From Tetracentron sinense (Eukaryota > Streptophyta > Magnoliopsida > Trochodendrales > Trochodendraceae): 64,000 bases of DNA. Shown here one piece after another: positions 1 to 64,000 of the stretch (positions are counted from its first letter, which is position 1; every line of letters begins with the position of its first letter). A program made the translations under genes and the position numbers. The stretch is from positions 54,868,627 through 54,932,626 of the forward strand of contig CM026554.1 in assembly GCA_015143295.1 (NCBI GenBank), given 5' to 3'. The notes under the pieces were generated by a model that was given only the letters and a program-made list of their open reading frames with translations, was not told the origin of the DNA and searched no databases.

Positions 1-119
1 TCCATAATTTAAAAAAAAATACAAAATAAATAACAAAATAAATATGTAAATATGTAAGTGTTCAGCAACGTCAAATCCTTCTTTAAGTTCTAGGGTGGCC
101 GGTGGCATGGCAATTATAC

Positions 120-170
120 CTTCGCATCGCTGGCTGCAAAAAGGCTTTCTTCAACCTCAGCAACATCCAT
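120..170 (-). CDS. PUB45/PUB6-type U-box E3 ubiquitin ligase, first coding exon (partial gene)
   Basis: On the minus strand, 17 codons run from the ATG at 170 to a GT donor at 119/118 and read MDVAEVEESLFAASDAK. This closely matches the N-terminus of the plant PUB45/PUB6/PUB7 group of U-box E3 ligases (U-box plus ARM repeats), which transfer ubiquitin to substrates and take part in stress and immune signalling. The exon opens at 208 after an AG acceptor (210/209), so 38 nt of 5' UTR precede the ATG. The U-box and ARM exons would lie to the left, outside the window. The assignment rests on this short N-terminal match and on a promoter and leader lying upstream in the right orientation. The exon ends in phase 0. 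Only family membership is claimed, not an orthologue. Confidence 0.7.
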
Positions 171-535
171 AATTCCCAATTAATAATACTTTAGCAATGT
201 TAATTCCTCTGAAATGCCCCAAAAAAAAGACATGAAGTTAGTAAAGAAAAAGGCAACCTCCTCTTCCAAATTGTCCACACATGTGTCCAATCTTAAAGCA
301 CTTCACAACTCTAGTAGTAAAACATCGAGATTACAATAAATTGACATATTTTATGGGTCATATTAGTCAAATTGATAAACCCATTGTCATGTTTTCTTTT
401 AAAAGAACCCAGAAATAACATTTTGCCAATAAGGAAAAAGCATAATAATATGTTTTAAAATTGGGGTGGAGAGCAAAAGAGAGACAGAAGATTCAATAGC
501 AAAGAAAGAGAGGTTGCACAAAAGTTCCGATTTGG

Positions 536-709
536 TTACAGCATTCCGTCAAACGTATAATAGGAGGCGATATAATTTCGGATCTCGTCGAACATCTCGG
601 ATTCAAAATCCAAATAGCAAATATATGAGGAAGAAAAACCATAGTCCTTATCTTCAGCTGAGATCTCAAAGGTAACGAGAGAGACATCATCGGATACTGA
701 AATTCGCCG

Positions 710-748
<39 letters not shown>

Positions 749-1090
749 AAAAAAAGACATATTTGTAACAGAGAGAAAAAATAGATTTCCAAGAATAAAA
801 AGGAGATTTTCCCAAACAAATGCACTTCATACCCATTACAGCATACCTCTTTTAAAACAACATTTTCTATTTTTACAACTCGAACACCATTAAAACAACA
901 CAGAGACAAAGATCACGGATTGGAGAAAAAAATTTACAGCTTAAATACTCAACCCCATGAAAAGAAGAATAAAACTAGGGTTCCAGACAGAAAACCTACC
1001 AGGAAAAACAAGGATTTTCCAATGAGGCTTCATGTGATGGCATTGCAAGATATCAACTGAAAAAATACAAATTATTAGGGTTTCGGTCAT
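536..1090 (-). CDS. Candidate spliced upstream ORF (83 aa) in the 5' leader of the U-box gene
   Basis: Two minus-strand blocks, 1090-1000 and 696-536, join across an intron (donor GT at 999/998, followed by AGG; acceptor TTTCAG ending at 697) into one 84-codon frame including the stop. The peptide starts MTETLIICIFSVD. Its second half is acidic and aromatic (for example FEISAEDKDYGF and YLDFESEMFDEI), which is unusual for chance translation of AT-rich DNA. It lies between the promoter and the U-box start codon, so it would be an upstream ORF, a type of element that often represses translation of the main ORF in plants. I do not recognise the peptide. A GT within the stop region (537-538) could be a donor to the exon at 208, which would extend the reading frame past the main ATG. 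The splice is inferred; a chance open frame remains possible. Confidence 0.4.
715..746. repeat. (TA)n microsatellite
   Basis: An uninterrupted run of about 15 TA units lies in the inferred leader intron of the U-box gene, 20-50 nt upstream of the proposed acceptor at 697. Confidence 0.9.
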
Positions 1091-1220
1091 CTGTTTCTCG
1101 TCTCCCCCTTTGTAATCTCAAAATTAGGGTTATAGTTTTGGAGGAGCGAATTTGTAGCAGTGGTGGAAAGAAGAGAACATAAAGAAGAGAAGAAGAACTG
1201 ATTCTGGTTTTTCTATATAA
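1000..1220 (-). promoter_or_regulatory. Promoter and first leader exon of the U-box gene
   Basis: On the minus strand a TATA box (TATATAG, about 1213-1220) lies roughly 30 nt upstream of a pyrimidine-rich CTTCTTCTCTTC stretch near 1160-1190, the likely transcription start. The leader then runs left to the donor at 999/998. It contains other short upstream ATGs: one at 1180 opening a 16-codon frame, and one at 1043 opening MPSHEASLENPCFSW, which ends at the intron if that is retained. The leader is therefore rich in upstream start codons. Confidence 0.5.
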
Positions 1221-1857
1221 GCGTAATAATTAAGAAATATTAAAAATAATTAATAAATTCAACTTTATATTTAAAAAAATATTATAAACGTAGATTTGGA
1301 ATTTCCGCCGCTTTTCTCTCCCGGTTTATCGGCCGACAATTGCCGACTTTGTAGTTTGTCAGTTAGCAGTTTCGGATAAAAAATGAATTTACTAAAATAT
1401 CCACTAGCACATAAGATTTCTATCTGTACCCATGCCTAACCCGTCTGGATCGGTGTGTGCCAAATTCGGGTCAATTATTATTGTCCTAACGTAAATCATC
1501 CTACTTTATTAATCAAACCTACTCTCCTATCCAAAATAAAAAATAAAAATCAAACCTACTCTTAATAAAAATAGACAAACTTGTAAGCTGTTTACCAAAA
1601 CTTAATCGGTGTAAGTTAGTATTAATGAATATATTTAGTATAAATTTAATTAGAATTAAGTATATTTATTTTTTAGTTGAAATTAGAATTAAGTATATAA
1701 TTATCAAATTTTAGAAAATTAAGAGAGCGTTTGGTATGTATTTAAACTTTAGATTATTAAGTTGAAGTTTAATTGAATGTCTATATCTTTTTAAAGTAAT
1801 CATTTTAGAGGTAAAAACCACAACTTTAAAAAGATGTATATACGAGCATTTATAAAA
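1221..1857. other. Intergenic, AT-rich, no gene seen
   Basis: Upstream flank of the minus-strand U-box gene. No reading frame, RNA gene or clear repeat was recognised beyond low-complexity AT tracts. Confidence 0.6.
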
Positions 1858-2110
1858 GGAGCAGTGATTAGCACCCATTTGACTATGGAGTCGAATGTCA
1901 TGGTCATGCATCCCTTTTAACACTCTTTTAACTATGGTTAAACTTTTAAAAATTATTTTTTTTCTTCTTAAAAATCAAGGTTAAATTGTTTAACCCTAGG
2001 AGTAATTAGATCTTAACCACAATTTATGTGTGGTTAAAAGGGGGCATAGACCTATGAGGAGTGCACATTTGACTACATAGTCAAATGCAACAGAAAGTTA
2101 AGCATTTCCC
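1858..2110. mobile_element. MITE, GTGATTAG/GGGAAATGCTT type
   Basis: A 253-bp element flanked by 9-bp direct repeats TTTATAAAA (1849-1857) and TTTACAAAA (2111-2119), one mismatch, as expected for a Mutator-type target duplication. Next to the ends are palindromic blocks (catttgactatggagtc and the matching gactacatagtcaaatg). It is the inverted counterpart of the copy at 12986-13229. The interior carries the TTAACCAC/GGTTAA core shared with other elements in this window. Confidence 0.7.
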
Positions 2111-2119
2111 TTTACAAAA

Positions 2120-3486
2120 TAAATAAAATTCTTATAGTTATATTACTTAAATCTCCTCCTGTGGTAGCTGGCGGGGACACCGCCAGCACCATCAAATGAA
2201 GTGTCAAATACCCCTTGTTGCGGTATAGAGTTTTGGGGCAAATGTAGAACTTTGGGGCGTATGCATATGGGGTTAAGTGTCATTAATTTGGTGGTGCCAA
2301 CGGTCTTACCGCCATCTACTATTGGAGAATATCCCAACTCTAATTATACGCACATGAATCTTTTTAAAAAGTGATAACTATTGTATTATAGCTCGTCCTA
2401 CCATGGGTAAAACAGGCTTAGAAGCCAAACCCGACTCTCACTTGCCCAAATCCCGTGAAAGAGAAGTCGGGTTGAAGTTGTCGGGTCAGAATCTTATGAC
2501 AAAATCTTGTCAGTGATTGTCTCCAAGTCGGGGTATTTTCGTCATACAAATGGAGGGTATTTAGGTCCTATAAATTTAGTGCCCTGAGATTATTGCGGAA
2601 TCTAGGGCATTTTCGCAATTATGAGAATAACCTGTTTTAATCGGCAGCGGATGTCCCCATGCAGGACTAACGGAGTCGGCAATTTCTAATCTGTCCCGAT
2701 TAATTTAACCACAGGCATAATACTCTCCACGTGGCGGTGTTTTTCACCGCAGGTTTTACCAGACTGGCTTTATACCAGATCCGTGATTTACGGGAACGTC
2801 CGTGGTTTTTCCCCAATGGGAGAAAATATCTAATACTTCCTCATCAATGCATGTACACCGCGAAGTTGTAAACGTGCCACATGTGATAAAGTTAACACAA
2901 TAGTAAAAAGTGAAAACCGACCCTAGCCATTCATTAATCACTAATCGTAGTAATTTAAATATTTAATAAACGAGGAGTGCTAGACGAACTCGCCCCAAAA
3001 CAGACTCGCCCATTTTTTTGAATAAGAGACAGAGAACTTGTCTAGGTGCTAATCTTTTGGGGGCTAGAATTTGAGGGGTTAATCCGCTTGGGTAATAAGC
3101 TAGCACGCCTCTTGATTTGAATTAACGCATTTTAAACTTTAGTCTTTTCACGATAAATTAGTCAAATGAGGACGGCTCAATTATGCCATGTGGCAAATGA
3201 TTCATCATCATTTGTCATCGATTATCTTTCAAATTGACGTCTCACTGAGTTTTCAGTTGACACGTATACATTTTATCTTCTCATTTTAAAAACGTTAAGA
3301 GGGAAGGAATGGTAACTAATAATATTTTGACAGCCAAAAAAAAGATGATCCTATGCGCACACCTATATTATATGGCTGCTAATCAACTGAATTTTTCCTG
3401 CATTTTCCTCTTAACTCGCTGGTCAAAGACTCACATTACTCCCTCAACTGTCGTTCTTGCCTAAAGACTTAAACGATAATGTACAA
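2120..3486. other. Intergenic, no gene recognised
   Basis: Mixed-composition DNA with locally GC-richer stretches (2150-2340, 2400-2530 and 2640-2760) that look like old element fragments, but no termini or target duplications could be defined. The short open frames here have no recognisable domains. Confidence 0.5.
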
Positions 3487-4090
3487 ATTAGGGATGGTTA
3501 ACTAACCACAGTGTTAGTGAATTATTCAAGTTTGGCTCGTTGAAAACTCGAGCTTATTCGTTTATTTAGAAAAACAAATCAAGCTTGAACATGATTATCG
3601 AGCTCGTTTAGTTAACGAGTTAAGTTTGAACACACCCATACTCAGACAGTTAAAAGTTCGCCTTGATTATATATACATATTAACCTATTAAATTATGTAA
3701 AATATACTTATTTCACTTTATTATTAAAATAAAGTTTATGTATTATACACTAGTAAAGATTAATGATATATAATGTATTTTTATATAATAAGAATATCAT
3801 TTATATAATCATAATCTTATACTAAAATTTTAGTTAACACCACAATTTCTTTACCACTTAGGATAATAAAGTGATTTTTTTACCTAATATAAATAGCTAT
3901 ATCCAATAAGTCAAGTTGCTCAACTACTCGAGCTTAGCTCGAGTTCGGCTATTAAAGCTCGAGCTCATTTATTTAATAAACGAGTTAAGCTTGAACATGA
4001 TTTTTGAGCTTATTTAATAATCAAGCAAGCTTGAATACACCACTATTCGGCTCAGCTCAGCTCGGCTCGGCTCAATATCACCCCTAGTGG
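3487..4090. repeat. CTCGAGCTC-rich dispersed repeat, hAT/MITE-like
   Basis: The block opens near AGGGATGG and ends GCTCGGCTCAATATCACCCCTAG. Inside are repeated variants of gctcgagctcg, gttaacgagttaag and aagcttgaacatgat in both orientations. Blocks of this kind with CACCCCTA ends are common as non-autonomous hAT-like elements in plants. No convincing target duplication was found. Confidence 0.45.
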
Positions 4091-5033
4091 CAATGGGTCG
4101 GGTTTAGACTTTAATTTTGATGGATTTTTAATTAGTTCGACCTAAACCTGACATATTTATAAAGACTTTAAAGTTCGAACACAGCCCAATTGTCACCCCT
4201 AATCTTGATTGCAAAAAATTCACCTTATGCTCCATGGATAACATGAACATAGAAAGGCAAATGCCATGTGTCGGAGCATTGCTAGATCTTGGCCTCCTTG
4301 AACAATGAAGATGGAACCAAGTTGCAAAACATCAATTGCCGAAGGTCTCTCAAATACAAGGAATTGATAAATAAATAAATAAATAAAATTGCGAGATTTG
4401 CGGTGTCTCATGAAGCATGGACCATAATACCAATGGAGGTGTGTTATCGCTCCAACTATAATCTCAAATACAAGCGAAAATTCATGGAGGAATGAATGTA
4501 ATAGTCGATATCCATGATCCCTCAACTTTAAAAGATCAAAGAAGATGATCTTTAATTCAGTACCCAATTCGTGAAATGGATGGATTAGGGTGATGAGCAT
4601 GGATTTTCATAAGGTTTTGTAATCAGCCTTGATGATCATGACTAACAATATTGATATGAGCGTAGACAATGTAAGAAAAATAATTTTTGCATTCAGCAAT
4701 ATGGAGTTCGATTAGGTGTCCTCAAACAATTAGGAGACTACGAAGCAATTAGGAACTTAAGAAAATACAAGATGATAAAGAGGGATTTTCCCCATGGGGA
4801 TACCCATTAATGACTTGCTGCTTTAGTGCTATTATCATTAATAAAATAAATTATTACAAGAAATTCCTTGGAAAAAATTCCAATGAATACCTATTGGGTC
4901 TAGGGCCTTAATTTTTGGATATGGTCTATACTTTTGTTTTGGAGTCACTAAACATCATTTAGCCATTGTTAATATTTAGGGCTAATGTGGGCTAGTAATA
5001 GGTGACTTAACAATTCTTGTCTATACCATAACG
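4091..5033. other. Intergenic, no gene recognised
   Basis: Contains a further CACCCCTAAT terminus near 4190-4203 and a 126-codon minus-strand open frame (4220-4600) without recognisable motifs. I see no support for a functional gene. Confidence 0.5.
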
Positions 5034-5191
5034 TAGGGGTATATTTGAGCCGAGATGAGTTGAGTTGAGCTCGAGCTCAGTTTGAACTTGCTTAAGATAG
5101 GCTTAAGCTCAAAAAGTTAGGTTTGACGGTTGGCTCGAGCTCAAATTGATTCAGAACTAAGCTGAGCCAACTTGGCTTAAATGCACCCCTA
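5034..5191. mobile_element. Short hAT-like MITE with TAGGGGT termini
   Basis: A 158-bp element with imperfect terminal inverted repeats: TAGGGGTATATTTGAGCC at the left, and the complement of TAGGGGTGCATTTAAGCC at the right. The interior is rich in gagctcgagctc motifs like those of the 3487-4090 block. An 8-bp target duplication is not evident. Confidence 0.55.
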
Positions 5192-6084
5192 ATATGTCAC
5201 TCTTTCATAAAAATGCTATGAGATGGGTGCACCTAATAGAGTTGGGCGCATGTGAGTTTGGTGTGTTATTTGGAACATCTCTCTAATGTTATGTTTGGTT
5301 GCCGAGATAATACGTGAAAACATGGAAAATAAAAGAAACTTTTGGATTTCTAATAAAAATTTTAGTTGTGTTTTATCTAACTTTCTTTTCCTTTCTATGT
5401 TTTCACTCATTTTCTTGGCAACAAACATAGGGTAAGTATCATGTGTAGTCTCGCTAGATTGTGGAGCATTTAGATGAAGACTTCCAAATCAGTCCTCAAA
5501 TGATGGTGCCCTGCCCGACCAACCCTCCAAAACCTTCAAAGTCTACTCTCTCAATGCTTGAGAGTCGGACCCTAAAATATCAACTCCTCCTACCTAAGGC
5601 CTGGTCCAGGGCTATATCATGCCCTCCCCTCTCTAGCTCTGCCGCCTTCCATTAGCTATTATATGTTATAGATATTGTATATAGTATGTATACGTATTAT
5701 AGGCTTATTTTTAAAATAGTTTATTATCGGATTAGCTACCAAGTTTTAATAAAAGTTCAGAATAGCCTTGGATTTTTCAACTTTATCATTTTCTCCCTAC
5801 TCGCGTGAGAATCTTCACTCATGCAAGCTTCTAAGGGCTATTTTATTGAAATACTAATACTATCATTTCTTATTAGGTATAAGGGTATTTTGACTAAAAT
5901 CGTGCGCAAATATTGTCTTCAACCTTGTGCTTCTGCGATTTCTCTCATCTCTATTTCTTTTGTGATTGCTCTCCTCACTACTTCTCATTTCATCTAAACT
6001 AATCATGATTGTTCTGTGATCCATTTCACTTTTCTACTTGCATACTCTTTGTTGTTAATTTTTGCACTCTTCTTTAAAGATATA
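5192..6084. other. Intergenic, no gene recognised
   Basis: No coding signal. The segment near 5275-5430 (ttatgtttggttg, then ttctcaacaaac-like ends) resembles a stretch near 36515-36655, suggesting a dispersed repeat family. The rest is unassigned. Confidence 0.45.
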
Positions 6085-7350
6085 TGTGGGCAGCGAAATT
6101 GCGACGCCAGATTGGATTGAGCTGCACCAATTTCAATGTGCCGTTTCATATCAAATCAAAAGAAGATAGAGTGTGTGCACCACACTAAGTCCAAGCCCTC
6201 ATATGACTTTGGTTTGTCCCTGCAGACAGACCTAGATAAAAGAAACTCTTGCAGGCTGGCCAAGGCTAGCCTTTAATAATCCTCAGCGGACACCCTTCGT
6301 GTCAGTCCCCATGGGACTGACAAGTGATTAAGGTTTACTCTTACGGGCAAACCCACATTTAAGCTCTGCAGACAGACTCTATAAATCCATCCGCTGGCTA
6401 GTAAATAAATAGCTCAGTTCCTCACCATAAATGGTCAAGGACTCAACCCAGACCACGGGCTGGACCCATGGTCCCACCCTATTTTGGTCCGCGGGCTGAC
6501 TAAAGTCAGACCTTGGTTCGCAGCCCAAATAGGCTTTGGACCTAACCCAGGTCGCGAGTAAGACTCATGGTCTCACTCCTTTAACTTGCGGTCTGACCAA
6601 GGTCAGTCCTTTCCCAGTTGGCAGTCAGATATTGACTACCAAGTGACAGAGAATCCCCTCTAAAAAAAGACTCTCTGTCAGCTTTGGGGGATCCCGAGAT
6701 AGAGACCTCCTATTTTTCTCCAATAATAGAGTGTCATATGACACCCTATTCAAAAAGGGAAATAATCTCTTCTTTTTTGGGGAGAGATCTCTTCTTATCT
6801 TCCCAGGTTTCCAAAAAAGGGGAACTAATTTGGAATCCTTCAAAAAAGAGGACTCCCATGCATATCAAATTTCTCTAAAGATAAGATAAATCAGCTGTCT
6901 CGGACAGATGACCCTCTCTAAGGAGAGTTGACCTCTTTTGATTTCCTAAAAGAATGGAAGTCAAATGAGAGTCCAAAAAGGACTCTCTAAAAGCTATAAA
7001 AAGGAAGTTTCTCACAAGAAACTCCCACGAAAAACCAGCTACGAAGAGGTAAAGGAGAAAAGAACATGAAGAAAATAAAAAAAGCTTTATTTTCTTTTTG
7101 CAGGAAAACAACTACCCAAGAGGAAGAACAATGATCTCTCATCAATGAAGAATATCAGGTGAGCCCTCAATATGACCACCTTTTTTTATTTATACAAAGA
7201 CCTCTATTAGATATCCTGTAACGCTTACATGGGATCTGGACAATCTCATTGAATAAATTAATATATTTTATTCAAAGATTTGTTCTTCCCCAAATCGGGA
7301 AGGTAATTAACAGTTTGAGTTTACTCAGATTGGAAGGATAGTCCCCCACA
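6085..7350 (+). mobile_element. Candidate solo LTR of a retrotransposon
   Basis: A 1266-bp block starts TGTGGG and ends CCCACA, the short inverted ends typical of LTRs. Near its right side it has a promoter-like CTATAAAA (about 6994-7001) and then an AATAAA-type signal (about 7253). The left part is GC-richer with subrepeats (accttggtt, cccaggtcgcg), as in gypsy-type LTR U3 regions. No clear 5-bp target duplication was found, so the exact ends and the solo status are uncertain. Confidence 0.45.
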
Positions 7351-8543
7351 TAAAATAATAAACTCCATACAACAATGTAGGCAATTTGACACGCATTGAA
7401 AAAATTTAAGTGTTACAATATACTTGAGTAAAGTTTGAAAAATTCTCCAGTGTGAAAGTGACTCGATTTCTTATTTTTTGTAATTTACACTAGATATCAT
7501 GATAGTATAAAGGTATGAATTGATTTCCCATAAAGTGTTTTTTTCCTGTAAGGCGTAGTAGCGATCACGACATTGTGTCTTCTGGTTATTTTTATTTATC
7601 ATACTCCTCTATTCGAATGTACTCATGGATGTTTAGAATGCCTTTGGTGTGAAAGTGAATCAATTTTTTTTTCGTAATGCAAAGTAGCAATCACGACTTA
7701 CATAATAGCAACCACCATGCATTGCATTCAATTTTTTTTATGTTCATATAAATTTTGGTCTTTAACATGTGAATAGCAAACACCATGCATTGCATTCAAT
7801 TTTTTTATGTTCATATAAATTTTTGTCTTTAAAATTCACATGTTGACATATGATATATAGGAGGATTGGATACAAGATTAAGATTGTGCTGCCAAACTAT
7901 GTTTGTTTTACTTTTTGTTTACTGATTTTTTTTTTTTGGATGAGTAAAAATATTGTAAATAGAAGGTGTGTATGTATAAGGCATATAATGCTTAGTAACC
8001 AAAACCTTGTCTCTTTCTTTGCGCTCCTCCCGGCCCTATGTTATAATTAAAATTGATGTTATGCGCTCTAGTTACTTAGGAATTATACAATACTTAAATG
8101 GTGTGTTATAGAGTGAGGAAATGGTGTGTTGTTAGATGATGTGTATACATTGTAATCCAAATGATAGGAATTTTGCAGAGGTCTCTTTTTGTATTAATTG
8201 TTTGGGAGGACAACTTTTTTCAAAAGTTTTTCAGATCCCTGATATATAAGGTAACATCTTGCTAATTTTTGAATCGCTCGTAAAGTTAAAATGATTGACA
8301 TTGCTGATTTTTGAATTGCTCATAAAAAGAAGAAGAAATGATCATTGATATCAATGTTCATATGATCATATTATTTATTGGATCACCATTTGTTTAAGAT
8401 AGGAACCACCAATTTCAGACTATATATATCTTAAGATAGAACATCAAGAATATCATACTTATATGTACAAAATTATACATAAACCACAATAATAATGTAT
8501 AAGTTAATTAGAACATAATTAAATTCCCTTAAACAAAAGAGTA
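7351..8543. other. Intergenic with a short tandem duplication
   Basis: AT-rich DNA with no gene signal. A 68-bp unit containing caccatgcattgcattcaat is duplicated at 7704-7771 and 7772-7838 with few differences. Confidence 0.6.
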
Positions 8544-9416
8544 ATCACATGTCTATTAATTATGACCCATCTATTTAATCTTCACCGTGACACCCTATTG
8601 CACCATCTGCCTTAATAAGTGTGTTGAACACAAAATTTACATATTGATTATCTCTCCTAAACAATGTTCATTAAATAAAATAGACTCAACTTTAGGAACA
8701 TGATGAGGCTCAACAATGGGCTCATGAATAATCTCACATCCATAATAAAACTGGATTTAAAATTCTTATTTCTAGGGCATCATGTTTGGAAGAATATGTA
8801 AATTTCTCTTGGCTTTTGTTACGAAAAATGATACGCAATTAGGAAGCCCCAATTCATGTTGCAAGATAAATGACAATACAATTAAAGTTTTTGTTCAACA
8901 AAAAAAATGTGGGAGTCATTTAAGTGACAAAACATGTATTTTCCAAGCAACATAAGCATTTGATGACGTTGATGAAAGTATCACATGTCTATTAAATATG
9001 ACCCGTCTATTTAATCTTCACTATGACACCCAACTGCACCATCTACCTTAATAAGTGTGTTCAACACAAAATTTACATATTAATTATCTCTCCTAAACAA
9101 TGTTCATTAAATAAAATAGACTCAACTTTAGGAACACGATGAGGATCAACAATAGGCTCATGAGCAATCCCACATTCATAATAAAACTGGATGTAAGATT
9201 CTTATTTATGGGGCATCATCTTTGGAAGAATATGTAAACTTCTCTTGGCTTTTGTTACGAAAAATGATACGCAATTAGGAAGCCCCAATTCATGTTGCAA
9301 GATGAATGACAACACAATTAAAGCTTTTGTTCAACAAAAAAATGTGGAAGTCATTTAAGTGGTAAAACATGTATTTTCCAAGCAACATAAGCATTTGATG
9401 ATGTGGACAAAAGTAT
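8544..9416. repeat. Tandem duplication, two units of about 436 bp
   Basis: Unit 1 (8544-8979) and unit 2 (8980-9416) both start atcacatgtctatta and end gatga(a)agtat-like. They agree along their whole length with scattered substitutions, for example ccgtgacacccta against ctatgacacccaa. No open reading frame spans either unit. The even divergence points to a single unequal-exchange duplication followed by drift. Confidence 0.8.
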
Positions 9417-10369
9417 AAGGCCAATATAATAAAACTAAAATTTTCAAAACTATTGTTGACTTCTCTTAAAATCAGTGACTATTTCAATTTTTAAAAAAAC
9501 TATTAAAATTAGTTTTTTAAATTATATTTTATACCAATAAAAGTTCATTTGTGGTGGTAATTTTCCCAACACTTACAACCCCCTCTTCTAATAAGCTCAC
9601 TGAGACCTTAAGACATTAACGTCATCTCTCTCTCTCAACTCTTTGATATCTCTTTTGACTTTTATCTCTCTGACAACTCTTTGATCTCTCGCCAATGGTG
9701 CACTATATGATTGAATGCATATTCTTGTATGAGGATGTCTTCATCATGAAGGAAATTTATGCATTTTGCAACTTTATAACAAATACTTGTAAATTTAGCA
9801 ATGTTTTTTTTTTGGTTAAATATAGCAATGTTTTAGCAATGTAAATTTAGCAATGTAGGTTGTGCATCAGTCGATTATAACACAATACATTGCTAGTTGA
9901 TATGATTTCATATAAACACAATATCCATGTCTTTATTTTTCATTGTAATTGCTTTTGTGTCAATGTACCATAAATATATATACATTGTTGATAGCTCATT
10001 TGACAATATGCATTTTAATCTTCCTCTTTTTTATTGCTTGGGAGGGTAAGTCGGACTCGAAAATGCAATCATTTGAGCTATTCAAGTCTAATTTTAATGT
10101 TCATTGAAGCAATCGAGTAAGCGAGTTCAAAAATCGATAATAAACTCTTAAGTGAACTTGCAAATAAATCTACCATAAATTCGAAGTGGATAGCGGTATA
10201 TTCAAATCCTTATCCAATAACATTTATGGCTATCTAGATTTGATTAAATCTCTGGCGGATAGTGAAATAGAGTATTTGTATCCAATTTTGATTAAATACT
10301 CGATTTTAAATAATATTTGAATTATTCAATTACTTTACAAAAAATAAAAGAAATAAAAAATACACACAC

Positions 10370-10405
<36 letters not shown>

Positions 10406-11660
10406 CATATAAAAATGCTTAATTAATATTTTATCCTCATCTATATTAAAATACACTTTAATGGCTTACAGTAAATACATACATATAAATAAAATTATTT
10501 TAGTCATGTAAACTTATAAAACATTATATATATAATAATATATTATGTGACATATTGAATATTTATCGAATTAGATATATGAATATTTATATTCGTATTC
10601 GATTAAGAACAATAATAAAAGTACTATTTGAATTCGCTCGCCCGATACCTATATAGATAATTATCCGAACAATTAAATTTTGATATGAATCAGATGCAAC
10701 TAATATATGTATCGGTTTTTTTTTTTTGGGTGAGATATCTGTATCGGTTGACACCCCTAAACATGGTAAATTGTCCATGTTAGTTATTTCATGCATACAC
10801 AAAAGATTCTCTCATGTTTCCACCATGTGAAGCCTCCCTTTGGTGAGGTTCCCTTTACGCCCAAAGGAGGAGACAAACATCTGCATGTCACATGACAATG
10901 TCTTACACCCCCATTTAATAATACAATGTAACTCTCTCAACTATAATGCACGTACACACTCTGTGTCCCAACTTAAAGGAATTTTTTTTTTTGGTTTGTG
11001 ACCATTTATCTAAGTAGTTGTAGTGTACGTTAGGAGTTAGATTAATTTTAAAATGGGTCTCTTAATCGTTACATAGGTTACTTCGATAGACATGAGCTCG
11101 AATCCTCTTCCAAAAAATACATCTTACCACTAAAGTTAACTAAACGCTCAAATGTGGAGAGACTCGAAGACTCAATTTTAGTCTCGTAGAGTACTATGAC
11201 GGTTTTTATACCAATTCGCTAAGATGAACATATACTAAGGGAAGTAAATGTGTCATACTCATCAGTCTAACGGGTACCCCCAAAAAAACTATAATGCACG
11301 TGAACAAACCAACCTAATAACCTGATTAGGTTAGACATCGAAGCACCATTTGAATGTTTCAGGGCAATAAGAGAAAAAAAAATTAATGGGTATGGGTATT
11401 ATAACAGGGAGATCAGTATCTTTTAGTACAAAATTTCTGTAAGAACTAGCCACCGCAAATCAAAAGTCAACCTATGCTTAAAAAAAGGTGAGGGTAGAGA
11501 TTGTGAAAGTATGCTTAGCATTTTTTTTAAATTATAAATATTAACTATGAATATGAGCTCCAATTAAAGAGTTATTCTAATCAACCCAAAATATGTTTTG
11601 ACAGATGTATTTTGAAAATTACAAAAAAATTGATTAACAAAAATACTCTTATTATATATA
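9417..11660. other. Intergenic, AT-rich, no gene recognised
   Basis: Holds a (TA)n tract near 10372-10402. A block of tattcgaattcg-like motifs at about 10190-10760 ends in GACACCCCTAAAC, resembling a degenerate hAT-like repeat. A tract near 11040-11280 has a tRNA-B-box-like GAGCTCGAATCC and may be an old SINE. Nothing codes. Confidence 0.45.
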
Positions 11661-11671
11661 TATATATATAG

Positions 11672-11890
11672 GAGAGATAGGCATAGCCTGAATTTTCCAA
11701 AATTCCTAAACTACCCTTATATAAAACAAAACTTTAATTTTACTTTAATTCCCAAACTACCCATATCTATCTATTTAAATAATAGAATCATAGTCAATCA
11801 TGATTGAAAGAGTTCAATCGCACCTGCGGGTTAACACGTGTCCCTTGTAACTCCTATTAACTGTGGTTAACTCGTGTCCCACCCGCTAGT
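11672..11890 (+). repeat. Dispersed repeat, copy 1 (possible non-autonomous Helitron)
   Basis: It starts near GGAGAGATAGGCATAGCCTG and ends CACCCGCTAG followed by T. A second copy with the same start, order of motifs and end lies at 37300-37563. The CTAG|T end inside TA-rich flanks and the lack of terminal inverted repeats suggest a Helitron-type element, but the TC 5' end could not be fixed. Confidence 0.4.
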
Positions 11891-12985
11891 ATATATATAT
11901 ATATATATTATTTCCAAAATACCTTTGTCATAATGCATATATCGTGTTGCTTCATGTATATCTTCAACCAAGTTTCAATTCATGATTAATCCCTTTTTTA
12001 AATTTATATTTTTAAAAACACCTTATGGCTGGCAGTGATGACTGGTGAGTCTTAAAATAATAATAATACTAATAATAATTTTGCAGAGTTCCTCTAAGGA
12101 ATATTTGTGCTCCTCTATATAATTGGTGGGTTCCTCATAATGCATGGTATACCATGCGCCCTGATATTAGGCTAATGGCTCCAACAAAAGATATATATTA
12201 GGTTAATGGAAACTATAATTGCAGTCACCAAATGCACGTGATCTTTGAACAACTAGTGTCCTCGTCCAGTGCATGAGCACTATTGCAAGTTTACAACAAT
12301 AAAGACAGAAAGTACAATAATTCGGGGACCCAACAATAACATACAAATAAGACGTGTGACAAATCCTATGCCAATTATAATATCGGACGGTTTAGATCAT
12401 TCAGCTTCGTAATTTCTACCCTGGGGAGAGGATTAGACACCATGTTTGCCATCTAAGTATCTAGCTAACAGGGTAGGACACTCCCAACAAAAACAAAAAA
12501 AAAAAGAGGGTAGGACACTAGGACCTTTATCTGACTTGTCGGTGGGGTCTGATCCCGTGAATTCAACGGTCAAGATCCATGCGATCTAATCACGAGGGAA
12601 ACTTGACTCCCAAAGGCTACTTATTCCGTTATTCTATCTTTTGCATCTTTTTACACGTGTCGGTGGTGGCTACTTATTCTGTTTTTACACTTGTTGGTGG
12701 TGAGCCTCTTAAATTCATGCATTGGCAATGGGCCAAGTTTGGGCTTTTGTACTTTTTGAATAGTTCTGGCTCAAAAGCCCCATATATTTACAAAAGTTTT
12801 GTAGCCGAAATCGGCCTGTTGCCACCCCTAAGAAAGGCAAGACAGCATAGACATAGATCCATAATTTTAGCATTTTGCGAAATTTATGGACTAAATTGTC
12901 AATTTCAAGTGGAATTCTATCTTTTAGGGGTGTATTACAAAGTTGGAACGGTAATTGAAACACTATTTTAATGGTTAAAACTTAA
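11891..12985. other. Intergenic, no gene recognised
   Basis: Begins in a (TA)n tract. Overlapping 130-codon (plus) and 82-codon (minus) open frames at 12579-12971 have no recognisable motifs and are not supported as genes. Confidence 0.5.
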
Positions 12986-13229
12986 GCGGGAAATGCTTAA
13001 CTTACCGTGCATTTTCACTATGTAGTGAAATGTTGTTTTTCATTGGTCCTCACACTCATTAACTATAGTTAAGTTTCACTTACCCTTAGGGTTCATCTAT
13101 TTAACCTTGAATTTAAAAAAAAAATAAAAAATTTTAAGTATGTTAAACTTAACCAACCTTAACCATAGTTAAAGGGGATGAAATGGGAGGGCAATTGATT
13201 ATGTAGTGGCAGGGTGATCTAATCACTAC
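12986..13229. mobile_element. MITE, same family as 1858-2110, intact target duplication
   Basis: A 244-bp element flanked by a perfect 10-bp direct repeat TAAAACTTAA (12976-12985 and 13230-13239). It starts GCGGGAAATGCTTAACTT and ends CTAATCACTAC, the same termini as the 1858-2110 copy in the opposite orientation. The subterminal palindrome cactatgtagtg is present. The interior has the shared core (aactatagttaag, cccttagggttcat, then ccttaaccatagttaa). The intact duplication argues for fairly recent insertion. It ends 132 bp before the tRNA-Leu gene. Confidence 0.8.
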
Positions 13230-13361
13230 TAAAACTTAAAAAAGAATATAATTTCAATCTCACGCGGAATTGAGTTGAATTCAATTCCAATGAATTTAGT
13301 GTGATACTACTATTAAACATTTTTATAATATATATTTTAATTAATACAACACTACAAACTA

Positions 13362-13444
13362 GCTGGTTTGCCCGAGTGGTTAAGGGGGAAGACTTAAGAT
13401 CTTCTGCACATAAGTGCGCATGGGTTCGAACCCCATAGCCAGCA
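13362..13444 (+). tRNA. tRNA-Leu (anticodon UAA)
   Basis: A cloverleaf can be drawn. The acceptor stem GCTGGTT (13362-13368) pairs with AGCCAGC (13437-13443) with one G-U pair, and A444 is the discriminator. The A box is within TTTGCCCGAGTGGTTAAGG. The anticodon arm GAAGA-CTTAAGA-TCTTC places TAA at the anticodon. A long variable arm, as in class II leucine tRNAs, is followed by the B box GGTTCGAACCC. There is no intron and no encoded CCA, as expected for a nuclear gene. The first clear T-run for Pol III termination (GGATTTTT) is about 35 bp downstream. Confidence 0.93.
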
Positions 13445-13689
13445 AAAATAAAAAAAAAAACTTTGTCCCTGTTTCCGGATTTTTGTTTTTTTGTAATTTC
13501 GGTATTCTATTCCAGTACTAGTTTAGCATTCCCCGTCCAGTTTATTCGAGAGCTAGCTAATCCCAGAAACGGCTCCCGTGCCACTTATCTCCAAACAACC
13601 TGAATGTTCGTTAATCTTTGGAATCCCACGAAAGGATCATTATTGTGTACGCTGAGAGTGACGGCGCATTATAGATTAGATCACAAAGC

Positions 13690-13785
13690 TCGCACTGAGA
13701 AGTCAGGGTAGTAGTCAAAGGCCCAAAAAGGCTTTCTGTTCATACTATCTCGCCGAGATTCACTGCTGACAAAATCAGCAAACAG
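13690..13785 (+). promoter_or_regulatory. Probable 5' UTR of CPI1
   Basis: Sequence just before the CPI1 ATG with no upstream ATG between about 13690 and 13786. The transcription start is not fixed; no convincing TATA box stands out. Confidence 0.35.
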
Positions 13786-16700
13786 ATGGGAGGTAATCCA
13801 AGCGTCTTGAAATTTCAGGTTTTGTTTTTTCTTTGATGGCTTCTAGGGATTGAGATATTCGTCATTTGGTGTTTCGGGGATATGCAGGTATAGACATAGC
13901 TTCTTCTTCTTCTTCCAGTCTTTGGTTTGCTCCCAATCCAAGCAAGAGATGGGGAGAAATGTTTTTCATTCTTTATACTCCTTTCTGGTTGACTCTCTGC
14001 CTTGGAATCATTGTTCCGTACAAATTATACGAGGTATGATCTCTATTTCTTTGCTATTTTAATTCTTTTAAATTAAAAGGAGAAACCCCATTTCTCTCTG
14101 ATTTATAGGAATGCAATTGGGTTTTGTTAAGTGTATATAAATTTGGATTATCTGAATTTTTTTTTTATGGATTTCAACTTTCCTTCCGATTCAAACGAGG
14201 CGGAAATCTGAGTTATTTTACTATTTATCTTTGTAAATCTTCAACAAATGCAGACTAATTTTGTTTTCCTAGTAATTACTATTTATTATGTGGAAGTTAC
14301 TGTAAAATTTTGAAATGTGTTGTTGGGAATTCGGGATCTTGTGCTGCTGTTCCGTGTAGAAAATGTAGAGAAGTTGGTGTTTCCTTTATGGCATCTAGAA
14401 GTTGAATCAAGGGAAGATAATTATAATTGTCAATAGTTTTGGGTTTTGTGATTTCTCTACTGTTTTTTTTTAGCATAAATCCAAATGTAGGTATTTTAAT
14501 ATTTTGTTTTAATGATAAGGCGTTGGTTTAACTTTGATTTTATTTTCATTGTTGCAAAAAGCTTTTGGTTTTAGTAAATCTGGTTAATATTCGCTATGGG
14601 TAGCTTGATTTTGTGTCTTTAAGCTTATTTTTATCTTAATTATTTGGAAAAGAATTGAAAGCAATTAATCGTTGGTTATATTGGTTCAAATATTCAATAG
14701 TTTGTTGCAACTAAGATGGTTTTATCTTGATAACCAGTAATGGAGTGAAACAACTTTTTTTTCCTCGTTAATTTTCTGCTAGCTTGAAACTTGAAATATT
14801 GTGCATTTTAGCTGAGTTATCTCAATGACTTAGAATAATGAGTAAATAAATGATGTCTTTGGTTGTATTAGCTTAATCTTATATGAGTAACTTGATTTTG
14901 TGGTATTATAGCTCATTTTATCTTAATTAATTGAACGATAGTTAAAAGCAGTTACATTTCTCTATACCCTTGTCTTTTGTTCCTCGTCCTGTTATTTCTA
15001 TGTAATCAATGTATGAAATAAATAGGGAGAGTATAAATGTAGAAATGATAATAACTGCTTTCCTTTTTCGATAACTAAGAAGAATTCGAGTTTTTTCTCA
15101 CTTTCTTTCTCTCTCTAAAAAAAAATATATATATATTTTTTCATAAAATGAGATTGTAATGCAAATCTATTATGATAATTGACAGAGCTTTACAGAATTG
15201 GAGTACTTACTCTTGGGATTGGTTTCGGCAGTTCCTTCTTTCTTAATACCACTGTTACTAGTTGGAAAGGTGAATCCCCGAATTACTTGCTTTTCTTTGA
15301 AGTGAATCGCTACTTGAACTTTTACTTTTTGTCCAAGGTACTTGCTCTTGTCTCATGATGCTGCATTCTGTTACTTTCTCTTAAACTTATACCTGAATTT
15401 TAATAGTATATAAATTGTTCAACCTGAAGCTGATATTGATTCTTAAAATCTGAATGAGAATATAATTTTGAGTTTTCATCCATCTTATAATTGTCTCGGT
15501 GTATATTATCTAGATATTTGTTTATATATATTTTTATAGGATGGTAAACTCTTTTGATACTGGAGTATAACTTCCGTAGTAGCTAGAATGTCGTACCAAT
15601 AAACTGGCATAAGTGGTTGGAATTAGTGTATTCAAACCTCGCCTAGCTCCATATCACCCTAATCATGATCTAAGCAGGCAGGAACACTTTTAAATTATTT
15701 TCACAGTAGAAATTATATTTTGGTTGCCTAGGCATCACCTACGCAACGCCCAGGTAATGCCTTGCCTAGTGAATCCCCAATCACTTAGGCGTCGCCTGAG
15801 TACTTTAATTACACTGGTTGGAATGCCCTAACGAAGGGAAGACCATATTCTTTACATTCTCTTCTTTGTTGTTAAAATTTCAATTTTGGGAGCATTTTTT
15901 GCAGGTTGATCGCAGCATGTGCTGGAAAGACCGTTACTGGTTAAAGGTAAGTGTTTTTTCATTCTGAACTCTTCACGCCACATATTACAAATACGAAAAG
16001 GCTATTAAATCTTAAACACCGATACGTGTGCTACTCATCTTGCTAATGGGCAATTATACTCCATTTAGTAATTTTACCTTAAACCTATTTTATCATTTAT
16101 TTTTCCTTTGTGGGTATCTCTGACGTGTCCTGTACTTTTGATTAGTTATTTTATTTAATGCGTTCATGTTATTTGTATGTGTTTGTAGCATTAGATCCGG
16201 GCATTTGTATTAAAAAATATGTACTCTGATTTCTCTGAAGATAATACATCCAAGCCCTGATGTAAAATGATCATAATTTTCCACTATTCTTCCTGTTTGT
16301 CTTGGTCTGACCTGTGATCGGTTTTCTTCTGGTATCGAGCCTTTTGTTTGGGTTCGTGAGACTATTGCTGAGATACTAAATGAGGGTAAAATGATCATAA
16401 TTTTCCACTATTAGCACAATGGTCTTAGGGCCTGACCTGAAATAATTGCCCTAAAAGGTCTATATCCAGGCTGGCTTGCTGGCTGGAAACTGATGCACAA
16501 GCCTCACCATGGCCGGCTTGGCCATAAGCCTACAGGGCCTGTCCAACCTGTGAAAGAAATGAATGATCGAATGGTTCAGAATTCTTACTTTCACTCTAGA
16601 GCATGATGAAAAGAATATCTTGGGTCATTATGGTGGCTCCTATGTCCTTCTCAATATTCAGAAAAGAAAATTTGATAAACATGAAGTAAAAAAATTACCG

Positions 16701-19700
16701 TCTGAAATAAAAATTATGGATTTAAACACAAATTAATTATTTATGATACTTAGCTTGGTTGTGTGGGATTATCACGACCAGGTCAGCAAGGAAATTTTCC
16801 ACTATGTATATCACATATAAAAATGGAATATTTACGGAAATTTGTTATTTCTGTATGCCATTCCCTTGTCCAATTACAGGTTCTTCTTGCATTATTTTTC
16901 TGCTTTTCAGAAAGTTAACTTTTCTAAGTACATTTGTGCTATGTAAAATATTAGTTTATTATTGTGGCAGGCAAGTCTTTGGATTGTAATCTTCAGTTAT
17001 GTTGGGAACTACTTTTGGACCCATTATTTCTTCACAGTTTTGGGAGCTTCATATACCTTTCCATCATGGAAGATGAACAATGTAAGCCACAAGAAATTAT
17101 CACTTATACTTGGTTGTAGGTTATATTTATCTTACTAGTATATTTATTTTTTGGGCTAATGAAGTTCATTCTTTTCCATTCTACTTTTATTTATTATGCT
17201 CTGTAGGTACCACACACAACGTTCCTTCTCACACATGTTTGCTTCCTATTTTACCATGTCGCATCAAACATAACACTTCGCAGACTACGGCATTCCATTG
17301 CTGACTTGCCAGAGACAATTCAGTGGGTTACTGAGGCTGCATGGATTTTAGCTCTTGCTTATTTCATAGCATACTTGGAGACTTTAGCTATTGCCAATGT
17401 ATGTGGTAGCAGTTGTCTTTCTTATTATTAAATTTTTTTTATCAGTATTATGATTATTATTGTCATTCTTATTATATTAATTGTACTATTGTATTTATAA
17501 TTTCTTCAATTGTCATGCTTGATGAGTTTTCCTTTTTTGTTTTGATCGGTAATCATGCTTGATACATTAAAAACTTGAATCTTGGAAATAGGCAAATATG
17601 TGCTCTAATCCTTCTCTTTCATGCTGCTCCTTTTCTTTACATGCTACTCTGACAATGCAACCAATTGAGGGATAGTTGGAGGTGGTAAAAAAGTGTGACT
17701 ACTGATTATAGCTCTTGGAAAGCATTCTTATAAAGTTATAAATTTGTAATTTGTAAAGACTAATGGAGTTATGTGGGTAGATCAACCACCCATGGAGAGA
17801 TGTAGGCTTTGCAGGTTGGTGGGCATAAATAAATGACAAGTTGGAATCTTTAAACGGCTGACGAGGTCCACAGAAGGGGTGTGGCAATTATGTAGTATTT
17901 GTTTACTGGATTTTAAAACCCAAAGCACCAGAGATGTCAAATGTACACTTCTGAACCATGGGGCTTAAACACTTTCGATTTTTTAAACAGCACGCAAAAT
18001 GGTAAACTGGAGATTACAAATTATAGATCTCCTAAATCATAGACCCAGTTTGGGATAATTTGCGCAAGTGAAAGAAGAAGACATGCCTCCAAGAAAGAAT
18101 ACGAACAGTAACTGACCCGTATGACTTGGTAATAGGTAACATACGCTTATGATTACAAATTTGTAAAAAGATGATGTACAACCCGAATATTTGAATAATA
18201 ATAATAAATTCATTGTGAAAAAAAAAAAAAGATTGTGTTCAAATACATTAGCTAAGCGATGCAATATGTGCACAAGTTTTCTTTTAGTTGAATGGTTAAA
18301 CACACACACACTCACATAGGCCAACACGTGCACAAGTTGTTGAGTACCTGGGTTTTACCCTACTCTGTTGTAAGTGATGGTGGTGAGGTGTTGCATTTGA
18401 AATGCAAAAGCTTCTAGAAATTAGGATTTCTCTATTTTTTAAATGGTAAATCTAAGGATTAAGGATTTAAAAAAATGCTTTCGGGGATTGTATCAGTCTC
18501 AACTCTCAACCAAAACCAATACGTATCAGCTTTGGACTACATTATTTTTTTTTGAAAAAAATAACAATAAATCAAATTAAATTAAAAAATTAAAATAAGG
18601 CACTAGAAAGCCAAGATTAAGTAGAAATGTAGGCAGCAAATAGCCAATAACAAATTAACAATAAGCCATGGGAAGCGACTCAAATCCCAAATTGAGAGAC
18701 TCAAATGAGAATTGAGGAAATGAAGAACTTGATGTTGAATTTTTCAGTTTGTTGATTCAAACCCCAAATCAAGTTGTTAATCACAAAAACTCAAAAGAAA
18801 TTTGAGTTTTGGAGTGTAGAAGAGGAAGAGAATGAGAGAAATATGAAATAGCTAGTATTTAGGGCTATACGGTAACCCATATAAAAGGATAGTGTGGAAC
18901 GAGTCTTACGTCCGAAATTGATACATATTGGTAAGACTCATATGGTATGTATCAGTTTCGGACGAGTCCCAAAAATGTATCAATACAAAAAAAGTATGGA
19001 CCCCAGTGAAATCGATACATGTCGGTTTCGGGCTTTCAACGATTTTTAGTACCATGGGTAAATCACACATTATTTTTTTCAGGATTAGTTTGCTGCTTCT
19101 TTGAAATGTTTCTTAACTTGTGCAGCAAGAACTGACCATATTGCTTATATGCATGCAGCTGGCCAAAAATAGTTGAAATCTAGCTCTTACAATGATGTTT
19201 TCTTTGAACATGTGCAGTTCCCTTATTATGAGTTTGTGGATCGGACCTCAATGTACACAGTCGGATCCTTGTTTTATGCAATTTATTTCATTGTAAGCTT
19301 CCCGATGTTTTTGAGGTAAGAACTTGGTCCTACAGATCAATGTACACTATTCTGGTGTTTCTCTTGAAAATTATGAGACTACATTCATGGCTCAAACATC
19401 TATTCTGGTGTTTCTTTTGAAAATTATGAGACTACATTCATGGCTCAAAGCCATGAATGAGCGTATATGGTTCGCCATTGCCATTCCTGAAAGGAATGGA
19501 GTAAGGACAGCCCCTACTCATATGAGCTAGTAGTCCAAATGATAAAATTACTAAAATACCTTGTCATAGGATGTCTATATAGTAAGTTAAAGTGTATGTG
19601 GATTAGATATGCCCACGTATCTTGGTGTCAGATATAATGATTCCCACTGACCCAGTATACTACCGCGTTTATACAATTATCTGATGATATGGAAATGTGT

Positions 19701-20420
19701 AGATTAATATAAGATGATCTAAGCATTAAATAGAGGGAATGTTTATTTAGATAGAGAATTACTCAGCTGTATCCTAAGGCATTTATTGTAAACATGACAC
19801 GTGCTCAGCAACCCTTACTCCAATGGTTAATCTAGTCTCTGGGTGGTGCTTGCCCAAAAAACTTACTAATTAATAGACGAAGATCCTTGCAAACTGCTAT
19901 ATGTAATTTTATTCCCTACCCTGTTATAATTATTTTTTCTTGGTCTAAGTTTTGGCTCTTGAACAGAGAAAATATTCTCTCATCAATGTGTTTTTTAGCT
20001 ATCACCTTCAAAGAAGTTGGCTTAATATTTGGACGGCCAAATTGATGAACATGTGCAGCATGCACGACACATGTCCCAGAATATAACTGAGCCACCAATA
20101 GGAAAAATATATTCTGTTTTTCTTCTCAATATAGGTAGAGAAAATCCGTAGATGCATCTTATTTGCTTTTATGGTACCTGAACCAACTGTACTAACTTTC
20201 TTGAATGGGACTCATCCATATGCACAGGATTGATGAGAAACCCAGCGATCTGTGGGATTTACCCAGAGTGGCTATTGATGCGTTGGGTGCTGCAATGCTC
20301 GTCACAATAATACTTGATTTATGGCGCATCTTTCTGGGACCCATAGTTCCAATCCCAGATACAAAACAATGCTTTGAACCAGGATTGCCATGGTTTCCAG
20401 GACATACCAAAGAAGCATGA
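13786..20420 (+). CDS. CPI1: Cycloeucalenol cycloisomerase (cyclopropyl sterol isomerase)
   Basis: Coding exons: 13786-13792, 13888-14033, 15186-15269, 15905-15946, 16971-17081, 17207-17398, 19218-19315 and 20228-20420. They splice to 873 nt, 290 aa. The protein carries the family-typical stretches PNPSKRWGEMFF, CWKDRYW, SYVGNYFWTHYFF, HVASNITLRRLRHS, NFPYYEFVDR and DALGAAMLVTIILDLWR. CPI1 opens the cyclopropane ring of cycloeucalenol to give obtusifoliol, a plant-specific step of sterol synthesis in the ER membrane; several hydrophobic segments fit a multi-pass protein. The start uses the 7-nt coding piece ATGGGAG and donor GTAATC at 13793; reading on to a GT at 13819 puts a stop in frame. 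The N-terminal serine run is low complexity. Length matches the family. The start exon is the least certain part. Confidence 0.93.
18480..19060. repeat. Degenerate hAT-like repeat in CPI1 intron 6
   Basis: The 1.8-kb intron (17399-19217) holds a block rich in gatacatattgg, gtatcagtttcgg and atcgatacatgtcgg motifs in both orientations, typical of AT-rich non-autonomous plant elements. Ends are not definable. Confidence 0.35.
19346..19447. repeat. 51-bp tandem duplication in CPI1 intron 7
   Basis: The unit tattctggtgtttct followed by tgaaaattatgagactacat and tcatggctcaaa occurs twice in a row, starting about 30 nt after the exon 7 donor at 19316, with very few differences. Confidence 0.75.
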
Positions 20421-22264
20421 GAAGGCGTGTGGGGAAGGATAAAAGTGTGCAACAATGGATGCAACTAATGCCAGGTTTTCTAATGGTTGATGCTGTTTTG
20501 ATAGCTGTACTAAATTGAGTCATTGTTGTAATGTTCCATCTGCTACATTTTGACAACAGTGACAGTTAAACGCATTCCCCCCCGGATGGGGTGTGTTTGG
20601 TTTCAAAGACATTTGTCAACAAGGACGTGGGTCTGGGTTAAGAATGATGGGGAAAATGTTTTGTCTTGCATCACAAACAGTGAATGAGCTTCCAAATTTG
20701 CAGTTGGGTGGAAGTTAAAAACACCAACCATCAATACCTTGGCCAAATCTTCTCTCCTCATTTCCTGTGCTGACAAGTGGCACAAAATGATGCATCACAG
20801 ACTCTGTTCTGTCATTCTAGTCGATCAAAAGTCAGACATCCATCTAGAGAGGTCAAACTCCTACAAGTCCGATGTACTGGCCTCTTTTTCCCTAGCCCGT
20901 CACATACAGACTTGTATCATCATTCTAGTCTTTTATCAAGAGTCATATTTCTGGTTTCTGGTTGAAGCGTGTGTTATCAAATTTTTCTCACATCCATGCA
21001 TTTATTTTACATATAGATATTTCATTCATTTTTTGGTGAGTACCGCTATTTGTGCTGCACCCCAAGTGCGGAGTGCACTCCAATCCCAGACTGCAGGTAT
21101 TTGCTGCCCCAATTGTACCCTATCCTACCTAATTAGGGCACCAAAAACTGCTGTCGAAATAACTATACTGTTTGTTTTAGTATCAGGGTCTCGGAATACA
21201 CCTTGGGCTTGCCCCAGTGGTAGTGTATCTCCCCCTTTGGGGTAGGTTCTGGTTTCAATCCCATGCTAGGCATTTAGAGTAGATATTAACTCAGCTAACC
21301 CAAACAAATGAGATAACTACCCCCAACAAAATGTGAGTACCAGAGTTCAAGATACTAAACCCAAAGAAATGAGATTACCCAAATAAAAATAAAAATCAGG
21401 GTCCCAGAATGCCATTTATTCAAAGGTATGCCTGGGCCTTAAGATCTGGCCAATGGGCAAAGGTTGCTAGCTGAAGGCTATAGCCCATGTCAAAGCGAGC
21501 ATGCTCAAGTGCCCATCGTTCCTGAGATACATGAACCTGCAACAGAGAAACATAGCCCACAGATGAGCAATTCACGGACAATTAATCGTGACCTTTGTTA
21601 TTTTTGTATTATTAAATTTTTTTTTTTCGCAAAAAGGAACCCCAAGCCCACCCTTGTAGACCGGGTCAACTTCTTACCCATGCAAAAACCCTACAACCCA
21701 CATAAACCAATAAGCCCAAGGCCTTTGAGAACCATGGAACCTTGACTTCATTCCTGATCTTGGATGAGGGAGCAAACAATTGATCTTCGTTAGACCAAGA
21801 GCTTACAACTCATATGAACCAACAAGCTCAAGGCCTATGAAAATAAAATGCCAATGGAATGAGAAAAGTCGAACTCAGGACCTATGTTTTCTAGAAGGTA
21901 ATCCCTTGATAACTGAGCTACCCCTTTGAGGTTAATTATTTTTGTTAACGTTAACGGTAAAAAAAACATGTGAGGACACGTACGAATGACGATGAAGTCC
22001 CTGGAGGGCACGTGCGAGGGACTGTCCCATGTAAAAGGATAAGTAAGATATTTCCGATCCATACAAAAATCCTGGACAATTTCTCCATTTCCCGCTTCAA
22101 GCTCTCAGTCTCTTCCCTGGTATTCTAGGTCATCAAAAACCCTCCAAACCAAAGAGATTTTGGAATTTTCTAGGGTTTTAGAGATTTTGGTTTTTTGTTC
22201 CTCAGGGTTTCCTCCGTTACTTACGTGATTCTTATCATCTGTGAGGAGCTGATATCATAGAGAA
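20421..22264. other. CPI1 3' UTR, intergenic DNA and RNJ promoter
   Basis: The 3' UTR of CPI1 starts at 20421. From about 22080 the CT-rich sequence before the RNJ ATG looks like its 5' UTR. Between them lie a SINE (21198-21394) and unassigned DNA. The 168-codon open frame at 20739-21245 spans 3'-flanking DNA and the SINE head and is not a credible gene. Confidence 0.5.
21198..21394 (+). mobile_element. tRNA-derived SINE with target duplication
   Basis: The head has an A-box-like GGCTTGCCCCAGTGGTAGTG and a B-box-like GGTTTCAATCCC. The tail is A-rich (aaataaaaataaaa). Flanks repeat ATCAGGGTCTCGGAAT (21182-21197) and ATCAGGGTCCCAGAAT (21395-21410), a 16-bp duplication with two mismatches. The head matches that of the SINE at 39284-39442; the body differs. 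Confidence 0.75.
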
Positions 22265-35511
<13,247 letters not shown>

Positions 35512-37011
35512 ATGGAGAGAGTGAGTGATTACAACCGGGCTTTACAATTTTTTGATAGATTGCTCGTCAGCGATCTAAATGGTGTCATGGGCTGTGAAGG
35601 TTTTGGGTAATTTGGTTGAGTGGATACAAAATCAGCAATAATTTAGTGGTGGTTGTGGTATGTTCTGTATGAGAGAAGCTTTTATTTTTGTTAGCTAACA
35701 TTGGCAATGGGACGGTATTATGAATATTCATTCAAAGAAAAACAGGAAGGGTCCCGATGACTGCCTCTTGCTGGCTCAGATCTTCCATTGGGTTGCTTGT
35801 AAGGGTGTTGGATAGATATGAAATCAGCAGTAGTGTAGTGTTTGAAGAATTTGCTGTACGAGACATGCTTAAATTTGTTTAGTGTACAATGGCAATTGTA
35901 TCGGGTTCCTAAGTAGCAATGCTGCTGCTGGGACGTTATATTCAAACAAATTAAGAAAAACTAGAAAGGGTTCCTAGAAGGCTAGCCTCTTGTTGGCTCA
36001 GATCTTCCCTTCACTTGCTCTTGCATGTTGATGATGGCTAGATGCATATCATACCTATGATATGTCTATTGCAGTAATTTGATTCTGACGATCAACATAT
36101 AGAGGGGAATGCTAGAAAGGAACACTCTTGAATTATTTGGAACGCTTGTATTCTGAGAACCCATTTGAAACCATTCAACCAAATTCTATTATCCCTTCTT
36201 TTGGTCAGACTTATAAGGTCCAGCACTTGCAAGTTTTTTCATTTGACAATATGTATTTTATTTTTAGAAGTAGGCGTGTCATGCTTTTCATCTATTGGGT
36301 TGCAATCGCCGTTGGGTTGCAATCGCCGTAAGACGATAAATGCAACAAAATGAATGATTTCAAATCTCATACAAAATTATTAGAGTTGAAATCTCCCTTC
36401 GGTAAAAATTAATGTTATTAGAAATCTTGACAAAGTGGTTCAAATTTCTTAACAATGCCAAAGTAGTATAAAGTGTCAAGCTTTGTAAGTCTCACCAAAA
36501 GAATGGACCCTATGCTATGTTTGGTTGATGAGAAAATAGGTGAAAATATGGAAAATAAAATAAAATTTCATATTTCTAATACAATTTTTAGTTGTGTTTT
36601 CTATGATTTTCTTTTCTTTTCCATGTTTTCACTTATTTTCTCAACAACCAACATAGGGTTATGGAAAACAAAACGAAACACAAAAGAATAAAATCTTATC
36701 TCGTTTGGATGGGTAAAAATCAAATAAATATTATACTACTCCAACTGAAATAAATGATCAAATATTTATCCATTCAAACATTAAGTCTCATAAAATTGCT
36801 TAAAATATATGACATGTCGTATGCTTGAACTATAACCTCTATGTTTTCCTTGAGTTCTTCCCAATGGCCAACGTTTTGAAGGTCAAGATCTCTCCAAGAG
36901 GTGGTTACAACTATCAAATTCGTACAAACCAATTGATCTTGGCCTTCCAATACTCATGGCCACAAGGAAGAACTCAGGGAAGAACAAAGACAATCTGCTT
37001 GCTCATATGCT

Positions 37012-37180
37012 TATGTAACACCCCATCTCTTTCTCCAATGGTGGGTGTTGTCCTCTCTCAATAGAGAGGTCTTGGGATCCATTCCCCTTCCCTAGGTGAT
37101 GGTAGCAAGAACTCTAATCTCCAATGCTAACCACTAACCATAGGTAAAATATTTCATGTTTTACTTGACAAAAAAATAAA
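37012..37180 (+). mobile_element. Possible SINE
   Basis: The head TCTTTCTCCAATGGTGGGTG resembles an A box and GAGAGGTCTTGGGATCCATT a degenerate B box. The tail is A-rich (gacaaaaaaataaaaaa). No target duplication was identified. Confidence 0.4.
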
Positions 37181-37299
37181 AAAGGGTTCTAACATCACTT
37201 TTTTTTTATATAGAATAAAATAGCTTTGCTAATTCCTATAGTCTATAGGCCACTATCTATGCTCTACAAATCTTCTTTATCTTTACTATTATAATGTAA

Positions 37300-37563
37300 T
37301 GGGAGAGCCAGGCGTAACCTGATTTTTTAAAAATTTCCAATCAACCCTTATATAAAATAAAACTTTGATTTAATATTTTATTTTTATTCCCAAACTATCC
37401 CTTTTCATCTATCTATTTAAAGAATAGAATCACAGCCAATCGGGAATGAACTGGGAAAGAGTTCAATCACACCTGCGGGTTAACACGTGCCCTTTTTAAC
37501 TCCTATTAATTATGGTTAACTCCTTCCATTTGCTCTCACGTGCATCACACATGCCACCCGCTA
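37300..37563 (+). repeat. Dispersed repeat, copy 2 (possible non-autonomous Helitron)
   Basis: Second copy of the 11672-11890 family. It shares gagagccaggcgtaacctga, a central ccaaactatccc, caatcacacctgcgggttaa and the end CACCCGCTAG before T. It is longer than copy 1 by an extra segment (ctcacgtgcatcacacatg) near the end. Confidence 0.45.
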
Positions 37564-38123
37564 GTATACAATAATGCTAGCACCTCTTTCTTTCAAGACT
37601 CATTCTCTTTTTGATTGGGTACAATGTTAGTGTAAAAAAAGTGTCTTTCTCTTAATGGGAGACAATAACATTTCTCTTTCGCTTGAAGAAAGTGAGTTTG
37701 AAAGAAAGTGAACTTAGCATTAGTCAGATACAAACATAATAAAAACTAAAAAGACTTTCGGCACCTTAATATGTCACATTTTTTTTTTTGAAAAAAAAGC
37801 TTTGCCGATGTGGGTTAATGATGTGATCCCATGATACTACATAAGGCTCCTCGCCCTCACCTTAAATCATGCTCTTCATGCTCTTTTAGTGAGATAGTTG
37901 GGTAGAAGTCTCGTGTGACCCACGTGTGTTTGGTTGGCCTGTGTGACGAAAAAAGAATAGAAGGTTATACTACCTCTTGAGTCTTAGCTTTGGCCGGTTG
38001 GTGTTACTACTTAACCTGGTATTATATAAGACTTTTCCCTCTCACCTTAAGTCATGCCTTTTGATAAAATGAGTTGGGTCCAAGTCTTGTGTGGTCCTTC
38101 ACTGGAGTTCCCTTTCACCTCAA

Positions 38124-38305
38124 GAGCAATAGTTCGGTCCCTGGGCGATGAACTCCGATTAACTTTTTTCCTTCTAAAAACCAAGGGTAGATGAGTAAAT
38201 ATAGAGGTGAGTGAATCTTAACCATAAAAGGAGTTAAAGGACACACTGCAAATTAGGGGGCCAAGGCACCTCCTTTAGCTGCTCGTTGGAGGAGGTGATT
38301 ATTTT
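38124..38305. mobile_element. MITE, GAGCAATAG/GTGATTATTTT type, no cargo
   Basis: Starts GAGCAATAGTTCGGTCCC and ends GGAGGTGATTATTTT, the same ends as the larger element at 38350-39681. The interior has the shared core (aaaaccaagggtagatgag, then gtgaatcttaaccat and gagttaaagg). Flanks share CCTCAA. It sits only about 45 bp left of the larger element. Confidence 0.6.
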
Positions 38306-38446
38306 CCTCAACCAAAAAAGAAAAAAAAATAGCTTTGCTATTTCTTATATGAGCAATAGTCCCCTCGTCGGCCGAGGAGGGGACTATTCCTCCTCGCTCT
38401 CAAATAGCCAACTTTTTAACTCCCATTAACTCGGGTTAGTTATTTT

Positions 38447-38786
38447 TGTTGAGATTTGAACCACTCGTTTAATCTCTAAACCCTTCGGATCTTGAGAGAC
38501 TATGAATCACAAAAATCACACAACAAATAGAAAAATTGCAGAGAAGAAAATAGAGACAAAACACAAGGATATACGAGGTTCGGCAACGTGCCTACGTTCT
38601 CGGGAGCCACACCAATTCACTATATTGAAGATACAGAATACACAGAGTTTTCTCTCTTAGAAAAATTACGGTCACTTCTCATAATTCGTTAACCTAAAAA
38701 ATACGCATACATTTATATGTTTAGGGTTAAACTGGAAAACCAAAAGTACCCCTACAGAAATGCAAAGGTTGTCTACATTCCCAACA
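38447..38786. mobile_element. Solo LTR, copia-like, with 5-bp target duplication
   Basis: A 340-bp sequence starts TGTTGAGATTTG and ends TTCCCAACA, flanked on both sides by ATTTT (38442-38446 and 38787-38791). The internal motif cgaggttcggcaacgtgcct followed by a conserved ctcgggagcc is typical of plant copia LTRs. No internal region or second LTR is present, so it is a solo LTR. Confidence 0.8.
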
Positions 38787-38924
38787 ATTTTTAACCCTTT
38801 AGTTAATTTTTGGGTTGAGCTATGCGCACCCCTATTTTTTTATGATCACAACCCATACTTAAAATAATATTAGAATATGAAGGAAAAGGACAATAATGAC
38901 CCCATTATTCTTCATTTGCAGAAT

Positions 38925-39232
38925 TGCTGGAAGGTTTCAAAAGTTCTGCAACCTCATAGGTTCCACTGGATATTGGACGGTCGCAACAAATTTTCAAAGA
39001 TTGATTTCAACAAGTTCTCCAGTGCATTTGCGTTGGAGATCAGTTAATCCGAGTTGCTGACAAGTGTTGATCTAAGTCAGAACGAGCTTTCAGGTTAGAT
39101 TCCAACAAAGATCACAACTATGCAGATCTTGAACTACTTGAATCTACCAACAAATCATCTTTTTGGGAGCATTTCATCCTCAATTCCTATTATGTAGAGC
39201 TTGACTTGTGTTGATTTTTCATACAACCACAT
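38925..39232 (+). pseudogene. Decayed fragment of a BAM/CLV1-type LRR receptor kinase gene
   Basis: Read in frame with indels and stops, the plus strand gives FSKIDFNKFSSAFALEIS, stop, then LLTSVDLSQNELSG, stop, then IPTKITTMQILNYLNL, PTNHLFGSISSSIPIM, stop, and SLTCVDFSYNHIS. This follows the last leucine-rich repeats of the CLAVATA1/BAM class XI receptor kinases, which perceive CLE peptides at the cell surface. There is no kinase domain and at least three in-frame stops, so it is non-functional. It lies inside the element at 38350-39681, suggesting capture by that transposon. Confidence 0.7.
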
Positions 39233-39283
39233 CTCGATCTGCTTTGGTTTTCTTAAGTTTTCAAAGAAGAAGAAGAGGATACT

Positions 39284-39442
39284 AACACCATGGGTTTGTC
39301 CCAGTGGTAGTGTATCTCCCTTGGGGGAGTCCTTGGTGTGGCTGTTGACGCCCACCAATGAATGAGTACGCACCCTGCTGACCGATTAACCCCAACATAG
39401 TTACTTAAGAAATTAGGCCAACCAAAAAAAAAAAGAAAAAAA
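39284..39442 (+). mobile_element. SINE with perfect target duplication
   Basis: A 159-bp element with A-box-like GGTTTGTCCCAGTGGTAGTG near its start and an A-rich tail (ccaaccaaaaaaaaaaag). It is flanked by AAGAGGATACT on both sides (39273-39283 and 39443-39453). The head is shared with the SINE at 21198-21394. The perfect 11-bp duplication suggests recent insertion. Confidence 0.85.
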
Positions 39443-39699
39443 AAGAGGATACTCTTGTCTTTCTATTTTATTTTGGGCGTTTTCTTAGAATTGGGGTGCG
39501 GGTAATACCATCCTAATTTTTTTTAATTTTATTTTTCTAAAAACCAAGTGTAGATTGGTGAACCCTATGAATGGATGAATCTTAACCACAGTTAAATGGG
39601 GTTAGAAGGGGACACATGGCAAGAAAATTGGAGCCAAGACGCCCCTCCTCGCATCACCGACCGAGGAGGTGATTATTTTACTTCTTATAGACCCTGTTT

Positions 39700-40565
39700 A
39701 CGGTCTACAAAAATAAAACCCGGACACCACAAAAAGGATTTCCGCACCTTAACATTTCTTGCTTCTCAAGCTTTTGCCTTACTTTATTTTCTTGGTTCTT
39801 CTCCTAAAATTTCGTAGCAGTTCTCTGATTTCATCCATTCTTCTTCTACTGTGATTTGAAGGTACGGTTAGGGTTTCTCTTCTTCGATTTCAGCTGTTTG
39901 GAATTTATTAGTTAATATTGTTGGCGACCTCTCTAATTTCGTAATACAGAAGAACATAGATGTAATAAAATTTATTAATTTCTAGGTTATACGCAATCTT
40001 TGTGATTTGAATCTTTTAATTTTAGACAAACATTTTGAATCGGAAACTCGCTATTCTAGGGTTTTTTCTTTGAATGCTGTAGAACTAGGTCAGATTCAAT
40101 TAACACGCTCGTAGATATAATTCTTCAATTGACACCGTAGTAGAAAATGTTAAGGTTTCTGTTCAGTGTTTATCTTTCATTTGAGAATATTCTCTTGCCT
40201 TTTATTGTTTGCTCTTTGTCTCGATTTATATATAAACGAAGAACTAATGTAGAATCACAATGAAAAAGGATATTGAGGATTCAATGCGTCTAAAGTTAAT
40301 CCTTTTCGCCTTTTTCAGTGGATGCTCAAACTGTGCCTATGTTAAGAATACCTTAAAGTACGAAGTGGAAATTGTCATATAAAAAGTGGATAATTTTAAT
40401 TGCTGATTTTCTTAAACAAACTGGAGTGTAGAAGCTTTTCCTCAGAAAATTTAAGAAACACGGAGTTTGTTGGAAAACTCCTTTGTGAAATAATACATGA
40501 AATTTAATGAGTTTATAGTCACTAATTTTTAGAGATGAATTTTCTTTTGATATAGGTGTGTAAGC
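39700..40565 (+). promoter_or_regulatory. 5' UTR with leader intron of the proteasome beta-5 gene
   Basis: A CT-rich leader (about 39790-39861) ends in GAAG|GTACGG. A probable leader intron, 39862-40555, ends TTGATATAG. The 10-nt exon start GTGTGTAAGC then leads to the ATG at 40566. Leader introns are common in plant proteasome genes. The transcription start is not fixed. Confidence 0.5.
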
Positions 40566-42604
40566 ATGAAGCTTGATACAAGTGGCCTTGAATCAATTTC
40601 CCCGCTTTTTGGGGCAAACAGCGAGCTATTGGGAGGGTTTTCAACAGCCCCGTCGTTTGAGCTTCCTAGTAGTACTGATGTGAGATCTGATGCACCTGTT
40701 TTGCAATGTAAAATTTCCCAATTCTGTTAAGAGAAAATTAGGGACTGAACATTTTTCTTGTTTCAGTTTGATGGCTTCCAGAAAGAAGCAATACAAATGG
40801 TGAAGCCAGCAAAAGGAACAACGACGCTCGCTTTCATCTTTAAGGAAGGAGTCATGGTTGCTGCTGATTCTCGAGCTAGCATGGGAGGATATATCTGTAT
40901 GTTTTTATTTTTCCTTTTCTTATTTTACCGTGGAACATATATATTTGTGCATATTGGATTAGTTTATGTATGGTATGTTCATTGGGCATGATTTTATGAC
41001 TTTTATCCTTCGGTGCACATCATGTTTTCAGGTTTTCCTCGTACAGTTTAGCCTCATTTAGCAAACAATGCAGTATGTAGTTCAGTATAAAAAAAATAAG
41101 TCACACGGTATGTTGTTATTGTGCAAGAGTTACCATATTGATATAATGCAGAAAAGATTACATATTGAAATTAAATATAGTGCCTAGTATGCTTTGTTCA
41201 GAAGTCCGTGATACGGTATATGGGGACCTTATTTCATCTATTGGCATATGCTTCTCTTAAATTTGGTATTTAATGTAATGTTTTGGGCCATGGGGTATGC
41301 TGTAGATTTGCATTCAGCTGGTCTATATGGGTTATTGGAGGAAGGGTTTTGGAATTGGGTTGAGGATTAAAATAACGGTTTCGGTGTGTGTAATGGACCC
41401 TGCTGAAACCATTACGTAACGCTGAAACTATTACGAATATGAAGCTTTTTTTTTCTTCGATCACTTTAGTATAAACAACATTATTAATGTTATAATTATT
41501 TCGTGTTATTTTTTCGTATAAATGACCGTTACTATTAGTTTTTTAGGTCATTTTTTAGAATAAACAACACTAGTAATGCTCAAGAGATGATTTGATCCGT
41601 CCTTTGTGGGGCCATCTCGTGAATGATTCGGAAAGAGATGAACAAGAGAGTGCTATTGTCTCATGTTTGCTTGTGTATTAGACACCTAATCTTAGAATCA
41701 TGCTCTATTCTGCAAGTGGGAGTGGATCTTCTAGTGTGATTATCATCTTTAGGGTTGGTGTACTTGCTAATCCTTGGATCATCTGTTAGGATTTGTACTA
41801 TTATCAATTTATTCCTTTCCTTTTCGTGTTTACGCGCATGTAAACTCCTTGTAGTCACTCTTAAATTTTGCTGTGCTTTTCGTATCCTAAATATAATTTG
41901 TTGATTACCGATCTAAAGAAGAAGACAAAACACCAATAATGCCAAATTCTAACTGAATCGGATGTTACATAACGTTTGTAACAGCCGTTTTCTTGCCTTT
42001 TTAGGGTTTTGTAGGCATCAGTCATTGTAACGGCTCGAACCCTACTAAAACCTATGTAACCGATTTTTATTGCCATGGTGCTGGTATATGATTTGCATTT
42101 CTTAAATTATAAAGTAACATGTACACGTGTGTATACATTCTAGATGAGCAATAATAATTTCACAAGTTATGCACAAATTGTAGATGTGGTATTTAGAAGG
42201 ATGTATTTTTTGCCTTTGTAGTTGCAGTAATAGTGCGATTTTAGTGAGCTCTATGACTTCTTATTTTTTGTTATGCCGAAACTTGATAACACTTGGATCT
42301 CCTCGACACATACATGGCATTACACTTTTATGCATGCACACACATTGTGTTGTGATGACCATAGTTCAAAATATCAGTATCAAGGTACATATCGGTAAAT
42401 TCAAAATAGGATACATATCGAGGATACGCAAGGAAACTCTATAAAAAAATTATGAATACGTTGGAAACTCCTGGAAACTTAAGCCCAAACATATTTTAAT
42501 GCAATGATAACATCAAAAAATGGTAGTTTGAGTCGTATAGATACTATTTGAACTATCTATAGAAGTTTTCATTATGCATTAGTTCATAGATTGGCAGATA
42601 CGTT

Positions 42605-42640
<36 letters not shown>

Positions 42641-45600
42641 GAATTCATATGTTCATGTTATATTGAGAGACAAACTAAAGCATGATTCTTCAATAAAACA
42701 TTCATTTGTAGGTAATGAAATACATAAAGAGATGTCTTTATATAAACTAAAGCCCAACTACTTGGATTTGACTGGGAGGAACCTCCCGTATCAAACTAAC
42801 TTTCATTAAAAGTTATAGAAGTCTGCTTCTTCCTCCTTCTAGAGATGAGATGAACTCCAGCAAGTTGAAAATCAAAGAAACTTGCTTTGTCCGATATCAA
42901 GTTGAAAATCAGGATCCTCTTCATATGAGAGGGAGTGTATGCGCTGTCCCCTCGGAGCCATACAATTTCTTTTGTGTCTTTTCTTGCATATTTGTCAAAT
43001 GTCAATAGATGCTTCATCAACTTTCTGACCTCCTTGGGGACATGTAGACAGTCCTCAACATTCCTTGTCATGTAAGCTAAGTAATAACAATTCGCGTTTA
43101 TTTTGCATTTAATTCTACCAATCAAAAATAATAATAAATCGCGTTTAATTCGGGATCTTGTGATTTTTGAAAAAGCCCAAACTTTTTCAAAAAGTCACTA
43201 GTACTTTGTGAATTAATCGTTTGACAAAAAATTCGTGAATCATTCGAGACTTCGTGAAAAAATTGGAGAACTTTGCTACTATTACTACGACCACTTAAGC
43301 ATTTCACTACACTATGGCCATCCCTAATCTCATTAGTTACTTTGTGAAGAAAACTTGGCAATTCAGTACACAGTTTTGGGTTTGCTCTAGGTTATATGCA
43401 TTGGATTCATTCTTTGATAAGTAACAATAATTTCATCGACACTAGGTTGTCAACAAAATGAGCTGGCTTGGCAAAGCTTGCTTGCATTGAGTTTAGACCG
43501 AATCTCAAGCTAGGCTCACAAAATAATTGAGCTTTAGTTGAGCTTGGGGTTGCTCGACTCGAATTGTCTCACAGTATAATTTTTATGTTGTTCTCATTCA
43601 CTTTTAATATATACATGTATTAAATGATGTATATACATATATAATGGCGTGGCCTTAGCTTAGTTTGTGTGTCTAGCATAGAGATATAACCCCTATTGGC
43701 AAAAAGAAAACATAAGGCAGGTGATTAATGCCATTGGAAGGTAAGAAAAGGGAGATGAAATGATGGAATGGGATCTGGAAGAAACGTAATAAAAAGCTTG
43801 CATTCTAGATAATAGGTAATCCAATGCTTGTGGAGATTGATATGTATGAACAAGGCACTTTTGGGCAATGGATTTGCCGTTTCAGCATAGGATAGTGCTT
43901 TATGGAGGAGGATTGTCGGAGCCAAGTTCGTGACTTCCATATTTAATTGGGACTCTTTACCTTATCTCTTCTTCATATGGGTTTGGGGTATGGAAAGGGA
44001 TTATAAAGGTTTGTGACAAATTTTTGGAATAGGCCAGTTTTGCTGTTGGTGAGGGAAACAGGGTCAGTTTTTGGCGGATGAGTGGAGCGGGGTTGGCTGG
44101 ATATGTGAAATATGCCCCAGTTTATTCAGGCTTGCTCTAGCGAAAAAATGTCTCGATTAGAGACTTGTTTGAAAGGAGGAACAATGAGCTTGTATACTGC
44201 CCAATTTTCTTTAAAAATCTAGGGATAAGGAGATCGAAGAATGCTTGAGCTTGTTTGAGATGCTCAACAGAGCGTAGACAAAGTGGATCGCCGTCTTTGG
44301 ATGCATAACCTGAAAGGAATTTTCACGGTAAGAGACTTCTACAACTACCTTCTATTGAGCGACTTGGTTAGGTTGGAAGATGTGGAAATCCTACTTCTCA
44401 CCAAAGTTCCAAGCTTTTGCATTGTTGGTTGCTTCGAACAATATATTGACAATAGATTAACTAGGAGCAGATGCAATATGTGGTATATGGCTTAGGAATA
44501 CGTTCATCACTTGCTTCTCCATTCCCCGGTGGCTTGGATTGCATGGAGTTTCTTTTTTATCCCTCTTTCGGTTCTCATCCGTGACTTATAAGGAGTTTGA
44601 AGAAGCGATTCTCAATTGGCCAAAAGGAGTCTTCAACTGCAAGGGAAACATCCTTTGGGAAATGTTGTCTTATGTAGTCATTTGAGGCTTATGGTGTGAG
44701 AGGAATAGAAGGATTTTTGACGGGTTAAACCCCTCAATCCCCAAGCCATGTGCTTCAATTGGGTAGGACCTTTGAAACTAGGCGGCTGTCCTTAAGGGAG
44801 TTTGGGGATGTTACTGCAAAAAAAAAAAATATATATATAGGAGAATGATTCTTTCCACGTGCGCGTTCCGCGGAACGCTCACGCGGTCCTTGCTTGACAC
44901 AACTAATTTTAACACCCATTAATTGTGGTTAAGATTCATCATCTATAGGGTTCCTCCATCTACCTTTAGTTTGTAGATTTTTTTTTAAATATTAACCTTG
45001 GGTTGACTGGCCTAAACCACAATTAACGCGTGCACCTACACGTTGCCACATGTCCCTTTTAACACCCACTAACTGTGGTTAAGATTTACTCATCCCTAGG
45101 GTTCATCCATCTACCCTTGGTTTTTATTTTAAAAAATTGAAAAAAATATTAAACTTGGGTTGAGTAACCTAAACCACAGTTAATGTGCGTGCCTAGAAGT
45201 TGCCACATGTCCCTTTTAACAACCACTAACTGTGGTTAAGATTCATTCACCCATAGGGTTCATTGATCTATCCTTGGTTTTTAGGTAATAAAATAAAAAT
45301 ATTAACTTTGGGTTAACTAACCTAAACCATAGTTAACGCACGCCTATAAATTGCCATGTGTCCCTTTTAATGCCCACTAACTGTGGTTAAGATTCACTCA
45401 CCCCTAGGGTTCATCCATCTAGAAAAAAATTAATCCTTAGTTTTTAGAAAAAAATTAACCAAGGTTAAAAGGAACATGCAGCAAGAAGAGGGAGTGTCCG
45501 CGTTCCACTGAGTTGGAACGCGGTCCCGTAAAGAATCAAGCCCCATATATATATATATGGTTTGGATGGAATCATTTAGTTTTTGATGATTCTTGAGTCT

Positions 45601-48600
45601 TTTGTAAATATTCTATGGGAATCACCCATTTCCCCTTGTAAATCCTTCATTTCTTAATACAATTCTTGTTATCCATTAAAAATAATAATAGATAATTGTT
45701 TCTGTTTATTATAACATGTAGCATCTAATCTTGTTGACAGATCTTCCTTTGTAACGATGGTGTATACGTTGGTACATCCCAGCCCTTAGGCTTTCAAATT
45801 ACCATAAAAAATAAAAGTGCCAGATTATGATGCTGAAACAACACCATCGTAGCAAAGGAAGCACAATTATGTAAGAAGAACTGGTCTTAGAGTTACAACT
45901 CCCTTTGTAGCAAGAGACTGCAATCTTTTTTGCCCTTTCCTGGGATAAAATCATTATGCATTTATGCCCCCACATAATTCTCAAAACGGTTATTTCTCTT
46001 GCCTTGGTCTAGAGTTGCGTCTTTAGTCCAATGTATCCATTTCTTTGTGTTATATAATGATATTGATTCAAGAGAATGATTCTTTGGGCACACGCATTCT
46101 GCCCAGTAGAATGCGAGTGTGCCTATTGGCTGCCACGTCTCCCTTTTAACACCCATTAACTGCGGTTAAGATTCACTCGCCCCCAGGGCTCATCCATCTA
46201 ACCTTGGTTTTTAGAAAAATAAATATTAACCTATGATTAATTCAGCTTAACCATGGTTAAGGAGGGAAGAAAGAGACACATGGTGGTGTGTAGGCACGTG
46301 CGTTCCTTTGAGCGGAACGTGCGTGCACAAAGAATCATTGCCCTTGATTTAATTATAATATTTTCTATCAGTTGGGATCCTGTATCTATTCTTCTAGAGT
46401 TCTGAACACTAAGGACACTTCATTGGTTCACACTGTCGAGAAATTTGTGCTCTGAGATCAAACAAAGAGGAATAACTTTGAGCAAGATTATTTGAAAACT
46501 TTTTGTGATGCATACGAGAAGTTTCAGACATGTAACAGTATGGATTTATAGTGGCATAATCTCACAAATCACCACCTTTTTCACTAATCAATTAGAGGAT
46601 AGTTGGCTTTTCATCTAGGTTTTCAGTGACATTATGAAAATAGTGTCATGTTTAAAACGACAACTTCTAGGATCAATTTCTACGTAGCTCGTGTCAATGT
46701 AAATATTATTTTGATATTTCCCTTGTTTTATTGCTGTTGGACATTTAAGCAATGCAAAAGATGTTTGTATCTTTTGTTTTCATTGCAATTCTTTGCATAT
46801 TTTATGATTTTTTTTAAAAACCATTTCTTATCTAATATATGCAGCATCGCAATCTGTTAAGAAAATCATTGAAATCAATCCTTACATGCTTGGCACAATG
46901 GCCGGAGGAGCAGCTGACTGCCAGTTTTGGCATAGAAATTTGGGTATCAAGGTAATATACTTACTGCTTTTTTTGTACTATGTTTTCTCCCATGCCATCA
47001 GGCATGTAACCTATCATGAATTGGGGGTTGCGTGATTGTTCAGCTATTGTTATAGACTAATAGTAAGATCTCCTTCCATACACTTGTTAAATGTTTCTCA
47101 AAAATCTAATTCATGCAAGAGTTTGGACTTGAGCGACTTTGTAATAGTAAGATCTCCTTCCATACACTCGAGATTCGTAATGGTGATAAACAGTAATAGG
47201 AAGTTGTTAAGCAGATGGAATCTTATCTTCTTTCACAAGCCAATGGATGCAAATGAGATAATGGATTACTTGGCACTTGGCAGAAAGAAAAAAAGTGGTA
47301 AATAAAGTTTTTTGTATACATGGAATGAAGTAATTCTTCCTTAACACTTGTATCCTTTCTTTGAGAAATATTACAAGAAGAATAACCTCACTTTAAGAAC
47401 CATGTAGTTGAGTCATGTATCATTGGATTCAAAGAAGATTTGATATTGTGTAAACTTGAGTGTGATGAAGAGGTTGGATAAGTTAACTGTGTGGGCTGCG
47501 AAGAGAACTAAACATTTGACCCTAAGACTGTCGGGTCCTATTCTACTCTAATAAAACTTATTCCATTTGTGTATCGGCCCACTTGCACAAATATGGGGAT
47601 CAAGATGTGACGACAAGGCGTCTTAGAGTGCAGTTGAGCTTTTTGCACCATTTACTCTTTTTCTTATATATGATACTATGTTGCTAGTTTAAAGTTTTAA
47701 CAATAAATAAATCCAAGAAATTGTAAATAATGATCCACCTCTCCCGTTAGATCATAGATGTGCTCAAGATCACTTTACTAGATGGTTCAAAGTTCAAACC
47801 ATAGTCGTAGAGAAGCCATGTCCAAGGTGAGAAGCTCATTTCCATGGAAGCACGTTTGGGAAGCGAGTTCGATTCGACTTCCTCATTTTCCGGGAAGCAC
47901 ATGGGAAGGAATTGGTAAACTCTCTTTGGTAGGTGAAGTGATTATAAGAATTGTGTGATGATTGTAAGGGAAAATGACGGAAATGAGATGGAACTGTGAG
48001 GGAATCGAGTTCAAATGAGAAGATTAACTAATTAATTTATAAATACTCATGTATTTATTTTCTCCATTTGTTTTCTCTTTTTTTGTTATTCTTTCATTTA
48101 AAAGCCGTCCAATTCATTGTGTTTTAGTTTACACCACCAATATCTTCTCCTTGTATTAATAAAAAATGCTAAGGCTAACAAGAAAATAAAAACTTGTATG
48201 AAAAAGAAACAGAGATTGGCCATGGCTTTAGGCATATAAATATTCACTAATTTCAAGTGAAATGAAACTTCCTAATAGGTTCTACTTGTAAACAGAAACT
48301 TGGTTATACTAAACCTCCAACAACATGGATAATGTCAACTTTTGTTGCTGTAACAATACAACATTAAGATTAATGCATATATATATATATATGGAACCCT
48401 CATAATCTTTATCGCACAAAATAAAAGCCAAAACCCTATCTTAAATAAAGATAAGAGATAAGCTAACGTTTGAGACATATAGAATGATTTCAGACAAGAA
48501 TGGAGTATATATATATATACGCTAAACCCCCAATTGCTTCTTGCTTGTTTCCTCAGTCAGTTCTTAATTGTTTCTTACTTTTCTTTTGCCAAAGATTTTT

Positions 48601-50638
48601 GGAGCCTCGCTTCCCACATCTCGATTTGGCTTCTCGAGCCTGGTAACTATGGTAAATTATCTGATGAACTGAATTTTATGGGGATCATTGTCCACAAGTT
48701 GTCACCAATTAATAGTTGGGATTGATTAGACAGTTTGAGACATTTGACCTACATTGGAGAGTCTGGATTGACCAATCGAATATATCTGGACAAGTGACGT
48801 ACATGAAGGGAGTGGTAACCCACCATCAACATGTCCCAAATCGGTTCCATTCCTATCTAACAGATATTTAGGTGTAAACCCAGTGGATCAGATATCATAA
48901 TTATCGGGTATGTAATGCTTTTGATGGTCAAAGGAAGTGGCAAATGGTTGGAAAAGTAGTCTAGTTGTTGATCAAGCTAAATTTTGACATGGGAGATCTT
49001 TTAGTTGGGAACCACTGAACCATGGACTGGAGGTTCTGAACCCCCATCATTTGTGTCACACATCTGTATACTTTAGTGATGGACAACAAGTAATACCTAA
49101 GACTATAGTAATAAATTTTGTCGAAACCATTACATAACGACCATTATGTGAAGGTTTCAGTCATATCCGAGCCAGGCACATTACGGTACTAATGGCCGTC
49201 ACATAATACTTGACACTAACATACCTTTGGTTTTAGAAACCCATTCTAACTTCCTTTGAAATCTTCATTTTCTTCTCCCTCTAGAGATAGAAATGACCAC
49301 CCCAACTATCTTTTTGGGGTGTCAAAAACTAGATTATGCTACAATTTGATGATTCAAAACCTACTATTGGGAAAAAGTCAATTTGGAGCCTTCTGATTGG
49401 GTCAAGTTTTTCAATTAATGTTTGTTAGTTAATGCATATTAGCAAGTTTAGAAGATAAGGGTCATGGATTTCAAGTAAAATCCATGTTATGATGAATTTT
49501 GTTATACATTGTCATTCTTATCTCATTATGTGTTGATTAAGCTCGATATATTATTTTCATTGTACATAATACACTTGAATATCAATGATTGTGTTTGCTT
49601 ATCAATTTTAAATATTTTTCTCAGTTTCGCATTTTTTGTGTCTAATTTTATCCTAAAAACAGTGCGGGTGCAGCAATGTGTTTTGGCTGTAACGACCAAA
49701 ACTGTTACATTGTAGCATTACGTTAAGGTTTTGAACAAGATCGTTACTCACATGAACTGTTATTCAAAACCTTACTTGAGTTAATGGATTTTCCTGCATC
49801 ATACAGAAATAGCTAATGAATAGATGTTGGCGCTGCACACTGAGTGATTCTCAGTGTAGTTAAAGCGTCCAAGCGATAAGGGGTTCCCTAGGCGAGGCAA
49901 TGCCTAGGCCTTGCTTAGGCAATGCTTGGGAGATCAAACTTTACTTTTTTTTGTTTATATTGTATAATATTATATCACATTTAGTGAGTGCCAGCGTAGA
50001 TCATGATCTAGGCGATAGGGATCTTGGCTAGGCGAGGCAGTGGTCTAGGCATTGCCTAAGCGACATTTTGACTACACTAGTGTTTCTTTAACCTCGAATG
50101 GATTTTGCAATTTTAAATTTTCTGTTTCCAGTGCCGGCTGCATGAACTAGCAAACAAGCGAAGGATTTCAGTTACAGGTGCTTCGAAGCTGCTGGCAAAC
50201 ATATTATACTCATACCGTGGAATGGGTCTGTCTGTTGGAACCATGATTGCTGGATGGGATGAGACGGTAATGATCTTGTTCGTCTCTCACATGATATTTT
50301 GTCTGCTCTGTCGGACTTGTAAACTTTGTCTTCTATGTGGGTTTTAGGGTCCTGGATTGTATTACGTGGATAGCGAAGGTGGAAGGCTCAAAGGAATGCG
50401 ATTCTCTGTTGGCTCGGGTTCACCATATGCTTACGGTGTACTGGACAATGGGTGTGTCTTTTTACTATTGCCTGTTGCTTTCTAGAAGGTTGAGCCTTTG
50501 TATCTTATACATTCATCATGTTGTCCTATAGGTACAAGTACGATATGTCGGTTGAAGAAGCTGCGGAACTGGCTCGACGATCTATTTATCATGCAACATT
50601 CCGAGATGGAGCCAGTGGTGGAGTTGCTAGCGGTCTGC

Positions 50639-50672
<34 letters not shown>

Positions 50673-50848
50673 TCACACAAAGGGGTTCAACACTTAGTAT
50701 AAACTTCTGTGTTCTTTCAGTTTATTATGTTGGACCGAATGGATGGAAGAAGCTATCTGGTGATGATGTTGGGGAACTCCACTACAAGTACTACCCAGTT
50801 GTCCCAAGCACTGTGGAACAAGAAATGGTTGAGGTTGCGGGGGCTTGA
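40566..50848 (+). CDS. PBE: 20S proteasome subunit beta type-5
   Basis: Coding exons: 40566-40679, 40767-40896, 46845-46951, 50132-50266, 50348-50451, 50532-50632 and 50721-50848; 819 nt, 272 aa. Beta-5 carries the chymotrypsin-like activity of the 20S core in cytosol and nucleus. A propeptide of 55 residues ends in G55, and cleavage exposes T56, the catalytic Thr1 ([10 protein letters not shown]). D72 and K88 are at the positions of Asp17 and Lys33; M100 is at Met45 of the S1 pocket. Also seen are [37 protein letters not shown] and FRDGASGG. Length fits plant PBE1/PBE2; which paralogue it represents cannot be told. Intron 2 (40897-46844) is 5.9 kb and intron 3 (46952-50131) 3.2 kb, both full of elements. 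The exon 6 donor (GCG|GTCTGC) is weak and lies next to a CT repeat. Confidence 0.96.
42606..42637. repeat. (AT)n microsatellite in beta-5 intron 2
   Basis: About 15 AT units. Other, unlisted (TA)n tracts of similar size occur at about 33681-33704 and 52704-52728. Confidence 0.85.
43110..43285 (-). repeat. Dispersed repeat, inverted copy of 34996-35215
   Basis: Ends gaaaaaattggagaactttgc and contains ctttttcaaaaagtcac and aattcgtgaatcattcg, the reverse-oriented counterpart of the block in RNJ intron 16. Confidence 0.5.
43975..44830 (+). mobile_element. LINE remnant, 3' end with poly(A)
   Basis: Broken plus-strand frames read [50 protein letters not shown] and [12 protein letters not shown]. 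These are the typical blocks downstream of the reverse transcriptase in plant LINEs (W-GI--V, VG-G--V-FW, D---W----G-F-V--FY, and the C-terminal W--RN-R-F). Several stops and frameshifts interrupt them. The block ends in A13 at about 44817-44829. The 5' part is missing, as is usual for truncated LINEs. Confidence 0.7.
44840..45544. mobile_element. MITE with four internal tandem core repeats
   Basis: Starts GGAGAATGATTCTTTCC; its other end reads GGGGCTTGATTCTTTACGG on the minus strand. ATATATATA flanks it on each side, inside TA-rich DNA. The interior repeats a unit of about 150 bp four times (about 44905-45480): cccttttaac, ccactaactgtggttaag, attcactcacccctagggtt, catccatct, then a TTGGTTTT segment. 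Terminal blocks contain GTTCCGCGGAAC and GTTCCACTGAGTTGGAAC palindromes. It sits directly behind the LINE poly(A). Confidence 0.7.
46072..46343. mobile_element. MITE, GAGAATGATTCTTTG type
   Basis: A 272-bp element flanked by TTGATTCAA (46063-46071) and TTGATTTAA (46344-46352), 9 bp with one mismatch. Left end GAGAATGATTCTTTGGGCAC; right end on the minus strand GGGCAATGATTCTTTGTGCAC. It contains one copy of the core that is tandemly repeated in 44840-45544. Located in intron 2 of the beta-5 gene. Confidence 0.75.
49850..50086. mobile_element. MITE in beta-5 intron 3
   Basis: Imperfect inverted ends CAGTGTAGTTAAAGCG and, on the minus strand, CTAGTGTAGTCAAAATG. The interior repeats aggcgaggcaatgcctagg-like motifs. 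It ends about 45 bp before the acceptor of exon 4 (50132). A related fragment lies at 15720-15825 in CPI1 intron 3. Confidence 0.6.
50636..50679. repeat. (CT)n(CA)n microsatellite in beta-5 intron 6
   Basis: A CT run followed by a CA run starts 4 nt inside the 88-nt intron 50633-50720 and occupies half of it. Confidence 0.9.
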
Positions 50849-52179
50849 CTCAAGTTTTCTCAGCGCAGGTTTGAATGCTGTACAACTTGAGATTTGGGAG
50901 GGTAGAGCAAGGATTCCATGACATATTTTTGAAATGGAAACTCCTTAAATGCATGTATCTGGGTGAATCATCAGAAACACAGGCCTGGGCTTCAGTAGAT
51001 GCCTGCCCTAAGAACCCTTCTATTACAGCCCCTTTTCAAAATTTCAGTTGCTATGAACGTTGTTAGTACCATGGAATCTCAAAACTTATATCCCTTCTTT
51101 TGCTTGAATGCTGGAGAAAACAGATTACACAGTATGTGTCACTGGTTTTGAAGTATTCTTGTTTAATATAGTCATTTGTGGTCATCATTGTTCATCATCA
51201 CTTCTATCAATATGCTATTCTTGCCTCCCCTTGTTGGGAGGGAAAGGAGCTCATTGAGATGCCCCTGATTTTGCAAGCATTGTATGCACACTAGTGGGGA
51301 TTAGGGTTTAAACTCTATTTAGCATCATTCTGGGTTCCTTAGCATTATCCCTCAACTCTAATACGAATCTAACCCATTTATAAAGAGGTTGAAAAGACAA
51401 ACCCATACCTAATCCCTTGACTCTAAGCAGCCCTCTTAGACGGTTGTAAGATAATAATTAATTAATAAATGAATTAGTAAGCCAACAAGGAGCAGTCTCT
51501 TAATCCTTTGCAATAATCAAACACGGGCTCTCCATGTTTGATAATGGGAAAAATCTGTTACTTTGCAATCTCTGCATTGTGGAAGCTTTTGCGCATCTTC
51601 GCTCTGGACAATCTAGTGTTGTCGTTCAGTAGTAGTATGTTCTTACTTGTTTCCTCATAACCAACCTAGTATGCACAAGCATAAATGGGGCCAGCAGAGA
51701 AAAACCACATAATCTCTGATTACGAGATCTTTAGGTGGACCCATACGTGATGGGTCTGTACTTATGCTTATAAAAGCTGTTTCTTGTCCACTCGGACTCT
51801 AGATGATCTTGGTTGATGAAATTATTTGGCTCGGTCATACATTAACGATATTTAACGAAACAGTCAAATGGAATAGGCTTGTCGACTGTTCTTGATGGGA
51901 GAATCCGATGAAACCTCTCTTTATATCGCTCCATCTCCTTCTCAATTTTAGAGAGATATTTGCATCAGCTTTCACTTGGAACATGATAATGTAATGCAAA
52001 ACAAGATCAAGTACGCAAGCAATAGCAGTATCCTACATTTTAAGGAAAAAAGTAAAGATGCAGGTGGTTACCACATGTGGAGATCAAATCAACAAGCACC
52101 ATTTATTGCATATTCCAAAATTTAAGCACATCATAGGAACAATATTGTACACCATCACCACAAGTATATTGCCTCTGTA
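50849..52179. other. Convergent 3' flanks of the beta-5 and epimerase genes
   Basis: The beta-5 3' UTR runs right from 50849 and the epimerase 3' UTR runs left from 52179; the genes are tail to tail. No further gene, RNA or clear element was recognised between them. Confidence 0.5.
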
Positions 52180-55100
52180 TTAAATATTTTCTTGGACTTC
52201 ATTGACACTCTTTCTCAGAAGGGATATAACTTGGGCTGGTTCCGCAGCTCCAAACACAGAACTTCCTGCAACAATACAGTTAGCACCAGCTGAAGCTGCC
52301 GCATGAATGGTTGAAGGCCCCAAGCCGCCATCTACCTTCATAAACAAAAGCCGACCATATTTCAAATAGTTGTCATTTCCAACAAAGACAATTAAAAAAA
52401 AAAAAACCAGGGAGACTTAAGAGAGTTCACACAAGTTACTTTATACAGAGCTAATTTTTCTATCATTATTTATTTGCACATATAAATTTGGGCATTTTCA
52501 TTCCTGAAGATGTACAGGGTTCCTGCTGACTAGACTCAGCGGGTGTACAGGCCAAAAAATTCAACACACGTAGCATGGTGCAAAGAGTACCTTCCTAAGA
52601 AATCCAAAAGCTGACTTGATTGGATGATCAAAACCTTTCAAGCTAAAAGATTTGTCCACTTTACTTTGTTCTTCTTTTTGTTTCCACCATCCAAAAGATT
52701 GCAATATATATATATATATATATATATTTGTTGGGTGGAGGAGTCAGTCATCATGTGAGACCAAATTTGACATAGAAGATTTCTTAGGCGGGATGCCTTA
52801 ATTGTGTGTCCCACCAGGTATTAGGAAGATAGACATCCTTCAGGTCTACCTGTATGGATCTCCAATTTCTTTAAAAAAAGAAATAGTAAGCCAACATCTT
52901 CACCCAAGTAATAGTACGCCAACATCCTTCAGGTCTACCTGTATGGACATTTAAGGAATGCACTAAAGATGTTGGCGTACTATTACTTGTGTACACCAAC
53001 ATCTTTCATTAATAAAGATAATATGGGGAGTTTTCTTGTTGGATGCCGAGCAGGTCAAGTATTCATACAGTTTGGGTTTGTGGGGTGGCAAGTTTAATTT
53101 TGCCCAACGTGGCAACATCAGGTTTAAGGTGGGCATAGGGTCAGAGGTTAGGTTCTTGAATGATTTGTTGTATGGTTCCGCAAAACTTAAGAATGATTTC
53201 GGTAACATCTTCCATCTAGCTCTCGATAAGGATGTATTAGTAGCAGACAATTGTGAACTGAGTATTGATGGGCGGTGTGGTGCTCAAAGCTGAGATGAGA
53301 TATGAATGATTAGGAAATAGACCACATGGGCCATCTGTTGAAGCATCTTAACTCTTTGTGTTCTCAGAACAAGGATAGTAGAATTTGATCTAGAGGCCAC
53401 AATGGTCAATTGCAGGTAAGATCAAGATCATTATTACAGTCTTTTGGCTTGGTACCTTCAATCCCATTTTTCTTTATAGGATTGTGTGGAATTCATACAT
53501 TTCCTCAAATGTATCTTTATTCCTATGTAATGCTTTTTTGAATAAGATTCTCACTTGTGGTCATTTAAAAAATAGAGGGTGGAGGATGGCTAACTATTGT
53601 TTTTGTGTCTGTGTAAGGAAAAGACAATGGATCACATCCTTTTGCATTGCCCTATTGTGTTTGGATTTTGGGGGCTTTTTCTTTCTCGAAGTAGGCATAT
53701 GGTCTTTTCTTCTTAAACTTTTTCTCTTGCTAGGTCTCTAGTTAGTGTGGATAGTGCTCTAGATATAATATGACAGTTTCTTCCTAGAGCCAAAACATGA
53801 TCAATTTGAAAAGAGAGGAACAAGAAGGCGTTTAAGGACACTCCCTCTCCTCCCTCCTATGAGTAAGGGAATTTACTGCCTTTCCTTCCGGGCCGAGCCC
53901 TATAGAGGAACGACGTTAAATGCCTAAAATAAGAGTCACCACCTATTTTATTAAGAGAAAATAAGATCTCGGGTAATGTATAAGGACTTCTAGGTAAGTG
54001 ATTCTTTTAAGCCCTGGGGAAGGTGTTAGGCACCCCGGAACCCCATCCGGAGATGGTAACCTACTCCCTATGTCTAAGCTAATTTAAGCAAGCAAAATAA
54101 TATAAACCGAAAAGGAAACTAATTAAGCAAGCAAAGCACTATAAACTGAAAGAAAAACTAACCTAGGGGGGTTGGACCCGTTGGGGTTGCTAATTACCTG
54201 ACTTGGCGAGATCAAGCCACAATAATTCTTACAAGCATGCTAAGCAGGGGATTTTGTTTAGTGATTTTTTTACATATTTGATTTTCTTTTGAGATTTTAT
54301 AATGTTTTTGGATTTTTGAATAGTAATTTAGGTTCATTTCGGAACATATGGAGGATTTTGGCAAACTTAACTAAAGTCAAATTTAACTCAAAAGAAGGTT
54401 AAAGAATGACTAGACTAAAAGATCGTATTAAGGACATAAAGAGGATTGTTTCCATTATAAATATTATATGGTCTATTGCCAACAGCTATTTTGTTGGATT
54501 GATGTTGACAATAAATAAAATATCATTGTCTTTGGTATTAACCATTTTGGATAATATTCTCTTTCAAGTCCTTAAACCATCCTTTACCCATTCAAAATAG
54601 AACATTAAAGAAAAAGAAAGAAAAAAAAAATGACAAGTAGAGAAATTTACAACTCATCATCTCCCCTTCTAATGTGGTCCTTTTACACCATTATAAATTA
54701 TGTAATGAGGTTCTAAATATAAAAGTTGGAGAGGGGATGAAATTTCATAAAGAATTCTTGAAGAATGACTAGAGTCCAAATGCAAATAAATAAAATGAAA
54801 AGAGAGGTATAGCTTTAGCTTCCACTCTCTATGGGCCTACCAATATCCACATTAGTGAGATTATAAAAAAGGAAGAAATATATACATAAAAAAAGGACAT
54901 CTCCTTGCTTTTGATATGGGGTCCCTCTACACCATTAGATTGGTGTAGAGAGCCCAACTATGTTTGAGAAGAGAGAGACTCTCTAAATGGCTCTAGAAAA
55001 TGACTAAAAATCAAGAAGAGGAAAATAAATAAACATGAGACAGAGAAGAAAAGAAAAAGATAAAAGAAGTGTCTACTCCTCCAAGACATCTTCTTCAATA

Positions 55101-58100
55101 CTCCAAGAGGTGAGTGGTTTTTTAGAGTCCACAAAGGAGGAGAATTAGTGAAGAACTAGGTTTTTAGTCTTAGAATTCTCTCCGCACTCTAAACCTCAGT
55201 TTCTTCTCACTTCTTCAAGACTCAAAAGAAAGATAAAGGAATGAGAGTCTTCTAAGGGATTATAGAGCCTAAGGGATGTATTGGCTTTAGAACTTGAGAA
55301 TTTTTAGAAGGGTTTGAGAATGGAGATGATGGAGAACTATGGTTTCTACTTGGGATTTTTGGAGATGTGAGTAATGGTTTGTAAGGGTCTTATATATATA
55401 AAGTTTTCAATTGGTTGTAGCAATTTGGTAATTAATAGAGGGGTTGGTTGGTCAAAAAAGGTATAAGAGAATTAATTGTTTTGTAAGAGGTGTAAAAATG
55501 AGTTGTAAGAGGTGTAAAAGAGTAAGGGAGGTGATTGGTTGTCAAAAGAGGTGTAATTGGTGATTGGGTAGTCAAAAAGGTGTGTACTTGGTGTGAGGTG
55601 ATTGGATGATCAATAAGGTGTATAGACACATAAAAATGGGGCTATTTAAGGTTAAAAAAAATTTAAGAGGTCTTTTGTAGGAAAATGAAATTTGGGCTTG
55701 GGTTTGTGGGTTCTGGACGTGGATTGAATGGATGTGGGTATGTGGAAGAGATCTTATAGAGTCATGAGTTGTTAGTAGATGGATAATAAGTTATGGTTAT
55801 TGGACTTTGGCTATGGCAATTAGGCTTGAGTTATGGTAGTTAGGCTTTGGCTAAAGCAATTGAGTTTTGGCTAAGGCAATTGGGCTTGGGTAATGGAATT
55901 AGGTAATTGGGTTTGATTGGGTTGTTTGGGTATAAGTTTGACCAAATGGGCTTGGGCCTTGGGTGAACCTCGGAGCCTTTGAAGAAGCAGCAAGAGGGAT
56001 AGAGGGTGCAAAAATGAGGTACTTATAATTGCCCCTCTTTGTCATAGGGTGCGGGCAAGCAAACAACAAAGACTGAAATCACAACCATTTATGCACCTGA
56101 AAAACGATGAAACTTACAAAAACACAAAAAATGAGAATGAACTAATCTGAACTTAAGCTAAACTTAACAAGATAAAAAAAATGAGGACTTCTGGACAGTA
56201 GTTTAAAACTTCATTTCAGAGGGCTGCCGGGGATGAGGGCAAAGCGAAAGTTGTGAAGGTCGATCAGATGATGGTCGATGTCAGGGGACACAGACGACGC
56301 ATCGAAATAGGAAGTAAGTCAAGAGGGATGACGACAGCCACACAAAAGAGGGATGAAGACAGTTGCCAGACTGCTCCACCGAATAGGATGCAAAAGTGCA
56401 AGCAACCGCCCGGTTACCTCACCGGGATAAGATGCAAGATAGTGCACATAACTGCTTGATTGCCTCACTAGGATGGGATGCAAATATCATTAGGATAGGA
56501 TGCAAATAGTGCAAACAACCGCCCAATTGTCCCACTAGGGTAGAATGCAAGATAGTGCAAATAACAACCTTCCAAAATGAGGCTACAAACTACTATCCAG
56601 CACTCCACCTTTTTATATTGGTACTCCACCTTTTTATATTGGCAAGCTTAACTTAGGTTCAGATTAATTCATTCTCATTTCTTATGTTTCCCAAGTTTTA
56701 CAGGTTTTCAAGTGCAAAAATGGTGGTGATTTCATTATGTCGTTCGCTTGCCTACACCCTCTGACAAAGAGAGGTAATTGTAAGCAACTCATTTTTGCAC
56801 TCTTATCCCTCTTCCCGTTTCATCAAATGCTCTAAGGTTCACCCAAGACACAAGCCCATTTGATCAAACTTATACTCAAACAACTCAATCAAGCTCAATT
56901 ACTCAATTCCATTACCCAAGCCCATATAGCCAAGCCCAATTACCCAATTGTCTTAACCAAAGCTCAATTGCTTTAGCCAAAGCCTAAGCCCAATTGTCAT
57001 AGCTAAAGTCTAATAACCATGACTCATGACCCATCTACTAACAACCCATGATCCATAAGATCACATACCCATATCCATTCAACCCACATCCAAAAGCCGT
57101 AAACCCAAGCCCACTTTCCTACAAAAAAACCTCTTATTTTTTCTTCAAAGCCCAAATAGCCTCATTTTTGTGTGTCTCCACACTTTTTGACCACTGAATC
57201 ACCTTTCACCAAGTACACACATTTTTGACTACCCAATCAACAACTACACCCTTTTTGACCAACCAATCACCTCTCTTACTCTCTTACACCTCTTACAACT
57301 CATTCTTACACCTCTTACAAAAACAATTAATTCTCTTACACCCTTTTGACGAACCAATCACCTCTCTTCTCTTTACCAAGCCCTCTATTAATTACCAAAG
57401 TACCACAACTCTTTTTTAACCAACCAATCACCTCTCATCTCCTCACCAACCCCTCTATTAATTACCAATTGTCACAACCCATTGAAAACTCTATAAATAC
57501 AAGACCCTCACAAGCCATTACTCTCACCTCCAAAAATCCCAAGTAGAAAATCTAGCTCTCCATCATCTCCATTCTCAAACCCTTCTAAAAATTCTCAAAT
57601 TCTAAAGTCAATACACCACTTAGGCCCTATAACCCCTTAGAAGACTCTCATCCCTTTATCTTTCTTTTGAGCCTTGAAGAAGCTAAGGTTTCGAGTGTAG
57701 AGTGAATTTTAAGACTAAAAGTCTATAGTTCTCACCAACTCTTTTCCTTTGTGGACTTTAAAAAACCTCTCACCTCTTGGAGCATTGGAGAAGAAGTCTT
57801 GGAGGTTGCTTTTCTCTTCTTGGTATCTAGTCCTTTTCTGCAACCATTTAGAGAGTCTCTCTCTTCTCAAGCATAGTTGGGTCCCTCTGCACCAATTTAA
57901 TGGTGTTGAGGAGCTTCATCTCAAAAGCAAGGAGAGGTCGTTTTTTTCTTTTTTGTGTATATATTTCCTTCTTTTTTATGTTCCCACTAATGTGGATATG
58001 GGTCAGCCCATAAAGAGAAAGCTAAAGTTATACCTTTCTTTTCATCTTATTTCTTTGCATTTGAACTATAATCTTTCTTTATGAAATCTCATCCTCTCTC

Positions 58101-61100
58101 CAACTTTTATATTTAGAACTCCATTTCATCATTTATAATGGTGTAAAGGGAACACATTAGAAGAGAGATGATGAGTTTTCAATTTTTCTACTTGTCACTT
58201 TTTCCTTTCTTTTTCCTTGAAGTTCTATTTTGAATGAGTAAAGGATGGTTTAAGGACTTAATAAAGGATATTATCCAAAATGTCTCATACCAAAGGCAAT
58301 GGTATTTGATTTATTGTCAACACTAATCCAACAAAATTGGTGTTGGCAATAGATCATCTACTATTCATAATGCAAACACCCATCTTTATATCTTTAATAC
58401 GATCTTATAGTCAAGCTATTCTTTAACATTCTCTTGAGTTAAATTTGACTTTAGTTAAGTTTGCTAAAATCTTTCATATGCTCCGCAATGAGCCTAAATT
58501 ATTATTCAAAAACATTATAAAACCCCAAAAATCTCAAAAAAAAAATCAAATAAGTAAAAAAAATACTAAAAACAATTCTCTACTTAACATGCTTGTAAGA
58601 ACTATTGTGGCTTGATCCCGCCAAGTCGGGTAAGTAGGTAGCCCTAATGGGTCCAATCCCCTAGGTTAGTTTCCTTTTTAGTTTATATTGTTTTGCTTGC
58701 TTAATTAGCATAATCATAAAGTTTTTTAAATTTTCTTTTTGAAATTCTACCTTAAATTGTCTTAGACATAGGGAGTAGGTTACCATCTCCGGATGGGGGT
58801 CCCGGGGTGCCTAACACCTTCCCCAGGGTTTAAAAGAATCACTTACCTAGAATCTCAACCGTAAACCTAAAGTTTTTATCCATTAACTGGGATCCTATTT
58901 TCCCTTAATAAAATAGGTGACGACTCTTATTTTACGTGTTTAGCGTCGTTCCTCCGTAGGGCCCGGGCCGGAAGGAAAGGTGGTAAATTCTCTTGCTCAC
59001 ATCTCCTGTATTTTGCTCATGCATAAAACTGCTCACCTTGACGTGATGTTCTGTTAGGCGAGTAAGTGAGGACGATGGTGAGGTGATGAGTTTTGGTTCT
59101 TTTGAGTGGATGGTGGGGGACTAGTTAGTGAAAGGGTTTGTGTCGATTACTTTGTATCTTTATTTTCAAAGTTTACGTGCTTTGTTAACTCGTTGTTTGT
59201 AGCTTTGTACCTTCGTTTATTTCTGATACAATATTTGATTACTGATCAAGTCATCAAACAAAAAAGTAGGGATTATTTTAACCCCAATAAGCATGAAAGT
59301 AACAAAAAAATCATAACTCATAATAGTTTTAACCAAAACCATTGAGATTATAAAAAATGCTAATTTCTGGCAAAAGAAGTAGACCAGCCAGAGATCAAGT
59401 TACCTCTATATCAAGTGACGGGTACTTCTTTCTCAATGCACGTACCTAACCAGCCAAGAAAAAAAACAAGGGCAACGGCAATCAACAAAAGGTGGTACTG
59501 ACAAAATGATTAAAAGAAGGAACCAAATCCTCTACGGTTATAACCTGATTTGGGGAATCTGGGTGTCAAAAGGGTCATGTGGCGACCTCAGGGGCATAAC
59601 CAGATTCCCCAGAATCCGGTTATAACCGTAGAGAGTTTCGTTCCTTAAAAGAAACCAACCCCTAGGGTTCAGCCACCCATCCTTGGTGGGTGGGTGAATC
59701 CTAACCACTGTTAAGGGGTGTCAAAAGGGTCATGTGGCGACCTCAGTAGCATAACCGGATTCCCCAAAATCCAGTTATAACCGTAGAGGGTTTGGTTCCT
59801 TAAAAGAAACCAATTGTACCTTATCCATCGTCTCTGGCATGAACTTTTGGCCACCAAATCCAGGTTCCACTGTCATAACAAGGACCATTTCCACAGGATT
59901 TTCATTTTCAACCTGTGGGACCAAAAATCAAAAAGAAAACCAAAAAAGAAGAAGAAAAAAGCATATCATTTTGATTGCATGGCTTTCTGGGGTGGTGATC
60001 CCCAAACATCAGTAAATGGACAACTGGACACTCAGTGGTAACCTGTATTGATTTTCTTTAGACATTTTTTTTATCGGATTTAGACAATATTTTTTCGTTT
60101 CATGAAAACAATTGTGTTGATCCAATAGAGTTACGATAATATGAACGCGTATCAATGAAAGCCAATATACCTGCTAGATTGAAATCCAAATACCATATCT
60201 TCAGTAAACTTTTGGCCAACATGAAAACAGTTCAGCAAACATGCTCTAGTCAGTGGACATCATTAAGTTTCGACATGATTCTGAGTGATTTTACTTTCAA
60301 GGATAGTGTAGCTTCACCCGTTTTTTAAACAGTCTTATGTACATATGCATATCAATATCAATTATATTAGCTCATTATTTTCTAAGTAGTTACTCAAATT
60401 TATACAAGTTGGCTGGGGTCACAAGTACTATTCGTTACCATCCCATTGACACAAGAAGCATAGACTAACACAGAAAATAGAAATAAATGACAAATCAGGA
60501 AAGAGAGATAGTGCGCATACAAGTGGATAAACTTCTTCAATTGGTGTTCCAGGCTTCAGTGCTACACCAGGCCTCATGCCCTTTGACTTAATTCTTCGAA
60601 TGAGTTCTTGCCAATTATCTGTAATAAGTATCCATTTGATCCTTCAGTCAACAAAGATGGTAAGCATTGGAGCTAAGAGAATAATCCTGAATTAATTACA
60701 GCTGACCTTTCGATGCCTCAACATGAAAGGTGAAACCCGAAGCACCGGATTTTCCTAATGGCTCCACATAATCGAGAGGATTTGTAACCATAAGGTGGCA
60801 GTCTAGGTATGCTCTGGAAAAGAAGATAACCAATTTATTTCTGGTCATACTAGGAACTTGACATTAGCCAGGATTTTTTGGTTGGAAGGTGGAAGATAAC
60901 GGGGCGAAAGAATGTATTACTTTGTGTGCTTCCTCAGACTCTCAATGACTGGAGCTCCGATAGTAAGATTTGGAACAAAGTGCCTATGGAATAAAAAATG
61001 GATGTAAAGAAAGGATACACTAGTAATAAATTTATGATACACAGATAATGCAAAGCATTTGTTTCTTTTGCTCAATAGGTTATTAATCATCTTAAAACCA

Positions 61101-61452
61101 GGAAGTTAATAGGCATATATTAAACCAGTTTTTTAACAGGCAAAGGTGTGCAGCAAGGTGTCAGGGACTCAGGATCTCCAAATGTGTGAGGCTTAAGCCT
61201 CACACTCCCTAAAGGTCACAAAGGACTTGTATGAAGGGCATGATGTCACGGAAATTTTATATTGACTTGCTATCGAGTCTATAATATGATTGTATCTCTT
61301 TAAGATTTACCTTCTGTTCAATTTGTTCAGTCATCAAGAAGGTAACTATATTGCGGACATCGATTCCAACAAATAATCGCAAAGAAGTCATGAGTCATTA
61401 CAAAACTGCATAGCTGGCCAGTGGATTGGAAACCAATAAGCATCTACTGTGT

Positions 61453-61495
<43 letters not shown>

Positions 61496-63497
61496 GGAGA
61501 GAGAGAGCACTTAATTTTCTATGTAAAAAATCCTATAAGATAATACTATATGCAAGCCTCACGAATGAGAGCATGCGTCTCATTTACATCTGAGAGGCTT
61601 GACATGTGAGTCTCATGGGATTTGAGCCTCGCCTTGAGGAATGCCTCATGGTGCAAGCCTCTCACACACCTTTTTAGGCATTCTTTGATTGAACCCTGGG
61701 TACAAAGTTGCGGAAATTCAGAGATTAAAGTCCAAAAATCACATAATAAGTGTAGAATAACAGAGGGATTTAAAGACTTAAAAGCACATGAATTTAAATT
61801 TATAATTGACGTATCAAACGCAAGAGGCATCTCTAATCGAACTAAATTTTTTGAGATAAGTCACTTGAGTTTGAGTGTTGGATAATTACATGATTAGCCG
61901 AAATAATTACTTCAGAATCAGAACCTAACGTACCCAAGTTTGAGTACTAAGCACAGAAGCATAGAATAACAAATTATCATGTCATTATCAGGTCATTATC
62001 AGGATTATAATTTTAACTAACATAAGGGGTTAGTTTATTTTCAATATTTCTTTGGTAATAAAATAAGATGTATTAACATGATGTCATGGAAATTTCGTAA
62101 TCCAATGATTTTAGCAAAGCAGTTCTCTATAGACTCCATGATTCTCTTTAGTATCTTCTTGTTTGACTCACTATATTATAAAGCTTACGTATAACCATTT
62201 CAAAATCCAAATTTTCCATTCAATGGCAGATCAAGCACCTCACTTTGCTTTTCATCTTACAATCCCATCAACGGGGTTTATATATCAGAATCATTTAAAA
62301 ATGATTAATATCAAACAATAGGCTAAAAACATCATATCAAGCTGCTCAAAGATATTAGAAAATTAAAATATGCATCACCTACAAGCAGCAAGCGATACAA
62401 TGAAGAATTCTACAGTTCAAAGCCCATAATGTATAAACTATAAAGCAATTCCAAAGGAGAAGATGTTACAATATAAGCATAGCGTCCAACCTACCCATCC
62501 TGCAAATACACCAACAAGAGCAACCAGTTAGTATAATAACAGAACTTAAGCAACACAGTAATTCAAAATCCAGCATAATATATTTACCAGGAACTATATA
62601 AGAAATGAGACATATATCAGTCGGGGGATTAAAGCATGCTAAGTTGAAAACAGGAAAATGCCATAAAATTTGCGATCCCATGTGAATGTCATATATGATG
62701 GCGGTGTTTATGCTACATATGCACTCCATCATACAACCTATAGTAGTTTAGACCCAGTATTTAATCTATTATAACCTCTCAGTAAATAGAAAATTTTGTT
62801 CTGTAGAACTAATTAAAACATATTGCCGAATCAAATCTCCTATCTTTTGTAGTTCAATGAATGAAACACTCAATGGAACATTAAAACATATAACTCATCC
62901 TCCCATCCAACCCCCAACAGAAAATTCGATCATATCCACTTAAAAAAAAACCATGGATTCTGATTATCACGATGTTTTGTTTTTTGTTTTGTATTCAGTG
63001 TTTCAGTCGAAATTCTCATTAAAACAGTCCAGTCTTTTAGGAGAATAAACCTTCCTCTCTCCCCATGTGCTATAGGCTTCAAGTGCCATATAATAGTTAT
63101 TGCTAGCTTCTAGATATCTTCATAAACTTCCAACTCAAGTGCTTTCAGATAATCTAATAATACAGCAAAAAAATCGATCTCGTGCGCGTCCATGAGATGC
63201 AATACATTAGAAACATTAAGGGATTCACAAATAATCAAAGCAAACGAATTTAGGACAGAAAAAAATTCTCACACAATCGCGCCATGGAAGGAAAATTTCG
63301 GAAATAAAGGTTACAGATTTACATGGTGGAAAAAAAAATGTCTATTTGATCTTGATTAGAAACCATTAAGGAAAAGAAGAACGTACCATGATGTCCATGT
63401 GAAGCCAATCGGCGCCGCAGTTCAGCATTCGCTCGGCCTCTGAAGCCAAATTCCCAAAGTCAGAAGATAGCATCGACGGTGCGATTTTCGCCGCCAT
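52180..63497 (-). CDS. RPE: Ribulose-phosphate 3-epimerase, cytosolic type
   Basis: Minus-strand coding exons in order: 63497-63387, 62499-62495 (5 nt), 60983-60921, 60813-60707, 60618-60521, 59912-59820, 59445-59404 and 52335-52180; 675 nt, 224 aa. The enzyme interconverts ribulose 5-phosphate and xylulose 5-phosphate in the pentose phosphate pathway. The start [14 protein letters not shown] begins directly at the barrel with no transit peptide, pointing to the cytosolic form. Metal ligands by family homology are H33 and D35 (WLHMD), H66 (DCHLMV) and D175 (VDGGLGPST); D35 and D175 are the catalytic acid-base pair. [21 protein letters not shown] and [10 protein letters not shown] are intact. 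Length matches cytosolic plant RPE. Intron 7 (52336-59403) is 7.1 kb because of nested elements; intron 6 is mostly a MITE. Needing a 5-nt exon is the unusual part of the model. Confidence 0.95.
52905..52989. repeat. Perfect 22-bp inverted repeat in epimerase intron 7
   Basis: Arms 52905-52926 and 52968-52989 (core agtacgccaacatc / gatgttggcgtact) are exactly complementary around a 41-bp loop. The loop carries ccttcaggtctacctgtatg, which is also found just upstream at about 52838-52857. Confidence 0.85.
53030..53860 (+). mobile_element. LINE remnant, left part
   Basis: Plus-strand frames read [36 protein letters not shown], then [19 protein letters not shown] (the zinc-binding block after LINE reverse transcriptase: H--LHC---FG-W) and [10 protein letters not shown] (C-terminal motif). 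Frameshifts separate the blocks. It is cut off at about 53860 by the inverted-repeat element; LINE-like 3' sequence appears to resume after 59003. Inserted sense to the plus strand, opposite to the epimerase gene. Confidence 0.7.
53861..59003. mobile_element. 5.1-kb inverted-repeat (fold-back) element
   Basis: Two arms, about 53861-56171 and 56642-59003, are reverse complements of each other over about 2.3 kb with moderate divergence. Matching landmarks from the outside in: gcctttccttccgg, gaacgacg, aataagagtc, tctaggtaagtgattctttt, ctggggaaggtgttaggcac, catccggagatggtaaccta, the ggttggttggtc stretch and ctgaac(t)taag. No transposase, reverse transcriptase or other coding frame is seen. The outer GGTGTTAGGCACC and GAGTCACCACC-type blocks resemble parts of Tat/Ogre-type gypsy LTRs, so it may be two LTR-like copies head to head. 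A target duplication was not resolved. Confidence 0.75.
56172..56641. repeat. Spacer of the fold-back element with short tandem repeats
   Basis: Between the arms, a unit of about 54 bp with aggatgcaaa, agtgcaaacaaccgccc and cactagg motifs recurs imperfectly about four times (56380-56570). Then actccacctttttatattgg occurs twice in a row (about 56602-56642). Confidence 0.65.
59004..59275 (+). mobile_element. Probable LINE remnant, right part
   Basis: Plus-strand sequence with GSFEWMVGD and a following TTTGT/CTTTGTACCTTCG-rich stretch resembles the 3' end of the LINE cut at 53860; it ends near an A-rich aaacaaaaaag. Assignment is by position and composition, so tentative. Confidence 0.4.
59519..59799. 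mobile_element. MITE filling epimerase intron 6
   Basis: A 281-bp element flanked by a perfect 9-bp duplication TTAAAAGAA (59510-59518 and 59800-59808). Inverted ends GGAACCAAATCCTCTACGG and, on the minus strand, GGAACCAAACCCTCTACGG continue through GGTTATAAC. It contains two copies of gtgtcaaaagggtcatgtgg and one shared core (cccctagggttcagccaccc, then aatcctaaccactgttaa). Element plus one duplication make up 290 of the 374 nt of intron 6. Confidence 0.85.
61440..61508. repeat. (GT)n(GA)n microsatellite in epimerase intron 2
   Basis: A GT tract of about 20 units with interruptions is followed by a GA tract. The surrounding intron (60984-62494) has gaggcttaagcctcacactc-like palindromic motifs but no coding signal. 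Confidence 0.85.
62495..62499 (-). other. 5-nt microexon of the epimerase gene
   Basis: Sequence GATGG between acceptor TTTGCAG and donor GTAGGT on the minus strand. Exon 1 ends in phase 0 after MDIM and exon 3 starts GCACTTTGTTCC; only an added GATGG restores MDIMDGHFVPN and keeps the frame. It encodes D38 and the first two bases of G39. Confidence 0.85.
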
Positions 63498-64000
63498 TAA
63501 TGGATTCTTAGGGTTCTCGAGCAGATAGGAAAAATCAAACGCAGGAAAAAGAAGAACTGCAGAGAAGCCTAACAAAGAGAAAAATGGAACGAGGAAAATC
63601 TCTTTGGTTAGGTAGCCTAGGTTTTGGTCCAGCCGTCCAGTAGGCGATCCGGAGTGCCTGCACAGTAGAAGTGTAGAACTGCCACTGCGTATCAGCCAAT
63701 CGGGGATGAGTACGGGCCTTACCTGCTCTCTGCCCATCTTTCGTCCGGTAGCAACTGTAGATGATACGAAGTGCTTGTACGTTTCATATCAGCCCAGCCG
63801 AGATCAGTTTGGGCCCAGTAAGGTCCATCTGCTGTATGCCCAACCAAATATGGGCCCGCAGGGCCGCAGCTATAAAGGGTAGTTGATGAAGGTTACGTGG
63901 CAAAGATCAGTTGGGGCCCATCAAGGTCAATTTGCTCTGTGCTCGAACCAAATCCCAGCCCAACTCAGCCCGAGCTATCATGCCCAGATACAAGACCATC
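63498..64000 (-). promoter_or_regulatory. Epimerase promoter with diverged GGGCCC-bearing repeats
   Basis: Upstream of the epimerase ATG (63497). Three diverged copies of a segment (atcagcc..., gatcagt..gggcc, ctgct.tgccc) start at about 63690, 63786 and 63895. They carry several TGGGCC/GGGCCC (site II-like, TCP-binding type) motifs at about 63811, 63851 and 63915. Such motifs are typical of plant housekeeping promoters. The transcription start is not fixed. Confidence 0.5.

Follow-up and report, generated by a model that had tools for sequence, protein, structure and literature searches.

The window, a 64,000-nucleotide stretch of the Tetracentron sinense genome lying on C4, contains a stack of four transposable elements upstream of a proteasome subunit gene (elements and their parts are given on the + strand; target duplications are unstranded). 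The outermost is a MITE comprising a left arm (38351-38446, with a fold-back at 38351-38392), a middle part (38792-38811) and a right arm (39522-39681), both arms being known from genome copies, and its target duplication, read by eye, is TTCTTATA(T/G), 8/9 identical between the left copy (TTCTTATAT, 38342-38350) and the right copy (TTCTTATAG, 39682-39690). Between the middle part and the right arm lies element X (38812-39513), a TIR transposon carrying a fragment of a BAM-type receptor kinase gene, with the ends GGGTTGAGCTATGCGCACC and GGTGCGGGTAATACCATCC (TIR GGGTGGWGYTA...GCACC) and an exact 8-bp duplication, TAATTTTT, at 38804-38811 (within the middle part of the MITE) and 39514-39521. Between the left arm and the middle part of the MITE, beside X, is a 340-bp sequence with TG...CA ends (38447-38786) flanked by ATTTT on both sides (38442-38446 and 38787-38791), and 38 further copies of it, 89-93% identical, were present among the best 40 of 7,163 candidates; its ends, duplication and copy number indicate that it is probably a solo LTR. 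An insertion within X (39284-39442) has an A-rich 3′ end and an 11-bp duplication, AAGAGGATACT, on either side (39273-39283 and 39443-39453), features that suggest an element of the SINE class. A 48-bp stretch elsewhere in the window (21198-21245) is 85% like the start of this SINE-like insert at 39284. Downstream of the stack, a Pfam Proteasome match (40767-40895, E 6.3e-06) marks the proteasome subunit gene, presumably that of beta-5 as named in the preliminary description, with a start codon read by eye at 40566, ~880 bp past the stack. The preliminary description had reported the outer ends with their target duplication, a solo LTR and a SINE within the element, and the position next to the proteasome gene, and each of these was recovered here.

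Searches of the 1.16 Gb genome showed what the outer element is. Its left arm recurs at an identity of at least 92% in each of the best 40 of 2,219 candidate places and its right arm at an identity of at least 90% in each of the best 40 of 4,490; among the matches listed, the two arms occur together, 18 bp apart, at two places besides the window. The intact outer MITEs, C18:37114490-37114766 and C4:30272089-30272365, have captured nothing and hold no receptor sequence, and their duplications, read by eye, are CTTACGACA/TTTACGACA (8/9) and TTAAGTTAT (9/9), respectively. With the LTR and X, together with its SINE-like insert, taken out, the window aligned end to end with both intact MITEs at 85-86% identity (304 columns, flanks counted in). 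Since the two intact copies align with the joined flanks of the window, the outer element is an ordinary, high-copy MITE of ~277 bp and the landing site of X. A further MITE to its left (38124-38305, + strand), whose ends had been matched to those of the supposed BAM carrier, aligns with the right half of the outer MITE at 71% over 164 bp, and with the outer MITE at 65% over 211 aligned columns when flanks are counted in; it is related to the outer MITE, though diverged from it, and is no kin of X. Elsewhere in the window, a tandem array at 44907-45421 (157-bp unit, 3.4 copies) contains parts that resemble the outer-MITE right arm at ~79%.

A scan of the window for the X TIR pattern, allowing up to three mismatches, returned two matches, both of them the ends of X. 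At least two matches were also seen in 14 of 100 shuffles; the pattern in the window is weak when taken alone, and the weight therefore rests on the genome copies. The nearest of these, L030 (L002; C7:12992701-12993148), from which the pattern was partly drawn, matches X at 89% identity across 451 bp. Both X ends are present in it, with TATATATA directly on both sides, and the outer-MITE arms, the LTR and the SINE-like insert are absent. An Rfam search of 38300-39800 gave no credible RNA; its one snoRNA match scored far under the gathering score and was taken as chance.

Genome-wide, the exact 22-bp X ends were found 697 times (347 + 350), and a reversed-pattern control was found 0 times. In 26 flank pairs, an 8-bp duplication matched at 0.81 of positions, against 0.49 when the pairs were shuffled (1000 shuffles; highest shuffled match 0.59), and other lengths (7, 9, 10 and 11 bp) gave 0.43-0.56; the duplication was exact in 13 of the 26, a set that takes in one C14 insertion three times (2/8) and two 6-kb pairs (5/8). 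Nine short end pairs, one of them at C2:22262640, occurred among the first 100 listed places, and the duplication was exact in 8/8 of the short pairs tested on C1. Inverted ends of ~90-111 bp, 69-87% identical, were present in 13 of 17 X copies, and the alignment of the two ends exceeded 30 bp in all but two of the 17, namely L031 (20 bp) and the copy in the window (12 bp). Four X interiors (L037, L039, L040, L046) share a common core without BAM sequence, and three (L102, L103, L104) match neither the core nor BAM. One L037 core frame and two L103 frames had no Pfam match at E 1, and the L037 frame had no PDB match at E 1 either. A scan for hAT domains found no transposase for X (best 150 of 1,709 candidates scored), and by eye no hAT-domain candidate lay between paired X ends in the part of the 697-place listing examined, its first 100 entries. 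Two 6-kb pairs of X ends were considered as autonomous candidates and rejected, the duplication being only 5/8 in each. Between X-type ends 6.2 kb apart, L081 holds a decayed piece of a ubiquitin-conjugating-enzyme gene (646-927; Pfam E 1.7e-11), which was not counted as X cargo because the enclosing end pair is without a matching duplication. With TIRs common to its copies, a duplication of fixed 8-bp length and a piece of a host gene, X is well supported as a Pack-TYPE-like TIR transposon, probably a non-autonomous one.

The decayed run of leucine-rich repeats (LRRs) of BAM/CLV1 type that had been described in the window is present at 38961-39249 (+ strand), where it corresponds to the final LRRs of a receptor kinase of BAM type, and is 79% identical over 295 bp to the BAM-type gene at C6:34757668-34761099. 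Three stop codons interrupt the LRR frame of 38901-39282; five stops were also counted, but in a frame other than the LRR frame. The spot at which X core (..CATAGG) meets BAM sequence (TTCC..) lies at 38951-38965 (+ strand) and is shortened in the sublineage of the window. The match of the window fragment to its nearest sister copy (E 1.5e-166) is far past chance. BAM pieces, consisting of the last LRRs, kinase pieces or the C-terminal tail, were found in 12 X or X-derived insertion loci. In L032 numbering, with the first exon from 1469, the pieces are 2934-3223 in the window, 2934-3223 and 4795-4904 in L030, 2949-3213 and 4795-4894 in L031, 2944-3223 in L033, 2933-3181 in L034 (with L035 and L064), 2933-3181 in L036, 2933-3032 and 3132-3181 in L077, 2923-3007 and 3149-3180 in L078, 3229-3286 and 3539-4008 in L038, 3227-3348 in L074, 3893-3995 in L043, and 3913-3994 in C1big (L041 with L080). 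Both X ends are present at ten of the loci; L074 has the left end alone, and in L033, where neither end can be recognised, the subterminal sequence is X-like. The ten copies that bear BAM sequence between two X ends measure 0.7-2.8 kb, and among them the 8-bp duplication is exact in the window, L030, L038 and L043 and imperfect in L077 (7/8), L031 and L078 (6/8), L036 (5/8), C1big (4/8) and L034 (2/8). On C14, L034, L035 and L064 were counted once because their flanks are common to all three (95.6-99% identical), which makes them one X insertion in a segmental duplication.

The C6 gene has LRR and Pkinase domains (Pfam) and an 878-codon open first exon, and further matches spanning nearly the whole gene lie on C1040, C24 and C2. 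We take the donor-type gene to be a BAM gene and not another LRR kinase; this label rests on sequence motifs, because the PDB matches of the C6 gene are GSO1, BRI1 and others. The copy on C1040 (L048), the fourth of BAM type, is 86% like the C6 gene and has several small gaps within the ~295-bp LRR stretch, possibly as a decaying copy. The LRR pieces in X are nearest BAM_C6 in 8/8 cases; among the kinase pieces, those in L038 and L074 are nearest BAM_C6, C1big is a tie and L043 is nearest BAM_C24; the C-terminal tail matches BAM_C2 best. Constrained trees gave p-AU values of 0.54 for X with BAM_C6, 0.64 for X alone, 0.64 for X with the C24-C2 pair and 0.19 for a split X, so that with all four placements accepted (p-AU 0.19 to 0.64) a single donor paralogue cannot be named; the search for a parent gene proposed in the preliminary description yielded four BAM-type copies and singled out no one parent. 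A capture at about the time the paralogues separated would fit these data.

BAM sequence was also found in elements other than X. At L053 (C13, ~7283176) an LRR piece is closest to BAM_C24 (support 98.9/100) and lies in a MULE-like element (618-2122) with ~180-bp inverted repeats and TAAGATGTT/TAAAATGTT outside them (by eye). At L055 (C10, ~39727404) an LRR piece is closest to BAM_C2 (96.5/99) and lies in a hAT-like element (1200-2205) of 1 kb, whose ends are TAGGGCTGTCAA and which has an exact GTCATACC on both sides (by eye). Two further loci, C4:45166135-45169309 and C16:8629273-8630967, contain scattered BAM kinase pieces and are 91-95% alike over ~4.7 kb; X ends were looked for near both and none was found. 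Among the best 40 of 60 candidates, partial BAM matches start at L032 position 2812 or later. A hotspot of BAM capture is only a possibility, since 40 of the 60 candidates were scored and several of these are probably other receptor kinases. The proposal that the 3′ half of BAM genes is a recurrent target of three TIR families (X and those at C13:7283176 and C10:39727404), each having taken overlapping LRR sequence related to a different BAM paralogue, and that the many copies carried by X may be a source of small RNAs or transcripts acting on BAM genes, is speculative and, in our judgement, rather improbable.

The insertions that make up the stack are evident from the ends, the duplications and the empty-site comparison. 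The 277-bp outer MITE with its 9-bp target duplication was in place first; X, with the BAM piece already aboard, and the solo LTR then entered it, in either order; and the SINE-like element afterwards inserted into X. The nested age sequence given previously is retained here, but X has to be added as an extra layer between the outer MITE and the SINE-like insert. As for the cargo, a BAM gene would have contributed about its 3′ half, beginning in the final LRRs and running beyond the stop codon, which would have been joined to an older X core, possibly by faulty repair of excision gaps or by template switching, as modelled in PMC8277862 and PMC3260210, after which derivatives would have shed different internal parts and multiplied by transposition. 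We consider it highly probable that the locus is a four-element stack in which X carries the BAM piece, with a single main capture followed by internal deletions and transposition as its most likely history.

L078 has its core-to-BAM junction at the same place as L034, L036 and L077, and because two sublineages have this junction in common, the preferred interpretation is one capture with subsequent internal deletion and amplification. The sequence at the junction is deleted in the sublineage formed by the window, L030, L031 and L033, but the core ahead of it is still recognisable; the identity of the junction in this sublineage therefore rests on the core before it. In L030 and L031 an LRR piece is followed by the C-terminal tail, as in the gene, with the kinase part missing between them; being colinear with the gene, these pieces suggest that the copy from which both derive probably included the kinase part as well. 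None of the X copies found retains the captured stretch in full, so that the single capture is pieced together from partial ones, and a tree of element ends did not unite the BAM-bearing copies. That X instead took pieces of different BAM genes several times is unlikely, though it keeps an appreciable share of probability: the pieces differ by sublineage (LRR; LRR plus tail; kinase), the L043 kinase piece is nearest BAM_C24 and the LRR pieces nearest BAM_C6, the kinase piece of L043 and C1big is joined to other sequence, and two other TIR families have also taken up BAM fragments. Against repeated capture stand the junction common to two sublineages and the colinear pieces of L030 and L031, and the second junction, which L038 and L074 have in common, reads as a loss of the end of the core and the start of the BAM piece. 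L038/L074 and L043/C1big could nevertheless represent separate captures, and a single main capture remains the most likely course of events for the family.

Two other origins of the fragment are far less probable. An old pseudogene or segmental duplicate later hit by repeats would account for its decay, with stops and small deletions, and is very hard to reconcile with homology that ends inside the X ends and with the same bounded fragment on other chromosomes. The preliminary description had assigned the LRR run to a gene-carrying form of the outer MITE (38350-39681), a reading that the position of the fragment between the outer ends and the good outer duplication would favour; the run belongs instead to the nested X (38812-39513), enclosed by TIRs with their own 8-bp duplication, and it recurs in X elements such as L030 without outer-MITE ends, which, together with the two intact, cargo-free MITEs, makes capture by the outer MITE family highly improbable. 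The Pack-type capture of a BAM/CLV1-type piece was recognised correctly, and it is the capturing family that changes.

The value of the family lies in its readable capture history, as a single genome shows elements that have the core and no gene piece, a common junction and several deletion sublineages with different parts of the receptor gene. This history makes the models of capture by TIR elements, gap filling and template switching, testable at the sequence level. It also carries a warning, namely that where elements are nested, the wrong transposon may be taken for the one that captured a gene.

Plant MITEs of high copy number and 9-bp target duplication are a known type, and the outer 277-bp element fits it, with nothing unusual about it other than its being a landing site. 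Members of the Mutator-like superfamily have long inverted repeats, and the usual target duplication of MULEs is 9 bp. X has inverted ends of ~90-111 bp in 13/17 copies, but its duplication is 8 bp, not the usual 9 bp of MULEs, and no autonomous partner was identified for it; 8 bp is the duplication length of the hAT superfamily. In PMC3260210, maize Ds-l4 elements of the hAT superfamily are described as having 8-bp duplications, a modal length of ~1 kb and filler DNA that varies between copies, some of which include gene fragments; X differs from Ds2 and Ds-l4 in its ~100-bp imperfect inverted ends (13/17 copies) and other TIRs, and a link of X to a hAT transposase was not found. For animal Pack-TIRs, PMC8277862 proposes gap filling or template switching for the capture and later transposition for the multicopy forms; the host of X is a plant, and the capture mechanism suggested for it here is borrowed from that model. 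No title on BAM gene fragments in transposons was among the literature matches listed. The Pack-TYPE elements and Pack-MULEs of rice, maize and Arabidopsis are, as characterised in PMC8903248, non-autonomous TIR elements with target duplications that hold pieces of host genes and have multiplied, and X is likewise a TIR element with target duplications, a host gene piece and many copies. The nested gene-carrying element thus adds a clear new case to a process already known and does not reveal a new one.
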